Positions 1 to 64,000 of a DNA stretch of 64,000 bases are shown here, one piece after another. Under the pieces are notes generated by a model. That model was given only the letters and a program-made list of their open reading frames with translations. It did not search any database and was not told the DNA's origin. Location: the NCBI GenBank assembly GCA_945868845.1, contig CAMBMS010000006.1, positions 1 through 64,000 on the forward strand, given 5' to 3'. Source of the stretch: Asaia bogorensis (GTDB lineage: Bacteria > Pseudomonadota > Alphaproteobacteria > Acetobacterales > Acetobacteraceae). A program made the translations under genes and the position numbers. Each line of letters starts with the position of its first letter. Position 1 is the first letter of the stretch.

Positions 1-197
1 ACGCTGCAGAAATTCGTCGCCGTGCATGGCCCCATCCATCATCACTTCGACCAACAGCGTCACCTGATCAGCTGACAGACCAACAATACAAACCGCTCCG
101 CCACCATGGCCGGGTGGCAGGCCCTTATGGCCTAAAGCCGACCATCCCCGCGCCCGATGTCTCCGCCTGCTAGATTGGGCAGTTAAGCTGACAGAGA
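1..197 (+). mobile_element. IS6-family transposase 3' remnant (copy 1)
   Basis: Read in frame 1 on the plus strand, bases 1-135 encode the end of an IS6-type DDE transposase: a FVAVHGPIHHHFDQQRHLIS stretch, then SATMAGWQALMA before a TAA at 133-135. This resembles the family's conserved tail (VHN-HFN-ERH, then RxxALAEW). A TGA at 73-75 interrupts the frame, so it is dead; the 5' part lies outside the window or is lost. Homology to the copy at 32351-32567 continues past the stop to about 197, ending in a GGGCAGTTAAG-type element likely to be the terminal repeat. It ends about 19 bases from the nusG stop codon. Confidence 0.75.
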
Positions 198-215
198 CCG
201 CCCGCCCGACACGGG

Positions 216-746
216 TTAGGCCTTTTCGACCTGGCTGTATTCCAGTTCCACCGGCGTTGCGCGGCCGAAGATGGACACACTGACCTTTAGGCGGCCTTTT
301 TCCTCGTCCACTTCCTCGACTGTGCCGTTGAAGCTGGTGAAGGGGCCATCGGCCACGCGCACCTGCTCGCCCACTTCGTAGAGGATGGAGGGGCGGGGAT
401 GGTCCACGCCCTCCCGGGTCTGCTTCAGGATGCGCTCGGCTTCGGCATCGGTAATCGGCGAGGGCTTGGTCTTGCTGCCGAGGAAGCCGGTGACTTTCGG
501 GGTGTTCTTGACCAGGTGCCAAGCATCGTCGGTGAGGTCCATTTTCACCAGCACATAGCCAGGGAAGAATTTTCTCTCGGCGTTCACTTTGGCGCCGCGG
601 CGCAGTTCCACGACTTCCTCGGTGGGCACCAGCACCTCGTCGAATTGCTCCGCCAAGCCTTTCTGGGCGGCTTGCTCCTTGATCTGCTGGGCGATCTTTT
701 TCTCGAAGCCCGAATAGACGTGCACCACATACCAACGCTTGGCCAT
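216..746 (-). CDS. nusG: transcription termination/antitermination protein NusG
   Basis: This 176-residue protein has the normal NusG length and layout. An N-terminal NGN domain (about residues 4-100, starting [15 protein letters not shown]) contacts RNA polymerase. A C-terminal KOW domain (about 124-176, [20 protein letters not shown]) links to Rho or ribosomal protein S10. It acts as an elongation factor coupling transcription, termination and translation. It lies 14 bases after secE and behind tRNA-Trp, the usual alphaproteobacterial order. Downstream, where rplK would be expected, there is an IS6 remnant; rplK is outside the window, so its position cannot be judged. Confidence 0.98.
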
Positions 747-760
747 CGGCCGATTTCTCC

Positions 761-955
761 TCAGAACCCGATGCCGAACAGGGCGCGCACGCCGATGCCG
801 ATGATCTGGTCGGTAACGAAAAAGAATATTGCTGCCGCGGTGGACAAGGCGAACACCAGCCCGGTGGTAATCAGTGTCTCCTTGCGCGACGGCCAGGTGA
901 CGCGCGCAATCTCGGAGCGCACCTCGCGCACGAATTTTGCCGGATTCAGCGCCAC
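761..955 (-). CDS. secE: preprotein translocase subunit SecE
   Basis: SecE is the small clamp subunit of the SecYEG inner-membrane translocon. The 64-residue product has the short amphipathic segment ([20 protein letters not shown]) followed by one membrane helix ([20 protein letters not shown]), as in single-span SecE proteins. A longer ATG-initiated reading would run into the tRNA-Trp gene, so I reject it. A strong AGGAAGGGG ribosome site at about 965-973 precedes a TTG at 956-958 and a GTG at 953-955. I use GTG, but TTG is equally possible. It is cotranscribed with nusG downstream. Confidence 0.93.
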
Positions 956-997
956 CAAACTATGCCCCTTCCTGGAACCATCACTCTTGCCCACCTT

Positions 998-1074
998 TGG
1001 CAGGGGTGGAGGGTCTCGAACCCCCAACCTCCGGTTTTGGAGACCGGCGCTCTAGCCAATTGAGCTACACCCCT
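998..1074 (-). tRNA. tRNA-Trp (anticodon CCA)
   Basis: On the minus strand the sequence folds as a cloverleaf. The acceptor stem AGGGGTG pairs with CACCCCT, the D arm holds TAGCTCAATTGGCTAGAGC, the anticodon loop is TCTCCAAAA with anticodon CCA, and the T arm carries GGTTCGAGACC. The terminal CCA is encoded at 998-1000. It sits immediately upstream of secE, as is common in proteobacteria. The 245 bases between it and xthA hold no gene I can see and should contain its promoter. Confidence 0.97.
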
Positions 1075-1319
1075 GCATGGCAGGTCACCGCACACCAATA
1101 TTGTACTCGCAAGGCGGCGAGCGCGCGAGGGCGTAGAAAGGGCGTCATGGCCCCGCTGTCAAGGGCTGACGATGCTAGGTAGTGGGCTAGTTTAGTCGGC
1201 GCCGACCCGCTCCCTCACCCCGCCACCCACGGTAGTATGCTCTCATGGGTTGCTGAGTGGGGTAGCGAGCCGGTGCCGGACTTAAACTGACCTGCTACCG
1301 GATGTGGAGTAGGGGTGGG

Positions 1320-2117
1320 CTACAGCGCCAGTTCGACACAGACGGGAACGTGATCGGAGGTTTGCACCCAGTCACGAGCATCCTGCAGGATCGTGTGTCG
1401 CTTGAGCTTGCCGCGTAAATCCGGGGTCACCCAGATATGGTCCAGCCTACGGCCACGGTTGGACGCACGCCAGTCGCGGTTGCGATAGGACCACCAAGTA
1501 TAAAGTTTTTCCGTGTCTGGTACAAAATGACGCACGGCATCTGTGAAACCCGTGTTCATCCAGGCGTTCAGGCCGTCGGTTTCCAGCGGCGTGTGGCTGA
1601 CGACATCGAGGAGTTGCTTATGGCTCCAGACATCGTGTTCCAGCGGCGCGATGTTGAGATCTCCGACCAGGATGGTGCGTTTCAGGTTGGAGCGGGCAGC
1701 GAACCAGTTCTTCGTCTCGGCAATGAAATCCAGCTTGTGGCCGTATTTGCCGTTTTGCGCGCGGTCGGGGATGTCGCCGCCGGCGGGGACGTAGAAATCA
1801 TGCAGTTCGACCGGCCCATCCTTGGTATCGAGAGTGACGACGATGTGGCGGCAATCGCCCTTACCGCACCAGTCGGGCGCAATGTCCACCACGGTGATTT
1901 TGCGGCGCGAGAGGATCGCGACGCCGTTGTAGCCTTTCATGCCGCGATAGGCGATGTGGGGGTAGCCCAGGGCGGTGACACCATCATGGGGAAACAGCTC
2001 ATCCGGTACTTTTGTCTCTTGCAGGCAGATTACGTCAGGATCAAGCACGACAACGAGATCCTTCAGCAAGGGCAGGCGTAGGCGGAGCGAGTTGATATTC
2101 CAGGTGACGATTTTCAT
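1320..2117 (-). CDS. xthA: exodeoxyribonuclease III / AP endonuclease
   Basis: This 265-residue protein is a full-length ExoIII-type member of the exonuclease-endonuclease-phosphatase superfamily, which repairs abasic sites and trims 3' ends of DNA. Visible catalytic motifs are TWNINSLRLR near the N-terminus (metal-site Asn), CLQETK (metal-binding Glu), HDFYVPAGGD (catalytic Tyr), GDLNIAP (Asp and Asn) and the terminal SDHVPV (Asp-His). The start is the ATG of MKIVTWNIN. It appears to be transcribed alone, with a decayed FAH-family gene upstream. Confidence 0.96.
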   Translation of the reverse strand: MKIVTWNINSLRLRLPLLKDLVVVLDPDVICLQETKVPDELFPHDGVTALGYPHIAYRGMKGYNGVAILSRRKITVVDIAPDWCGKGDCRHIVVTLDTKDGPVELHDFYVPAGGDIPDRAQNGKYGHKLDFIAETKNWFAARSNLKRTILVGDLNIAPLEHDVWSHKQLLDVVSHTPLETDGLNAWMNTGFTDAVRHFVPDTEKLYTWWSYRNRDWRASNRGRRLDHIWVTPDLRGKLKRHTILQDARDWVQTSDHVPVCVELAL

Positions 2118-2196
2118 GCGGAGGGTGCGCCTAAGGTTAAGACGTAGATGCCCGTCTGCGGTTGCATGACGTGTAGGGACATGACGGGCAAGGACG

Positions 2197-2882
2197 TCAG
2201 ACGATTTTCATCCGCACCGTGCCAATGCCGGCGACGATGCCTTCCAGAAGATCGCCACACTGCAAGGCGGCGACGTTTCCCGGCGTGCCGGTGTAGATCC
2301 GGTCGCAGGGGGCCAAAGTAAAAAAAATGGGAGAGGCAGGAGGTCGTCTCCGACACGTTCCAGATCATTCTTGAGAGATCGGACGTCTGGTGCACTTTGC
2401 CGTTAACTTTCAGTTTGATCAAGCCGGTAGCAGAATAGCCGATCTGGACTGTGGGGACGAGAGTGCCGATCGGCGCGGAGTGATCGGATCTCTTGCCCAT
2501 GTCCCAGGGTTTGGCCTCTTTTTTTCGTGGCAGTCGGCCCGTCACGCCGGGGCATATCGAGGCCGGCGGGGTAGTCCCAGACATGGGAGAGCGCGGCTGG
2601 TTCGGAAATATCGGTGGCCGCCTTTACCGAGGGCGACCACCAGCCCCATTTCGTGATGCAGGTCTTTGGAAGCCTGCGAATAGGGCATGTCGGCATCGTT
2701 CAGCAGCGGTACATCGGCCGGTTTCATGAAGAAGGGCGGCTCACAGTTGGGGTCAGAATTCATTTCGCGTGCGTACACGGCAGAGTTCCGGCTGACGCAA
2801 AAAACCGGCCCACCGGGAAAATGCCGCCGCCCGCGACGGCAATGGATATGAGGGCGGGCGGGGCGATCACGTAATCGACCAT
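2197..2882 (-). pseudogene. FAH-family hydrolase, multiply frameshifted
   Basis: Joining pieces from three minus-strand frames gives a recognisable fumarylacetoacetate/fumarylpyruvate hydrolase-like protein. It starts MVDYVIAPPALISIAVAGGG (ATG at 2880-2882), continues with FCVSRNSAVYAREMNSDPN, FFMKPADVPLLND, DLHHEMGLVVALGKGG and TGLIKLKVNGKVHQTSDLSR, and ends IVAGIGTVRMKIV with TGA at 2197-2199. I count at least four frameshifts. Three lie at or beside runs of one base (T6 near 2797, T7 near 2519, A8 near 2320). No single open frame spans the gene, so it is non-functional as read. Active relatives hydrolyse acylpyruvates with a divalent metal. Confidence 0.85.
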
Positions 2883-2952
2883 GCAACGAAATCCTATCGG
2901 TACGGGGAAGCGCGGCGGACCTTAGCGTTGCGTGGTACGAACGCAAAGATGT

Positions 2953-3774
2953 TCAGTCAGCGGCGGCCATGTGCGAGGTGTAAGCGGCCACGGCATCGCG
3001 GAACTCAGTAAAAATACGGCGCGAGACGGCATCGGTTTCGAAATCATATTCCGGATGCCATTGTATGCCGATGGCGAAGCCGCGGATCGAGCCGGTGGCG
3101 ATGGAAACCACGCGCACCGCCTCAATCGTGCCGTCCGGAGCGATGCCTTCGGCGTGCAGGCCGGGGGCGAGGCCGTCGATACCCTGGTTGTGCAGGGAAT
3201 TGACCGCGATTTCGGTCGCGCCGGCAATGCGGTGCAGCCAGCTACCCGGGGTGATGCGCAGGCCATGCGCCTTGCCCTGGCGGATGCGCGCGCAGGGTTG
3301 GGAGGGGGTGGAATGGTCGATCCGGTCCGGTAAATCCTGTAGGCGCTGATGCAAAGTGCCGCCGAGGGCGACGTTCAGTTCCTGAAAGCCGCGACAGATC
3401 GCCAACAGCGGCACCCCCTGGTCCAACGCGGCGCGGATGAGAGGGAGCGTATAGGCGTCGCGCTTCGGGTCTTCCCAGGTGCCTTCGGCGTGCGGCGGGC
3501 CGCCATAGAGGCTGGGATGCACGTTCGAGCGGCTGCCGGTGAGGATGATACCGTCCAGGCGGTCAAGCAGCGAATGGACGTCCGCCTTTTCGCCATTGGC
3601 GGGGAGCAGAATGGGGATGCCGCGCACCACATCATCGACCGCGCGGACATAGGTATCGGACGCGCCGTGGTTCGGCATGCCGAACGTGCCGTATTGGCGG
3701 GTGCAGCAGCTGATGCCGATCAGAGGCTTTCGACGTGGGGCGGTTTGCATGGCGGGTTCAAAGTTTGCCATCAT
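2953..3774 (-). CDS. class I glutamine amidotransferase-like (PuuD/peptidase C26 family)
   Basis: This 273-residue protein matches the gamma-glutamyl-GABA hydrolase family (peptidase C26). The nucleophile is Cys127 in LLAICRGFQELN, and the partners His240 and Glu242 are in GIQWHPEYD. The family hydrolyses gamma-glutamyl amides, for example gamma-glutamyl-GABA in putrescine breakdown. No puu genes are adjacent, so the substrate is open. The N-terminus MMANFEPAMQTAPRRKPLIG offers several ATGs; the true start may be a few residues in. It is separated from recR by about 50 bases and is probably its own unit. Confidence 0.85.
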   Translation of the reverse strand: MMANFEPAMQTAPRRKPLIGISCCTRQYGTFGMPNHGASDTYVRAVDDVVRGIPILLPANGEKADVHSLLDRLDGIILTGSRSNVHPSLYGGPPHAEGTWEDPKRDAYTLPLIRAALDQGVPLLAICRGFQELNVALGGTLHQRLQDLPDRIDHSTPSQPCARIRQGKAHGLRITPGSWLHRIAGATEIAVNSLHNQGIDGLAPGLHAEGIAPDGTIEAVRVVSIATGSIRGFAIGIQWHPEYDFETDAVSRRIFTEFRDAVAAYTSHMAAAD

Positions 3775-3823
3775 TTACGTCAATTTGAAGTCAATGGAAC
3801 AAATTTTTGTATGCAAGCCTGTT

Positions 3824-4423
3824 TCAGGAGGGGCGGCGCGCACGCAGAGCGGCCGCGAGGGTGCCGTCATCCAGCATATCCAGCGCGCCGCCCATGGGCA
3901 TGCCTTGGGCGATGCTGGTGACGCTGACGCCGAGCGGGCGCAGCCGGTCTGCCAGCCAATGCATGGTGGTGGCGCCATCCACCGTGGCGCCGAGCGCCAG
4001 GATGACCTCGCGCACCGCCCCGTCATCGGCGCGGGCCACCAACGAAGAAATATTCAAATCGTCCGGGCCAACGCCGGTGAGAGCTGAAAGCGTGCCACCG
4101 AGGACGTGATACAGGCCGTGATGCACGCTCGCGCGTTCCAGCGCCCAGAGATCGCCGACGCCCTCCACCACGCAGATCGTGGCGCGGTCGCGGTGCGGAT
4201 CGGTGCAGATGAAGCACGGGTCGCGGCTATCGAGATTGCCGCAGCTGGCGCAGGGTTTGACGGTGCGGGCGGCTTCGACCAGGGCACTTGCCAAGGGCAG
4301 CATGCGGGTATCGGGCTGTTGTAGCATTTTCAGCACAGCCCGGCGCGCGCTGCGCGGGCCGAGGCCGGGCAGTTTGGCAAGGAGGCCGATCAGGCGGTCG
4401 ATTTCAGGGCCGCCCATGGGCAC
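3824..4423 (-). CDS. recR: recombination protein RecR
   Basis: RecR (199 residues, normal length) loads RecA with RecF/RecO at DNA gaps. Visible are the N-terminal helix-hairpin-helix (LPGLGPRSARRAVL), a four-cysteine zinc site (CASCGNLDSRDPCFIC, about residues 57-72), and the Toprim domain starting ICVVEGVGDLWALER. The order dnaX, ybaB, recR on one strand is a widely conserved cluster and supports the call. An 84-base gap containing a GC-rich hairpin separates it from ybaB. Confidence 0.97.
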   Translation of the reverse strand: MPMGGPEIDRLIGLLAKLPGLGPRSARRAVLKMLQQPDTRMLPLASALVEAARTVKPCASCGNLDSRDPCFICTDPHRDRATICVVEGVGDLWALERASVHHGLYHVLGGTLSALTGVGPDDLNISSLVARADDGAVREVILALGATVDGATTMHWLADRLRPLGVSVTSIAQGMPMGGALDMLDDGTLAAALRARRPS

Positions 4424-4444
4424 GAGAAAGAAAGCAAGGGATGG

Positions 4445-4464
4445 ATGCCCGCATGCGCGGGCAT
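4445..4464. repeat. GC-rich palindrome between ybaB and recR
   Basis: The sequence ATGCCCGC-ATGC-GCGGGCAT is a perfect 8-bp stem with a 4-base loop. It lacks a T-run, so it looks more like a REP-type palindrome or mRNA-processing hairpin than a classical terminator. It could tune recR expression relative to ybaB. Confidence 0.6.
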
Positions 4465-4507
4465 GACGGTGGGGGTAGGAGGCGTGTCGTGGTGGGTCGC
4501 ATCACGG

Positions 4508-4831
4508 TCAGAAGGGCAGTTTCATGCCGGGGGGAAGTTGCAGGCCGCCGGTGACTTTCTGCATTTCCTCCGCGGTGACGGATTCGAGCTTGCGCTTGGC
4601 GTCGGCATGCGCGGCGACGATCAAGTCTTCCAGCATTTCGGTCTCGGCGGGGTCGGCGAGCTTGGGGTCGATTTTCACCCGTTTCAGCTCGCCCTTGCCG
4701 GACAGCCGGACCGTGACCATGCCGGCGCCGGCGGCGCCGTCCACTTCCACGGCTTCGAGTCTGGTCTGCATGTCGTGCATCTTAGCCTGCATCTCGGAGG
4801 CCTGTTTCATCAAGCCGGCGATGTTCTTCAT
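4508..4831 (-). CDS. ybaB: YbaB/EbfC-family nucleoid-associated protein
   Basis: This 107-residue protein belongs to the YbaB/EbfC family of small dimeric DNA-binding proteins. It begins with the amphipathic helix [20 protein letters not shown] and continues with the conserved core [20 protein letters not shown]. Its ATG overlaps the dnaX stop by one base (TGATG), so the two are translationally coupled. The dnaX-ybaB-recR arrangement is conserved across bacteria. Confidence 0.95.
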
Positions 4832-6663
4832 CAGTCGGGCTCCATCATGTCGTCGTCGGTTAGCTCCGCGTTAGGCGGCGCAAAGTCGGGCATGTCCGGC
4901 TCGCCCAACGCAACGGCGGGGGGCAGGCCGTAGGCGTCCACGCGGCTGTCCTGCACTGTCTCGATGCGAGCGCCGGGGAAATTTTCCAAGATGGCGCGCA
5001 CCAACGGGTGATTAGCAGCGGAGGCGCGGCGAGACGCATCCGCAGTCGCGCCTTGCTCGGCCAGGGTGGGTTCGCCCTCTGCGGTGGTCAACGCGATGGT
5101 CCAGCGGGTGCCGGTGGCATCCTGCAGCACGCGGGCGAAGCGGAAGGCGAGGTCGCGCGGGGCGTCGGGCTGCATACGCAGCTCGATCACAGGCGGAGCG
5201 TAGCGAATCAGGTGCGCGCCATGCAGCAATTGCGAGTGCAGCATAGCCTCGCGCTGTTCGGCGACCAGAGCGATCGCGTCGCGGAAATTTGCGGGTAGCG
5301 CCGGGGCGGGTTGCGTCGCCACGATGGGGGCGCCGCCCGCCACCGCACGGGCGCCGCCACCCTTGGGGGGAGGCGTGGTGGGCGCGCTGGCCGGGCCGGC
5401 GACCTCGGCGGTCAGGCGGCGAACCAGATCGCCGGGGGTGGGCATATCCGCCACGTGGCAGAGACGGATTAGCACCATCTCGACCGCCGCGCGGCGGTCG
5501 GGGGCAGTTTCCACCTCGCCAACGCCTTTCAACAGCATCTGCCACAGGCGTGCCAGCGTCGGTACGGACAGGCTAGCGGCCAGGGCGGCGCCGCGGATGC
5601 GCTCGGCTTCTGGCAGATCGGTGCCATCGGCAAGGTCCGGGATGGATTTGAGCCGCGTGATCGTGTGGGTGAAGTCCAGCAGATCTTGCAGTATGGTGCC
5701 GAGATCGGCGCCGCGTTCATGCGCGTGATCGGTGATGGCGAGCGCGGCGGCGGGCTTTCCCTCCAGCACCGCTTCCAGCAGGTCGAAGCCGGCTTCCCGG
5801 TCGGCAAGTCCGAGCATGCCCGCGACGGAACTGGCGGCGATCATGCCGTCCGCGTCCGTCTCGCCTTGCGTGATGGCCTGGTCGAGCAGGGAAAGTCCGT
5901 CCCGGACGGAACCGTCGGCGGCGCGGGCAATCAGGTCGAGCGCGGCGGGGGCGACTTTTACCGCCTCCTGTTCCGCGATGTGGGCAAAGAGTTGCGACAG
6001 CTCGGCGACGCGGACGCGGCGAAGGTCAAAACGCTGGCAGCGCGAGAGCACGGTGATCGGAACCTTACGGATTTCCGTCGTAGCAAATACGAATTTCACG
6101 TGCGGCGGCGGTTCCTCCAAGGTCTTCAGCAGCGCATTGAATGCGTTGCGCGAGAGCATGTGCACTTCGTCGATAATGAAGATTTTTGTCCGTGCCTGCA
6201 GCGGGCGGAAGCGCGTGGCCTCGATGATCTCGCGCACATCGTCGACGCCGGTGCGCGAGGCGGCGTCCATCTCCATCACGTCGGTATGGCGGTCGACGAG
6301 GATGGCGGCGCAGTTGGCGCAGACACCGCACGGATCGGCGGTCGGGCCGCCTTGCCCGTCCGGGCCGATGCAGTTCAGCGCGCGGGCAATGATGCGCGCG
6401 GTAGTGGTCTTGCCGACGCCGCGCACGCCGGTCAGCATGAAGGCATGCGCGATGCGGCCGGTAGCGAACGCATTTCTCAGCGTGCGCACCATAGTTTCCT
6501 GGCCGATCAGATCGTCGAAGCTGGCCGGGCGGTATTTGCGCGCGAGGACGCGATAGGCCGCCGTTTGCGGTGCGGGTTCCGAAGGAGCATCGCCGAACAA
6601 CCTTGGGCCTTCCGGGGGCTGTGGGGTATCGGCGGCTGTTGGTTCGTCGAACAAGCCGGACAT
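4831..6663 (-). CDS. dnaX: DNA polymerase III subunit gamma/tau
   Basis: The 610-residue clamp-loader ATPase starts at the ATG of MSGLFDEP (6661-6663). It has an AAA+ core near residues 45-270 with Walker [21 protein letters not shown], a zinc module (CGVCANC), Walker B ([10 protein letters not shown]) and sensor motif ([12 protein letters not shown]). A low-complexity linker and a tau-type C-terminal region follow. A longer reading frame extends upstream to 6912, but it would run through the SRP RNA gene, so I reject that start. It is coupled to ybaB and recR. I could not identify a programmed frameshift site for making gamma. Confidence 0.96.
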
Positions 6664-6712
6664 GGGCGGCGACACCGGCCGCCGGAGCGGCTCCCTGTTG
6701 CTGTCAAAGGGT

Positions 6713-6809
6713 GGGAGGTCGAACGAACGACCCGAGCGAGAACTCGTTGCGGCTGCTTCCTTCCGGACCTGACCGGGTTGGCGAGGCGCCCGTCCGCCGC
6801 CGACCTCCC
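6713..6809 (-). ncRNA. ffs: small bacterial signal recognition particle RNA (4.5S type)
   Basis: On the minus strand this 97-base stretch contains the conserved SRP domain IV loop region GGTCAGGTCCGGAAGGAAGC. Its ends pair perfectly as GGGAGGTCG/CGACCTCCC (6801-6809 with 6713-6721), giving the expected single long hairpin. It binds Ffh and targets membrane proteins to SecYEG. It lies 49 bases upstream of dnaX, a position common in alphaproteobacteria. Confidence 0.96.
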
Positions 6810-6920
6810 GACCTACATATCGGGCTTTCCAGGCTTGCCCGCAAGCCGGGGCGTGTGGTTGATCGGCAGGAAGATTGGAGACTTTGCCCCGACCTGCGTG
6901 CGTATCAACCACGCACCCGC

Positions 6921-7484
6921 TCAGCGGCGGCCCGATTGGGTCAGGATCACGTCTTGGATGGCGCCGGCGGCTTCGTTAGTGACGATGGCGCCGAGTTCGC
7001 CCCAGGTGCGATCCAGGTTGTCGGTGGGGACTTCGTTCAGCTGCACAATTTCGCCCACTTCCTCGTTGCGGGCGTTGTGGATCAACCAAAAAATCTCGAT
7101 CCGCCGAGTTTTGGCATCCACCAGGACATCGTCGATCTTCGCTTTGACGGTGAAATCGGCGTTGGCGGGATCGTCCTCGATCGTGCTTCCTAGCTTTCGC
7201 AGCGAATCGCGCATTAGCCAGGCGAGCGCCTGATTGGCATTGCCGGGCGCGCCGGTGATGGCGGTGAGGGTGACGCGGGCGGGGCGGTTATAGAGGCTGT
7301 TCGGATCGCTCTGGCGTTGGCGTTCCGCCGCTTGCCGCTGCTGCTCCACCTGTTCGGCCCCAACGGATTGTGGGGCGGATAGTTGCGATTCCGCGGCCTG
7401 CTGACTTTCCACCCGCAGGGCCGCCAACTCCGCGCAGGCGGCGAGCAACAACAGGAGGAGAAGCGAGAGTTTACGGAGGGACAC
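6921..7484 (-). CDS. putative lipoprotein, conserved hypothetical
   Basis: I do not recognise a named family. The 187-residue product starts with a lipoprotein signal peptide: MSLRK, a run of leucines, then the lipobox LLAAC with Cys17 as the lipidation site. A Gln/Glu-rich region follows (about 25-60), then a compact C-terminal domain (about 68-187) containing VTLTAITGAPGNANQALAWL and RRIEIFWLIHNARNEEVGEI. It is probably anchored in the outer membrane facing the periplasm. It lies about 110 bases from both gluQ and the SRP RNA and may have its own promoter. Confidence 0.7.
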   Translation of the reverse strand: MSLRKLSLLLLLLLAACAELAALRVESQQAAESQLSAPQSVGAEQVEQQRQAAERQRQSDPNSLYNRPARVTLTAITGAPGNANQALAWLMRDSLRKLGSTIEDDPANADFTVKAKIDDVLVDAKTRRIEIFWLIHNARNEEVGEIVQLNEVPTDNLDRTWGELGAIVTNEAAGAIQDVILTQSGRR

Positions 7485-7598
7485 TGCGCACCAGTCCGGC
7501 TAGCGGATAACGGGACCGCAAGGCGACGCGGCGGCGGTTAGTGGCGCAGTTTCGGGTGAAGACGCAAGTCGGACTAGGTGAGGACAGGGGTCCGTGCC

Positions 7599-8450
7599 CT
7601 ACGCCGCATCGGGAAACCCGGCCATGGCGCGGGCTTGGGCAGGCGAAACGCCATCGCCGCGGAGCTGACGCATGGTCGCGGCATGATCGCGTTTGGCTAG
7701 GCGACGCCCGGCGGGGTCGGTCAGCAGCGCGTGATGCGCGTAGGCGGGTTCGGGCCAACCCAGCAGGGCCTGTAGCAGCCGGTGCAGATCGGTGGCCGGC
7801 TTCAGGTCCAGCGCGCGGGTGACTGTGCTGACGCCTTGCACCGCGTCGTCATGGGTGACGCAGAGATGGTAGCTGGCAGGGGTGTCCTTGCGCGCCAGCA
7901 CCAAGTCGCCGAATTTTTCCGGATGACAGGCGATGCGTGTGTCGCAGTCCAGGTAGGATAAAGGGGCGTCGCGCGTGGCCAAGGCGCGCGCCATGTCCAG
8001 ACGGAGGGCGAACCGAGCTCCGGTGGCGATCCGCGCGGTGCGTTGCGCGGCGGTGATGTGGCGGCAAATGCCAGGATAGAGGGACGCGCCATCGGGGGCG
8101 TGTGGCGCACTGGCGGCCTGGGCGATTTCACGCTGGATTTCGGCCCGGGTGCAGAAGCAGGGATATAGTAGGCCGCGATCCGTCAGCCGCGTCAGCACGG
8201 CTTGGTACTCGGGAAAATGCTCGGATTGGATGCGCACTGCGCCATCCCAGTCGATGCCGAGCCAGGCGAGATCCTCCAGGATGGCAGCGGTGAATTCGGG
8301 GCGGCAGCGGGTACGGTCGATATCCTCGATGCGCAGCAGGAACCGTCCGCCCACCGCGCGCGCCCGGTGCCAGGCGAACAATGCCGCATGGGCATGGCCG
8401 AGATGCAGATAGCCCGTGGGGCTTGGGGCGAAGCGGGTGGTGATGGACAT
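7599..8450 (-). CDS. gluQ: glutamyl-Q tRNA(Asp) synthetase
   Basis: This 283-residue protein is the short, anticodon-domain-less GluRS paralogue that attaches glutamate to queuosine at position 34 of tRNA-Asp. It has FAPSPTGYLHLGHAHAA (HIGH-type motif), zinc ligands in YPCFCTRAE and YPGICRH, and a KMSKS-like RRLAKRDHA. It starts at MSITTRFAPSPTG (ATG 8448-8450); upstream in-frame sequence overlaps nothing conserved. It needs queuosine made elsewhere or salvaged; the only queuosine synthesis gene here, queC at 41 kb, is broken. Confidence 0.93.
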   Translation of the reverse strand: MSITTRFAPSPTGYLHLGHAHAALFAWHRARAVGGRFLLRIEDIDRTRCRPEFTAAILEDLAWLGIDWDGAVRIQSEHFPEYQAVLTRLTDRGLLYPCFCTRAEIQREIAQAASAPHAPDGASLYPGICRHITAAQRTARIATGARFALRLDMARALATRDAPLSYLDCDTRIACHPEKFGDLVLARKDTPASYHLCVTHDDAVQGVSTVTRALDLKPATDLHRLLQALLGWPEPAYAHHALLTDPAGRRLAKRDHAATMRQLRGDGVSPAQARAMAGFPDAA

Positions 8451-8498
8451 GATGCGATGCCGAGCGTACGCGTGCCGGCGCGTAAAGGGGAGAGTGCG

Positions 8499-9152
8499 AT
8501 GAGCGATCTTGACGGCCCACGTTTCGGCCCATCTTCCGGCGGGGTGGCGAAGCAGCTGGTGGTGCTCTGCCACGGTCTGGGTGCGGATGGGCAGGATCTG
8601 ATCGGGATTGCGCCGACCTGGAGCCATGCGCTGCCTGATGCTCTCTTTGTTGCCCCGGATGCGCCGGAGGTATGCGATATGTCACCGTTTGGCCGGCAAT
8701 GGTTTTCCGTGGCGGATCGCTCGCCACCGATGCGCGAGGCGGGGGTGCGTGCGGCGGCGGCGGCGCTGAATGGATTTTTGGACGCGGAATTGGCGCGGCT
8801 GGGATTGGCCCCGGATGCCTATGCGCTGATGGGATTCAGCCAGGGGGCGATGACAGTACTATTCACCGGGCTGCGACGTACCGTGGCGCCGCGGGCGATC
8901 CTGGCCTATTCGGGCGGGCTGATCGCGCCGGAGCGGTTGGCGGGCGAAATGCGCCACCGCCCGCCGGTGCTGCTGGTGCACGGCGAGGACGATCCGGTTG
9001 TGCTGCCCAGCTATTCTCAGGAGGCGGCCGACGCACTGGGGGCGGCGGGGGTTCCGGTGGATCTGAATTTTCGGCCGTTTCTGGAACATGGCATCGACGA
9101 GACCGGGATCGACCTGGGGCGGGCAGCGCTGTGCAAAGGGTTTGGGCTGTGA
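8499..9152 (+). CDS. phospholipase/carboxylesterase-type alpha/beta hydrolase
   Basis: This 217-residue protein fits the small carboxylesterase/lysophospholipase family (Abhydrolase_2). The oxyanion strand is VVLCHGLGADGQD, the nucleophile elbow GFSQGA, the acidic residue in HGEDDPVV and the catalytic His in LEHGIDETG. The start is ATG 8499 with a GAGAG ribosome site; a longer open frame upstream overlaps the divergent gluQ and is unlikely. It is divergent from gluQ with only 48 bases between starts, so the two promoters must overlap. Substrate unknown. Confidence 0.85.
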   Translation: MSDLDGPRFGPSSGGVAKQLVVLCHGLGADGQDLIGIAPTWSHALPDALFVAPDAPEVCDMSPFGRQWFSVADRSPPMREAGVRAAAAALNGFLDAELARLGLAPDAYALMGFSQGAMTVLFTGLRRTVAPRAILAYSGGLIAPERLAGEMRHRPPVLLVHGEDDPVVLPSYSQEAADALGAAGVPVDLNFRPFLEHGIDETGIDLGRAALCKGFGL

Positions 9153-9250
9153 CAGCGCCATGAAGTTGGGTCGCTCGGCTTGCGGTTCTAGTTCGGCTTT
9201 GCGATAAATCGAGCAGTTTTCGGCGGCGCACGGCACGGGGTGAATCGCGG

Positions 9251-9856
9251 TTGCCTTACCCCTCTGTTGGCGCGCCGCGAGCGAAGGAGCGGCGCTTGCT
9301 TGACGACGGACAGTTTCATCCGGCTTTGGTCCTGAACGCGGATTTTCGCCCGCTTTCGTATTTTCCACTGTCGCTGTGGTCCTGGCAGGATACGGTGAAG
9401 GCGGTGTTCCTCGACCGTGTCTCCGTACTCAGCGAATATTCGACAGTTGTGCATTCCCCCAGCCAGGCGATGCGCCTGCCCAGCGTGATCGCGCTGAAGG
9501 ATTATATCCCGGGTGCGCGGCGACCGGCTTTCACGCGGTTCAACGTGTTCCTGCGGGACGGGTTTTCCTGCCAATACTGCGGGCATCGCTACCCCGCGCC
9601 GGAACTCACCTTCGATCACGTGATCCCGCGTTCGCGCGGCGGGCGGACGACGTGGGAGAATGTGGTCACGGCGTGCGGCGAGTGCAATCTGCGCAAGGGC
9701 TCGCATTTGCCGCGCGAGTGCCACATGCAGCCCAGACAATCACCACGCCAGCCGACCACATGGGAATTGCAGGATCAAGGGCGGGGTTTCCCGCCTAATT
9801 ATTTGCATGAGAGCTGGCGCGATTTTCTTTATTGGGATAGCGAGTTAGAAAGTTAA
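9251..9856 (+). CDS. HNH endonuclease family protein
   Basis: This roughly 201-residue protein has a clear zinc-type HNH module at about residues 105-155. It shows CQYCGHRY, then TFDHVIPRSRGG (the DH pair), WENVVTACGECNLRKG (second CxxC). The N-terminal half (LVLNADFRPLSYFPLSLWSW) is typical of a conserved proteobacterial HNH family, often chromosomal and not evidently part of a restriction system. The start is uncertain: TTG at 9251 is the best upstream choice. Its stop overlaps the coq7 stop by two bases tail-to-tail. Confidence 0.8.
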   Translation: MPYPSVGAPRAKERRLLDDGQFHPALVLNADFRPLSYFPLSLWSWQDTVKAVFLDRVSVLSEYSTVVHSPSQAMRLPSVIALKDYIPGARRPAFTRFNVFLRDGFSCQYCGHRYPAPELTFDHVIPRSRGGRTTWENVVTACGECNLRKGSHLPRECHMQPRQSPRQPTTWELQDQGRGFPPNYLHESWRDFLYWDSELES

Positions 9857-10395
9857 ATCCGCTCGCTCAGTTTGATCGCCACCCGGCAGCTAGTGTGTAT
9901 GGCATGGTAGAGAAATTTATAGCCGGGGGTCGCTTCCGCGTCATGAGCTAGGGCGGTGTCGCGGTGTTCGGCTTCCTCGGCGCGGAAACGTTCAATCGTT
10001 TGTTTGAGCTCTGGTTCACTCGAACCCAGCTCGGCGGCCTGGGCGGCATAATGCGCGCAGATCGCGTCCTCCACCGCCACCGTGCAGGCCATGGCGGCTT
10101 TTTCGCCCAGCGCGGCGGTCAACGCACCGAGTGCGAAGCCGGCGAGATGCCAGATCGGGAGCAACGCGGTGGGGCGGACGCGGCGTTCCGCCACCATGGC
10201 GGAAAAGACGCGCAGATGCTCGGCTTCCTGCGCCGCCATGTGGCGCAGGACGTCGCCTTTTTCCCGGTGCCCGAGCACGGCGAGTTGGCCTTTATAGATA
10301 CGCGTGGCGCCGTATTCGCCGGCGTGATCGACGCGGATCATGCGCGCGGTGCGTTCCGTCAGTGTGTGGTCGCCCGGTTGATCGATCTGGGTCAT
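9853..10395 (-). CDS. coq7: demethoxyubiquinone hydroxylase, Coq7 family
   Basis: This 180-residue di-iron protein hydroxylates the quinone ring late in ubiquinone synthesis. The repeated carboxylate/His ligands are visible: RVDHAGEYGATRIY, AAQEAEHLRVF, AVEDAICAHY and RFRAEEAEHRDTAL. The start is ATG 10393-10395 (MTQIDQPGDHT), which overlaps the dsbB stop as ATGA; a longer frame upstream is just dsbB read out of frame. It is therefore the last gene of an otsB-dsbB-coq7 overlapping unit. Confidence 0.93.
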   Translation of the reverse strand: MTQIDQPGDHTLTERTARMIRVDHAGEYGATRIYKGQLAVLGHREKGDVLRHMAAQEAEHLRVFSAMVAERRVRPTALLPIWHLAGFALGALTAALGEKAAMACTVAVEDAICAHYAAQAAELGSSEPELKQTIERFRAEEAEHRDTALAHDAEATPGYKFLYHAIHTSCRVAIKLSERI

Positions 10396-10895
10396 GTCCG
10401 GTCTTCTTGCTGGCGGCGCGAGGGGATGACAAGGGCTAGGTCGACGCCAACCGCCATGGCGAGGGCGAAAAGTAAATTCATCGCCGCCATTGAAAGTGGC
10501 AGGAAGGGGAGAAGAAATGTCGGCTCGTCGCAGGGTTTGGCCGGTGTCGCCGGCATGCGGGCCAGGCGTTCGGCGATGGAAAGCCCGCTGAGATCGGGGG
10601 CGACGCATTCCGGCAGCGGGCTGGGCCAGAGATGGAATTCCACGCCGACATGCACCACGCCCAAAGCGGCCCCTGCGAGCAGCGTGCCGCAGGACGCCCA
10701 CAGGATGAGACGTGCCTGCCACGCCGGCAGGATGGCCGCGAGACCGCACAGGCCGAGGACGACGCGATAGGGCCAGCGTTCCCATTCGCAGAGCGCGCAG
10801 GGTACCAACCCACCCCAGAATTCTGCGGCATGCGCGATCACCAGTGCCAGCGCGGCGAAGAGGGCGGCAAGAAGGGCGATTGGGCGATGGGTCAT
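10392..10895 (-). CDS. dsbB: disulfide bond formation protein B
   Basis: This 167-residue inner-membrane protein has four predicted membrane helices. The first periplasmic loop has the redox pair CALC, and the second loop has cysteines in PECVAPD and KPCDEPT, as in DsbB. It reoxidises DsbA and passes electrons to quinone. Its gene overlaps otsB upstream and coq7 downstream by four bases each, so translation is coupled. Pairing with a ubiquinone-synthesis enzyme fits because quinone is its electron acceptor. Confidence 0.88.
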   Translation of the reverse strand: MTHRPIALLAALFAALALVIAHAAEFWGGLVPCALCEWERWPYRVVLGLCGLAAILPAWQARLILWASCGTLLAGAALGVVHVGVEFHLWPSPLPECVAPDLSGLSIAERLARMPATPAKPCDEPTFLLPFLPLSMAAMNLLFALAMAVGVDLALVIPSRRQQEDRT

Positions 10896-11614
10896 GCCGG
10901 CCAGGCGCCGTCACGCGCGGCATGCGCGAGCCAGGCGCGCAGGCTGCCGGGACAGCCAAAAATATCGGGCAGGAACAAGCCGGCGCCGCCCATGGCCTCG
11001 GCAGCGGCGATGGCGTCGCGGTCGGTCACGTCGTCACCGATGAAAATAGGGCGGCGGCCGGCAAAGGGCGGGTGGGTCATGATCTGGCGCACCGCGCTGC
11101 CCTTGTCGGCGCCAATTGGGCGCACTTCCCAGGCCATGTGCGCGGCCATCAGGACGAATTCTGCCGTGCCGGCGGCGACCATGGGGGCGAGGGTGGCATA
11201 GATTGGCCCGCCAGCGTCCGGGGCCAGGCGGTAATGCAGCACGAAGCCGCGCGCCTTGCGTTCCAGCAAGGTGCCGGGATGGGCTGCGTGCAAGTGTTCG
11301 GCCGTTGTTAGCCAATGCGTCGGCGCACTGGGGAGGGCCGGCCGTTCGATGGGGCTGTGGGGAGAACGGCGGAGCGCGCCGCCATGCTCGCCCGAAGCGG
11401 CGGTGGGGATGGCGTGCAGCAGCGTATCGACCTGTTCAATCGAGCGGCCGCTGATGACTGCGAGAGCGCCGCTCAGGCGTGCGCGCAGTTTCGTCAGGGT
11501 CTCCAACAGCGTGGTGGGCACCACCACGCTGTCCGGTGTGGGCGCGATATCGAGCAGGGTGCCGTCGAGATCGAGCAGCAAGGCGGCCTGATCTAATGTG
11601 GGCAATGGGGGCAT
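10892..11614 (-). CDS. otsB: trehalose-6-phosphate phosphatase
   Basis: This 240-residue HAD-superfamily phosphatase shows LLLDLDGTLLDIAP (nucleophile Asp), LAVISGRSIEQVD and a C-terminal FIGDDVTDRDAI. Together these are the OtsB signature for dephosphorylating trehalose-6-phosphate. The synthase OtsA is not in the window. The stop overlaps dsbB, and its ATG overlaps the stop of the carboxymuconolactone-decarboxylase-like gene upstream by one base, so it may also be read with the catabolic operon. Confidence 0.9.
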   Translation of the reverse strand: MPPLPTLDQAALLLDLDGTLLDIAPTPDSVVVPTTLLETLTKLRARLSGALAVISGRSIEQVDTLLHAIPTAASGEHGGALRRSPHSPIERPALPSAPTHWLTTAEHLHAAHPGTLLERKARGFVLHYRLAPDAGGPIYATLAPMVAAGTAEFVLMAAHMAWEVRPIGADKGSAVRQIMTHPPFAGRRPIFIGDDVTDRDAIAAAEAMGGAGLFLPDIFGCPGSLRAWLAHAARDGAWPA

Positions 11615-12165
11615 CAGCTGGTGGGTAACGGGTATTTGTCCAGATAGGGCTGGTATTCTGGTTCGACATCGATCTGGAAACTGGCGAGGACGCGCACCAC
11701 GGCATTATAGAAGGCCGTGGTGAGGACGAGGTCGATGATCTGATCGTTCGGGAAATGGCTTTTCAATTCGCTGAACGTTGCCTCCGACACGCCGAGGTCG
11801 GTGGTGATTTCCCGCGCCGCCTTCAGGACCAATTTTGCCAAAGGCTCCAACGCAGTGGGCTTGCCGGCGGTGTCGTTGATCAGCCCCTTTATGTCAACAT
11901 CCTTAACGCCAAAATCATATCCAATCTTCACATGATGCGACCATTCAAAAGGCGAGCGCGCCAGCCATCCGACCTGCAAGATGGCGAGTTCGCGCAGGCG
12001 CGGGTCGAGCTTGCTCTTGAAACGGATGTAATTTCCGACGCCGTGGAAGGCGCGCGCGGCGTCCGGGTTATGCACCAGTAGGCGTGTGAGGTTGATCACT
12101 CGATTGAGTAGGTCTTTATTTTCCGGAGCGAGATCAGCCTGGTCGAGATAAGGGAGGCGAGCCAT
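11614..12165 (-). CDS. carboxymuconolactone decarboxylase/AhpD-like protein
   Basis: This 183-residue all-helical protein belongs to the carboxymuconolactone decarboxylase-like superfamily. The conserved block is LRELAILQVGWLARSPFEWSHHVKIGYDFGV, with Glu and paired His but without the CxxC of peroxidatic AhpD. It may therefore be a decarboxylase or lactonase-type catalyst rather than a peroxidase. It is the last gene of the CaiB-thiolase-DUF35 operon (11 bases from the DUF35 gene), which suggests a role in the same catabolic route. Confidence 0.8.
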   Translation of the reverse strand: MARLPYLDQADLAPENKDLLNRVINLTRLLVHNPDAARAFHGVGNYIRFKSKLDPRLRELAILQVGWLARSPFEWSHHVKIGYDFGVKDVDIKGLINDTAGKPTALEPLAKLVLKAAREITTDLGVSEATFSELKSHFPNDQIIDLVLTTAFYNAVVRVLASFQIDVEPEYQPYLDKYPLPTS

Positions 12166-12176
12166 GAGGAAAATTC

Positions 12177-12584
12177 CTATACCAGTTCGAATTTTGGCAG
12201 AGTGATGTCGTCTGTTACGGCGTCGAATACCGCGCGCACCGGGGCACCGAGCTTTGCCTGCTCCGACGGGCCGACCATGTTACTGATGAGGACGGGGCCT
12301 TCGTAAAGCCGCACGAGGCAGACGCGATAGGGAAGATCATCGGCGAAGCCATGCCAGTAGGCGCGGTGAAATTCCACCCAGGATTCCAGGGTGCCGCGCC
12401 CTTGCGTGATGCGCCAGCCCTGATTGGCGGACAGGCAGCGCGGGCAGACGGGCGAGGGCGGAAAACGGACATCGCCGCAATTGCGGCAGAGCTGTATCGC
12501 AACGCGACCAGCCCTCGCGTGATCCCAGAACGGTTTTGTTAATTTTGTGATTTTCGGTAGCGGTTTGGTGTACACGTTGTTCAT
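12177..12584 (-). CDS. DUF35 Zn-ribbon/OB-fold acyl-CoA-associated protein
   Basis: This 135-residue protein has an N-terminal helix (KPFWDHARAGRVAIQLCRNC), a four-Cys zinc ribbon (CRNCGDVRFPPSPVCPRC, about residues 33-50), and an OB-fold C-terminal half (GTLESWVEFHRAYW). DUF35 proteins such as ChsH2 form complexes with thiolase-fold partners or dehydratases acting on acyl-CoAs. Here it directly follows the thiolase-like gene with a nine-base gap, so the two products very likely form one complex. Confidence 0.87.
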   Translation of the reverse strand: MNNVYTKPLPKITKLTKPFWDHARAGRVAIQLCRNCGDVRFPPSPVCPRCLSANQGWRITQGRGTLESWVEFHRAYWHGFADDLPYRVCLVRLYEGPVLISNMVGPSEQAKLGAPVRAVFDAVTDDITLPKFELV

Positions 12585-12593
12585 GCCTGTTTC

Positions 12594-13724
12594 CTAACCG
12601 CGCGTGTACACGATGGAGCGGGTGCAGGGGGTGGATTGGACATATTGCACGACCTCACAATTTGGCACTTGCCGCGCGCCGCATTCGCCGCGCAATTGCC
12701 GCACCGCCTCTACGTTCAACGCCCAGCCCTGCATGTAGGAATTTGATAAGTGCCCACCATCGGTGTTGATGGGCAGTTTGCCACCCAACTGCAAGGTGCC
12801 ACCTTCCACGTATTTTCCCGATTCGCCCTGCTTGCAGAAGCCGAGACCTTCCAGGCTGAATAGCACTGTGGGGGAGAAATTATCGTAGCACATCAGGGCG
12901 TCGATATCGTCGTGGGACACGCCGGCCATGGCGCGGGATTCGACGCCCGCCTGCTGGATAGCGGGGTACCAGAAATCCATATCGAAATTGGATATTCCCG
13001 AGTGGGTGAAGGAATCGCGGCCGCCAAAACCTGAAATCAAGACCGGGCGTTTCGCTGCGCCGCGCGCGCGTTCTCTCGTCGTCAGGATGATGCAGACGGC
13101 GCCGTCATTGATCAGGCAGTAATCTAGCAGCCGTAAGGGCGCGGTGATGAAACGGGAGGATTCGTGATCCTCGATGGTGATCGGGTTACGCATCACCGCG
13201 TCGGGGTTGAGCGTGGCGTGATAGCGCACGGCGACAGACACTTCTGCCAGTTGCCGCGTGGTGGTGCCGTAGAGTTCCATGTGGCGGCGAAACATCATCG
13301 CATGAGCCGCGCCGGGTGAAGAGAAGCCCCACGGGTCCCAGGTGGAGGGGTTTTCGTCTCCGCCGTAATTGACCCGGCGCGAGCGGCCGATATTGGCGTA
13401 CATCAGGGCGACATATTTCGCCTGGCCAGTAGCCAGCGCCTGCGCGGCCTCGATGATACCCATGCCGGACATTCTGCCGTGTGGCGGGAGGGTAAGAGTC
13501 CAGCGGGGATCAAGGCCGAGCACTTCGCCCATGCGAGCGTAATAGGGGATGCGGCAGACCAGAAGTCCATCGATGTTATTCTTGCTGATACCGCAATCGT
13601 CGATGGCGTTGCGAAAAGCCTGTGCGGCGAGGCCGTACTCGTCGGTGTCGGGAAAATTTCCGTAGGGCGTGTTACCGACGCCGATGACGGCGATCTGGTC
13701 CTTCAGCAATGAAAAGTCGTGCAT
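12594..13724 (-). CDS. thiolase-superfamily (SCP2/lipid-transfer type) acyl-CoA enzyme
   Basis: This 376-residue protein has a thiolase fold of the SCP-x/lipid-transfer-protein subgroup: an N-terminal IAVIGVGNTPYGNFPDTDEY, central LLDYCLINDGAVCIILTTRE and C-terminal NTDGGHLSNSYMQGW with the conserved GGH. At the usual nucleophile-Cys region the sequence reads LPPHGRMSGMGIIEAAQAL, with no Cys seen there. It may therefore be a Ltp2-like aldolase or another non-thiolytic enzyme. It is followed by its DUF35 partner and preceded by the double CoA transferase. The substrate is unknown. Confidence 0.85.
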   Translation of the reverse strand: MHDFSLLKDQIAVIGVGNTPYGNFPDTDEYGLAAQAFRNAIDDCGISKNNIDGLLVCRIPYYARMGEVLGLDPRWTLTLPPHGRMSGMGIIEAAQALATGQAKYVALMYANIGRSRRVNYGGDENPSTWDPWGFSSPGAAHAMMFRRHMELYGTTTRQLAEVSVAVRYHATLNPDAVMRNPITIEDHESSRFITAPLRLLDYCLINDGAVCIILTTRERARGAAKRPVLISGFGGRDSFTHSGISNFDMDFWYPAIQQAGVESRAMAGVSHDDIDALMCYDNFSPTVLFSLEGLGFCKQGESGKYVEGGTLQLGGKLPINTDGGHLSNSYMQGWALNVEAVRQLRGECGARQVPNCEVVQYVQSTPCTRSIVYTRG

Positions 13725-13736
13725 GGACGAAAATTC

Positions 13737-16388
13737 CTAAATCACGTTTTCTTCGGCGTATTGCCGGATTTGCGCGGTGGTGAAGCCGAGCAGTTCGCCG
13801 AGCATGTATTCGTTGTGTTCGCCGTAATTGGGCGCGCCGCGACCGATGGTGCCGCCGGCATGGGCGGGGGTGGCAGAAAATTTCATCGGCAGTTCGTTGA
13901 CCGGCCAGGTGCCGATCTTGGTGCCGGTGACTTCGGTAAGCCAGTTAAGGTGCTTTAACTGCGGATCGCGGTCGTAGCGGTCGGCGGCATCCTGGCAGAC
14001 GCCGGCGGCGATGCCGGCTGCTTGCAGACGGTGCATAAGGCCGTAATCGTCCTGCGTTGAGGTCCAGGCGGTGATGGCCGCGTCCAGCGCATCTTGATGA
14101 GCAAGGCGGGAGGATAGGGATAAAAATCGTTTATCGGTTAGCCAGCCCGGTTGCTCAGCTACATCGGCGAGATGAGAGAAGTGGTCCTCGGTAAAGCAGG
14201 CAATAGCGATCCAGCGATCGGTACCGGCGCAGCGATAGGCACCGTGCGGGGCGGCGCGCTTATACGGAGAGCGATTACCGAAGCGCTGCCACGCACGATC
14301 ATTGACGGACCAGTCGAGGACGGACACGCCGGTGAGAAAAATGCCGGATTCGCATTGCGAGGCGTCGATCCATTGACCCTTGCCGGTGCGGTCCCGATAG
14401 TAAAGCGCACCCATCAGGGCGAGCGCATAGCCATAGGCGCCCATCCAGTCGAGATAGGAATAGCCCCAGCCCACTGGCATGGCCGGTTCGGGCAGGCCAG
14501 ACATGTCGGCGGTGCCGGCGAAGGCCGCGGCGACGGGGCCGACGGTGCGCAGCCTGCCGTACTTGCCATGCGCGCCCATGCCAGCCTGCTGGATATAGAT
14601 GATGTCCGGTTTAATCTCCTTCAACACGTCATAGCCGAGGCCCAGGCGGGGCAGCACGCCGGGGGAGAAACCTTCCGCCACGATGTCGCTGATTTTCACC
14701 AGACGTTTGGCAATATCGAGGCCGCGTGGATCGCGGATGTTAAGCGACACGCCGCGTTTCCCGGCATTCTTGTTGTTGAACTGCCCGCCCATGTCGGCGT
14801 CGCTCACGCCGGGTAGGGGTGCGGTGGCTTTGTCGCGGGCTTCTCGGCCACCGATCGGGGCCATGGCGGCGAGGCGGGTGTCGGGATTTTCCTTCCACTC
14901 CACCTTCAGGCTTTCGGCGCCGAGGCCGGCGAGGAAGCGGGTGCCGCCGGCGGAGGCGAGAAACCAGGAGAAGTCGAGGATTCGCACACCCTGTAACGGA
15001 AAGGGTTTGCCGTGGGGAGAGATTTTTGGCGCGGCACCATCGCGGGGGCGGGCGGGGATTGTTGGGGTGACGGCGGAGAGGCCGGCGAGTACGGCGGCGG
15101 AATCCTCGCCCAACAGCGGCGCGCGGCGACCGATTTGCCAACTAGTTTCGCTACTTAGCCATTTGCTTGTGGGATAGCGGAAGGCGCGGCCGAGTTCAGG
15201 GTGTTCCACGTCCGTAAAAGTCTGGCGGGTGAGCCAGTGTTCGTCCAGCGCGTTTTCATGCGGCTTGCGCAGCGGCGCCCAGAGTAGGCCGCGCGATTGC
15301 GCTTCGGACCAGGGCATGTCGTCATAGCGATGGGCGCGGATGAAGCGGGAAATGATATCCAACACATGCGCTAGTTTCTCGCTCGACGCCGCCGAGCCGG
15401 GGACGCTGCGGGCTTTCAGATTTTCCTCAGCGGCGGGGGGCTCAAGGTCGGCCTGGGCGTTATATTTTTGCAGGAACGGGATGAGATTGGCCTGGTCGCG
15501 CGCGCTGACGCCCCAGGTGATGAACCAGCGGCCATCCTTGGTATGGGCGATGGCGGGGGAATGGTTGGGCGCCGGGGCGGCGTGGCGGCAGGTGAGGCGC
15601 CAGAGCGGGCGGCGCTGCATGACCCAGGACATCAGGTCGAGCTCGGTATTTTTTGCGACAGCCTCATGAACGGCGCAGACGACATCCTGGCCGGCGCCGG
15701 TGTGGAGGCGGTGGATTAGGGCGGCGATGATGCCCACGGCCATCTGCTCGCCGCAGATATGGTAGGCGTGCCAGATCTGCGGCGCGATGGGCGGCAGGTC
15801 GTAGGCCAGGCTGGAATCGGGGTCGTAGCCGCAATTCTTCATCACCCCGCCGAGCGCGAGATGGATCAGGTCCGAGCCACGAAAATCGGCCCAGGGTCCG
15901 TCATCGCCGAAGGGGGTGATGCGGGACGTGACCAGGCGCGGAAATCTCTTTCCGATCTCGGCGCGACTGAGACCGAGCGCCTTGTTTAGGTCGCCGCCGC
16001 TGCTTTCCAGCAAGACATCGGCGTTGTCCAACAATCGCAGCAATTGGTCGCGCCCGTCTGGGGTGTGGATGTCAAGCACGACGGAGCGCTTGGCGCGGTT
16101 GTAGTGCCAGAAATAGAGCGATTTTTCCGGGTCGGGAATGTCGTCCAGAAACGGGCCGATCTGACGGGTGGAGGCGCCAACGGGCGGTTCGATCTTGATC
16201 ACCTCGGCACCAAGGCCGGCGAGCAGGAGGCCGGTATATTCCGCCAGCTCGTCGGCGATCTCGATTACGCGCAGGCCGGCAAGCATGCCGGGGCCGGCGG
16301 AGCCCATCATGGTATCCGGGCCAAGGCGAGGGCCGAAATGGGGGCGAGTTTTGGCAAGGCAGCCGGCGGCAGAGTCTGCTTGCGGCAC
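13737..16388 (-). CDS. double-domain CaiB/BaiF (family III) CoA transferase
   Basis: This 883-residue protein is about twice the usual length of a family III CoA transferase. Domain 1 spans about residues 35-430 (LAGLRVIEIADELAEYTGLL, GAEVIKIEPPVG, RGSDLIHLALGGVM). Domain 2 spans about 465-880 (LQGVRILDFSWFLASAGGTR, GLGAESLKVEWKENPDTR, DRTGKGQWIDASQCE). Each resembles a whole CaiB unit, so the gene is a tandem fusion. Domain 1 keeps an Asp at the expected catalytic place (GSDLIHLAL); domain 2 reads RTVGPVAAAFAG there. The start could be MPQADS, MMGSAG or MLAGLR. It is the first gene of a four-gene operon. Confidence 0.88.
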   Translation of the reverse strand: MPQADSAAGCLAKTRPHFGPRLGPDTMMGSAGPGMLAGLRVIEIADELAEYTGLLLAGLGAEVIKIEPPVGASTRQIGPFLDDIPDPEKSLYFWHYNRAKRSVVLDIHTPDGRDQLLRLLDNADVLLESSGGDLNKALGLSRAEIGKRFPRLVTSRITPFGDDGPWADFRGSDLIHLALGGVMKNCGYDPDSSLAYDLPPIAPQIWHAYHICGEQMAVGIIAALIHRLHTGAGQDVVCAVHEAVAKNTELDLMSWVMQRRPLWRLTCRHAAPAPNHSPAIAHTKDGRWFITWGVSARDQANLIPFLQKYNAQADLEPPAAEENLKARSVPGSAASSEKLAHVLDIISRFIRAHRYDDMPWSEAQSRGLLWAPLRKPHENALDEHWLTRQTFTDVEHPELGRAFRYPTSKWLSSETSWQIGRRAPLLGEDSAAVLAGLSAVTPTIPARPRDGAAPKISPHGKPFPLQGVRILDFSWFLASAGGTRFLAGLGAESLKVEWKENPDTRLAAMAPIGGREARDKATAPLPGVSDADMGGQFNNKNAGKRGVSLNIRDPRGLDIAKRLVKISDIVAEGFSPGVLPRLGLGYDVLKEIKPDIIYIQQAGMGAHGKYGRLRTVGPVAAAFAGTADMSGLPEPAMPVGWGYSYLDWMGAYGYALALMGALYYRDRTGKGQWIDASQCESGIFLTGVSVLDWSVNDRAWQRFGNRSPYKRAAPHGAYRCAGTDRWIAIACFTEDHFSHLADVAEQPGWLTDKRFLSLSSRLAHQDALDAAITAWTSTQDDYGLMHRLQAAGIAAGVCQDAADRYDRDPQLKHLNWLTEVTGTKIGTWPVNELPMKFSATPAHAGGTIGRGAPNYGEHNEYMLGELLGFTTAQIRQYAEENVI

Positions 16389-17129
16389 GATAGTCTCCGA
16401 TTCCCTGAAGCGTGATGACTGGAGGCGAAATCGCTGGAGGTCTGAAGCACACGCTCACATGTATAAGCCGGAGCGGGGTCTATCGAGCCTCCGACAGGGG
16501 GCCAACCGTAGGAACCGCGCGCGCAGGGTGTCAAGGCGACTCAGGGTGGCATTAAACGCCGACAATAGCATGATTTTTTGGGTAGACTTTAGAATTCATT
16601 TACTGGCCACGGGTCCGTATGGCGTGATGCGATGGCAGTACAGATGCCGCGTTACGCAATGATTTTCTGGGCGGCTGCCGCCTAAGCAGAGCTTCGTATC
16701 TCGGCCGTCTGGTTGGCGCGATCGGTGTTTGCGATATCAGCCAGATCATTGGCTTGGCCTTTTATACCGGCACTCCCGTGATCGTCGATGTGCTGGTGGA
16801 TAGGGCGTTCATCACCTTCACCATGGTCTCGGATTATCGCAAGGATGTGCAGCAGGCTGGGTTCGGTCTCTGCAAAACATAGGTTCGCGATCCCGCTGGC
16901 ACCCGGCCGGGTCCAAGATTCCAATCTGCCGTGCCTGCAAGTCCCGCGCCGGACCGACGGCGCGCCGTTGAGCGAAGTCGTCGCGCAGCTCCTGAGCACC
17001 TGAGCGTTCAGCATTTTGCTCTAAGCTATCCATAGCTCCCCGGGCGGGTCGTGCCAGGGCGGGTGGCTTGCATCAATCGGCCGGGCAGCCTTCAATGGGC
17101 ATCCCGCCCACTCTACCAGCTGACCAGAC
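16389..17129. other. 741-base gap with unidentified decayed reading frames
   Basis: I find no intact gene. On the plus strand around 16680-16880 a frame reads SYLGRLVGAIGVCDISQIIG and LAFYTGTPVIVDVLVDRAFI, and around 16886-17002 another reads FAIPLAPGRVQDSNLPCLQV. Both look like pieces of lost proteins that I cannot name. The 5' end should hold the promoter of the CaiB operon on the minus strand, and the 3' end the promoter of the plus-strand hydrolase. The apparent top-strand G/C bias changes sign across this gap. Confidence 0.5.
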
Positions 17130-17978
17130 ATGAACGAACCAACCCATCCTTGGCCCGAAGACATGCTCGCGCGCCTCGATCATGCCGCGACACGCACCAA
17201 AACGCCCACCGGCGCCGGCCACATGGTCTGGCGCGACTGGGGCAGCGGCCCGGCGCTGGTGCTGCTGCATGGCGGCTCCGGCTCCTGGCGGCATTGGGCG
17301 CGCAATATCGAGTATTTTGCCCGCGACCGGCGCGTGCTGGCCCCCGATCTTCCCGGTCTCGGGGAGTCGGACCAGCCGGAACGGCCCTGGACCGCGATCC
17401 ATGTTGCCGGGATCGTGCTGCAGGGCATCCTGTCCATCCTCGGCCCCGAGACAAAATTTGATCTCGCCGGCTTCTCCTTTGGCGGCATGCTCTCGGGCCA
17501 TATTTCCGGCATGGATGGCACGCGGCTCCGCTCCGTTACCCTGGTCGGCGCCTCCGGCCTGAAACTAACCCGTGATCCCTCCCAATTACTGCGCGTGCGC
17601 GACAAGACGGGGCAGGAGAAGATTGACGGCCACCGCGAAAACCTCGCCCGCCTGATGATCCATGACCAGGCAAAGATCGACGACCTTGCCATCACCATCC
17701 AGGACTGGAATTCCGACCATAACCGCTTCAACAGCCCCCCCCTTGGCCGCGCCTACACCATGCAGGGCTTTCTGGAGCGGGCCACATGTCGACTCGGCGG
17801 CATCTGGGGCGATCATGACGTGACCGCTTGGCCGCATATGCAGGAACGCGTCGATTACTTCGCCACCATACCCAGCTTCGATTTCCGCCTAATCCCGAAT
17901 GCCGGCCACTGGGTGGCCTACGAAGCCGCGGAGCAGTTCAATCCGATGCTACGCGAGATGCTCGATCTCGCCGCATGA
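17130..17978 (+). CDS. alpha/beta hydrolase
   Basis: This 282-residue protein has a classical alpha/beta hydrolase fold: oxyanion region ALVLLHGGSGSWRHWARN, LAPDLPGLGESDQP, nucleophile elbow LAGFSFGGM (Ser), and catalytic His in IPNAGHWVAYEAAEQF. The acidic residue is probably in GIWGDHDVTAW. It starts at ATG 17130 and overlaps the metallophosphoesterase gene by four bases (ATGA). The substrate cannot be inferred; related sequences include meta-cleavage-product-type hydrolases and plain esterases. Confidence 0.85.
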   Translation: MNEPTHPWPEDMLARLDHAATRTKTPTGAGHMVWRDWGSGPALVLLHGGSGSWRHWARNIEYFARDRRVLAPDLPGLGESDQPERPWTAIHVAGIVLQGILSILGPETKFDLAGFSFGGMLSGHISGMDGTRLRSVTLVGASGLKLTRDPSQLLRVRDKTGQEKIDGHRENLARLMIHDQAKIDDLAITIQDWNSDHNRFNSPPLGRAYTMQGFLERATCRLGGIWGDHDVTAWPHMQERVDYFATIPSFDFRLIPNAGHWVAYEAAEQFNPMLREMLDLAA

Positions 17979-18739
17979 CGATCGTTTTCATCGGCGACGT
18001 TCATAAGGACTGGGCGGTGGTGGAACGCGGCATCACTGCGCTCCAACACCCGCCCGAGGCCGTCGTACTGCTCGGTGACCTGCAATGCGAGGCATCACTG
18101 GATTCACACGTCGCGCCCCTGCTCGATCGTGGCATTGCAGTGTACTGGATTTTCGGCAATCACGACAATGATGGCGGGCCGGATATGTGGGCCAACATGG
18201 CCGACCCCGGCCGCAATCCGCGCACCGCGCCGGGGGCTCTGCATGCGCGGGTCCAGAATATCGCCGGTCTGCGCATCGCCGGCCTCGGGGGCACCTTCCG
18301 CCACCGCATCTGGGGCCCGCCGGGGGAGCCCCGCTTGCGCGCTCGCGCCGAACTGCTCGACGACCTCGCCTCCCTCGGCCCGCAATGGCGGCGGGAACAG
18401 CTGGATGCGCTGCACCACTCGCTCTCCACTTCCGCCATCTGGCACGAGGACGTCGCCGCTCTGTCCGCCCATAAAGCCGATATCTTGGTCACCCATGAGG
18501 CCCCGCACAGCCACCCCGACGGCGCCGCACCGCTGGAAGACCTTGCCCGCGCCATGGGTGCGAAACTCATCATCCATGGCCACCATCATGTAAACTATCG
18601 CGCCATCGCCCCCGACGGCCTGCGCGCCATGGGCGTCGGCGCCGCCTGGGGCGTCAACCTGAACGGAACCCCCCTCTGGGAAGGCGACAAACTCCGCCTT
18701 CTCGGCCAACCCAAACAAGGCTGGCAGGTCGAGGCATAA
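17975..18739 (+). CDS. calcineurin-like metallophosphoesterase
   Basis: This 254-residue protein shows the metallophosphoesterase motifs in order: FIGDVHKDW (DxH), LLGDLQCEA (GD), FGNHDNDGG (GNHD), VTHEAPHSH and IIHGHHHVNY (GHxH). It therefore binds two metals and hydrolyses a phosphomonoester or diester; the natural substrate is unknown. Translation is coupled to the preceding hydrolase through ATGA. Paired terminator-like hairpins follow in the gap before the convergent kup gene. Confidence 0.88.
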   Translation: MTIVFIGDVHKDWAVVERGITALQHPPEAVVLLGDLQCEASLDSHVAPLLDRGIAVYWIFGNHDNDGGPDMWANMADPGRNPRTAPGALHARVQNIAGLRIAGLGGTFRHRIWGPPGEPRLRARAELLDDLASLGPQWRREQLDALHHSLSTSAIWHEDVAALSAHKADILVTHEAPHSHPDGAAPLEDLARAMGAKLIIHGHHHVNYRAIAPDGLRAMGVGAAWGVNLNGTPLWEGDKLRLLGQPKQGWQVEA

Positions 18740-18792
18740 CCCGTACACCGGACCAGGCCCCGGTCCGAAGAGGATGACTACGCAAAAGAAAA

Positions 18793-18813
18793 TTTAGGAG
18801 CTTTGCCCCTAAA
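18793..18813. terminator. terminator-like hairpin after the phosphoesterase gene
   Basis: TTTAGGAGC, loop TTT, GCCCCTAAA forms a 9-bp stem with one mismatch. It lies in the gap between the convergent metallophosphoesterase and kup genes and could stop transcription from either side. The same theme (TTTAGGAGC...) recurs at 32694. Confidence 0.5.
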
Positions 18814-18913
18814 CCTCCACCAGGGACGTATGGTGATGATTAAGAAGGGGGTTGGGGAACTGTTTCCAGCGGCACCTCGGCCCTCTCTCAATCATTATCA
18901 AATGAATGGGCTC

Positions 18914-18934
18914 TAAGGAGCGTCGCCCCTTAGC
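18914..18934. terminator. terminator-like hairpin 3' of kup
   Basis: CTAAGG-AGCGTCGCC-CCTTAG is a near-perfect inverted repeat 33 bases beyond the kup stop, on the downstream side of that minus-strand gene. No long T-run follows, so I infer rather than see termination activity. Confidence 0.45.
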
Positions 18935-18966
18935 GAGGTTCGAAATAGCGCCCAGACCTTCCTTCC

Positions 18967-20946
18967 TCAGATCACCACGCGTACGCCAAGCTCGACGACG
19001 CGGTCGGGCGGGATGCGGAAAAATTCTGTAACCGGAACAGAATTCCGCACCATCAACAGGAACAGCCAAAGTCGCCATACCGGCATCTTCGGCACGGTGG
19101 CCGCCACCAGCAATTCGCGGCCCAGGAAGTAACTGGCCTGCATCGGGTCGAATTTCACGCCAAGCGCGTTGAGTTCTTCCAACACGCGCGGGATATGAGG
19201 ACTTTCCATAAAGCCATAATGCAGCGCCACGCGGTGAATATTTGGGGCTAGCTCCGTCAGTTCGATGCGCTTGTCCGATGCGATTTCCGGCACGTCCTCG
19301 GTTTTGACATTCACGAACAACACACGTTCATGCAGCACTTTGTTGTGCTTCAGATTGTGCAACAGCGCGCCCGGCACGAATTCGGGATTGCCCGACAGGA
19401 ACACCGCGAGGCCGGGCACCCGCACGGTGCGCGAGGCCGGCAGCCGGGCCAGGAAGGACGCGAGCGGCAGACTATCCTGCTGCCAGCGGTCAAATAGCAA
19501 TTCGCGCCCGCGCTTCCACGATGTCATCAACGCGATCAGCACCCCGCCAAACACCAGCGGCACCCAGCCGCCTTCCCCCACTTTCATCAAGTTGGCACTG
19601 AAGAAAATGAAATCGATCAGCGCGAAGAAACCGAATACGCTAATTGCCAGCCAGCGCGACCAGCCATAGGTTCGATAAAACACTACGATCGCCAGGATTG
19701 AGGTGCAGAAGAACGTTCCCGTCACCGCGATGCCATAGGCGGAGGCCAGATGCTCGCTGTCCTTAAACGCCATCACCAGGATCAGCACGCCCACCGCCAA
19801 AAGCGCGTTGATCTGCGGCATATAAATCTGGCCTTCCTCGGTGACTGAGGTATGGCGCACCGTTAGACGCGGCAGGATACCGAGCTGCACACAGGCGCGC
19901 GCCATGGTATAAGCCCCGGAAATCATCGCTTGGCTGGCGATCACGGTGGCCATCGTGGCCAGCAGCACCAGCCCCAGTCGCAGGCTTTCAGGACAAAGTA
20001 AGTAGAACGGATTTTCCAGCGCCGCGTTATCGGCGATGATTAACGCGCCTTGGCCGAAATAATTCAGGGTCAGGCAGGGCAGCACGAACCAAGTCCACGC
20101 CACCTGGATGGGCTGGCGCCCGAAATGCCCCATATCGGTATACAGCGCCTCGGTTCCCGTCACCGCCAGAACGACGGAGCCGAGCACGATGAACGCCATG
20201 CCACCATGATGCAGGCAGAACCACAGCGCGTAGGTCGGCGATAGTGCCGCCAGCACGCTCGGATGGCGGATAATCTCCGCCATGCCCAAGGCGCCGAGCA
20301 CGAGGAACCATACCATCATCACCGGCCCGAATACCCGCCCGACCGTGCCGGTGCCGCGCCATTGCACGGCAAACAGGACCACGATCACCACGGCGGAAAT
20401 TGGCAGCACGAAATGCTGCAGGCCGGGCGCGCTGACTTTCAGGCCCTCCACCGCCGAGAGCACGGAAATCGCCGGCGTGATCACGCCGTCGCCGAAGAAC
20501 AGGCAGGCCCCGACAATGCCAATCAGGCCCAGCAGTTTGCGCGCGCGCGGGCTGATACTGCCGCGCTGCGCCAGGGTGGTCAGCGCCAGGATGCCGCCCT
20601 CGCCCCGGTTATCCGCGCGCATGATCAACAGTACGTATTTCACTGTCACCACAAGCACCAGAGACCAGAAAATCAGCGAAAGGATGCCAAGGACATCTAA
20701 GCGGGAAACATTGGCGGGGGAGAAATGCGTAAGGCTCGCCTTAATCGCGTATAGCGGCGATGTGCCGATATCGCCATAAACCACCCCCAGCACGCCGAGC
20801 AGGGCAGCGGTGCTAGGTAGTGTTGCGGGCGCGCCGCCGTTGTCGTGGGTGGAAGCAGGGGCAATGTTCACGCGCGCATTCCGCTCCGCAATCTGTCCCA
20901 GCCGAGAAGGATCATGTGTGGCCCGTGCCGCCTCTGCTTCTGGCAC
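18967..20946 (-). CDS. kup: KUP-family potassium uptake transporter
   Basis: This 659-residue membrane protein matches the Kup/HAK family of K+/H+ symporters. It has about twelve membrane helices in the first 470 residues, with the signature [39 protein letters not shown] and [11 protein letters not shown], then a soluble C-terminal region of about 180 residues ([20 protein letters not shown]). The start may lie closer to the first helix, as the first 45 residues ([15 protein letters not shown]) are not conserved-looking. It is transcribed alone. Confidence 0.95.
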
Positions 20947-21151
20947 CGATTTTGCGCCGCCGTCCCGACCTATTCCGCCGAGCCCCGAAAACGGAGCGGA
21001 CGCTTACGCCTGTCCCCCAACCAACGCAAGGGGCTCAACGCAAGCGTACCCCATCGGCCGGGACGCTGGCCAGGGTCGCTCCCATGGCAGTTCCCGGGGT
21101 GACAGGTCGGGCGGGGTCGGCGCAAGATGGCCTCCCCGCATGGAGGATGCC

Positions 21152-22261
21152 ATGATCTATCCGATCACCCCCATCCACGCCCCCTCCGCTTGGCAAGGCA
21201 GCGCGCTCGATTACCGCGCCGAGGGCCTGCGCCAGCTGACCGGAGCCGAGATCGACGAGATCGACACCGCCCTCGCGCATTTAAAACGGCGCGGGGAAAT
21301 GGATTTCCCGGCCATCACGATGGAAAATTTTCCCCTCCCCCGCTTCGGCGAATTTCTGCGCGATCTCGGCCGCATCCTTTACGCTGGGCGCGGCTTTTTG
21401 CTCCTGCGCGGCCTACCGCGTGAACGCTATTCGGTCGACGACCTGGCGCAAATCTATTTCGGCTTGGGCGCCTATATCGGCCGCCCACTGCCGCAATCCT
21501 GGCATGGCGAGCTGCTCGGCCATGTGCTGGATATTTCCGATCTGGAGACGGGTGTGCGGGGCTATAACAAGGGTGGCAGCCAGCGTTTTCATACCGATTC
21601 CTGCGATGTCATCGGCCTGATGTGCGTGCGCGCGGCAGTCTCCGGCGGGGCTTCGCGCATCGCCTCGGCGATGGCAGTGCATAACGCGATCCTTGCGGCG
21701 AACGCCGATCACGCCCAGGCGCTCTATGACGGTATCCCTTTTCGCCGCATGGAACAGGACGCCGCGTACGGCACCGGGATCCTGGCCAAGAAAATTTCCG
21801 TCTATGCGCGGGAAGGAGCTGAAATTTCGGTTTCGCTCTCCGCCCAATACGCCATCCGCGCGGCGCAGGCCGGCGACATGGCGCGGGACGGTCTGGGCAT
21901 GGCGGCGCTGGAACATCTGGAACGGGTCGCCGCGTCCCCGGATTATTATCTCGACATGAATATCGGCGAGGGCGACATTCAGTTCCTCAACAATCGCCTG
22001 CTGATTCACGGTCGCACAGGGTATGAAGACCGCCAGGACATACGCGACCGTCGTCACATGATGCGGCTCTGGCTACGCGTGAACGGTTGGCCTCCGCTGC
22101 CCGAACGCCAGTCCAACCACAGCGACGCCGACTACCAAGGCTGGCTGCGCCAACGCACACTGGCAATGGAAATGCCATCCGCCTATCTGGCCAAAATGAC
22201 CGCCCGTCATGATGACCTCGCCCGCCAGGCCGCGCTTTACCCGGCGGAGAAGGCGCTTTAG
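21152..22261 (+). CDS. TauD/TfdA-type Fe(II)/2-oxoglutarate dioxygenase
   Basis: This 369-residue protein has the metal-binding facial triad of the TauD/TfdA family: His-x-Asp in GGSQRFHTDSCDVIG and the distal His in NNRLLIHGRTGYED, with a following Arg-rich segment (DRRHMMRLWLRVNG) for 2-oxoglutarate. A strong GGAGG at 21142-21146 sits five bases before ATG 21152 (MIYPITPIH), so I choose that over the upstream ATG at 21140. It probably hydroxylates a small carboxylate or amine substrate; which one is unknown. Nine bases separate it from the FolM-like gene. Confidence 0.85.
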   Translation: MIYPITPIHAPSAWQGSALDYRAEGLRQLTGAEIDEIDTALAHLKRRGEMDFPAITMENFPLPRFGEFLRDLGRILYAGRGFLLLRGLPRERYSVDDLAQIYFGLGAYIGRPLPQSWHGELLGHVLDISDLETGVRGYNKGGSQRFHTDSCDVIGLMCVRAAVSGGASRIASAMAVHNAILAANADHAQALYDGIPFRRMEQDAAYGTGILAKKISVYAREGAEISVSLSAQYAIRAAQAGDMARDGLGMAALEHLERVAASPDYYLDMNIGEGDIQFLNNRLLIHGRTGYEDRQDIRDRRHMMRLWLRVNGWPPLPERQSNHSDADYQGWLRQRTLAMEMPSAYLAKMTARHDDLARQAALYPAEKAL

Positions 22262-22270
22262 ATCCCCCAC

Positions 22271-23071
22271 ATGACATGCGCCGCCGCCATTCCGGTCACT
22301 ATCCCGCGCACCGCGCTCGTCACCGGCGGCGCACAGCGCCTTGGCCGTGCCATCGCGCTGGCCTTGGCCGATGCCGGGTTTGCCGTGGCCGTGCATTACA
22401 ACACCAGCGCGGCCGCCGCCGAAGCCGTCTGCACCGAAATCCGCGCGCGCGGGGTCGCGGCCGCCATGCTGCAAGCCGACCTCGCCGACGAGGCGGCGGT
22501 AGAGGATCTCGTCCCGCGCGCCTGCCACGCCATTGCTCTCCTGGGCGGTCCGCTCGGCGTGCTGGTGAACAACGCCTCCGTCTTCGAGCGCGATGAATGG
22601 CATGACGCGACGAAACAAACCTGGGACCGCCATCTAGACCCCAATCTACGTGCCCCCTTCCTGCTGACGCAGCATTTTGCCCGCGTCTTGCCCCCCGGCG
22701 CAGATGGCGTGGTGATCAACATGCTGGACCAGCGCGTTTGGGCGCTGACCCCTCATTTCGTCTCCTACAGCCTTTCCAAGGCCGGGCTCTGGGCGCTGAC
22801 GCAGAGCCTGGCCCTCGCGCTCGCCCCGCGCATCCGCGTCAACGGCGTCGGGCCTGGCCCAGCCTTGCCAAATGCTCGTCAGACGCAGGCGCAATTCAAG
22901 CGCCAGTCCGCCTCTACCCCGCTCGGCCGCGGTCCCTCGGCCGAGGAAGTGGCCCGCGCCGTCCTGGCCATCCTCGCTTTACCCTCGATGACCGGGCAAA
23001 TGATCGCCCTCGATGGCGGGCAGCATCTGCAATGGCACCCCGCCGGTGCCGCGCCCGCGGAAGACGAATAG
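22271..23071 (+). CDS. FolM-like short-chain dehydrogenase (pteridine reductase type)
   Basis: This 266-residue SDR has the cofactor motif ALVTGGAQRLGRAIA, LVNNASVFERDEW and the active-site block DQRVWALTPHFVSYSLSKAG with Tyr-xxx-Lys. The QRVW...P.F.SY..SK pattern resembles pteridine reductase/FolM proteins that reduce dihydropterins with NADPH. It lies directly before folB with a three-base gap, which supports a pterin or folate role. It could be an alternative dihydrofolate reductase or dihydromonapterin reductase. Confidence 0.82.
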   Translation: MTCAAAIPVTIPRTALVTGGAQRLGRAIALALADAGFAVAVHYNTSAAAAEAVCTEIRARGVAAAMLQADLADEAAVEDLVPRACHAIALLGGPLGVLVNNASVFERDEWHDATKQTWDRHLDPNLRAPFLLTQHFARVLPPGADGVVINMLDQRVWALTPHFVSYSLSKAGLWALTQSLALALAPRIRVNGVGPGPALPNARQTQAQFKRQSASTPLGRGPSAEEVARAVLAILALPSMTGQMIALDGGQHLQWHPAGAAPAEDE

Positions 23072-23074
23072 CCG

Positions 23075-23506
23075 ATGGGCACGCCCCCGATCGCCAGCGC
23101 CGCCCGCGCCCTGCGCCATGTCTTCATCCGCGACCTCTGCCTGCTCGCCTCGATCGGCGTGCACCGCCGGGAGCACGAGGCCCGCCAGCGCATCCGCATA
23201 AACCTCGATCTGGGCGTGGACGATGAAGGCACCCGCCCTCCGTCCCGTCGCCCGGTGGGACCCGACGCGCTGGCTCGAGTGGTCGATTACGAGAAACTAA
23301 CCGACGCTGTTCGCGCCCTGGTCAATGCCGGCCATGTGCGCCTGGTAGAGACCCTGGCGGAACAGATCGCCGAGCATTGCCTAACTGATCCGCGCGTGCA
23401 GCTTGCCAGGATTAGGGTCGAAAAACTCGATGTTTTTGCTGATGCAGCATCAGCCGGCGTGGAAATCGAGCGCCGGCGCACGGGTTTTTCCACGTCAAGC
23501 AGTTGA
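23075..23506 (+). CDS. folB: dihydroneopterin aldolase family protein
   Basis: This 143-residue protein fits the FolB/tunnelling-fold family: HVFIRDLCLLASIGVHRREH near the N-terminus, RVVDYEKLTDAVRALVNAGH in the middle and LVETLAEQIAEHCLTDPRVQ with the catalytic-type VETLAE. It converts dihydroneopterin to 6-hydroxymethyl-dihydropterin in folate synthesis. The insertion DDEGTRPPSRRPVGPD between strands is longer than in short FolB proteins. It is coupled to the FolM-like reductase upstream. Confidence 0.87.
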   Translation: MGTPPIASAARALRHVFIRDLCLLASIGVHRREHEARQRIRINLDLGVDDEGTRPPSRRPVGPDALARVVDYEKLTDAVRALVNAGHVRLVETLAEQIAEHCLTDPRVQLARIRVEKLDVFADAASAGVEIERRRTGFSTSSS

Positions 23507-23844
23507 CTCGCATGATTACAATTGGATGATGGCTTGTCTTGTTGTCTAGCCAAGAAAATTTTGGCAAAAAACTGAAAAATCAATACGTTAAATATATATG
23601 AACCGACTGCCCTATTTCTGGGCAAATCTATAAAATCCGCTTAAAACCGCTACTTGACTATTTTGTGACGCAGTTTTTCCACAGAACTATCCACATGAAT
23701 CGTGGATGAAATAGGCCCTGGTCAAACAAAGCCACTGGTTGGGACCTGCGCTCATCGCGGGCACGCCTTCCTGGCCCTGCCACTAAGGCATAGCTACTAC
23801 AGGTAACGGTTGTGTTACTCCGGGCTATAAAACTTTCGCATTCA
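23507..23844. other. AT-rich gap with DnaA-box-like sites
   Basis: This 338-base gap is visibly AT-richer than its surroundings (for example GTTAAATATATATGAACC near 23588). It contains two same-direction DnaA-box-like 9-mers, TTTTCCACA at 23675-23683 and CTATCCACA at 23687-23695. ATCCAC and GTGGAT also form an inverted pair at 23689-23694/23702-23707. No coding frame is evident. It could be a DnaA-regulated site, an origin-like region, or simply the end of the folB operon next to the 3' end of the minus-strand hydrolase. Confidence 0.4.
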
Positions 23845-24876
23845 TCACGGCATCTCCAGCCAGTCGCGTACGGCCTGCTTGAGAAACGCCGCGTCCGTCG
23901 CGTTCACCACCGGATTGCCCGCCCGGTGGCCCCAAATGGAGGGGATAGGCCGCAACTCCGCCCGCGCCAAGAAAGGCAGCTCCGCCGCGTTATCCGCCAC
24001 CCGAAAATACAGATCCGTCACTCCCGGCAGCAGCAGGATGTGCGCCCGGATCGCCCGCAACGCCGCATGCAGATCGCCGCCATAAAGCGCATTGGCGCTG
24101 ATATCCGCCGCATCCCAGGTGCGCAATTGCGCGTAAAGATCGGCCGCCGGACGCGCCAGGTAACGATCTTCCCAATCGCTACGCAGGAACGTCTCAAGAT
24201 CCGGCGCGCCCAGATTGGGCAGCGGGCCGGACGCAAGATGCCGGCCCTCCCGGTAAAAATCCTGGCTCAGCGCCCAGCCAGCATAAATCCTCCCAAATAC
24301 CCGCTTCGCCGCCACAGGCTCGGCGGAGAAGCGCCCGCCGCTCAGATGCTCGGGCGCAGCTTCCAAGGTAGCCATCAGGGCACGGAGGAAGACCTGGTTG
24401 TGCACCGAAGTACGCGCCACGCCGCAATTTACCACCGCGCGCGCCACCTGGTCCGGATACAGGGCCGACCAGTGATAGGCCTGCAAACCGCCCATCGACC
24501 AGCCATACACGCAGGCCAGCCGATCCACTCCAAACAATTCGCTCAGCAACCGACGTTGTGCCCGCACATTATCCGCCACCGTCACCAGGGCGGGATAATT
24601 CTCCATGTTCGACGGAGAGGAAGAAAACCCGTTGCCGAACATGTCCGGGATGATGATGAACCAGCGGGAGGGATCAAGAACCCCGTCCGGACCGATCAGC
24701 CACTCCAGATCCGGATGCCGCGCGCCATAGCTGGTGGGGTAGAGAACGGCATTGTCGCGCCCAGGGGCGAGCGTGCCATGAGTTTTCCACGACAGTTTTG
24801 CCCGCAGCAGCACCGCGCCTGAGTCCAGTGAAAAATCCCCGAGGTCAAAAATTCCGCCGCTTGTCGGTCCGTTCAT
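23845..24876 (-). CDS. homoserine acetyltransferase-like alpha/beta hydrolase
   Basis: This 343-residue protein resembles the MetX branch of alpha/beta hydrolases. It has KLSWKTHGTLAPGRDNAVLY, WFIIIPDMFGNGFSSSPSNM, the nucleophile elbow VYGWSMGGLQAYHWS, and catalytic His in IPSIWGHRAGNPVVN. The GHxAG type of ending is shared with MetX, but the SSSPSN segment and overall spacing suggest a hydrolase of unassigned substrate rather than a true homoserine acetyltransferase. GGGAG lies six bases before the third of three tandem ATGs (24874-24876), so I start there. Confidence 0.75.
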   Translation of the reverse strand: MNGPTSGGIFDLGDFSLDSGAVLLRAKLSWKTHGTLAPGRDNAVLYPTSYGARHPDLEWLIGPDGVLDPSRWFIIIPDMFGNGFSSSPSNMENYPALVTVADNVRAQRRLLSELFGVDRLACVYGWSMGGLQAYHWSALYPDQVARAVVNCGVARTSVHNQVFLRALMATLEAAPEHLSGGRFSAEPVAAKRVFGRIYAGWALSQDFYREGRHLASGPLPNLGAPDLETFLRSDWEDRYLARPAADLYAQLRTWDAADISANALYGGDLHAALRAIRAHILLLPGVTDLYFRVADNAAELPFLARAELRPIPSIWGHRAGNPVVNATDAAFLKQAVRDWLEMP

Positions 24877-24977
24877 CATCATCTCCCTTTGCAGGCACGT
24901 GACCGGGGTCACGCGCTGCGCTATGACCCTGATTTTCCCGATGCGCCCGTTTTCTCGCTACGGTGGAGCAGTATGAC

Positions 24978-26195
24978 GTGAACAAGCCGCTGACCAATAG
25001 CCTACGCACCGGCCCCGACAGCCGCGGCCGCTTCGGCGAATTCGGGGGCCGCTTCGTCGCCGAAACCCTAATGCCTGTTATCCTGGAGGTCCAAAGAGCC
25101 TATGAGGCGGCGAAGCGCGATCCAGCATTCCAAAAGGAACTGCAAACATACCTGACCGATTATGTCGGCCGGCCCAGCCCGCTCTGGTTCGCCGAACGCC
25201 TGACGGATCATCTCGGCGGCGCACGCGTCTTCTTCAAGCGCGACGAGCTGAATCACACCGGCAGCCACAAGGCGAATAACTGCATGGGCCAGATCCTGTT
25301 GGCCCGGCGCATGGGCAAGACCCGTATCATCGCCGAGACCGGCGCCGGCCAGCATGGTGTCGCCACCGCCACCATGTGCGCGTTGTTCGGCCTGCCCTGC
25401 ACCGTGTATATGGGTGTCACCGACGTCGCCCGCCAATCGCCCAACGTCTTCCGCATGAAGCTCTTGGGGGCAGATGTCGTGCCGGTGTCCTCCGGCGCTG
25501 GCACCTTGAAGGACGCGATGAACGACGCGCTGCGCGACTGGGTCGCGAATGTCGAAAACACGTTCTACATCATCGGCACCGTCGCCGGCCCGCACCCCTA
25601 CCCGGCCATGGTACGCGATTTCCAATCTGTCATCGGCGAGGAAGCGCGTGCCCAACTGATGGCCCGCGAAGGGCGCCTGCCAGACATTGCGATCGCCTGC
25701 ATCGGCGGCGGATCGAACGCCATGGGCCTGTTTCATCCCTTCCTCGACGACGCGTCCGTCCGCCTGATCGGCGTTGAGGCCGCGGGCCACGGGTTGGACA
25801 CGCACCAGCACGCCGCCAGCCTCTCGCGCGGCCGCCCCGGCGTACTGCACGGTAACCGTACTTACCTATTGCAAGACGCGGAGGGGCAGATCGAGGAAGC
25901 CCATTCGATCAGCGCCGGCCTCGATTACCCTGGCATCGGGCCAGAACATTCCTGGCTGCATGACATTAAGCGCGTCGAATATGTTGCCGCGACCGATGAG
26001 GAAGCGCTCGACGCCTTCCAGCTCTGCACCCGCACCGAAGGCATCATTCCGGCCCTCGAACCTGCGCACGCCTTGGCCCACGTCAAAAAAATCGCCCCGA
26101 CGATGGATCGGGAAAACATTATCCTGATGAATTTGTGCGGGCGCGGTGACAAGGACATCTTTACCGTAGCCGAACGCCTCGGAGTCAAATTATGA
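24978..26195 (+). CDS. trpB: tryptophan synthase beta chain
   Basis: TrpB condenses indole with serine using PLP; the 405-residue protein has the PLP lysine in [16 protein letters not shown] and the phosphate-binding loop [10 protein letters not shown]. Other conserved blocks are [17 protein letters not shown] and [26 protein letters not shown] at 24962-24968 is nine bases before GTG 24978 ([12 protein letters not shown]), which I prefer; an upstream GTG at 24963 would add five residues. Its stop overlaps trpA as ATGA. Confidence 0.97.
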
Positions 26196-27016
26196 GCCGC
26201 ATTGCCGCCCGCTTCGAGGAATTGCGTGCGCAAAAACGTGGCGCGCTGATCCCGTTCCTAGAAGCCTATGATCCCGATCCTACAACATCGATGGCAATTC
26301 TGCGCGGCATGCCTGGCGCTGGCGCCGACCTGATCGAAATCGGCATGCCGTTCACCGATCCGATGGCCGACGGTCCTACCATTCAGGCCGCCGCCAAGCG
26401 CGGATTAAAAGCTGGCGTGACGGTGGCGAAGACGCTTGCTATGGTGCGGGAATTCCGCGCGCAAGATAACACGACGCCGGTGATCCTAATGGGGTATTTA
26501 AATCCGATCTTGTCGTACGGCTGCGAGCGCTTCTGCAAGGAGGCGGCCGAGGCGGGGGTCGATGGGTTGATCATCGTCGATCTGCCGACTGAGGAATTGG
26601 ATTTACTTCTACCGTTCACCAACGCGCTGGGTATAGATTTTATCCGGCTGGTGGCACCGACCACGGGTGATGCACGGTTGCCGCATGTTCTTGCTGGTAG
26701 TTCAGGATTTGTCTATTACGTCTCCATCACCGGCATCACTGGGACGCGCAGCGCGACGGTGGAGCATCTGGGTGAAGCCATTCCGCGTATTCGTAAAATA
26801 ACAGATCTTCCAATCGCCATCGGCTTCGGCATCCGTAGCCCCGCGCAGGCGGCAGAGGTATCGAAAATCGCCGACGCTGCGGTTGTTGCCTCCGCCCTGA
26901 TCGACATCCTCGCCGCTGATCTAGATGCGGAGGGGCGCGCCAATCCGGGTACGGCGCAAAAAATACTCGATGAGGTGCGCGCCCTCGCCGCCGGCGTGCG
27001 AGGTATCCCCGCATGA
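26192..27016 (+). CDS. trpA: tryptophan synthase alpha chain
   Basis: TrpA (274 residues) cleaves indole-3-glycerol phosphate and channels indole to TrpB. The barrel motifs are [20 protein letters not shown] (catalytic Glu and Asp), [25 protein letters not shown], and the phosphate loop [14 protein letters not shown] with [13 protein letters not shown]. It is translationally coupled to trpB before it and accD after it through four-base ATGA overlaps. Confidence 0.98.
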
Positions 27017-27867
27017 ATTGGCTTAACGAGGTCATCCGGCCAAAAATCCGCTCGCTGTTCGCGCGCCGCGAGGTGCCGGACAATCTCTGGCACCAATGCC
27101 CCGCGTGTCAGCAGATGATCTTTCACCGCGATCTGGAAGCGACGCTGAAAATTTGCACACATTGCGGACATCATCTACGTGCCAATGCCAGCGAACGCCT
27201 CGCCTGGACCCTGGATGAGGGGTTCACCCGCATCGAACTTCCGAAGGTAACGGCTGATCCGCTGCGCTTTCGCGATTCGAAACGCTATACTGATCGACTG
27301 AAGCAGGCGCGCGATGCCACGCACATGGATGATGCGTTGGCTGTCGCGCATGGCGCCATCGATGGCCAACGCGCCGTGGTTGTAGTGATGGCGTTTGAAT
27401 TTATGGGCGGCTCGATGGGCGCCGCCGTTGGCGAGGGCATCGTGACCGCCGCCCGGCTCGCGGTATTGCAGGAATCTCCACTCGTCATCTTTACCGCCTC
27501 CGGTGGCGCGCGCATGCAGGAAGGTGCCATCAGCCTGATGCAGATGCCGCGCAGCGTGATTGCTACGCGCCTGGTGAAGGAAGCCGGCCTTCCCTACATC
27601 GTAGTGATGACCGATCCCACCACCGGCGGCGTCACCGCCAGCTTCGCAATGCTGGGTGATATTCATCTCGCCGAGCCCGGTGCGCTGATCGGCTTCGCCG
27701 GTGCCCGTGTGATCGAGCAAACCGTGCGCGAAAAACTCCCCGAAGGATTCCAGCGCGCCGAATATCTGTATGAACATGGCATCATCGACGCGGTGGTGAA
27801 GCGCACGGAGATGAAGGCTACCCTAGCTCGCTTCATCTCATTGCTGCGGATCAAGGAAGCGGCGTGA
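27013..27867 (+). CDS. accD: acetyl-CoA carboxylase carboxyltransferase subunit beta
   Basis: AccD (284 residues) forms the carboxyltransferase of acetyl-CoA carboxylase with AccA and makes malonyl-CoA for fatty acid synthesis. It has the N-terminal four-Cys zinc domain (HQCPACQQMIFHRD to ICTHCGHH), the crotonase-like core VVVMAFEFMGGSMGAAVGE, FTASGGARMQEGAISLMQM and VVMTDPTTGGVTASFAMLGD. Its place between trpA and folC is conserved in alphaproteobacteria. Confidence 0.98.
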   Translation: MNWLNEVIRPKIRSLFARREVPDNLWHQCPACQQMIFHRDLEATLKICTHCGHHLRANASERLAWTLDEGFTRIELPKVTADPLRFRDSKRYTDRLKQARDATHMDDALAVAHGAIDGQRAVVVVMAFEFMGGSMGAAVGEGIVTAARLAVLQESPLVIFTASGGARMQEGAISLMQMPRSVIATRLVKEAGLPYIVVMTDPTTGGVTASFAMLGDIHLAEPGALIGFAGARVIEQTVREKLPEGFQRAEYLYEHGIIDAVVKRTEMKATLARFISLLRIKEAA

Positions 27868-27937
27868 TCCCGACAACCTCACCCATAATTGCCTGCCATG
27901 CCCGGGCGTGCGGACAACCACGGCTTTACTTTCCGGT

Positions 27938-29248
27938 ATGAGTTCACCTGTCACGCATGAGCGCGCGGGGCGTATCGAGGGCGTCGTCGCACGCCTGCAC
28001 GATCTGCACCCACGCCTGATCGATCTCTCGCTCGACCGCCTGCACGTGCTGCTGGAAAAGCTCGATCACCCGGAACGCCGCTTGCCGCCCATCATCCATG
28101 TCGCCGGTACAAACGGAAAGGGCTCTACATGTGCGTTCCTTCGCGCAATGGCGGAAGCCGCCGGTCGGCGCGTCCATGTCTACACTTCCCCACATCTGGT
28201 GCGGTTCAACGAACGCATCCGGATTGCCGGCGAACTGGTCTCCGACGCCACCTTGATCGAAACTCTGGAAGACCTCGAGCGCATCAATGCGAGCGCGCCG
28301 ATCACCGTGTTTGAGATGTTGACGGCGGTGGCGTTTCAACTGTTCGCCGCGACACCGGCCGATCTTTGTATTCTGGAAGTCGGGCTCGGCGGGCGGTTTG
28401 ACACAACTAATGTCATAGTACGTCCGAATTCTTGCGCGATCACTTCGATCTCGATCGACCACCGCGAGTTTCTCGGCGACACGCTAGCTAAAATTAGCTT
28501 CGAAAAGGCTGGGATTCTCAAACCCAGCGTACCCTGCGCCGTCGGCGCACAATCACCGGAAGCACTGGACGTGATTTTGTCACGAGCCGCCGCCATCGGC
28601 GCGCCTATACTGCTGCGCGATCGCGACTGGGCAATCGCCCCCACAGACACCGGCCTGCGCTACACGGACAAAACTCTTAGCTTTACTCTGCCGCCACCAT
28701 CCTTGCCCGGCGCGCACCAGCACGACAACGCCGGTATCGCCATCGCCGCCCTGCACGCGGCAATCCTGAACATACCGAGCCGCGCCATCGCGCCCGGCAT
28801 CAGCAGCGCCGAATGGCCGGCACGCATGCAACGCCTAACCGGTAAACTTGCAGAAACCCTACCGCAAGACTGGGAGCTTTATTTGGATGGCGGCCACAAC
28901 CCTGGTGCCGGACTCGTCCTCGCTGATCAGTTGCGCACCTGGGCCGACAGGCCCGCGCATCTGATCGTCGGTATGAAACAGGCGAAAGACTCCGCCGAAT
29001 TCCTCCGCCCGATGCTACCGCACGCCGCCACGCTCTGGGCCATTGCCGAGCCAGGCCAGCATCTCGCCCTGCCGGTCGAAGCTATCATCGCTGCCTCTGG
29101 AAACATTGCCCGCCCCGGCCCCACGGCACAGGCCGCCTTGCGGGCCATTCCGAAAGACGGACCACCCGCCCGCATTCTGATTTGCGGCAGCCTCTATCTG
29201 GCTGGTGAGATCCTCAAACAGGATGCGTCGTTGGATTACATCCCATGA
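27938..29248 (+). CDS. folC: bifunctional dihydrofolate synthase/folylpolyglutamate synthase
   Basis: FolC (436 residues) adds glutamate to dihydropteroate and to folates. Visible are the P-loop IIHVAGTNGKGSTCAFLRAM, YTSPHLVRFNERIRI, LEVGLGGRFDTTNVI, ITSISIDHREFLGDTLAKIS and the C-terminal YLDGGHNPGAGLVL. I start at ATG 27938 (MSSPVTHER), 70 bases after accD; an upstream frame start at 27908 is less likely. It ends 13 bases before arfB. Confidence 0.96.
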   Translation: MSSPVTHERAGRIEGVVARLHDLHPRLIDLSLDRLHVLLEKLDHPERRLPPIIHVAGTNGKGSTCAFLRAMAEAAGRRVHVYTSPHLVRFNERIRIAGELVSDATLIETLEDLERINASAPITVFEMLTAVAFQLFAATPADLCILEVGLGGRFDTTNVIVRPNSCAITSISIDHREFLGDTLAKISFEKAGILKPSVPCAVGAQSPEALDVILSRAAAIGAPILLRDRDWAIAPTDTGLRYTDKTLSFTLPPPSLPGAHQHDNAGIAIAALHAAILNIPSRAIAPGISSAEWPARMQRLTGKLAETLPQDWELYLDGGHNPGAGLVLADQLRTWADRPAHLIVGMKQAKDSAEFLRPMLPHAATLWAIAEPGQHLALPVEAIIAASGNIARPGPTAQAALRAIPKDGPPARILICGSLYLAGEILKQDASLDYIP

Positions 29249-29261
29249 TGGCGACACGGTG

Positions 29262-29690
29262 ATGGCCCGCATCGGCGTCACCGACCGCATCAGCTTGGAC
29301 GAGCAGGAACTCGTCGAAAATTTCCTACGCGCGTCCGGCGCCGGGGGGCAGAATATTCAGAAAGTCGAAACGGCGGTGCAGCTGCGCTTCGATGCTCGTC
29401 ACTCTCCCAGCCTGCAGGACGATGTGCGCGCCCGGCTGGAACTCCTAGCCGGACGCCGACTGACGCGTGAGGGGGTCATCGTAATAACCGCGCAGCGTCA
29501 CCGCACCCGCGAACGCAACCGGGAGGACGCCCAAGAGCGACTTTTGAACCTAATTCGCACTGCCGCGATCCCGCCACCGCCGATGCGCCGGCCGACAAAA
29601 CCCTCGCGCGCCGCCCGTGCCCGCAGGGTGGATGAAAAAACCCAGCGCGGCGCCACCAAGCGCCTGCGCACGCGGCCCGAAGGAAATTAA
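29262..29690 (+). CDS. arfB: alternative ribosome-rescue factor ArfB (GGQ peptidyl-tRNA hydrolase)
   Basis: This 142-residue protein is a small release-factor homologue with the catalytic GGQ in RASGAGGQNIQKVETAVQLR and a basic, unstructured tail (RRPTKPSRAARARRVDEKTQ, KRLRTRPEGN) that reads the empty mRNA channel of stalled ribosomes. It hydrolyses peptidyl-tRNA on non-stop complexes. The start is ATG 29262 (MARIGVTDRISL). It abuts the 3' end of the minus-strand enolase-superfamily gene with no gap. Confidence 0.93.
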   Translation: MARIGVTDRISLDEQELVENFLRASGAGGQNIQKVETAVQLRFDARHSPSLQDDVRARLELLAGRRLTREGVIVITAQRHRTRERNREDAQERLLNLIRTAAIPPPPMRRPTKPSRAARARRVDEKTQRGATKRLRTRPEGN

Positions 29691-30809
29691 TCACGCCCGC
29701 AACTGTGTCGGCGCGCCCTGGGCGTATTGCTGGATTACTGCCATGTCCGGATTGCGGCCCAGCCCAGGGCCCTCCGGCACGGCTACGCGCCCGCCATGCG
29801 CCAGTACGCTGTCATGCCAGGGGCTCGCCTCCAGATCGACGAACAACCGCTCAAACGGCACATCCGGCGCCAGCGCCGCGTTTACGTGCAAGGACGCCAA
29901 ATAGCCGGCGCCGAAATAGGCGCAATGCGGCACCATTTGCACGGCATACGCCTTCGCCAGCGCCGCGATCTCGATCATCGCCGTGATGCCTCCTATCTTA
30001 ATTACGCTGGGCTGGCAATTATCCAGCGCGCCCTTGTCAAATTGCTGCTTGAATTCATGCAAGTTGGACGTGTTTTCGCCACAGGAAATCGGGATGCCAC
30101 CCTCGCGGCGGACGCGGGCGATACCGTCATGATCCTCAGGCGGGAACACTGGCTCTTCCAGCCAGGTCAGGTTCAAGGGCCTCAACTGTCGAGCCATATC
30201 CAGCGCCTGCGTTACCGTCCACGGGCAGTTTACGTCCGCCATTAACTTAATGTCCGGCCCAATCGCCGTGCGGGCGGCAGTGATTTGCGGGACAAAAATT
30301 TCGTGCAGCTTGATATGCTTATACCCCTGCGCGACGGCGCGTGAGCACGCCTCCGCCACCTGCTCTGAGGCGCCATAGCGCAGCAAACTGGCATAGGCTT
30401 CCAGGGTGCCGGGGTTGGTGCCGCCCAGCAGGCGCCAGACCGGCTGCCCCGCCGCCTTGCCCGCCAAATCCCACAGCGCGATATCCAGGGCGGAGAGCGC
30501 GTAGGTGATCGGCCCGTTGCGGCCGAAGATATGAAACATCTGGTTGAAGCGGCGAAAGATGCCGCGGATGTCGCGCGCATCCTGACCCAACGCGGCGGGG
30601 CCGATTTGCGTATCGAACGCAGTCCGCGTGGCTGGTACGCAGGCATGGCCAAACCCCTCGCCCCAGCCTTCCAGGCCGGTATCGGTGACGACCCGCAGCC
30701 AGAATGTATGCATCTGCCCCGCCGGCACTGCGGCGCCTAGTGCCACCGGTCGAGAGCCTTGCGAGAAGGGGATTTTCGTATGCCAGGTTTCCAGCGCAGT
30801 GATTTTCAT
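29691..30809 (-). CDS. mandelate racemase/muconate lactonizing enzyme family protein
   Basis: This 372-residue enolase-superfamily protein has the capping domain followed by a barrel with metal ligands in LMADVNCPW (Asp), LTWLEEPVFPP (Glu) and PISCGENTSN (Glu), and a late His in MVPHCAYFGAG. At the usual KxK site it reads HIKLHE, that is Lys167-x-His169, so the base on one face differs from mandelate racemase. Probable activity is dehydration or epimerisation of a sugar acid; the substrate is not assignable. The start is MKITALETWHT (ATG 30807-30809); the upstream extension is a neighbour read through. Confidence 0.88.
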   Translation of the reverse strand: MKITALETWHTKIPFSQGSRPVALGAAVPAGQMHTFWLRVVTDTGLEGWGEGFGHACVPATRTAFDTQIGPAALGQDARDIRGIFRRFNQMFHIFGRNGPITYALSALDIALWDLAGKAAGQPVWRLLGGTNPGTLEAYASLLRYGASEQVAEACSRAVAQGYKHIKLHEIFVPQITAARTAIGPDIKLMADVNCPWTVTQALDMARQLRPLNLTWLEEPVFPPEDHDGIARVRREGGIPISCGENTSNLHEFKQQFDKGALDNCQPSVIKIGGITAMIEIAALAKAYAVQMVPHCAYFGAGYLASLHVNAALAPDVPFERLFVDLEASPWHDSVLAHGGRVAVPEGPGLGRNPDMAVIQQYAQGAPTQLRA

Positions 30810-30831
30810 GACTTGTCCTGTCGGATGCGTG

Positions 30832-31142
30832 CTATGCGGGTAAGATGAAGAATCGGCCCGCACCATTGACGATGATCAGATTGCCCACCGAGCTGTTAAG
30901 GCGAAGTGAGATGATCTCTTGATATGCGGTGGATTTGTACCAGCCCTTGGCGGCGGCCCGTGATGGGGGCTCGATGATAACAAGCCCCGGATGTGCCCTT
31001 CACTTTCCAGGATTGTTAAATCCCGCCCGCGTACGGCGGGTCGATTGCCCAATGCCGCGATGGTCAGGACGACCTTCTTGCGGTATTCGGCGAACATTCC
31101 CTCGCCCTTGATGGTTTCGGCGACTCGAACATAGGCCTTCAT
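30832..31142 (-). pseudogene. DUF1330-family protein, single frameshift
   Basis: The first frame gives MKAYVRVAETIKGEGMFAEY and RDLTILESEG, and a second frame continues HPGLVIIEPPSRAAAKGWYK, YQEIISLRLNSSVGNLIIVN before a TAG at 30832-30834. Together they make a typical DUF1330 protein of about 100 residues. The length between start and stop is not a multiple of three: one base appears to be missing near 30990 (at the GAAGGGCAC stretch). Either a recent pseudogene or a sequencing error. Confidence 0.8.
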
Positions 31143-31160
31143 GGCAACTCGCCCGTTGTG

Positions 31161-31886
31161 TTATTGTGTCAAACGGCCCATTAGCACGGCGGTGTCGCGC
31201 GCCATCTCTAACGATGCCTCCGGGTGCATCATCGCCGCACGCTGGAACACGCGCTTAGTCTGCCACAGCGCATCGTGGTTCCAGCTAGCCAAAATCTCCG
31301 CCAGTCCCATGGCAGTGTCCATCAGCACTGAGTCCGCAACCACGCGATTGACCATGCCGAGTTCCAGGGCACGTTGCGGCTCCAGGTTTTCGCAGATGGT
31401 CACCAGCTCGAACGCGATCTTACGCCCCAGCAAATGCACCGCGTGCGCTGTCACCGTGGTCGCCGCCAATCCGCGCTTCAGTTCCGGATAGCCGAAGCGC
31501 GCGCTTTCCCCTGCAACGACCATGTCGCTGCCGATCGCCAACCCGCAGCCAGCGCCCAGGGCATAGCCATGCACGGCGGCGATGATCGGCTTATCGATGC
31601 GAGCCAGCAACTTGAACAGGGCGATATTGCGGTCGCCGTGTCGCAGATTGCCACGCCGTGTTTCCGCCGTCAGCGGCCGGCCGACGGAAAGATCGGCGCC
31701 GGCGCAAAAAGCACGTCCCGCACCTGCCAAAATCACAACTGCCACATTGTCATCGTCCTGCGCCGCGAGCAGCGCATCCATCAACGCGTGCACTAGATCA
31801 GCGTTTAGCGCGTTGAGCTTTTCCGGGCGATTCATGGTCAGGATCCGAATCGGACCGCGGTTTTCGCTCAGCAGAACATGATCCAT
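31161..31886 (-). CDS. enoyl-CoA hydratase/isomerase (crotonase) family protein
   Basis: This 241-residue crotonase-fold protein has LTMNRPEKLNALNADLVHAL, the oxyanion-hole strands AGAGRAFCAGADLSVG and AAVHGYALGAGCGLAIGSD, and FGYPELKRGLAATTVTAHAV where catalytic residues sit. It acts on an acyl-CoA thioester (hydration or isomerisation); I cannot name the substrate. It is followed by a frameshifted DUF1330 gene and preceded by a decayed stretch, so its original operon context is lost. Confidence 0.87.
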   Translation of the reverse strand: MDHVLLSENRGPIRILTMNRPEKLNALNADLVHALMDALLAAQDDDNVAVVILAGAGRAFCAGADLSVGRPLTAETRRGNLRHGDRNIALFKLLARIDKPIIAAVHGYALGAGCGLAIGSDMVVAGESARFGYPELKRGLAATTVTAHAVHLLGRKIAFELVTICENLEPQRALELGMVNRVVADSVLMDTAMGLAEILASWNHDALWQTKRVFQRAAMMHPEASLEMARDTAVLMGRLTQ

Positions 31887-32083
31887 CGTTTTTTCCCCCG
31901 GCCAATATCGAACTAGGCGTGCCTGAGCCCCAGGAATGCGTCAAGATCGGCACTCTTTCATGCTGATACGGCGCCGTCGATACGGGGGGAATAGAACAAG
32001 GCGGAAAAGACAAGGCAGAGCTTCCGGCGATCCACGTGCCATCCGGCGCCTCGACCACACGCGCGATAACGCACGAGAGATTC

Positions 32084-32350
32084 GTGGCGCCATTGTCTTA
32101 TCTCGCGCTGGCGGTTGCCGTGCTGTAGCCGTTGCATGCGGCCAATATGCCGGGACTGACGGATTATCCCAATCATCTCATGCGCGTGTGGTTAATGTCA
32201 CGGAACAACGCGACCGGCAGCGCCCGCTATGTAACGCGCTGGCTGCTGATTCCCAAACTGGCGAAAAAACTGATTATCCACGCGGTCGTGCGCTTAGTGC
32301 CGGTCGAGCGGGCAGGGGGGCTCTTCATTCGATGCGGGCGGGCGATGCTG
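32084..32350 (+). pseudogene. N-terminal remnant of a membrane protein
   Basis: One plus-strand frame reads FVAPLSYLALAVAVL, a TAG at 32126-32128, then PLHAANMPGLTDYPNHLMRV and ARYVTRWLLIPKLAKKLIIH before running into IS6 sequence. The hydrophobic start with a PGLTDYPNHL motif looks like the first part of a multi-span membrane protein, but I cannot name it. The rest is missing, apparently replaced by the IS6 remnant. The part of the gap between 31887 and 32083 holds nothing I recognise. Confidence 0.45.
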
Positions 32351-32567
32351 TGCTTCCGGCGCATGGGGACGGTGAAGAAACTTGCCGCCGTGCATGGGTC
32401 CATCCATCATCACTTTGACCAACAGTGACAACTGATCAGCCGACAGACCGGCAAGACAAACTACTCTGCCACCATGGCCGGATGGCAGACCCTTATGGGC
32501 TAAAGCCGACCATCCCCGCGCCCGATGTCTGCTCCTGCTACATTGGGCAGTTAAGTTGGCAAAGCCC
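32351..32567 (+). mobile_element. IS6-family transposase 3' remnant (copy 2)
   Basis: In frame, this reads FRRMGTVKKLAAVHGSIHHH and FDQQ, a TGA at 32426-32428, then QLISRQTGKTNYSATMAGWQ and a TAA at 32501-32503. It is the same transposase tail as bases 1-135, in the same orientation. Similarity continues 64 bases past the stop to a GGGCAGTTAAG-type end. The 5' two thirds of the element are gone, and the dead reading frame carries a different stop from copy 1. An antisense open frame here is a shadow. Confidence 0.78.
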
Positions 32568-32735
32568 TCGGGATCAAAGTCGTCGAGGAATTCATTGCTA
32601 TGCTCAAGGCAGCCGAACTGGAAACCGCACCACAAAAAACAAACTCAGAACAATGATATTCTCTGCCTGTTCGCCATTGACGCAAAAGAGGGTTTAGGAG
32701 CAAAACCCCCAGCTTATTTTCGATGCCTTACGCCA

Positions 32736-33914
32736 TCAGGCTGCCGAGCCGGCGCACCAGCCGCTGGCCCAAGCCCATTGAAAGTTATAGCCGCCGAGCC
32801 ATCCGGTGACATCGACGGCTTCGCCGATAATAAACAGTCCAGGGACGTTTTTGACGGACATATCGCGTGACGAAAGTTCCGCGGTGTCAACGCCGCCAAG
32901 GGTGACTTCGGCCTTGGCGTAGCCTTCGGTGCCGCTGGGAGTGATGGTCCAGGATTTTAACGTCATCGCGAGATCGTGGAGCGCGCGATCAGGAATATCG
33001 ACCAGAGCGGTTTGCTGTAGGGGCGCGGGCAGGAATGCGCTGGCGAGCCGTTGGGCCATCACGTCCGACAGCACGGTACGTAGGCTGACCTTGGGGCGGG
33101 CTCGTTTGCGATGCTGGAGAAAATCGACCCCCTCATCGGGGAGCAGATCAATGGCGAGCGGCTCGCTGTCCCGCCAATAGGAAGAGATTTGCAGGATGGC
33201 AGGGCCGGAAATGCCGCGATGAGTAAACAGCATCGCCTCACGGAAGGCACGTTTGCCGATCCGCGCGATCACCGTCTGAGAGACGCCGCTGAGGTTTGGG
33301 ACGCGCGCAAGCTCTGTATCGCCGAGGGTTATTGGTACAAGGCCAGGGCGGATTTCGGTCAGGCGCAGGCCAAAGCGGCGGGCCACGTCGTGGGTAAGGC
33401 CGGTGGCGCTCATTTTCGGAATGGAAAGGCCCCCAGTGGCAAGCACGAGATTTGGCGATTCGATAGATCCACGATCCGTCTCGACGCGAAATGCGCTGGA
33501 TTTGGTTACGTCGCCAATACATGTGTTGAGCCGCACGGACACGCCAGCGACCTCGCACTCGGCCAACAGCATGGCGACGATCTGGCGGGCGGAGCCGTCG
33601 CAGAAAAGTTGCCCCAGCGTTTTTTCGTGCCAGGCGATACCATGTTTTTCCACCAGCGCTAGGAAATCGTGCGGTGTGTATCGCGCCAGAGCGGATTTAC
33701 AGAAATGAGGGTTGGCTGACAGAAACCGATCCGGCTCGCAGTGCAGATTAGTAAAATTGCAACGCCCACCACCAGAGATAAGGATTTTCGGACCAGCCTG
33801 CCGCGCATGATCCAGAACGATAACGCGCCGCCCACGTCGCCCGGCGGCGATAGCGGCCATTAACCCGGCCGCACCAGCACCCAGGATCATGACGTCGGTG
33901 TGTTCCATGCTCAT
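32736..33914 (-). CDS. HI0933/BaiN-type flavoprotein
   Basis: This 392-residue FAD-dependent oxidoreductase has the dinucleotide motif VMILGAGAAGLMAAIAAGRR, the family signature GPKILISGGGRCNFTN, LVLATGGLSIPKMSATG, TLGGVDTAELS and the C-terminal LFIIGEAVDVTGWLGGYNFQ. These define the HI0933/YhiN/BaiN family, reported to act as flavin reductases in bile-acid and related metabolism; the physiological substrate here is unknown. A CAAAACCCCCAGC-type hairpin theme lies downstream at about 32694. Confidence 0.88.
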   Translation of the reverse strand: MSMEHTDVMILGAGAAGLMAAIAAGRRGRRVIVLDHARQAGPKILISGGGRCNFTNLHCEPDRFLSANPHFCKSALARYTPHDFLALVEKHGIAWHEKTLGQLFCDGSARQIVAMLLAECEVAGVSVRLNTCIGDVTKSSAFRVETDRGSIESPNLVLATGGLSIPKMSATGLTHDVARRFGLRLTEIRPGLVPITLGDTELARVPNLSGVSQTVIARIGKRAFREAMLFTHRGISGPAILQISSYWRDSEPLAIDLLPDEGVDFLQHRKRARPKVSLRTVLSDVMAQRLASAFLPAPLQQTALVDIPDRALHDLAMTLKSWTITPSGTEGYAKAEVTLGGVDTAELSSRDMSVKNVPGLFIIGEAVDVTGWLGGYNFQWAWASGWCAGSAA

Positions 33915-33928
33915 GGGCGTGACGGACC

Positions 33929-34050
33929 GTAAGCAAGGTCGGGGCTTTGCACACCCACCCCCAAGAAGGGCACACCGCTGGAACCCGCCCGTATGGGTTC
34001 TAAGGGTGTACCGTCCGTGGAGGTCGGGACAAAGCCCCGACCTTGCTTAC
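33929..34050. repeat. long inverted repeat with 21-bp perfect arms
   Basis: GTAAGCAAGGTCGGGGCTTTG at 33929-33949 is exactly reverse-complemented at 34030-34050. The 80-base interior contains further pairing (GAACCC...GGGTTC). The whole unit fills the gap between the LLM oxidoreductase stop and the BaiN-like start, both on the minus strand. It may be a strong terminator, a MITE-like insertion or a regulatory RNA structure. Confidence 0.75.
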
Positions 34051-34078
34051 GACCGATCATGCGCACCGAGACGAGGCA

Positions 34079-34924
34079 TCACACAGCGCGGATCATCGCA
34101 GCCCAGCGGTCCAGCACCGGCAGAATGACGTCGGTGCCCGCAGAATCCAGGCTGACCACGACACGATCGACACCCATATCGCGATAGCGTTTCAGGTTGT
34201 CGACATTTTCCGTCATCTGAAACAGCGAGATCGGCACATCGGCCGGGTTGCGCCCTCGCGCGGCCACCATTTGGCGAAATTCCGAAAGATGGTCCGTCAC
34301 ATCGCTACCGCCGCGCCCTGCCAGCGGAATCCAGCCATCGCCATAGGCGGCGGCGCGGCGCGCGGCATAGGGGAAGGCGCCCCCGACCAGGATCGGCGGA
34401 TGCGGTTTCTGCACCGGCTTCGGCCAGGCCACCATCGGACCAAAATCCACCATTTCGCCATGATATTCGGCGGTGGATTTGGTCCAGATTTCCTTCATGG
34501 CCTCGATACGCTCGCGGGCGAGCTTGTGGCGAGTTTCGAATGCCGTGCCGTGATCGGCCATTTCCTCGGCGTTCCAGCCATTGCCGATGCCGAACAGAAA
34601 GCGCCCACCGGAAACCTGGTCGAGGGAGGCAACGAGCTTAGCCGTCTGGATCGGGTCGCGCTGCTGCACAAGGCAGACGCCGGTGGCGAGCTTCAGGGTT
34701 TTCGTCACTGCGCCGGCCATGGTTAGGCTCACGAACGGGTCCATCACGTCGTAATATTTCTTCGGCAGATCGCCGCCGCCGCCCCAAGGGGAGAGGCGGG
34801 AGGTCGGGATATGCGAATGCTCCGGCGCCCAGATCGATTCGAAGCCGCGTGCCTCCAGCGCACGCGCCAGGTCGGCGGCAGACATAGAATAATCGGTGAA
34901 GAACATCGATGCGCCGAAATGCAT
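34079..34924 (-). CDS. LLM-class flavin/F420-type oxidoreductase
   Basis: This 281-residue protein has the luciferase-like barrel pattern: ALEARGFESIWAPEHSHIPT, LATGVCLVQQRDPIQTAKLV, LDQVSGGRFLFGIGNGWNAE and PPILVGGAFPYAARRAA. It matches LLM-class oxidoreductases often labelled F420-dependent. In a proteobacterium the cofactor could equally be FMN. The substrate is unknown. It is preceded by about 600 bases of decayed sequence, so its promoter must lie there. Confidence 0.85.
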   Translation of the reverse strand: MHFGASMFFTDYSMSAADLARALEARGFESIWAPEHSHIPTSRLSPWGGGGDLPKKYYDVMDPFVSLTMAGAVTKTLKLATGVCLVQQRDPIQTAKLVASLDQVSGGRFLFGIGNGWNAEEMADHGTAFETRHKLARERIEAMKEIWTKSTAEYHGEMVDFGPMVAWPKPVQKPHPPILVGGAFPYAARRAAAYGDGWIPLAGRGGSDVTDHLSEFRQMVAARGRNPADVPISLFQMTENVDNLKRYRDMGVDRVVVSLDSAGTDVILPVLDRWAAMIRAV

Positions 34925-35537
34925 TTTTTTGCCTCATACTATGATTCATGGGGGAGTGTGGGCTGGATGGTGAGAGGGCTCAAGGGTCCACTGATGAAAC
35001 TGCCTGTTAACCAGGGTACGGATAGAACCGGGCCGTGGAATACATTCGTAGGCAAGAAGCACCGAAACCGATCCAGATGTCCGGCCAATCTCTCTATCCC
35101 GACTAATTTGCCGCCAATCTACTACCGCGTATTCTGCTGACCCCCCGGTTGGTGGTGGATATGGGGTACAATATTGGCGCGCGGACGATCACAGATGGCA
35201 GGACCAGCCTTCTCTTTCGTAATGCGGGCGAGTAGCGCGCCCGGCTGTTGCAACTGATCAATTTTTCGGAAATGGCGAGTGGGATCGCCGGTGCCGCGAG
35301 CAATTATGTGGCGCGGCAGCACATGCTGGCGGATCAGGTGGCTCCGCGCCTAGCTTGGTATGGTGATTTATGGGCACGTCGGAAAGCATTATCGGCCGCG
35401 TTGCGTATGGGCGTGCACTTTGCCGGGTTTGAGTTAGGGCGCGGTGGAGGCTGTCTCCGTGTTTGACGGCGCGGTCGCGGCGCGCCCGGCGACACCCACA
35501 GCCAGCAAACGCAGCATGAAAAGGGCGCGCGCGTGTA
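34925..35537. other. 613-base gap with an unidentified interrupted reading frame
   Basis: On the plus strand from about 35134 a frame reads ILLTPRLVVDMGYNIGARTI and SLLFRNAGE, has a stop near 35235, then continues RARLLQLINFSEMASGIAGA, SNYVARQHMLADQVAPRLAW and stops at 35466. Both halves are in the same frame, so this is a real protein with one stop, but I cannot name its family. The rest of the gap shows nothing I recognise apart from space for the LLM promoter. Confidence 0.45.
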
Positions 35538-36122
35538 TCAAGGTTGTGCATCCCGGGCGGCGCGGTGATATTCTCGATTGGGCATCATATCGGTGGCCGA
35601 GGCCATGCGGTTGGACAGGTTGAAAAACGCCGCCGCCTCCGCGATGTCGAAAATATCCTCGTTGGAAAATTCGTGCTTACTCAGCGCGTCGCGATCGGCA
35701 TCTTCCATCAAATGTGGCGTGGCGGTGAGTTTCCAGACGAAGTCCAACATGGTGCGCTGACGCAGTGACAATTCCGCAACGCGGTAATTCAGCGCCAGCA
35801 TCTCTCCCAACTCGGGGTCTCCAGAGAGTTGTCGCACCGCCGCACCATGCGCGACCAGGCAGTAATAGCACCGGTTAGCCGCGGAAACCACGACGGCGAT
35901 CATCTCCCGTTCCAGCTTGGTAAGGCCGGACGGGGAAAGCATAATATCGTTATACATCTGCATGAAATGGCGTAGCCGCTGTGGCTTCAGGCTATAGGTA
36001 CTGAAGACGTGCGGCACAAAACCCAATTTTTCGACGCATTTGCTCCAGAGCAGCCGAAGGTCCTCGTCAAGGGTCTCGGGACTGGGAACGCCGAGTTTAG
36101 AAATATGGCCGGGCTGAGGCAT
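35538..36122 (-). CDS. peroxidase-related (AhpD-like, CxxC) protein
   Basis: This 194-residue protein belongs to the carboxymuconolactone decarboxylase/AhpD superfamily with the redox motif: LEREMIAVVVSAANRCYYCL then VAHG, giving Cys-x-x-Cys plus His. This pattern fits alkylhydroperoxidase-related proteins. Its ATG overlaps the stop codon of the hydroxyacid dehydrogenase gene by one base, so they are coupled. It differs from the Cys-less homologue at 11614. Confidence 0.83.
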   Translation of the reverse strand: MPQPGHISKLGVPSPETLDEDLRLLWSKCVEKLGFVPHVFSTYSLKPQRLRHFMQMYNDIMLSPSGLTKLEREMIAVVVSAANRCYYCLVAHGAAVRQLSGDPELGEMLALNYRVAELSLRQRTMLDFVWKLTATPHLMEDADRDALSKHEFSNEDIFDIAEAAAFFNLSNRMASATDMMPNREYHRAARDAQP

Positions 36123-37102
36123 CAGTCCAGCACTTCCTTGTTGACGACGTTGTCGCGGATGATCTGGCCGTCCAGCACGCTGAGCATATTCCGCGCGGTT
36201 TGTTCAGCCATGGCAGCGATGGCTTCCACCGTGACGCCGGCCATGTGCGGCGCGGACAACACGTTGGGCAGGGAAAGGAGATGATTGTTTTTTGGCGTGG
36301 GTTCCATGTCAAACACATCCAGCCCAGCGCCCGCGATATGGCCCGATGTCAGGGCATCATACAGCGCCGGCTCGTCGATGATACCGCCGCGAGCGGTGTT
36401 GACTATATAGGCACCTTTCTTAACCTTGGCGAATCGAACGGCATCGAACAGCCCAATGGTGCTGGCACTTTTCGGCGCGTGAATGGTAATAAAATCGGCG
36501 CGCGCGACCGCAGCGTCGAGATCGACGACTGGCTCATGCCCGGCGCCCGAGATCATGCCCTGCGGCACGAAGGGGTCATAGACGATCGTGTGCATATCCA
36601 GCGCGGCGGCCTTGCGAGCGGTGCGCGTGCCGATACGGCCATAGCCGATAACGAGCAGCGTTTTGCCAGACAATTCCATCGGCACGGCGTTGAAGCGATC
36701 CATCCATTTACCGTCCTTCACCATGCGGTCCAGCGCGGCATGGCGTTTAGCGAGGGCGAAGATGAAGGAAATTGCCTGCTCGGCGACCGATGTCGAATTG
36801 GCGATCCCCGTGGTCATCAACGGAATTTTCCGCGCCGACAAAGGTGGAATTTCCACTGCGTCGAAGCCGACACCGATACGCGCGACGACTTGCAGAGCCG
36901 GAGAGACAGCGGCTTCCGACGCCTTGAAGGGCGTAGCCGACAACGCGATGGCATTAGCATCTGCCAGTATCGGGCGCAAATCGGACAGGGTGATGTCGAC
37001 GGGATAAACAACCATCTCGATATCATCGCGGGCGCGCAGGATATCGACGCCCTGCTTGCCGAGATTGGAGGGGACTAAAACTTTTTTTCGATTGGGGGCC
37101 AT
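36122..37102 (-). CDS. D-isomer-specific 2-hydroxyacid dehydrogenase
   Basis: This 326-residue NAD-dependent dehydrogenase shows the nucleotide-binding loop LLVIGYGRIGTRTARKAAAL, the catalytic Arg in NTARGGIIDEPAL, Glu in DVFDMEPTPKNNHLL and His in LSAPHMAGVTVEA. It resembles phosphoglycerate-dehydrogenase-type enzymes but lacks the ACT tail of SerA, so it probably acts on another 2-hydroxyacid. It sits in a minus-strand trio between an SDR gene (24 bases upstream) and the AhpD-like gene. Confidence 0.88.
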   Translation of the reverse strand: MAPNRKKVLVPSNLGKQGVDILRARDDIEMVVYPVDITLSDLRPILADANAIALSATPFKASEAAVSPALQVVARIGVGFDAVEIPPLSARKIPLMTTGIANSTSVAEQAISFIFALAKRHAALDRMVKDGKWMDRFNAVPMELSGKTLLVIGYGRIGTRTARKAAALDMHTIVYDPFVPQGMISGAGHEPVVDLDAAVARADFITIHAPKSASTIGLFDAVRFAKVKKGAYIVNTARGGIIDEPALYDALTSGHIAGAGLDVFDMEPTPKNNHLLSLPNVLSAPHMAGVTVEAIAAMAEQTARNMLSVLDGQIIRDNVVNKEVLD

Positions 37103-37126
37103 GGATTTTCTCGTTCTCGTCAGGAT

Positions 37127-37888
37127 TTAAAGTGTCTTTTGCAGGTCGGCGACATATTTGCGGTTATGCCGTGGGCTGAGCCAGACCTCATTCATCACCA
37201 GATGGCGCGGTAAGCAGGCGATGTAGCAGATCAGGTTGCCGCAATCTTCCGACTGTACCATAAGCGCGCGCATTTCCGGGCTCACCGGATTGGGCCGGCT
37301 GTCCAGGATTGGTGTCGCGACCTCGCCGGGCAAAAACACGGTGGAGCGGATGCCGTTGATGCATTCCTCCATGTTGATCGTGTGGCTCATCGCCACCACG
37401 CCATGCTTAGCGGCGCCGTAGAGCGGGCCGGAGAATCCGCCGGGATTGCGCCCGGCTATGGAAGCGGTGTGGACCAGAAGCCCATCACCTTGCGGGCGCA
37501 TGATTTCCAGTGCGGCATGCGCGACAAAGGCGGCGGCTGTCAGATTGCCGTCCAGCATCGTCTCGATGCCTTCATAGGAGATCTGGTTCCAGTGCCGCGG
37601 CGTGATATTCACTCCGGCATTGTTCACCAAGATATCCAGCCTTCCATGCGTGGCCTTGATATGTTTGGCGATACGGGCGACGTCATCCTTGCGGGTCATG
37701 TCGCCGTTCTGCACATCAGCGTTGCCACCTTTTTGCATGATGCGCGCGGCGACGCCTTCCAACAGCACGCGGCGACGCCCGCTCAGGACGACTGTCGCGC
37801 CTTCCTCCGCCAGCACGGTGGCGGCGGCCTCGCCAATGCCGGTGCCAGCACCGGTCACCCAGGCGATTTTTCCGGTTAGTTTGGTCAC
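37127..37888 (-). CDS. short-chain dehydrogenase/reductase
   Basis: This 253-residue SDR has IAWVTGAGTGIGEAAATVLA for NAD(P), ILVNNAGVNITPRHWNQ, and the catalytic Ser-Tyr-Lys in HTASIAGRNPGGFSGPLYGA then AKHG. GGAGG at about 37894-37898 lies five bases before GTG 37886-37888 (VTKLTGKIAWVTG), which I take as the start; an ATG 15 bases upstream would overlap the ribosome site. It probably oxidises or reduces the same hydroxy compound as the dehydrogenase after it. Confidence 0.86.
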   Translation of the reverse strand: MTKLTGKIAWVTGAGTGIGEAAATVLAEEGATVVLSGRRRVLLEGVAARIMQKGGNADVQNGDMTRKDDVARIAKHIKATHGRLDILVNNAGVNITPRHWNQISYEGIETMLDGNLTAAAFVAHAALEIMRPQGDGLLVHTASIAGRNPGGFSGPLYGAAKHGVVAMSHTINMEECINGIRSTVFLPGEVATPILDSRPNPVSPEMRALMVQSEDCGNLICYIACLPRHLVMNEVWLSPRHNRKYVADLQKTL

Positions 37889-37967
37889 GTCGTCCTCCAT
37901 CCCGAAACTGGGCCATGGCAATGGCAGAAATTCAGCGCGGGGTCCAACGCCCCCCTCGGCAGCGCGG

Positions 37968-40187
37968 TCAGGGAGAACGAGGGGTCCAGCGACGCAGCGA
38001 CAGGGCGTTCAGCACCACAGAGGCCGACGACAGGGCCATCGCGGCGCCGGCCAAGGTCGGGGTCAGCAGGCCAAAGGCGGCCAGCGGAATGCCGATAACG
38101 TTGTAGACAAACGCCCAGAACAACCCCTGGCGGATTTTCGCTTGCGTGCGCCGTGCGATATCGAGTGCCTGCGGCACCAGCATCGGGTCGCCGCGCATTA
38201 GGGTGATACCGGCGGCGTGCATCGCCACGTCGGTCCCGGTCGCCATCGCCATGCCGACATCGGCCGCCGCCAGCGCCGGTGCGTCGTTGACGCCATCGCC
38301 CACCATGGCCACAGGCGCCTGCTTCCGCAACGCGACGACACGCGCCGCCTTGTCCGCGGGCAGCACGTCCGCCTCTACCTGTTTCATGCCGAGTTTCGCC
38401 GCGATTGCCTGCGCGCTGGCCTGGTTGTCGCCGGTCAGCATGACGCTGCTGATACCGTCCCGGGCGAGCTGGGAGATGGCGGCGGCGGCGCTGGGTTTTA
38501 CAATATCCCCGAAGGCGAGCAGGCCGCGCACACGCCTGTTCGGCGCCACCTCCGCCAGCCAGGAAACGGTGCGCCCGGCCTTAGCCAGTTCCCCCGCGCG
38601 CGCTTCCATCCCGGCGGGATCGATGCCGTGCTGGCGCAACAGGGCGAGCTTACCCAGCAGCAGGGTCCGGCCGGCGACATTGGCCTGCATACCATGGCCG
38701 GGAATGGCGTACACTAGGCTGGCAACAGGCGGTTGCAGGCCGCGCGCGTTGGCTGCTTGCAACACGGCGCGCGCCAGCAGGTGCTCGCTGCCCGCCTGCA
38801 CGGCGGCGGCGTCGGCCAGCAGATCGTCCTCGTTACCGTCCAGCGCCACCATGGCGGTGATCTCCGGCCGACCCATGGTCAAGGTGCCGGTCTTGTCGAA
38901 CACCACGAGGCGCACGGCATGGGCGCGTTCCAGCACGTCGGGGTCCTTGATCAGGATGCCGTGCCGCGCGGCGATGCCGGTACCGGCGAGGATGGCGGTG
39001 GGGGTGGCAAGGCCGAGCGCGCAGGGGCAGGCAATGACCAGCACGGCCACGGCGCGGAGGATGGCGGATTCTGTCGGCATGCCGCTCAGCAGCCAGCCGA
39101 CCAAAGTGAGCTGGGCGATCAGCAGGACGACTGGCACGAAGACCGCCGAGACACGGTCCACCAGTCGTTGGATGTCCGACTTGGCGCCTTGCGCGTCCTC
39201 GATCAGACGAACTATACGCGACAACACGGTCTCCGCCCCAATGGCGGTGGTCTCGACGCGCAGCAGGCCGGAGCCGTTGATAGCACCACCGGTTACGCGG
39301 TCGCCTGAACCTTTGGAAACCGGCAGGTTTTCGCCAGTGATATGAGCTTCGTCGACCTCGCTGTTGCCCTCGATGACGCGACCATCCACGGGGATGCGTT
39401 CGCCGGGGCGAATGATGGCGATGTCGCCCACCACCACGCGTTCCAGCTTGATTTCCACTTCGCTGCTGGCGCGGAAAACATGGGCGGTGGCGGGCCGGAG
39501 TTTTGTCAGCGCGCGAACGGCGGCGATGGCGCGGTGCCGCGCGCCGGTTTCTAGCGCCTTGCCCAGGCGTACCAAGGCGATGACGACGGCGGCGGCTTCG
39601 AAATAAAGTTCGCCGCCGGCCGCCATTTCATAAAGACTGAGGCCGAAGGCGGCGGAAGTGCCCAACGCGACCAGAAGATCCATATTGCCGGCCCTGGCGC
39701 GGACGGCGCGGAAGCTGGCGGCATAGAAGCGGGCTCCGAAATAGAATTGCACCAGGCTGGCGAGGAGAAGCTGCACCCAGCCGGGCAGTATCAGTTGGAT
39801 ATCAAACGCCATGAAGCCCATCGGCAGCGCCAGAATGGCGGCGAGACCAAGGGCGATGAGAGCCTCGACCATGTCGCGCCGGTCGCGCGTATTGGCGTTG
39901 TCCGTGCCGGCGGCGGTATCGGGGCGGAAGGCGTGAGCGTCGTAGCCGGCGGCGCGCACGGCATTGGCCAGGCTATCAGCGGTCACACCTTGCGTGGCGT
40001 GAATGCTGGCGCGCTCGGTGGCCAGGTTAACCTCGGCGCGTTGCACGCCTGGAACGCGGGACAGCACTTTTTCTACTCGCGCGACACAGCTGGCACAGGT
40101 CATGCCCGCGATGTCGAGCGTGATGTCCCAGGTATCCGCCGTGGCGGCGGGCGGCTTGACGGCTTGGTTCATTCGCAGGCTTCGCAT
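37968..40187 (-). CDS. copA: copper-translocating P1B-type ATPase
   Basis: This 739-residue ATPase has one N-terminal metal domain ([20 protein letters not shown]), the actuator motif [13 protein letters not shown], the metal-channel CPC in [16 protein letters not shown], the phosphorylation site [14 protein letters not shown], an [13 protein letters not shown] nucleotide region (HP locus) and the hinge [13 protein letters not shown]. These fit Cu(I)-exporting CopA. The start may be ATG 40170-40172 (MNQAVKP) rather than 40187. It is divergent from copZ with about 80 bases between them, where a copper regulator site is expected. Confidence 0.93.
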
Positions 40188-40270
40188 TCATGGTATTCTG
40201 GCCCGGCCATGACGCGAATCAAGACGTCGCGATGGGGCGGTGCTAGGTTTTCCTCGCAAGGAGAATGGCG

Positions 40271-40480
40271 ATGCAAGTATTCCGAGTGCCCGACATGACC
40301 TGCGGTGGCTGCGTGCAGGCGATCACCAAGGCGGTCAGGGCAGCAGACCCTGCGGCGGCGATCGCCGCCGATGTGCCGACGCAGCTGGTGCGTATCGAGA
40401 GCGCGCGACCGGCGCCCGAGCTGGTCGCGGCCATCGAAGCGGCAGGGTTCACGCCGGAGTTGCTCACCACCCACGTCTGA
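40271..40480 (+). CDS. copZ: heavy-metal-associated domain copper chaperone
   Basis: This 69-residue protein is a stand-alone HMA domain with MQVFRVPDMTCGGCVQAITK; the two cysteines bind Cu(I) for delivery to CopA. AAGGAG at 40258-40263 is seven bases before ATG 40271 and only one base before ATG 40265, so the later start is right. It faces away from copA, and its stop lies four bases from the stop of the convergent Rap1a-like gene. Confidence 0.9.
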   Translation: MQVFRVPDMTCGGCVQAITKAVRAADPAAAIAADVPTQLVRIESARPAPELVAAIEAAGFTPELLTTHV

Positions 40481-40484
40481 CGGT

Positions 40485-40940
40485 TCAGCGAGCTGGCGCG
40501 GGCGTTGCCGGCGCGCCGACCGCAGGCCGCGGCGTGGTGGAGCATGGGAAGCGTTGGGTCAGGAATTTCATCAGGGTGGCGAAGGGCGCGCCGTTCTTCT
40601 CGCCCGGCCTAGCGTCGGTCCAGCGAACGAATTCCGTCAAGGTGGTGCGGCGCGTGGGGTCGCCGGTGATGCAGAAGGCCCGTGTGGCCCCCGCCCCGGC
40701 GGCACGAACGCGTTCAAGCTCCGCGCTGACGACGCCTTGGGCGAAGCCGTGACAGAAATTTTCCTTGGCGGCATAATGTAAATCGGAAGGCTTGGCGGCG
40801 CAGAGCGCGGCGAGCTCGCCTGCATTGCGTACTTCGATAACAAACTCTCGCCCTTCCCGGCTCACTTGGGCACGCGCGGGCGCGGGGAATGCCAGATCAG
40901 CCATCAGAACGGCGGCGAGGGTCAAACGGAACAGCTGCAT
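40485..40940 (-). CDS. secreted Rap1a/Tai-like protein
   Basis: This 151-residue protein begins with a signal peptide (MQLFRLTLAAVLMADLAFPA then PARAQ, cleavage after ARA). The mature part contains AGELAALCAAKPSDLHYAAK, FCHGFAQGVV and TRAFCITGDPT, the cysteine pattern of the Rap1a/Tai immunity-like family. The tail is proline/alanine-rich. Known Rap1a neutralises a T6SS amidase, but no effector or T6SS gene is near, so here it may have another periplasmic role. Confidence 0.72.
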   Translation of the reverse strand: MQLFRLTLAAVLMADLAFPAPARAQVSREGREFVIEVRNAGELAALCAAKPSDLHYAAKENFCHGFAQGVVSAELERVRAAGAGATRAFCITGDPTRRTTLTEFVRWTDARPGEKNGAPFATLMKFLTQRFPCSTTPRPAVGAPATPAPAR

Positions 40941-41012
40941 AGAGGTCGTTCTCCGTAGTGGGGCGAGCCGCGAGCCGGCGCTGGTCAGTAAGTCGTCGGC
41001 TGGACCAAAAAC

Positions 41013-41598
41013 TCAACCCCACCATTTCCGCCATCCGGGGGCCGGCAGATCGCAGGCCGGGCAGTCATCGCTGCAATGGCCCCATTCGTGCAGATGGGTG
41101 CGATCACCGAGATAACAGGAACGTGATTCGGTACGGATCAGTTCGACCAGCGCATCGCCACCCAGATAGTGTGCCAGCGCCCAAGTGGCCGGCCTATCGT
41201 ACCTCATCAACTGGGTTTCCAGCACGAAGCAACGGGCCATGCCGGTAGACGAGGGCGTCGGCGCAGGTGAGAAACAACAAATTGCGGCCTGAGGCGAAGA
41301 TATTTGGCAGGCCAGCCCGCTCGCATGGTGATCTCGGCTTGCGAGGTGGCGTCGAACTGCCCAGTTGGGCGATGGTAGCTGTCAGATCAACCATGTGGTC
41401 GGCGCCGAGTTTTTCGCTCCAGCTGTTCAGCCGCGCGACGTCCTGGCGCAGCGGTTCGTGGCAACCAAGTTCCACCGCATGGCGCTGGCCATAGGCAAAC
41501 CCGATCGTCTTCACCCGAGCAAAGCAGACCAGCGCCCAGGCGAGGCACGTCCCGGCATCCTGGCTGCCGGAGAACAGCACCAAGGCGGTTTGATCCAT
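41013..41598 (-). pseudogene. queC: 7-cyano-7-deazaguanine synthase, internal deletion
   Basis: The N-terminal part reads MDQTALVLFSGSQDAGTCLA and TIGFAYGQRHAVELGCHEPL, then PNIFASGRNLLFLTCADALV. A second frame gives PATWALAHYLGGDALVELIR, SCYLGDRTHLHEWGH and DDCPACDLPAPGWRKWWG. The middle segment of QueC is missing, the two parts are out of frame, and the P-loop normally SGGxDS reads SGSQDAG. QueC makes preQ0 for queuosine; this copy cannot work. The zinc cysteines near the C-terminus are also depleted. Confidence 0.85.
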
Positions 41599-41647
41599 TA
41601 TCTTGCACCCTCTTCGCTTTGGTGCGGTGAGTGCCTATTCTCTTCTC

Positions 41648-42472
41648 ATGGATCTCGATTTTTCCGAAGACGAAATTCGCCGCTATTCCCGCCATATCCT
41701 GTTGCAGGATGTCGGCGGCATTGGCCAAGCGAAGCTGAAAGCTGCGAAGGTGCTGCTGGTGGGGGCGGGCGGGCTTGGGTCGCCGCTGGTGCTCTATCTG
41801 GCCGCCGCCGGGATAGGTCGGATCGGGATCGTCGATCACGACACCCTGGAACTGTCCAATTTGCAGCGCCAGATCGCGCATACCACGGCGCGGATCGGGC
41901 AATCGAAAGCTATTTCGGCGGCGGAAACCGCGCTGGCGATCAATCCAGAAATACGGATTGATGCCCATGTCACGCGGCTCAGCGCGGAAAACGTGGCGGC
42001 GCTGATCTCCGAGTACGATCTGGTGTGCGACGGGACGGATAATTTTGCCACCCGCTTCCTGATCGCCGATGCCTGCGTCCTGGGGCGCAAAACACTTGTC
42101 TCCGCCGCTGTGCTCCGATTCGAGGGCCAGCTATCGGTGTTCAAGCCGCATGCGCATGCGGGAGGGCCATGTTACCGCTGTCTTTATCCGGCACCACCGC
42201 CGCCAGGTCTGATACCGTCCTGTTCGGAGGCCGGCGTGCTGGGCGCCGTGACCGGGGTGATGGGCACCTTACAGGCGACCGAGGTGCTGAAGGAAATTCT
42301 CAGCGCCGGCGATTCCCTGTCGGGCCGGTTGCTGGTCTGGGATGCGCTGGCCAGCCGGTTTCGTACCATCCGACTGCGCAAGGATCCGCAATGCGCCCTG
42401 TGTGGAACGGCGCCGACGATTCGCGACCTTTCAGCGCATGGGGATGTTCCGGATCCGGTCTGTGCGGTCTGA
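41648..42472 (+). CDS. moeB: MoeB/ThiF-family sulfur-carrier adenylyltransferase
   Basis: This 274-residue protein shows YSRHILLQDVGGIGQAKLKA, the ATP loop VLLVGAGGLGSPLVLYLAAA, IVDHDTLELSNLQRQIAHT, zinc cysteines in PCYRCLYP and CALCG, and the active Cys region IPSCSEAGVLGAVTG. It adenylates the C-terminus of MoaD or ThiS-type carriers for molybdopterin, thiamine or related sulfur transfer. ATG 41648 (MDLDFSEDE) is the natural start. It overlaps the next gene, so it belongs to a small sulfur-related unit. Confidence 0.88.
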   Translation: MDLDFSEDEIRRYSRHILLQDVGGIGQAKLKAAKVLLVGAGGLGSPLVLYLAAAGIGRIGIVDHDTLELSNLQRQIAHTTARIGQSKAISAAETALAINPEIRIDAHVTRLSAENVAALISEYDLVCDGTDNFATRFLIADACVLGRKTLVSAAVLRFEGQLSVFKPHAHAGGPCYRCLYPAPPPPGLIPSCSEAGVLGAVTGVMGTLQATEVLKEILSAGDSLSGRLLVWDALASRFRTIRLRKDPQCALCGTAPTIRDLSAHGDVPDPVCAV

Positions 42473-42848
42473 GGCGCTTCATCTGGGTATTCTGCTGATC
42501 TCCGGCAATCATGCCCGGGCGCATTATGCCTTTGTCCTCGCCACCGGGGCGGCGGCGCTAGGGCGGAGGGTAACTTTGTTCGCCACCAATGACGGCTGCC
42601 ATGCGCTGCTGGCGGATTGGTCGGGGCTGGCGGATTCGGGGCGCGACGCGGTGCTGGTGGGGCGCGGCGTGGCGGGATTGGCGACGTTGCGCGACGCGGC
42701 GCGGGAGCTGGATTTACGTATGATCGCCTGCGAAGCTGGCCTGCGCGGCGAGGGACTGGAACATGCGGCGCTGTTCCCCGGCGTCGAAATCGCCGGTGTG
42801 GCGACATTTCTAGCGGCCGTCGGGGGCGGGCAATTTCTTTCGCTGTAA
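42438..42848 (+). CDS. DsrE-family sulfur-relay-like protein
   Basis: This protein of up to 136 residues has the DsrE/DsrF-like fold pattern: HLGILLISGNHARAHYAFVL, ALGRRVTLFATNDGCHALLA, RMIACEAGLRGEGLEHAALF and a final VEIAGVATFLAAVGGGQFLS. A cysteine at CEAG could be the sulfur site. The start is uncertain: ATG 42438, ATG 42444 or GTG 42462; all overlap moeB. The overlap suggests that it works with the MoeB-like enzyme in sulfur transfer. Confidence 0.75.
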   Translation: MGMFRIRSVRSEALHLGILLISGNHARAHYAFVLATGAAALGRRVTLFATNDGCHALLADWSGLADSGRDAVLVGRGVAGLATLRDAARELDLRMIACEAGLRGEGLEHAALFPGVEIAGVATFLAAVGGGQFLSL

Positions 42849-42850
42849 GC

Positions 42851-43642
42851 ATGTTCTGGACCCGATTCGCCTGTGATTGGCACAAGAGCAGGATGTTCGG
42901 GTCGCTGGTGCGCGTGGTAATGATGGGGGTGATGCTGGCCAGCGAGCCGGTAGGTGCGCAAACAGGCGCATTGCCCATTCCGCCACCCGCGCCGCCGCGG
43001 CGGCCCGATACGGTTCAGGCGGCCCCGACGCGCCCGGCATCGCCACCGCGCACCCCCCCCGCGCACGTCGGTTCCAACCGGCCGGCCTCCCCCGTGGTGA
43101 CGGCCCCGCCGCGCGACAATGCACAACGGCCTGCCCAGACGGCGCGCCCCGCCGTCCCCGTCCCGCCGCCGGAGGTACCCGCCCCGGTGGAGCCGGTGCT
43201 CGAACCCGGCAAGGGCAGCGTGACCAATCTGCCGATCCCGCGCTTTGCCGCATTGAAGACCGACGAGGTCAATCTGCGTACCGGGCCAGGCCAGCGCTAT
43301 CCTGTGGACTGGGTCTACAAGCGGCGCGATCTGCCAGTGCAGATCGAGCGGGAATTCGATGTCTGGCGGCTGGTGCGCGATCCTGAGGGCGTGAAGGGTT
43401 GGGTGCATCAAGCCACGTTGACGGGACGGCGGACCTTCTTCGTCCTGGGGGAGGAACGCGCGATGCGTCGGCAGGCCTCCGACGACGCGGGGGTGGTGGC
43501 GCGGCTAAGGCCCGGGGTGGTAGGTTTGCTGAAGCGATGCGAGGTGGACGCGGCGTGGTGCCAAGTGCAGGTAGGAGAACATAAAGGCTGGATGAAACGC
43601 TCTGAGCTTTGGGGCGTCCTGGGTCGTGAAGCCGTGAACTGA
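42851..43642 (+). CDS. secreted SH3-domain protein with proline-rich linker
   Basis: This 263-residue protein has an N-terminal signal peptide (FGSLVRVVMMGVMLASEPVG then AQ), a 90-residue Pro/Ala-rich linker, and two bacterial SH3-type modules: KTDEVNLRTGPGQRYPVDWV to GWVHQATLTG, and ERAMRRQASDDAGVVARLRP to GWMKRSELWGV. Such proteins sit in the periplasm and may bind peptidoglycan. The start could be ATG 42893 instead, which lies right at the signal peptide. It begins two bases after the DsrE-like gene. Confidence 0.8.
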   Translation: MFWTRFACDWHKSRMFGSLVRVVMMGVMLASEPVGAQTGALPIPPPAPPRRPDTVQAAPTRPASPPRTPPAHVGSNRPASPVVTAPPRDNAQRPAQTARPAVPVPPPEVPAPVEPVLEPGKGSVTNLPIPRFAALKTDEVNLRTGPGQRYPVDWVYKRRDLPVQIEREFDVWRLVRDPEGVKGWVHQATLTGRRTFFVLGEERAMRRQASDDAGVVARLRPGVVGLLKRCEVDAAWCQVQVGEHKGWMKRSELWGVLGREAVN

Positions 43643-43681
43643 ACGGTTGGAAAATCGCGATTGAAACGCTAGGCTACGCGC

Positions 43682-44005
43682 ATGGAAAAGTCAGCGAACA
43701 AAGACGTTCTCCGTGCCTCCCATGACCTGGGCGGCGTGTCGAAATTCATGTGCGAGCCCGTGGACATCGAACCGCATGCCTTCACCGATTTCGACCGAGA
43801 GGTGGATGCGATCCGCCAGATCCTCGACATGAAGAAGGTGATGAGCGTGGACGAGCTGCGCCGCGGGATCGAGGCGATTCCGGAAGCTGAATATCATCAG
43901 CTATCCTATTACCAGCGCTGGATCCGTTCTATTACTGATAACCTCCTGACGCGGGGCGTGATTACCGAAGCCGAATTGCGCGTGGCCTTGGAGGCGGGGC
44001 GGTGA
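43682..44005 (+). CDS. nitrile hydratase beta N-terminal half / thiocyanate hydrolase beta-like subunit
   Basis: This 107-residue protein aligns by eye with the N-terminal half of nitrile hydratase beta: ASHDLGGVSKFM, FTDFDREVDAIRQILDMKK, IEAIPEAEYHQLSYYQRWIR and NLLTRGVITEAEL. In thiocyanate hydrolase and toyocamycin nitrile hydratase this half is a separate subunit. It overlaps the next gene by four bases, and the three genes form one coupled unit in the same order as scnB-scnA-scnC. Confidence 0.85.
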   Translation: MEKSANKDVLRASHDLGGVSKFMCEPVDIEPHAFTDFDREVDAIRQILDMKKVMSVDELRRGIEAIPEAEYHQLSYYQRWIRSITDNLLTRGVITEAELRVALEAGR

Positions 44006-44283
44006 CTTTCTCGTCGGGCCAGAAAGTGCGGGTAAGACTGGATTGGCCTGAGACGCGCGGGCCGTGCCATATCCGTACACCGCATTATCTGCGCGGGGAA
44101 CCGGGCGTGGTGGTGCGCCATCTTGGCGATTACCCGAATCCCGAGGATCTCGCCTTCGCGCGCCCAGCGGAGATGCGCCCGCTCTATCACGTCGCGTTCG
44201 ATCAGACCGCTGTCTGGCGCAGCGGGCGCGCGGGTGACGAACTGCTGGTGGAAATCTACGAACATTGGCTGGAACCGTTATGA
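44002..44283 (+). CDS. nitrile hydratase beta C-terminal half / thiocyanate hydrolase alpha-like subunit
   Basis: This 93-residue protein matches the C-terminal SH3-like half of nitrile hydratase beta: FSSGQKVRVRLDWPETRGPC, IRTPHYLRGEPGVVVRHLG and LYHVAFDQTAVW, ending LLVEIYEHWLEPL. In ordinary nitrile hydratases this is fused to the preceding domain. Its start overlaps the upstream stop and its stop overlaps the alpha-type gene (ATGA at both joints), so equal expression is likely. Confidence 0.86.
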   Translation: MTFSSGQKVRVRLDWPETRGPCHIRTPHYLRGEPGVVVRHLGDYPNPEDLAFARPAEMRPLYHVAFDQTAVWRSGRAGDELLVEIYEHWLEPL

Positions 44284-44879
44284 GCATCCTAGACACCGCC
44301 CTGCTGGAGACCGACACCGATCGCCTGCTGGCGGCCGTCCGCGTCCTGCTGACCAGCAAGGGGATTCTTTCGCCCGAGGAAATCGCCGAACGGATTGCCG
44401 TAACCGATAAAGGCTCGCCTGCGCAGGGGGCACGCATGGTAGCCTTAGCCTGGACCGATCCGGCCTATCGCGCGCGCCTGCTGGCGGATGGGACGGCGGC
44501 GGCAGAGGAAATAGGCATCATGATGCGCGGCATGCCGCCTCTGGGCGTGCTGCAGAATACCGCGTCCGTGCACAACCTCGTCGTTTGCACGCTTTGTTCC
44601 TGCTATCCGCGCGCGGTCCTGGGCTATCCGCCCTTCTGGTTCAAATCCGCAGCCTATCGCGCCCGCGCGGTGCGCGATCCACGCGGGCTTATTGGTGAAT
44701 GGGGCACACAGCTGGCGGACGGTGTCAAAGTGCGGGTGGTGGATTCGACCGCCGATTACCGCTGGATGGTGTTGCCTATGCGTCCCGCCGGAACGGAGGG
44801 CTGGAGCGCCAGGCAACTGGCCGCGATCGTGCGCGAGGGCGATATGATCGGGGTAACAATACCCGCCGTGCCGGGCTGA
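44280..44879 (+). CDS. nitrile hydratase alpha / thiocyanate hydrolase gamma-like catalytic subunit
   Basis: This 199-residue protein carries the metal-binding claw HNLVVCTLCSCYPRAVLGYP, with Cys103, Cys106 and Cys108. The Thr between the first two is the pattern of cobalt-type enzymes. It also has the conserved YPPFWFKSAAYRARAVRDPR block. It binds Co(III), with two cysteines normally oxidised to sulfinic/sulfenic acids, and hydrates a nitrile or thiocyanate. No activator/chaperone gene follows; the next 800 bases are decayed. Substrate unknown. Confidence 0.88.
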   Translation: MSILDTALLETDTDRLLAAVRVLLTSKGILSPEEIAERIAVTDKGSPAQGARMVALAWTDPAYRARLLADGTAAAEEIGIMMRGMPPLGVLQNTASVHNLVVCTLCSCYPRAVLGYPPFWFKSAAYRARAVRDPRGLIGEWGTQLADGVKVRVVDSTADYRWMVLPMRPAGTEGWSARQLAAIVREGDMIGVTIPAVPG

Positions 44880-44936
44880 GCGATTCGGCGCCGGCGCGAT
44901 GACCCTCGCCGAGCGGAACGGGACCAGCGTCTTTTT

Positions 44937-45687
44937 CTAAGTCGTGATCAGTGGCCGGCCTCGCTGCGTGGCTGGGTCGGTCGGCATGCCCCAGACCGTG
45001 GTGCCGCGCAGACTGTTGCGCAGCATGCTCGCCAGAGAGGCGCAGCCCGATTTCAGCACGTGGATCGAGCAGTTTCGCTTTGCCCGCAATCGGCCATAGG
45101 TGCTGCGCCGCCTGCATGGCACATACTCGATGGCGACCACCTGGTAAAATATCGCGGCACGCACGGCCAAGCCATGTGGTAACCCGGTATATCCGCTTCG
45201 GCGATGCTGCTGCTCAGACTGAACCTAAAACATAAGATCCGGGTGCGCGATCCTGTAGCACGCGCCTTGTCGGATTATAACTACTTCGCCTGGGTTCTCT
45301 CTGTCGCCCAGCTTGGCGGCAATGGCATCGCCACGACCTCGCGATGGCGGCAGGGCAGCATGATTTCTTCGGCTATCTGACCTTTCAGAATGAGTATCGC
45401 GCCACCTATGGCAATGTCGCCGCGCGTTATGTGTTCGGCGGCGTGAAAGTGGGCGCGCCGTTGGCCTTCATCCGCAAACATTGTTTTTATATCGGCTCGA
45501 TCGAGCGGTTAGACCTGCTCCTGCATGCCCCGGGAGGGGAATTTGGCACGCGGCTGAACATGCGGCGCGACGCGAGGCAACCTCGCTGGGAGCATCCAAC
45601 CGGGCCGTCCTTGAACGCGTCTACGGCCGCGATATCGCGATCTATGAAGCGGTGCGCGCGCTGGAGATGAAATCTGGTCGATACTAG
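44937..45687 (+). pseudogene. mosaic of decayed genes, including a sulfotransferase-like tail
   Basis: From about 45337 a plus-strand frame gives QHDFFGYLTFQNEYRATYGN, VAARYVFGGVKVGAPLAFIR and IERLDLLLHAPGGEFGTRLN. After one frameshift near 45585 it continues NRAVLERVYGRDIAIYEAVR to a TAG at 45685-45687, resembling the end of a family 2 sulfotransferase. On the opposite strand at 44937-45071 another piece reads IHVLKSGCASLASMLRNSLR, like the phosphosulfate loop end of such a protein, in inverted orientation. The middle is unreadable. Nothing here looks functional. Confidence 0.5.
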
Positions 45688-45718
45688 GCCCTACCTGTGG
45701 GCAGCGCCCCACCCGGCA

Positions 45719-46030
45719 TCAATGCCCCGGATTGGCCTTGGCGAAAGCGGCCTTCTGCTCCGTCGTCGCCTCTTTCTGGTATTTCGCCTGCCATTCCTTA
45801 TAGGGCATGCCGTAGACGATCTCCCGCGCATCCGGATCGGCGATGCTTATGCCCTGTTCGGCGGCGCCCTCGCGATACCAGCGCGACAGGCAATTACGGC
45901 AGAAGCCAGTCAGATTCATCATATCGATATTCTGCACATCAGTGCGCTCGCGCAGATGCGCCACCAGCTTGCGGAAGGCGGCGGCCTCCAGTTCGGTCTG
46001 CGTTTCCTTTTCGAGCTTGGGGGTGGACAT
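45719..46030 (-). CDS. DUF1244-family protein
   Basis: This 103-residue protein fits the DUF1244 family: a helical N-terminus (LEKETQTELEAAAFRKLVAH), the conserved VQNIDMMNLTGFCRNCLSRW with a CxxC, and IVYGMPYKEWQAKYQKEATT. The function is unknown; the CxxC could bind a metal. It is a single gene on the minus strand between decayed sequence and the glycerate kinase. Confidence 0.85.
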   Translation of the reverse strand: MSTPKLEKETQTELEAAAFRKLVAHLRERTDVQNIDMMNLTGFCRNCLSRWYREGAAEQGISIADPDAREIVYGMPYKEWQAKYQKEATTEQKAAFAKANPGH

Positions 46031-46122
46031 CGCGATCTCCTATCTTCTGTGCGCGCGGCATAAGTGGTGCGCGCAATGTGGCTTAGCCATAGTAGCACGC
46101 GAAGAATTTGGAGACAGGGTAC

Positions 46123-47400
46123 ATGGGCTGGACCGATACCGAGGCGCGCGGCGCGCTGCGGCGGATTTTTGACGCTGCGGTGGCGGCGGCGGACCCGCGC
46201 CTGATCCTTGCCGCACATCTGCCGGCGACGCCACCGGGCGGGCGGATCGTGGTGGTTGGCTGTGGCAAGTCGGCTGCGGTCATGGCGGCTACGCTGGAGG
46301 ACGCCTGGCCGGACGTTGCGCTCACTGGCGTGGTGATCACCCGCTACGACCACGCCGTGCCGACACGGAAAATACGGGTAATCGAAGCATCGCATCCGGT
46401 GCCGGACGCGAATTCCGAGGCCGGCGCACGCGCCGTGCTGGCAGCGGTGCAAGGGCTGGGGCCGGACGATCTGGTGATCGCGCTGATCTCCGGCGGCGGC
46501 TCGGCGCTGATGGCGCTGCCGGCGCCGGGCCTGACCCTGACCGACAAGCAGGCGGTAAACCGCGCCCTGCTGGCCTCCGGCGCGACGATCACGGAGATGA
46601 ACGCCGTCCGTAAACATCTCTCCGCCATCAAGGGTGGGCGGCTAGCGACAGCGGCATTCCCGGCGCAAGTTTTTACCTTGGCCATATCGGACGTGCCGGG
46701 GGACGATCCGGGCGTAATCGCATCCGGCCCTACCGTGCCCGATGCGACAACGTTTGCCGACGCACGGGCGCTGGTGGCGCGCTGTGGAATTTCGTTGCCC
46801 GCGCATGTGGCGGCGCGGCTGGAGCAGGACGCGGACGAGACACCGAAACCCGGTAGCCTGGAGCGGGCGGAATTTCGCCTTATCGCCACCCCCGCCATGG
46901 CGCTCGCTCGAGCGGCGGAGGAAGCGCGCGGCCTGGGCCTCTTCCCAATCATCCTTGGCGACGCGCTAGAGGGAGAGTCACGCGAAATGGGCATCGTGAT
47001 GGCCGGTATCGCCCGCTCCATCCAGACCCATGGCCAGCCGGCGGCCGCACCGGCGATCCTGCTCTCGGGCGGCGAGACTACAGTTTCTATCGGCACCGGT
47101 TCCGCCGGTCGCGGCGGGCGCAACACCGAATTCCTACTCGGCTTAGCCATAGCGCTGGGTGGCACCCCAGGCATTTGGGCGGCGGCGGCCGACACGGACG
47201 GCATCGACGGCACCGAAGACGCGGCCGGCGCCATCGTCACTCCCGACACGCTGGCCCGCGCACTAACCCAAAATATAGACCCGCGCGCCACCCTGGCAGC
47301 CCATGACAGCTATGCCCTATTTGACGCGATCGGGGATCTCATACGCACCGGGCCGACCTTGACCAATGTGAACGATATTCGTGCCATTCTAGTGACCTAA
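46123..47400 (+). CDS. gckA: glycerate 2-kinase (MOFRL/GckA-TtuD family)
   Basis: This 425-residue protein has the DUF4147/MOFRL layout: VVVGCGKSAAVMAATLED, LVIALISGGGSALMALPAPG, NAVRKHLSAIKGGRLA, and the C-terminal MOFRL block SGGETTVSIGTGSAGRGGRN with AAADTDGIDGTEDAAGAIVT. It phosphorylates D-glycerate to 2-phosphoglycerate. GGAG at 46110-46113 precedes ATG 46123, chosen over TTG 46108. It is followed after 17 bases by pyruvate kinase, a known pairing that feeds glycerate into lower glycolysis. Confidence 0.93.
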   Translation: MGWTDTEARGALRRIFDAAVAAADPRLILAAHLPATPPGGRIVVVGCGKSAAVMAATLEDAWPDVALTGVVITRYDHAVPTRKIRVIEASHPVPDANSEAGARAVLAAVQGLGPDDLVIALISGGGSALMALPAPGLTLTDKQAVNRALLASGATITEMNAVRKHLSAIKGGRLATAAFPAQVFTLAISDVPGDDPGVIASGPTVPDATTFADARALVARCGISLPAHVAARLEQDADETPKPGSLERAEFRLIATPAMALARAAEEARGLGLFPIILGDALEGESREMGIVMAGIARSIQTHGQPAAAPAILLSGGETTVSIGTGSAGRGGRNTEFLLGLAIALGGTPGIWAAAADTDGIDGTEDAAGAIVTPDTLARALTQNIDPRATLAAHDSYALFDAIGDLIRTGPTLTNVNDIRAILVT

Positions 47401-47417
47401 ACGACAAAAGGCGAAAA

Positions 47418-48851
47418 ATGCCCTCCCGCCCGAGAATCCGCCGCCGCCGCCGCACCAAGATCATCGCCACCCTCGGCCCCGCCTCCGCCACGCCGGAAAT
47501 AATGGCGCGGCTGTTCCATGCCGGCGCCGATGTGTTTCGCTTGAATTTCTCCCACGGCACGCATGAGGATCACGCTGCCCGCATCGCGATGATCCGAGCG
47601 CTGGAGGAAAAAACCGGTCGCCCGATCGGCATCCTGGCCGATGTGCAGGGACCGAAACTGCGCATCGGCACATTCAGCGGCGGGCGTGTACATTTGCAAA
47701 CCGGACATACATTCCGCCTCGACCTGAATGCCACGCCAGGTGATGCCAGGCGGGTTAATCTGCCGCATCCGGAAATTATTTCCGCCGCCACCATTGGCTC
47801 CACCCTGCTGCTCGATGATGGCAAGTTACGCCTACGCGTCGTCCACAAGCGCGCCGATGCGCTGGAGACCGAAGTGGTGGTCGGCGGCCAGCTTTCGGAT
47901 CGGAAGGGCGTAAATGTCCCTGATGTGGTGCTGCCGATCCCGGCGCTGACGGCAAAAGATCGCGCTGATCTGGAATTCGCGCTGAACCATGGCGTGAACT
48001 ATATCGGCCTCTCCTTCGTGCAACGCCCCGAGGACGTGGCGGAGGCGCGACAAATTATTGCTGGCCGCGCCTGGATCATGGTGAAGCTGGAAAAACCGCA
48101 GGCGCTGGAAAACCTGGACGCGATCCTGGCCCTGACCGACGCGGTGATGGTGGCGCGCGGCGATCTCGGCGTCGAACTACCGCCCGAGGAGGTGCCGCTG
48201 GCGCAAAAGCGCATCGTCCGCGCCGCCCGCCAGCTGGGCAAGCCGGTGGTGATAGCGACTCAGATGCTGGAATCCATGATCACCACGCCGACGCCGACGC
48301 GTGCCGAGGCCTCCGATGTTGCTACGGCGGTGTTCGATGGTGCCGACGCGGTGATGCTGTCGGGCGAAACCGCCGCCGGGCAGTTCCCGTTCGAGGCGGT
48401 GAACATCATGGACCGCATCGTCGCCCGCGTGGAGCAGGACCAGGACTGGCGGGTGGCGATGGATGCCAAACGGCCGGAGCCGGAACACGCGGTAGCAGAT
48501 GCGATCGCCGCGGCGACGCGTCAGGTAGCCCACACGATCGCCGCGCGGGCAATTGTCGGCTTTACCTTCACCGGTGGCACTGTGTTGCGCATGGCGCGGG
48601 AACGCCCGCCCAGCCCGGTGATCGGCCTGACTCCGCTGGTTGACACTGCGCGCCGCCTCGCCGTGGTGTGGGGGGTGCATGCGGTCGTCTCGCCCGATGT
48701 GCATTCCCTGACGGAGGCCGTCACCCGCGCCTGCCGCGTCGCGCTGACGGAAGGCTTCGCGCAGCGTGGCGAGGCAATCGTGGTGACCGCCGGCGTTCCG
48801 TTCGGCCAGTCCGGCACTACCAACGCGTTGCGCGTGGCCACGGTGAAATAA
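47418..48851 (+). CDS. pyk: pyruvate kinase
   Basis: This 477-residue enzyme converts PEP and ADP to pyruvate and ATP. It has RRRTKIIATLGPASATPEIM, FRLNFSHGTHEDH, ILADVQGPKLRIG, the catalytic stretch IMVKLEKPQALENLDAILAL, DAVMVARGDLGVELP and TQMLESMITTPTPTRAEASD, then the C-terminal allosteric domain. It is cotranscribed with gckA upstream; together they run glycerate to pyruvate with enolase supplied elsewhere. Confidence 0.97.
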   Translation: MPSRPRIRRRRRTKIIATLGPASATPEIMARLFHAGADVFRLNFSHGTHEDHAARIAMIRALEEKTGRPIGILADVQGPKLRIGTFSGGRVHLQTGHTFRLDLNATPGDARRVNLPHPEIISAATIGSTLLLDDGKLRLRVVHKRADALETEVVVGGQLSDRKGVNVPDVVLPIPALTAKDRADLEFALNHGVNYIGLSFVQRPEDVAEARQIIAGRAWIMVKLEKPQALENLDAILALTDAVMVARGDLGVELPPEEVPLAQKRIVRAARQLGKPVVIATQMLESMITTPTPTRAEASDVATAVFDGADAVMLSGETAAGQFPFEAVNIMDRIVARVEQDQDWRVAMDAKRPEPEHAVADAIAAATRQVAHTIAARAIVGFTFTGGTVLRMARERPPSPVIGLTPLVDTARRLAVVWGVHAVVSPDVHSLTEAVTRACRVALTEGFAQRGEAIVVTAGVPFGQSGTTNALRVATVK

Positions 48852-48929
48852 GTGCGCGTTAAATCCTTGTGGAAACGCCGCGCCTCCCGCACCTTGCCAA
48901 AGAGGCCCCCACACCCGTTCCACCGGCAA

Positions 48930-49571
48930 GGATTGGTCGATGCTCGCAACATCCATCGCCCTCCGACTGGCCCGCCGCTTGGCTCACCGCGCATCAGGGC
49001 TGGCGTATGGCGATGCGGTCGGCTGTCATCGGCGTAGGAGTCTACACCCTTTTTTTTATTCTGCCCGCGCGCGACGGGCCGACCGATATCGACCTCGCGC
49101 GCCCTATTGCAAAGACCGCATTCAGCCGCCCGTCATGCCATCCGCCGGCAATGCGATCACCCTCAGCCACGCGACCTTGCGCAAGGCAGCGGTGACTCGA
49201 ATTTTCTGGGTGCTAGCCGGCACGCTCTTCATCTGCGGCCTGTCCACTACAAGTGGTTATCAACCAGCATTCATTCCGTTCTGCACCGATAATAGCGTCG
49301 GCACCGTCGCCGCGGCCTCGTTCCTGGCGATGATAGGGGCATCCAATTTCACTGGCATTATCTGCTCCGGCTGGCTGTCGGACCACTTCGATAATCGTAT
49401 GGTGCTGGCGTGCTATTACGGCTTTCGCGGCTTGTCGCCGGCCTGCTGCGCGATGCCTATTCCACCTACCTGCCCGCCTATTTCGCCCAAAATATTGTCT
49501 GCCTGATCGCCACCATCGCCGTCTACAACGTGGGCTATATCCGTATCGCGACCACCCACACAGTGAGGTAA
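48930..49571 (+). pseudogene. MFS transporter, frameshifted and internally deleted
   Basis: Pieces of a major-facilitator protein are readable in different frames: WLTAHQGWRMAMRSAVIGVG then VYTLFFILPARDGPTDIDLA, next AVTRIFWVLAGTLFICGLST and SVGTVAAASFLAMIGASNFT, then LSDHFDNRMVLACYYGFRGL, and after a deletion LLRDAYSTYLPAYFAQNIVC to a TAA at 49569-49571. Several helices between the last two blocks are missing. It ends two bases before the next gene, which suggests they once shared a transcript. Confidence 0.78.
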
Positions 49572-49573
49572 AA

Positions 49574-50383
49574 ATGGAAATCCAGCAAATCACCGACCTG
49601 CGTGATGAAGCCGATGAACTGGCGCGCCTACTGGCCACGCTCGCACCGTCCGACTGGGACCGTCCGACCCTGTTCAAACAATGGACGATCAACGATGTCG
49701 TACAGCATTTGCACATCGCTGATGTTATGGCCTTCAACTCCGTCACCGACCCAGATGGCTATGATGCGCTGATGGCGGATATCGACGCGCAGCGCGCTAA
49801 GGGCCTGACCCGCGTACAGGAAACCCGCCAGCGCCTGGGCGATCTGAAAGGCGAGAAATTGTGTGCGCACTGGCTTACTTACCTGGCCGGTCTGTGTGAC
49901 GCCCTGGCAAACCGCGACCCAAGAGACCGTCTAAAATGGCCCGGTCCCGGCATGGGCGTGCGCATGTTCACCACCGCGCGACAGATGGAAACCTGGGCGC
50001 ATGGCCAGGCAATTTACGATCTGGTGGGCGTCGATCGCCCCCCCGTATTACCGCGCTTGCGCAACATCGCCGAGATCGGCGCGCGTACCTTCGCCTGGGC
50101 CTATCGCAATCGCGGCCTCGAAGTGCCCGTGGATGCCCCCTATATCCGGCTCACCACGCCCTTCGGAGATGTCTGGGAATGGCATACGCCATCGGATACA
50201 AATGCCATGACTGGCGATGCGCTAAGTTTCTGCCAGGCCGTCACGCAAATCCGCAACGCCGCCGACACCAACTTAACGATAACCGGGGAAACCGCGCGCT
50301 ACTGGATGCGCATCGTGCAATGCTTCGCCGGCCCGCCAGAGACGCCCCCGGCGCTGGGATCGCGTCACAAGTCTGCCATGTGA
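49574..50383 (+). CDS. TIGR03084/DinB-like metal-binding family protein
   Basis: This 269-residue protein has the mycothiol-dependent maleylpyruvate isomerase-type N-terminal four-helix fold: EIQQITDLRDEADELARLLA, FKQWTINDVVQHLHIADVMA (metal-site His) and FTTARQMETWAHGQAIYDLV (ExxxH). The C-terminal domain includes FAWAYRNRGLEVPVDAPYIR. The pattern matches the TIGR03084 family of uncharacterised metal-dependent proteins. It starts just after the dead transporter. Confidence 0.8.
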   Translation: MEIQQITDLRDEADELARLLATLAPSDWDRPTLFKQWTINDVVQHLHIADVMAFNSVTDPDGYDALMADIDAQRAKGLTRVQETRQRLGDLKGEKLCAHWLTYLAGLCDALANRDPRDRLKWPGPGMGVRMFTTARQMETWAHGQAIYDLVGVDRPPVLPRLRNIAEIGARTFAWAYRNRGLEVPVDAPYIRLTTPFGDVWEWHTPSDTNAMTGDALSFCQAVTQIRNAADTNLTITGETARYWMRIVQCFAGPPETPPALGSRHKSAM

Positions 50384-50452
50384 AGACCGCCGTCGCCCCC
50401 CCTATCACCGGAAATTTGACGATTTGCTGCATGCCTACCGTGACAGTGCGCG

Positions 50453-50835
50453 GTGTTGGATATTGGCGCCGATGGGGGCATAGTCGACGCTTATTCCCGC
50501 CTGATCTATCCAGACATCGCGCTGGTCTGCGTGGAGTCCCATCCGGCAACTCACGCCATTCTGGAGCGCAACGCCACCATGATCGGCAATTGCCAGGTGC
50601 TGTAGTTTCGTTGCAACATATCATTCAGATTGGGGTCTTCTATCTAGGCGACAGCAGCGAAGAAAATTCGATGGGCATCCTGCCAGATCGAGCTGGTCGG
50701 CTTCTGATGCTGGATTCGGCAACCATGGCCATGATGTTGTCGCAGTAGGATTTCTAAATCATTAAAATTGACCCTGAAGGTACTGAAAGTTCCATAATAC
50801 TGAGCCTGCGTGCGCAGCTGGCGTCGTGGCAATGA
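50453..50835 (+). pseudogene. FkbM-family methyltransferase remnant
   Basis: The frame from GTG 50453 reads VLDIGADGGIVDAYSRLIYP and VESHPATHAILERNATMIGN before a TAG. After a shift it continues FYLGDSSEENSMGILPDRAG, then stops at TAG and TAA, then IIKIDPEGTESSIIL before TGA 50833-50835. The VLDIGAxxG, E.HP and IKIDxEGxE motifs identify an FkbM-type SAM methyltransferase. It has at least three stops and a frameshift. The 170 bases after it show no gene and should carry the promoter of the lactonase-like gene. Confidence 0.78.
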
Positions 50836-51003
50836 CTTTACTAAAATTTCACAGGGACATGGATCGGTGGGTTATGGGTGCGATTCTGACGGTAATGCAT
50901 TTTCTCCGACAGGCTAGCGTCATGTTGCCACATCAGAGCGTAGTATGCTTCGTGCACCAATCCCATGTGCATGCCATTTCTCCCTATCAGTCGTTACCCT
51001 GAG

Positions 51004-52002
51004 ATGTTCATATATGTCGGCTGCGGTGATGGCGAAGGTCTGCGCGTTTACCAGGCGAACAATGCCTATACATCCTGGCAAACGGTGCAGCATCTGCCAA
51101 TGGAAGATCCCTTGGTGCGCTTCGTTCCATACGCGAATAAAAAAATGCTTTATTGCCTGCATGCGGTACGTCCACTCGTCAGCGCCTTCGCCATCGATCC
51201 GCATACGGGAAAACTGCGCCTAGTGAACCGGGTCAATGCGGGCGGGCTGCATCCCGCGGGCGCGGCATTAAGCCGCGACGGAGGCTTTCTCCTGGTCGCC
51301 CATGCCGATAGCCCGCATCTGGGTATCATTCCGCTCGCCGCCGATGGCGCGTTATGTCCTGCCAAGCCGACAATCACTCTGCCCGGCCAGGCCCGCGCGC
51401 TAGACGTAACGATGGCCCCGAACGGGCGCTTTGCTATCATCACCGATGCGGGCGAAAACAAACTCTGCGTGCTGCGTTTCGACCCCACTTCCGGCCTGGC
51501 CAACCAGCACCAAGTCATCCGCGCCCGCCTCGGTGACGCGCCGCATCGGGCAGTATTCCATCCCACCATGCCCCTGCTTTATGTCAGCAACAAAGGCAAC
51601 TCCACCGTCACCGCATATCACTGGAACGCTATCGAGGGACGTATCAGCTTTGCGCAATCGATTCGTACCATTCCGTCCGATTGGAACAACATAAATATCG
51701 CGGCCGATATCACGATCAGTCCGGATGGACGCTATCTTTATTTGGCCAATCTGGGTCATGACAGCATAGTAATTTTTGCCATCCAACCTGGGCGCGGAAA
51801 ACTGTTCATGCGCGCGCGTGAAGCCCCTGGCCACACGCCGCACGGCTTAGCGTGGTCTACTGACGGCACAAATTTTCTAGTCGCCAATCGCGACGGAAAT
51901 AGCATCGCTCGCTATGGCGTTATTCTCGCCAATGGTATGCTGACCCGTCAGGAACCCAATATCTCGGTCCCTCAGCCCACCGCCATTGCATGGATCGATT
52001 AA
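51004..52002 (+). CDS. lactonase-type seven-bladed beta-propeller protein
   Basis: This 332-residue protein resembles the 6-phosphogluconolactonase (YbhE/PgL) propeller family. It has repeats such as VSAFAIDPHTGKLRLVNRVN, GGLHPAGAALSRDGGFLLVA, PHRAVFHPTMPLLYVSNKGN, ADITISPDGRYLYLANLGHD and TPHGLAWSTDGTNFLVANRD. The start is ATG 51004 (MFIYVGCGDGEG) with a weak ribosome site. No signal peptide is evident. Members hydrolyse lactones of sugars, but many are uncharacterised. Confidence 0.8.
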   Translation: MFIYVGCGDGEGLRVYQANNAYTSWQTVQHLPMEDPLVRFVPYANKKMLYCLHAVRPLVSAFAIDPHTGKLRLVNRVNAGGLHPAGAALSRDGGFLLVAHADSPHLGIIPLAADGALCPAKPTITLPGQARALDVTMAPNGRFAIITDAGENKLCVLRFDPTSGLANQHQVIRARLGDAPHRAVFHPTMPLLYVSNKGNSTVTAYHWNAIEGRISFAQSIRTIPSDWNNINIAADITISPDGRYLYLANLGHDSIVIFAIQPGRGKLFMRAREAPGHTPHGLAWSTDGTNFLVANRDGNSIARYGVILANGMLTRQEPNISVPQPTAIAWID

Positions 52003-52055
52003 GCTCAGATTTCCGGGATGGTATCGAATTCCCCTGTACGGTTCGTTGGAATTTG

Positions 52056-52733
52056 GTATGAATTTCAGTGTATTGTTGGCAGACGGAGCACGCGATCATG
52101 GAACACCCAGTGGGTGAACCAGATAACGCGGCCTTCGCCAATCCCGAGATCTATGAATTTCTGGAAGCGGAGAGCTACAAATACACCATCCGGCTGCCGG
52201 CCAATGCGGTATTGCAGGAGAGCATCACTTAGTTGCTGACGCGTCCGCTCGGGCGGCCATCACTGGAGGTGCGCCGCTACCAGGCTAGCTTCAGCTACCA
52301 AGCAAAGTCATAGAACAAGCCGCGCCGGGTGGTCGCCAAGGCCGAATGGCATCCGGGCGCGCTGTGTCCATGCGTCGGCTTCATTGTGACCAACAGGACC
52401 CGCCCGGCCAAGTGGATCATCGCCTTCTACAACCAGCGCAGCACGGCGGAGCAATATATCAAGGAAGGCAAGAGCGGGGCCATCTGGACGCGGCTATCCC
52501 GTAAGCGGTTTACCGCCAACGCCGTGCGGCTGCAGCTGCATGCTTTGGCCTACAATCTGGCCAACTTCCTGTGCACCCTGGCGCCGCCGGAAGCCGTGAA
52601 GTATTGGTCGCTGACGACGCTGCGAGATCGTCTGGTGAAGATTAGCGCCAAAATTGTTCGGCTCGCCCGGTCGGTTACGTTTCAGCTGGCCGAGGTGATG
52701 ATCTCACGCAGGTTGTTCCAGCCCATCCTGTGA
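52056..52733 (+). mobile_element. IS1380-family transposase C-terminal remnant
   Basis: The frame beginning near 52098 reads EHPVGEPDNAAFANPEIYEF and YTIRLPANAVLQESIT, a TAG, VRRYQASFSYQAKS, a second TAG near 52312, then AEWHPGALCPCVGFIVTN, IIAFYNQRSTAEQYIKEGKS, RLQLHALAYNLANFLCTLAP and TFQLAEVMISRRLFQPIL to the stop at 52731-52733. This is the C-terminal half of an IS1380-type transposase with two stops and no N-terminus. The next 270 bases before the AroQ-like gene show no gene; they may include the IS end and the promoter. Confidence 0.85.
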
Positions 52734-53003
52734 GCGATTGCGGCGCTTCGCCCCCCAGCGCCGGCCCGATGTTGGGGAGGGCCGTATCTCCGTAAGGTTG
52801 TCTGGACGCTCACAGGAGGCGCGCGTCCCAACGCAGACCTGCGGGCCAGGGTTGCCGGCGGCGGAGCACCCCTCGACAATTCGGCAAGGCTCCAGCTTAC
52901 ATCCGGGAACTGGCACGGTGCGGCTAAAGCCCGATCATGCACGCTTGACCATCCTTCGCGCGTCGCTACCTTAGCCGACAACAATCATTACGGAACTTGA
53001 AAA

Positions 53004-53435
53004 ATGCCCAAAATCCTCGTCATCCACGGTGCCGGCATGAACATGCGCGGCAAGGCGCAGGTCGAGACCTTCGGCCCCATGACGCTTTCCGAATACGACA
53101 CCAAGATCCGAGCCTTTGCCGCTGAGCTTGGCGTGGAGGTCGAAATCTTTCACTCAAACATCGAGGGTGAGATCATCAACAAAATCTACGCCGCGCATGA
53201 GGAAGGCGTCATCGGCGCCCTCTTCAACCCCGCCGGCTTCACCACCGGATACCGCTCGCTCAACGCCGCCATCACGCAGGTAAACTTCCCCACCATCGAG
53301 GTCCACATGTCCAACCCGGCCAAGCGCGGCACCAATTCCGAAATTCTCGCCGCCAGCCTCGGCGGAATCTCTGGCTTTGGCATTGCCGGCTACGCCCTCG
53401 GACTCCGCGGCCTGCGCGATCGCAACAAAACCTGA
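53004..53435 (+). CDS. AroQ-like (type II dehydroquinase family) protein, divergent
   Basis: This 143-residue protein has the size and fold pattern of type II 3-dehydroquinate dehydratase: ILVIHGAGMNMRGKAQVETF, EIFHSNIEGEIINKIY, ALFNPAGFTTGYRSLNAAIT, IEVHMSNPAKRG and GISGFGIAGYALGL. Key differences are visible: the NGPNLN signature reads HGAGMN, the catalytic Tyr before the flexible-lid Gly is Phe (ETFGPMTL), and SNHEGE reads SNIEGE. The His of EVHMSN is kept. It may be a non-shikimate paralogue. Confidence 0.8.
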   Translation: MPKILVIHGAGMNMRGKAQVETFGPMTLSEYDTKIRAFAAELGVEVEIFHSNIEGEIINKIYAAHEEGVIGALFNPAGFTTGYRSLNAAITQVNFPTIEVHMSNPAKRGTNSEILAASLGGISGFGIAGYALGLRGLRDRNKT

Positions 53436-53533
53436 TACAACATGCCGCACTGCCTCCTTCTCGGCATCAGCAGGTTCGCCGCGGCTCGTTATCGTGATGG
53501 CGATCCTCGCCCCGCCCGAATGGAATTGACCCC

Positions 53534-54736
53534 ATGAACCGCGACCGCGCGCATTTCCTGCTTCTCAATATCGGCCATTTCCTCGACCATCTTTTTACCC
53601 TGGTCTTCGCCACCATTGCGGCGCTGACCCTCTCGCGCGAATGGAATGCCGACTACGCCACCCTCCTCGCCTACGCTACCCCGGGATTTTTCGCCTTTGG
53701 CTTGTTCGCCCTGCCCGCCGGCTGGCTGGCCGACCGCTGGAGCCGCGACGGCATGATGGTCGTCTTCTTCATAGGCATCGGCTTTTCCTCCATCGCCACC
53801 GGCTTCGCCTCCACGCCCTTGCAACTCGGCATCGGCCTGTTCTGCATCGGCATCTTTGCCGCCATCTATCACCCGGTCGGCCTTGCCATCGTCACCGCGC
53901 GCTGGCGTAATACCGGCATCCGCATCGCGGTCAATGGCGTGTTTGGCAATCTCGGCGTCGGCGGCGCCGCATTGATCGCCGGCGCACTGATCGACCACAG
54001 TGACTGGCGCGGCGCCTTCATAGCGCCAGGCATTTTTTCCATTATCCTCGGCATTCTCTACGCCGCGCTGCGCTGGCCAGAACTGAACACCAACACGGCG
54101 TCGAGAACCGCCACCGCGGAAACGGTCATCAGCCCAACGATGAAAGGCATTCTCCTGCGCGTCTCCATCATCGTCTTCGCCACCACCGCGCTCTCCTCCA
54201 TTATCTTCCAGTCCACTACCTTCGCCCTGCCGAAAATTCTCGACGAACGCCTGCAAGACCTCGCCCGCTATCTGCGCGACGGCGAGGCCGCCACCACCAT
54301 CGGCAGCCTCGCCTTTCTCGTCTTCGCCACCGCCTCCATGGCGCAACTGATCGTCGGTAAATTATTAGACCGCCTCGGCGCCCGCCCGGTCTTCATCACC
54401 GTCGCCATCATCCAGATCATCTTCTTCGCTCTCATGCCTGGCCTGCACGATACCTACGCCCTCGCAGTCGCTCTCGGCTTCATGCTCGGCGCCTTCGGCC
54501 AGATCCCCATCAACGACTACCTAATCGGCAAAATGGCCAGCGGCCCGCAACGCGCCTCCATTTACGGCATCCGCTACGTCGTCAGCTTCACAACCCTCGC
54601 TGCGGCCCTGCCTCTGATCGCCCTCGTCCATGCCAACTGGGGCTTCGATACCCTCTTCCTCATCCTTGCCACCACCGCCACCCTCATTCTTGCCATCGTC
54701 ATCCGCCTGCCCCGCCAAATGCCAGTGATGAGTTAA
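53534..54736 (+). CDS. MFS transporter
   Basis: This 400-residue protein has about twelve membrane helices of the major facilitator type, starting HFLLLNIGHFLDHLFTLVFA, with the loop motif GWLADRWSRDGM after helix 2 and a second-half counterpart VGKLLDRLGARPVF. The FAAIYHPVGLAIVTARWRNT segment resembles the Fsr/organic-compound exporter group, but the substrate is unknown. It starts about 100 bases after the AroQ-like gene and may share its transcript. Confidence 0.88.
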   Translation: MNRDRAHFLLLNIGHFLDHLFTLVFATIAALTLSREWNADYATLLAYATPGFFAFGLFALPAGWLADRWSRDGMMVVFFIGIGFSSIATGFASTPLQLGIGLFCIGIFAAIYHPVGLAIVTARWRNTGIRIAVNGVFGNLGVGGAALIAGALIDHSDWRGAFIAPGIFSIILGILYAALRWPELNTNTASRTATAETVISPTMKGILLRVSIIVFATTALSSIIFQSTTFALPKILDERLQDLARYLRDGEAATTIGSLAFLVFATASMAQLIVGKLLDRLGARPVFITVAIIQIIFFALMPGLHDTYALAVALGFMLGAFGQIPINDYLIGKMASGPQRASIYGIRYVVSFTTLAAALPLIALVHANWGFDTLFLILATTATLILAIVIRLPRQMPVMS

Positions 54737-54737
54737 G

Positions 54738-54810
54738 GGAGTTAAGGGAAGCTAGGGGCTCCACTCTTGGCCGGGTCCAGGGGCAGAGCCCCTGACCTTC
54801 CTTAACTTCC
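54738..54810. terminator. bidirectional terminator-like inverted repeat
   Basis: This gap between the convergent MFS and hemA genes contains a perfect hairpin CAGGGGC-AGA-GCCCCTG (54778-54794). It also has imperfect outer arms: GGGAGTTAAGGGAAGCTAGG from 54738 pairs with most of the complement of CCTTCCTTAACTTCC at about 54795-54809. The structure could terminate both genes. Confidence 0.6.
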
Positions 54811-56043
54811 TTAGGTCGCCACCCGGCACGTGGTGGGCAGGACAGCGCGCAGGGCGGTGACGAGCGCGTCCATCATGGCTTCGGTGTGGAGTGGGCCTGG
54901 AGTGAAGCGCAGGCATTCTTTACCGCGTGGGACGGTGGGATAATTGATAGGTGTGGCATACATGTCGAATTTATCGAACAGCTGAAGGCTGATTTTCTTG
55001 CACAAGGCTGCCTCGCCCACATGCAGCGGCACGATATGGCTGTCCGAGGCGATGCGTGGCAGACCGGCATCATCGAATTTCCGTTTAAGCAGATCGGCGC
55101 TGGCGAATAATTTTGTGCGCAGCGTGGGGTCAGCGCGTACATGCCGCACCGCCGCCAGCGCCGCCGCGGCTACCATTGGCGGCAGCGACGTGGTAAAGAT
55201 AAAGCCCGGCGCGAAGGACCGCACATAGTCAATAATCTCCGCGTCGCCGGCGATATAGCCACCATGGCAGCCGAACGCCTTGGCCAAGGTGCCTTCGATA
55301 ATATCGATCCGCCCCGCCACTCCATCCAGTTCAGACACACCGCCGCCGGTAGGCCCATACATCCCTACAGCATGCACCTCATCCAAATATGTCATCGCCC
55401 CGAAGCGTTCCGCCAGGTCGCAGATTTTCGCCAGTGGCGCGATATCCGCATCCATCGAGTAAACGCTTTCGAATGCGATCATCTTTGGTGCGTCCACTGG
55501 TGCGCCCGACAGCAATACCTCCAGATGCGCCATGTCGTTATGGCGATAGATTTTACATTCTGCCTGCGCGCCCTTGATCCCGGCGATCATGGAGGCATGG
55601 TTCTTCTGATCGGAGAACACCTGCCACTTCACATCCGTGCCGGCGGGCCGCGCATTCAGCAACGTGGAAATCGCCGCCTGATTGGACACGAACCCGGAGG
55701 TAAAAAGCAACGCCGCCTGTTTCCCATGTAGGGCGGAAAGCTCGGCCTCCAAGGCCGCATGCACCGGGCTGGTCCCGCCGATATTGCGTGTACCGCCCGC
55801 CCCCACGCCCATCGCCCGCGCCGCCGCGCAGGCCGCCTCTACCAGCACGGGATGACCGCCCATGCCCAGATAATCGTTCGCCGACCACACCAGGATCCGC
55901 CGCCCGTCCGCCGCGCGGTAATACGGGTATCCCTCCGCCAGCTTCTCCAGCGCGACGAATTCCCGATAGCGCCCCTGTACTTGGATGTCGGCCAGCGCCG
56001 CGCGCGCGAAACTCCGGAAGGAATGGTTCATGCCCGCATCCAT
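54811..56043 (-). CDS. hemA: 5-aminolevulinate synthase
   Basis: This 410-residue PLP enzyme condenses glycine and succinyl-CoA, the first step of haem synthesis in alphaproteobacteria. It has [56 protein letters not shown], the PLP-binding [18 protein letters not shown] and the lysine region [20 protein letters not shown]. The start may be the second Met ([10 protein letters not shown]). It is a stand-alone gene on the minus strand. Confidence 0.96.
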
Positions 56044-56336
56044 GCTTCTGCGGGGGCTCCAAGCACCCGCTCGGCGCTCCTCATAGCCAAGCCACGCTCG
56101 CCCGACTAGCGCGGGAAATCACATACAGCCCTGCCGCCCCGTCACGGCAGCACGTAACCTTGCGCACCCGAACCTGCACGGAGGCCTGCGATGCCTGCCA
56201 TCCGTCACCTGCTCATCTCCGCGTTCCTGCTCGCCAACCTAGTTATCTGCAGCCTAGCCATGCCGGCACGGGTCCAAGCCCTCGCCGCCACCACGGACCT
56301 GCTATCTGTGCAGGCAGCTCCCGGCCCCCGCCCACC

Positions 56337-56423
56337 TTGGGCCAGCACACGCAAGAAGTACTCATGGAAATCGCCTACACCCTGAAACAAATCGCGGCAC
56401 TCAGGGCGAAGGCGGTGGTCTAG
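56337..56423 (+). pseudogene. C-terminal tail of a CaiB-type CoA transferase
   Basis: This frame reads LGQHTQEVLMEIAYTLKQIA then ALRAKAVV and stops at TAG 56421-56423. That is the typical last 28 residues of a CaiB/BaiF CoA transferase (GEHTxEVLxELGY...IAALRA). Nothing upstream encodes the rest. At 56191-56385 another frame starts with a signal-peptide-like MPAIRHLLISAFLLANLVIC, also a fragment. The stretch 56044-56336 otherwise holds the hemA promoter region and no intact gene. Confidence 0.65.
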
Positions 56424-56435
56424 AGAGGGGCGTTG

Positions 56436-56935
56436 CCCTGATACTCTTTAACGCGTCGGTCGCACGCTACCGCCAGCAGACCGGTCGGCAGGTCCTGATC
56501 GTCGGCGGCGCCACCGGCGCGTTCTACGCCCAGGGAACGATCCTCTCGGGTGATATCGATATCATCGCCGGTCTGGCCTTCGCCGAGACATTGCGTGCAG
56601 AAGGCTTCCAACCAGACAAAACACCAAAGGGGCTAAGCACGATCAAAGCATATCTGCATCTGGTAGTCCTGCAGATCGGACTTCAACTGGTCTCCGGCAC
56701 CTTGTTCGAGGGCCGAACGGATCGCACCTTCCTGCAACCGGCTTCCTTATCGGGTCCGTTATAATCTTGCTGCCACCCATCGAAAATATGATCGCCGATC
56801 GCCTCGGTCAGTTTGCCGCCTCTGGGGAGCAGGACCTGGGCATGCACGTGCAGGCCCGCCTCACTCTTCGAACTTGCATCGGATGTGGCTAATTTGTATT
56901 TCTTGCGCCGCATCACCGACGAGGGCAGCGCCCCA
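56436..56935 (+). pseudogene. nucleotidyltransferase-like (DUF6036-type) remnant
   Basis: One frame reads LILFNASVARYRQQTGRQVL, IVGGATGAFYAQGTILSGDI and DIIAGLAFAETLRAEGFQPD, then stops near 56762. Another gives IILLPPIENMIADRLGQFAA and SGEQDLG, and a third FELASDVANLYFLRRITDEG. Together they match a nucleotidyltransferase-fold protein with a GGxxxxFY...SGDID site. Several frameshifts make it non-functional. The 290 bases that follow, before the CoA-transferase gene, show nothing else. Confidence 0.6.
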
Positions 56936-57223
56936 CGATCCTCGGCTTGGCATAAAAAGGACTGGATTTCGGACCATGCGCCCCGCCATCTCCCTACAGG
57001 ACTTTGGGTGCGCCGCATGCAAGCCAAGCGGGCCCAGATCGCACCCATCCAGATACGCACCCGGGTCGCGGGCCTGGCGCCAAATCCAGCCAATTTCCGC
57101 CGCCCCCGCCTCACAACATATCGCCGTCCCCCATGTCAGACAGGTCGTCCTTTTCTTACAATTTAAACCGCCCTGTGACACGAGGATGCTCTCTTAACTA
57201 ACGCCACTAAAGGAACGAACACC

Positions 57224-58558
57224 ATGCGCATCAATCCTGGCAACAAAACCCCGCGCATCGTCACGGCGGAGGAAGCCGCGGGCGTGGTGAAATCCGGCGA
57301 CTGGCTGGATTACGGCAGTGTCCTGGTGCAGCCCGATCTGTTCGATCACGCGCTCGCCGCGCGCAAGCTTGAACTGCGCGATATCAAGATCCGCTCCTGC
57401 ATCTCCGTCCGCCCGCGCGCCGTGTTGGAAGCCGACCCGGATGGCGAGCATTTTTTCTGGTTCAGCTGGCATTTTGGTGGCTACGATCGCGCCAAGCACG
57501 ATGCGAAGATCGCTCACTATATCCCGGTCAATCTCGGTGAAATTCCTGATTACTACACCCGCTTCAACGACCCGATCGACGTTGCCATCCTGAAGGCTCG
57601 CTCAGCCGATGAAAACGGCAATTACAACTTTGGCGGCAGCCAGTTATGGCACCGCACCGTGGTGGAACGCGCCAGAATTGTCATCGTCGAGATCAACGAT
57701 AGGCTGCCGCATGTCTTCGGCGCGCAAAATAGCATCCACCACGGCGAGATCGACTATATTATCGAAGGCAACGATCTGGGGAACGCCGAACTACCCAGCG
57801 CACCGCCTTCCGCCGTCGATCAGGCGGTCGGCCGGCTGATCGCCGCCGAAATCGAAAATGGATCCTGCCTGCAAATCGGCATCGGTGGCATGCCGAACGC
57901 TGTCTGCTCCGTGTTGCTACAAAGCGACGCGCGCGATCTCGGGATTCACACCGAAATGTTGACGGACGGCATTATCGATCTCTATAAATCCGGTCGGGTC
58001 ACCGGCGCAAACAAGAAAATCGACGTTGGAAAAACTGTCTTTACTTTCAGCCTTGGTTCTAAAATCCTGTATGAAACGATCGACCGTAATCCGCATTTTC
58101 ATTGCTGCCCGGTCGAATACACCAACATGCCGCAAAATATCATGCGCAACGACCGCGTGGTGGCGATCAACAACACCACGCAGATCGACCTGCAAGGCCA
58201 GGCCGCGTCCGAATCGGATGGCCATCGACATATCAGCGGTACGGGCGGGCAGTTGCAGTTCGTGCGCGCAGCCTATGCATCGGAAAACGGCAAGGCCTTT
58301 ATCTGCCTCGCTTCCACCTATGAACGCCATGGCATCCGCAGAAGCCGCATCGTGCTGAACCTGACACCCGGCAACATCGTCACTACGCCGCGCTCAGACA
58401 TGATGTACGTCGTCACCGAATACGGCATCGTCAATCTGAAGGGAAAATCCGTCGCCGAGCGCGCCAAGGCACTGATCTCCATCGCCCACCCCGATTACCG
58501 CGAAAACCTAGAACGTGAAGCCCGTGAACATCGCCTCATCCCAAAAGGTTACCATTAA
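57224..58558 (+). CDS. acetyl-CoA hydrolase/transferase family CoA transferase
   Basis: This 444-residue protein belongs to the family I-like acetyl-CoA hydrolase/CoA-transferase group (4-hydroxybutyrate or butyryl-CoA:acetate transferase type). It has TAEEAAGVVKSGDWLDYGSV, DVAILKARSADENGNYNFGG, LQIGIGGMPNAVCSVLLQS, VVAINNTTQIDLQGQAASES and TPRSDMMYVVTEYGIVNLKG. The Glu in the QAASES segment is near the place of the catalytic glutamate. Substrate pair unknown. It is monocistronic between decayed DNA and a hairpin. Confidence 0.87.
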   Translation: MRINPGNKTPRIVTAEEAAGVVKSGDWLDYGSVLVQPDLFDHALAARKLELRDIKIRSCISVRPRAVLEADPDGEHFFWFSWHFGGYDRAKHDAKIAHYIPVNLGEIPDYYTRFNDPIDVAILKARSADENGNYNFGGSQLWHRTVVERARIVIVEINDRLPHVFGAQNSIHHGEIDYIIEGNDLGNAELPSAPPSAVDQAVGRLIAAEIENGSCLQIGIGGMPNAVCSVLLQSDARDLGIHTEMLTDGIIDLYKSGRVTGANKKIDVGKTVFTFSLGSKILYETIDRNPHFHCCPVEYTNMPQNIMRNDRVVAINNTTQIDLQGQAASESDGHRHISGTGGQLQFVRAAYASENGKAFICLASTYERHGIRRSRIVLNLTPGNIVTTPRSDMMYVVTEYGIVNLKGKSVAERAKALISIAHPDYRENLEREAREHRLIPKGYH

Positions 58559-58902
58559 TACCAAATCCAATGGGGCATGACCGGCCAGAAGTAAGGTAGG
58601 GGCGCTGCCCCGAACTCGCCAAGGGCTTAGCGCTCTTGGAGCTTGTTCATTTGGTGACGATCAAGAAGAGGGCGAGCGATCTTGCTCCTGCGGAACGTCT
58701 TCCAAGGCTGCATGTGTTTTATCAGCTTTGGAGGAGCGGGCATGACGGAGATTTTGCGAGCGCGCTACCTCAGTGGCTGGTCAACCAGTAGACAGATTCA
58801 TTCATCCATGACGGTTTTCTCTGGATCGATACAATGCCCCACACTTCGGGGGTGAGACGCCCAGTACGCCGTGCCGCCTCAAGGAATTTACAGGACCGGA
58901 CC
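58559..58902. other. 344-base gap with a terminator-like hairpin
   Basis: The hairpin GGGGC-GCT-GCCCC at 58599-58611 lies 40 bases after the CoA-transferase stop and could terminate it. Further on, CCAAGGGC...GCTCTTGG at about 58618-58638 is a second weak inverted repeat. A short frame near 58740 (MTEILRARYLSGWSTSR) looks like debris. No gene is supported. The 3' end borders the low-GC ABC transporter gene. Confidence 0.5.
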
Positions 58903-60693
58903 CTAGGACGCAGCATCAAAAAACCTATGGGGTTCGTTAACTGACAATTTCACTAGATGAGCATAGCGCCCCTGGGATGCAATAAGATCCTGATGAGTTC
59001 CACTTTCCAAGACCCGACCGTACTCAAGAACGTAGATACAGTTCGCTTCGGCAATCGTAGCAAGCCGGTGAGCAATGATAATTGTAGTGCGCCCTTTCAT
59101 CAGGCGCTGAATAGATTTTCGGATTTCCAAATCCGCTGCAACATCAAGCGCAGAAGTTGGCTCGTCAAGTAACAATATCTTGGGATTTTTTAAAAAGGCA
59201 CGAGCAATAGCTATACGTTGGCGTTCCCCACCTGATAGTTGGCCGCCAAATCCACCAACACTTGTCTCATATCCCTGTGGCAACGCGGTTATAAAATCAT
59301 GCGCGGATGCGAGGCGCGCCGCCTCAATCATTTGTTCCTTCGTCGCGCCAGGCCTGCCGTGGAGAATGTTCTCCGCGACAGTTCCCTCGAAAAGAAATAC
59401 ATCCTGGCCGACAAGTCCAATTGCGTCATAGAGCGACGCCTGGCTTACCATGGATAGATCTGTCTCATCGATTTTAATCACACCGGCCTGAGGCCGCCAA
59501 AACGATAGTAACAAATTAAAGATGGTGGACTTTCCACTACCTGATTGGCCGACTAGAGCGGTAATTTGACCAGCTAAGGCAACAATATTTATATTATCCA
59601 AAACTGGTTTATCTGGGTCATAGCCGAAAGTAACGCCGGACAGGCTAATTTTCCCCTCTGATATAATAAGCGTTTCGGAAGCGATCCCCTCTGGCGTGGA
59701 TGGTAGTGTATCGATAAGGTCGTATAGCATTCTTACACCTACGACAGATGCTGTGACTGAAATGTGAAGGCGCGCAAGCCGCCGCGCAGGATCTGTAATT
59801 AAGAGAAGTGCTGTGATAAATGAAAAAAACTGCCCAGGCGTCGCCGCGTCGTAAAAAATACTCCAACTTGCATAAAGTACGACACTTGCTATCGCAACTC
59901 CACCAAGTGTATCAATTATAGGGTTTATAGCCGCCTGCACAGATACCATACGATTTGATAGGCGCTCGACAGCTGCGACCGACGATCCCATCTGCTTGCG
60001 CATGAGATTTTCCATCTGGAATGCCCTAATAACGCGAATTCCATAGACAGTTTCCTGCATTACCGCTATTATTGATGATAGTGATTTTACCTCACTGCTA
60101 AATAGTTCACGGGTCTTTTTAAGAAGTCTCGTGACAATGGCGAAGAGAATTGGCGCACCCAAAAATGCAATGCAGGTCAGAACCGCATCCTGAAGTATCA
60201 TGACAACTAAAAGACTTATAATTGTAAATACGTCCCGACCAAAAGATACGGCCAAAAGATTTAAGGTCGAACTGGCTGCTTGAGCGTTATAACTAATACG
60301 CGTGACCAGATCGGCGGCGCTATTTTTTTGAAAAAAGGAAATATCCTGCGCAATCACAGAATTGTACACTTTTCGCTGTGTTTCAGCGACAATTCGATTC
60401 CCTATGCGGGCCAGAATGATCTCTTGTCCATAGCTAGAAAATCCCTTAATTACATATATAACCACGACAGAGATGCAAATAATATACATCATTTGCACGT
60501 CTCGATTAATTAAGACCTTGTCAATGAGATCCTTCGATAGCCAGGCAGTAAGCCCAGCAGCGCTAGATCCGACCAGCATCAAGAAAATTGCGAGAATATA
60601 TTTAGGTAGGAATTTCTTAAAATTTTCCGCCACGAGCCGTTTCAAGACAACAAAGTCCTGCAGGGTCAAAAAACGTTCGAAAATCGCATTCAT
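58903..60693 (-). CDS. MsbA-type ABC exporter (fused permease/ATPase)
   Basis: This 596-residue half-transporter has six membrane helices in the first 330 residues and an ATPase domain from about 365: Walker A ITALVGQSGSGKSTIFNLLL, Q-loop VGQDVFLFEGTVAENI, signature FGGQLSGGERQRIAIARAF, Walker B ILLLDEPTSALDVAADLEIR and IIAHRLATIAEANCIYVLE. Such exporters flip lipid-linked sugars or lipids. The start is ATG 60691-60693, overlapping the glycosyltransferase stop (ATGA). It is AT-richer than the surrounding genes. Confidence 0.92.
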   Translation of the reverse strand: MNAIFERFLTLQDFVVLKRLVAENFKKFLPKYILAIFLMLVGSSAAGLTAWLSKDLIDKVLINRDVQMMYIICISVVVIYVIKGFSSYGQEIILARIGNRIVAETQRKVYNSVIAQDISFFQKNSAADLVTRISYNAQAASSTLNLLAVSFGRDVFTIISLLVVMILQDAVLTCIAFLGAPILFAIVTRLLKKTRELFSSEVKSLSSIIAVMQETVYGIRVIRAFQMENLMRKQMGSSVAAVERLSNRMVSVQAAINPIIDTLGGVAIASVVLYASWSIFYDAATPGQFFSFITALLLITDPARRLARLHISVTASVVGVRMLYDLIDTLPSTPEGIASETLIISEGKISLSGVTFGYDPDKPVLDNINIVALAGQITALVGQSGSGKSTIFNLLLSFWRPQAGVIKIDETDLSMVSQASLYDAIGLVGQDVFLFEGTVAENILHGRPGATKEQMIEAARLASAHDFITALPQGYETSVGGFGGQLSGGERQRIAIARAFLKNPKILLLDEPTSALDVAADLEIRKSIQRLMKGRTTIIIAHRLATIAEANCIYVLEYGRVLESGTHQDLIASQGRYAHLVKLSVNEPHRFFDAAS

Positions 60694-61886
60694 GGCTTGA
60701 GATTCTGGCGGCTGAAATCTATGCCCTGGCTTACAGAATTTGTATGTTTCTTTCCGAGCAACCAACCCTCTTTGATGTCGTGCAGCATGGAAGCTGCTTC
60801 GTCGATATTAGGTTCAGCCCAACGCAATCCGGTGTCCGTATAATGAAAGGTTCGATCTTTGTAAGGGACCAGCTGATAAGGAACAGGAAAGGCATGAGGA
60901 TACATCCTCATATAGTCCATATTGCCAGAATAACTTGTTGCGACCGTTGGGGTGCCTATTTTTAGCATCTCATGAATATTTAGCCCGTAACCTTCGGCTC
61001 TATGAAGAGAGATAAAAACATCTGCCATGCGCTGAAATGCCTCGAAGTCCTGATGATCAAAAATCTGGTCGATGACACGGATGTTCGGATTTTCGGAGAG
61101 TTCTTCTTGAATTTCTCTCTGCATAAATCGAGTCCGATCTGAGAAAATTGCCTTGATCAATAGTACTTCTTCGGGGCTTTTACCAAAAGCACGCTGCCAT
61201 GCCCGCACGTGAGCTAAGGGATTTTTCCGATCTGGACAGGTGCGTAGATCCATGATCGCCAATCCTAGAAATTGATTATCTCTAATGCCAAATCGATTTC
61301 GCAGCATTGGAGGTACATTATATAAAGGGATATCGTAAGGTATAACTTTAATTGTTCCATCGAAAATTTTCCGTATTGCATTTGCGCTAAACGTCGAAGG
61401 TGTCCATACCTCATGCACAATATTTCGAGCGAACTCCCAGTGAGATGGTGGATTCTCAAACTCTGTCACCCATGTTCCTATGCGATACGCCTCGCGCATC
61501 CAATCTGTCGTATTGGAAAATAAACTGGAATAATGATCCGGTTGGCCGCAAATAAGAATTCGGAGATTGGATTTATCTCCTGCCTGCAATGAAGGCATCC
61601 CAGGAGATATAACTTCTGTTATCTCCGATTGACGTACTAAGTAACCATATCCACGTCCTAGGCCATTAATTTTATTTAATGTACCATATTCTGCAAGAGC
61701 GACGAATCTGTTTCCCTCTTTGGTGGATCGGCCATAGCCGGTAAATTTTGACGCGACCGATTTTAGCCTGCGACGCCTCCTCCAAGCGCGGAGATACATG
61801 CGGGTCCAATCCAAAAGCGGAGTCGGGGCATTTGTTTCTGCGTATTGAGATATATCATTATCGGCACTAGTAGGTCGTATGGTCAT
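60690..61886 (-). CDS. family 4-type glycosyltransferase
   Basis: This 398-residue protein has a GT-B-type C-terminal half: FLGLAIMDLRTCPDRKNPLA, IRVIDQIFDHQDFEAFQRMA and the donor-binding block ADVFISLHRAEGYGLNIHEM then LKIGTPTVATSYSGNMDYM. The N-terminal half contains RILICGQPDHYSSLFSNTTD and HEVWTPSTFSANAIRKIF. It probably transfers a sugar to a lipid or polysaccharide. It is translationally coupled to the ABC exporter, and both have lower GC than their neighbours, suggesting acquisition by transfer. Confidence 0.85.
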   Translation of the reverse strand: MTIRPTSADNDISQYAETNAPTPLLDWTRMYLRAWRRRRRLKSVASKFTGYGRSTKEGNRFVALAEYGTLNKINGLGRGYGYLVRQSEITEVISPGMPSLQAGDKSNLRILICGQPDHYSSLFSNTTDWMREAYRIGTWVTEFENPPSHWEFARNIVHEVWTPSTFSANAIRKIFDGTIKVIPYDIPLYNVPPMLRNRFGIRDNQFLGLAIMDLRTCPDRKNPLAHVRAWQRAFGKSPEEVLLIKAIFSDRTRFMQREIQEELSENPNIRVIDQIFDHQDFEAFQRMADVFISLHRAEGYGLNIHEMLKIGTPTVATSYSGNMDYMRMYPHAFPVPYQLVPYKDRTFHYTDTGLRWAEPNIDEAASMLHDIKEGWLLGKKHTNSVSQGIDFSRQNLKP

Positions 61887-62409
61887 CTACTCTCATGGCT
61901 CCCGGGGGAACTTATCGAAGGGTCTGTCCCGTCCGATATTGCAATAATTTTAGTCCGCGTTGGCGACCTTAGGGCGTTAGGCCCGCGGTATCGGGTCCAC
62001 AATAGCGAGCGCCGCTATGAAGAGACATACCATACCCGCACGGTCTGACGCCACGGCCATGGTGAGGGAAGCCTAGGAGGCTGAATCTGCCGGCTTCAGA
62101 TTGGCCTATTGGCTATTTTAGTCTGGACCCTGCAGGGGCAGGGAAATCTGCAAGGCGCAGGAGCCTGAGGAGATTATCGGTAAGTTGCGCGAGGCCGAGA
62201 TTATCTTGGCGCAAGGGATATGGCGGTCTGAAGATCGATCAGGCGCGACATTCAAATGCCGGCGCAGGGCGAGGCGGCGTTCCTCGATATAGGCGAGGCA
62301 ACGAGTACGGTTGATATACCAGCTGATATCGAGATCCTCACAGCGCTCCGCGGTGGTGGTGGCGAGCCGTTTCGCGTCGGAGGCACGGAAGGCGTCAAGC
62401 GGATTGAGG
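61887..62409. other. 523-base gap with an IS3-type OrfA fragment
   Basis: At 62164-62255 a plus-strand frame reads PEEIIGKLREAEIILAQG and, after a deletion or shift, YGGLKIDQAR, matching the start of an IS3/IS407-group OrfA. On the minus strand just beyond the Ldh gene a frame reads MTNLNPLDAFRASDAKRLAT and WYINRTRCLAYIEERRLALR, which I cannot name. The 5' part should hold the promoter of the low-GC glycosyltransferase unit. Nothing here looks intact. Confidence 0.55.
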
Positions 62410-63471
62410 TTAGTCAAGAATCCACTCTGCCCTGGCGGCCTGGGCGATGGCTTTCACTTTCTCGGCCAGGTTCGGCATCACGGGAATGCCCTGCTGGCCA
62501 CGCTGCGCGGCGATCTTGCGTTCCGGATCGCCAGCCACCATCACCGGCTTGTCCGGGTCGGCGGGCTTCGTCGCGCGCAGACTGTCGCAAAATGTTGTCA
62601 CTTCCTGGCGGAATTCCTCGGCTGCGCGAAACAGGGCAGGATTGATGCAAAGGAAGAAATGACCGATGTCTTGGCCTTGGCGCTTCTTGGTGTGCATCGG
62701 ATCGGTCGGAAAAGTGGCGCCCGACAAGCCTGAGGCAAGGATGTTCACCATCGCCGCTAGGCCATAGCCCTTGTAGGACGACCCATCCGCGGTGCCGCCG
62801 AGCGGCGTCAGGAAGCCACCCTTCTGGTTTTCGGTAGCATCGGTGGTGGGTTTTCCCTCGCCGGTCACCATCCAGCCCAGCGGTACGGGCAGGCTCTCGT
62901 TCGCCTTGTTGCGGATTCTCCCCGCCGCCACCGTGGTGGTGGCCATGTCGAGCAGGAACGGCTCGCCTTCCCGCGTGGGTGCGGCGAAGGTCCAGGGATC
63001 GGTACCGTATTTCGCCTCTGCCCCGCCCGTGGGTGCGACCTGGATGCCGGACGCGGAGGTGCAGCCGATGCCGATCATGCCAGCCTCGGCCGCCATGTTG
63101 GAGTAATAGCCGGCTGGGCCGAAATGCGCGGAGTTACGTACCGAGGCGAGCGCGAGGCCGCTTTCCTTCGCCTTTCTGATGATTGCCTCCATGGCGATTA
63201 TGGAGGGCATGTGGCCCAGACCGCCATCGCCATCCACAAGCACGGCAACCGGTGTTTCATGGATGATGCGCGGATTAGCCTTGATGTTCAGCTGCCCCGC
63301 CATGCGGCGGGAATCATAGACCGTCAGCATGGATAACCCATGGGAATCGACGCCGCGCAGATCGGCCCAGGCCATGACATCGGCGGTGCGCGCGGCAGGC
63401 GCGGCCTGCATGCCCCAGCCGAGCAGAATGAATTCGATTTGCGCGCGATGGGTCGAGAAGGGTTGGGGCAT
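62410..63471 (-). CDS. Ldh_2 family (malate/L-lactate/ureidoglycolate-type) dehydrogenase
   Basis: This 353-residue protein is a member of the type-2 malate/lactate dehydrogenase family, which uses NAD(P) in a fold unlike classical LDH. Visible blocks are WADLRGVDSHGLSMLTVYDS, VRNSAHFGPAGYYSNMAAEA, GTDPWTFAAPTREGEPFLLD and GGFLTPLGGTADGSSYKGYG. Substrates in the family include malate, ureidoglycolate and diketogulonate. Its ATG shares one base with the stop of the FAH-family gene upstream (TAATG), so the two form one catabolic pair. Confidence 0.88.
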   Translation of the reverse strand: MPQPFSTHRAQIEFILLGWGMQAAPAARTADVMAWADLRGVDSHGLSMLTVYDSRRMAGQLNIKANPRIIHETPVAVLVDGDGGLGHMPSIIAMEAIIRKAKESGLALASVRNSAHFGPAGYYSNMAAEAGMIGIGCTSASGIQVAPTGGAEAKYGTDPWTFAAPTREGEPFLLDMATTTVAAGRIRNKANESLPVPLGWMVTGEGKPTTDATENQKGGFLTPLGGTADGSSYKGYGLAAMVNILASGLSGATFPTDPMHTKKRQGQDIGHFFLCINPALFRAAEEFRQEVTTFCDSLRATKPADPDKPVMVAGDPERKIAAQRGQQGIPVMPNLAEKVKAIAQAARAEWILD

Positions 63472-64000
63472 TACAGTTCCTGGCGCACGAATTTATTGGT
63501 CAACGTGCCGATTCCGGTGATGGAGATATCCACGACGTCGCCGTGCTTCAGGTTGGGCGAGGTGCCGTCCGTGCCCATCCACATCACGTCGCCCGGATAA
63601 ACGGTGAGATATTTCGTCATCGCCACTAGGAAGGTGACGACACCGAAGAGCATTTGGTTGGTGTGATAGCGCAGGCTTTCCTTGCCGTTCACATGTACGG
63701 TGGTGATGAGGCTGTCATCAAGAGAAAGATCGGTCTCGATCCACGGCCCCATTGGCTTGAACGTGTCGGCGTTCTTGCCGCGCCAGAAGGTACGGTCGTT
63801 GCGTTGCCAGGTGCGCTCCGAGACATCGTTACCGATCGTGTAGCCGAACACCACGTCCAGCGCGTTTGCCGGGGTCAGATGTTTCGCTTTCTTGCCGATG
63901 ACGACAACAAGTTCTCCTTCATAATGGATCAGCTCGCCGGCGTCTGCAGGGATCACCACGTTCTCGCCATGCGCGATCAGCGCGTTTTGAGCGCGATAGC
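63471..64000 (-). CDS. FAH-family hydrolase, 5' end beyond the window
   Basis: The visible 175 residues cover the catalytic part of a fumarylacetoacetate hydrolase-family protein: IPADAGELIHYEGELVVVIG (metal-site Glu-x-Glu), VFGYTIGNDVSERTWQRNDR, MGPWIETDLSLDDSLITTVH and VMWMGTDGTSPNLKHGDVVD. The frame stays open to base 64000 (RAQNALIAHGENVV), so the gene is partial only because of the window edge. It probably hydrolyses or decarboxylates a 2-oxo or lactone acid made or used by the coupled Ldh_2 enzyme. Confidence 0.88.
   Translation of the reverse strand, partial: YRAQNALIAHGENVVIPADAGELIHYEGELVVVIGKKAKHLTPANALDVVFGYTIGNDVSERTWQRNDRTFWRGKNADTFKPMGPWIETDLSLDDSLITTVHVNGKESLRYHTNQMLFGVVTFLVAMTKYLTVYPGDVMWMGTDGTSPNLKHGDVVDISITGIGTLTNKFVRQEL

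Follow-up and report, generated by a model that had tools for sequence, protein, structure and literature searches.

A predicted three-subunit, activator-free nitrile hydratase of an Acetobacteraceae branch in Asaia bogorensis

Gene organization and active-site residues

Three overlapping genes encoding the parts of a nitrile hydratase (NHase) lie on the forward strand of the Asaia bogorensis contig stretch of 64,000 nucleotides analyzed here (the window). The first (43682..44005, 107 aa, ATG start) encodes the N-half of the beta chain (beta-N, scnB/anhD-like; PF21006 NHase_beta_N, E 7e-16). The second (44002..44283, 93 aa, GTG start) encodes its C-half (beta-C, scnA/anhE-like; PF02211 NHase_beta_C, E 2e-16), and the third (44280..44879, 199 aa, ATG start) the alpha chain (scnC/anhA-like; PF02979 NHase_alpha, E 3e-73). 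The split three-gene NHase proposed in the original prediction was thus recovered at its positions and with its sizes, and the order of the Pfam domains matches the scnB-scnA-scnC order named there. Both overlaps are four bases long. The ATGA overlap expected at both junctions is present between beta-C and alpha, but the one between beta-N and beta-C reads GTGA since the second gene starts with GTG.

Among the NCBIfam models, beta-N matches the N part of TIGR03888 (nitrile_beta) and not the activator family TIGR03889. The beta-C protein aligns with the C-halves of beta chains and with ScnA of thiocyanate hydrolase (SCNase; 2dd4_A). The PDB chains closest to the window alpha are alpha chains of Co-type NHases, with the SCNase gamma chain ranking lower, and its score of 228.7 bits against TIGR01323, the NHase alpha equivalog, is under the cut-off of 249.85. 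The fold of the proteins is already established by homology. The nearest relative of the trio is found in a sister genome (L033), where the alpha chain is 88% identical. The dN/dS values against this relative are 0.10 for beta-N, 0.14 for beta-C and 0.11 for alpha, near that of the housekeeping neighbour MoeB (0.075), which argues that all three genes are functional.

The motif VCTLCSC, on which the claim of a cobalt-type enzyme was based, occupies residues 102-108 of alpha. A C-x-L-C-S-C claw with T at x is characteristic of the cobalt-type NHase superfamily. The cobalt-binding claw CTLCSC (Cys103-Cys108, 44586..44603) is invariant in 80/80 related loci, and an alignment of the metal-site cysteines, whose failure was named earlier as counter-evidence, finds Cys103, Cys106 and Cys108 all in place. 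The two beta arginines for the oxidised cysteines, Arg52 and Arg157, are represented by Arg60 of beta-N, assigned by alignment, and by Arg25 of beta-C (44074..44076) in HIRTPHYLRG, assigned by motif. Arg60 is followed by Arg61 (the pair at 43859..43864), an extra arginine typical of the arginine-type clade described below. Of the 96 split enzymes counted, 94 have Arg or Lys at this place beside Arg52, whereas none of 36 one-piece beta chains has Arg there. Arg61 was considered as an SCNase marker and rejected, as SCNases carry Lys or Ile there in an ungapped alignment.

A further arginine, Arg111 of alpha (44610..44612), directly follows CTLCSCYP and is equivalent to gammaArg136 of SCNase; most classical NHases have Trp here. 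All 80 related loci have Arg at this site, and so do SCNase and, without exception, the activator-free split enzymes sampled. Every activator-type NHase sampled, Fe-type included, has Trp, His, Phe or Asn. As judged from these sequences, the arginine goes with the activator-free half of the enzymes plus SCNase. A broader rule, by which it would accompany any split beta chain, does not hold: split enzymes of Gloeocapsopsis (L186) and Aminobacter MSH1 (L187), which are alpha-first and have an activator, keep the Trp. Arg-Trp mutants of SCNase and NHase were reportedly made by Yamanaka et al. 2013 to probe substrate selectivity. The PDB entries hold both directions of the exchange, with Trp replacing Arg136 in an SCNase (3vyg_C) and Arg replacing Trp in the P. 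thermophila NHase (3vyh_A).

Conservation of the split and phylogeny of the alpha chain

A total of 80 related loci were collected from public genomes, mostly Acetobacteraceae/Rhodospirillales MAGs. The beta chain is kept as two genes in all 77 of them with readable complete trios, the window counted, and the overlaps are usually a four-base NTGA. The split is therefore ancestral within the Acetobacteraceae-type group. This rules out that an ordinary beta gene was recently broken by a frameshift, which the original prediction had named as counter-evidence. Matches to the alpha chain were found in 223 of the 397 family genomes sampled, where the lower-scoring ones include classical NHases. Three-subunit activator-free NHases hence appear to be no rarities; they make up a widespread branch that is common in the Acetobacteraceae and passed on vertically there. 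In the plasmid relatives examined, RefSeq mostly labels the beta pieces just 'SH3-like domain-containing protein'.

Maximum-likelihood trees of the alpha chain were constructed with classical NHases, Fe-type enzymes, PDB chains, the SCNase of T. thioparus and further split enzymes. All activator-type NHases are separated from the remaining enzymes by a branch supported at 100/99. The window alpha falls outside the ordinary two-subunit NHases at this branch, so that the second kind of counter-evidence, a placement inside them, was not found either. It belongs to a distinct Acetobacteraceae clade with a long stem (100/100, or 100/99 once a plasmid member from Agrobacterium rubi is added) in the half of the tree that we call arginine-type, which also holds SCNase. 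The SCNases themselves, from T. thioparus (2dd4) and two plasmids, form their own 100/100 clade, and the window alpha lies outside it. By the AU test, neither joining the Acetobacteraceae group with SCNase (p 0.36) nor joining it with the classical side (p 0.36) is rejected. From its sequence, the window trio is assigned to a branch of the known three-subunit NHase type that is uncharacterised and widely conserved in the Acetobacteraceae. To our knowledge, no member of this clade has been assayed, analyzed for its metal or had its structure solved.

Genomic neighbourhood, maturation and possible substrates

The trio is preceded on the same strand by genes for an SH3-domain protein (42617..43642, PF06347, start codon uncertain), which ends 39 bases upstream, a DsrE-like protein (42342..42848, PF13686, start uncertain) and a MoeB/ThiF adenylyltransferase (41636..42472, PF00899 and NCBIfam moeB models). 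The latter two belong to a syntenic block. Further upstream, a queC pseudogene lies on the reverse strand (41013-41598); its frame is broken in two, an internal stretch is missing, and the PP-loop motif SGGQDS is changed to SGSQDA. The usual arrangement across the related loci is QueC on the reverse strand, MoeB, DsrE, SH3 and the trio. In 30 of 65 loci, the SH3 gene is the immediate upstream neighbour of the trio. The QueC-MoeB-DsrE-SH3 block is found alone in one trio-less genome (G043, locus L135), which indicates that this part is backbone.

Downstream, a gamma-glutamyltranspeptidase (GGT) gene directly follows the trio in 26 of 73 loci, sometimes overlapping it (examples are L034-L047, L052, L063, L077, L080, L091, L101 and L112). 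The pair also occurs without the QueC-MoeB-DsrE-SH3 block (e.g. L042, L046, L101), and the link between trio and GGT may therefore be functional. The GGT of L052 has an N-terminus that looks signal-peptide-like by eye. Downstream of the window trio, GGT is absent with no remnant visible, and other GGTs are encoded elsewhere in the genome. Beside the trio in the window, neither an amidase nor a Co transporter was recognised. A trio on an Agrobacterium rubi plasmid (L188/L203), arginine-type as well, belongs to the clade of the window trio and is accompanied by two amidase-type genes together with an ABC transporter and a GntR regulator. Clustering of an ABC transporter, an amidase and an NHase is the usual arrangement for converting a nitrile to the amide and then to the acid. 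The plasmid neighbourhood thus favours degradation of organic nitriles.

No activator gene was found near the window trio, as the original prediction had claimed, or at any of the 80 related loci. The window genome does encode one activator (C15:26567-26785), located beside a second, classical NHase on the same contig (about 25.2-26.9 kb) with alpha, a one-piece beta and the P14K-type activator. Maturation of the window trio in trans by this protein is very improbable: the gene is available in this genome, but the activator family TIGR03889 has no match in 20 of the 22 trio genomes, which shows the trio class to be independent of it. We propose instead that beta-N has a second role as chaperone for metal and subunit swapping, like AnhD of Streptomyces canus, and for this reason no activator gene would be needed. 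By analogy with that enzyme, beta-N is probably such a chaperone.

The trio is likely to be an active cobalt three-subunit NHase of the arginine-type activator-free branch, with beta-N as its chaperone and nitrile hydration as its reaction. In the proposed mechanism, alpha would provide the CTLCSC claw, two cysteines of which would be oxidised once cobalt is inserted. Beta-N and beta-C would each give one of the two arginines binding the oxidised cysteines, and the split beta would in this way reassemble around alpha. The enzyme would then hydrate R-CN to R-CONH2. We infer metal, self-chaperoning and reaction alike. The extra arginines beside the active site point to a substrate that is small and either polar or anionic, and a new substrate, as raised earlier, is possible.

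The resemblance to SCNase, pointed out in the original prediction, stands for the gene order, the split beta and the arginine at the gamma136 position, and fails at the TIGR03887 cut-off and at an adjacent P15K-type activator; the window alpha lies outside the SCNase clade. That the trio converts SCN- to carbonyl sulfide and ammonia is quite unlikely. The shared order scnB-scnA-scnC with its split beta, Arg111 at the gammaArg136 position, the sulfur-handling neighbours MoeB and DsrE, and a joint clade with SCNase that the AU test does not reject all speak for it. Yet the score against TIGR03887 is 175.4 bits with a cut-off of 291.45, the SCNases keep to their 100/100 clade, and two plasmid SCNase loci carry an activator-like ORF downstream whereas the window does not. 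The MoeB-DsrE-SH3 block exists without the trio in L135, and an arginine of the Arg111 type is common to all arginine-type enzymes and hence not specific to SCNase. On the features tested (TIGR03887 cut-off, clade and adjacent activator), which are all read from sequence, the trio is not an SCNase. The active-site arginine that has been engineered as a switch between SCNase and NHase (3vyg, 3vyh) is thus a general marker of the arginine-type branch and not of thiocyanate hydrolysis. The question of the substrate can thereby be put to a direct test, by assay and by exchange of a single residue.

Action of the trio on preQ0 or another 7-deazapurine nitrile, in the manner of ToyJKL and with the substrate made by the neighbouring QueC, is very improbable. 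QueC lies a few kb or less from the trio in about 23 of 80 related loci, but in the window, purifying selection acts on the trio whereas queC is a pseudogene with several breaks. In G043 the block is present and the trio absent, 11 other genomes without a trio have QueC at a different place, and in a further genome (G053) QueC and the trio are 40 kb apart. The preQ0 link through a neighbouring QueC was rejected as backbone synteny. The pseudogene is the sole clear QueC match in the window genome, and queC is intact in the sister genome. On another contig of the window genome (C5, 150-153 kb), a gene for a YhhQ-like transporter clusters with tgt and queF; together with the broken queC, this cluster suggests that queuosine precursors are salvaged.

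The GGT pairing allows a more specific proposal: a family-wide metabolic enzyme whose positively charged pocket takes a specific anionic or zwitterionic nitrile, e.g. beta-cyanoalanine from gamma-glutamyl compounds, working with the GGT found downstream in about one third of the relatives. We consider it unlikely; if true, the reaction would differ from the one known for the family, the hydration of xenobiotic nitriles.

Comparison with known systems

Classical two-subunit Co-type NHases, such as that of P. putida (3qxe) and the second NHase of the window genome itself (L001), share domains, claw and the two beta arginines with the trio. They differ in the one-piece beta, the activator and the Trp, rarely His or Phe, where the window has Arg, and are set apart in the tree at 100/99. 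Two split enzymes, L186 and L187, have the order alpha, beta-N, beta-C, activator and are placed among the classical ones, so the beta chain has been split more than once. At an Agrobacterium vitis F2/5 locus (L191), an unannotated beta gene lies between alpha and activator (2573-3381); its N-half is seemingly intact and ends in a stop, and the next stretch has stops in that frame. A permuted split NHase with the order beta-C, alpha, beta-N occurs at three loci (L117, L118 and L119). Downstream of it lie Co transporters of the HoxN or CbtAB type and, at some of these loci, aquaporin and DUF302; both beta pieces are labeled 'SH3-like domain-containing protein' in RefSeq.

SCNase (ScnBAC, 2dd4) is like the trio in gene order, split beta, Arg after CTLCSCYP and cobalt claw. 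It forms a separate 100/100 clade, and the window trio is below the curated cut-off, has no adjacent activator and lacks the His-rich N-terminus of the SCNase alpha-type chain; no Arg of SCNase aligns with Arg61 of beta-N. In the plasmid SCNases of Roseomonas (L121) and Azospirillum (L193), ScnB and ScnA are fused, and an unannotated activator-like ORF follows scnC.

The toyocamycin NHase ToyJKL of Streptomyces rimosus also has three subunits (cited in PMC7329996), and its likeness to the trio is one of description. The NHase of Streptomyces canus (ScNHase) is a cobalt-type enzyme encoded in the order anhD-anhE-anhA with no activator gene, and subunits of 10.4, 11.4 and 21.3 kDa were reported (PMC7329996). 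It hydrates acetamiprid, thiacloprid and BN, and its beta-N, AnhD, is the metal and swapping chaperone (PMC7329996). Compared by description, it agrees with the window trio in the order beta-N, beta-C, alpha, in the three small subunits, in the missing activator gene and in the cobalt type, but it belongs to another lineage. As actinobacterial sequence proxy, we used the nearest such trio found (L116, Streptomyces NBC_01176), whose alpha is 56% identical to that of the window and falls in a separate arginine-type subclade; its neighbours are aquaporin and a Co transporter, unlike those of the window trio. With ToyJKL and ScNHase taken by description, the closest described precedent of the window trio is the activator-free ScNHase, and neither SCNase nor ToyJKL.
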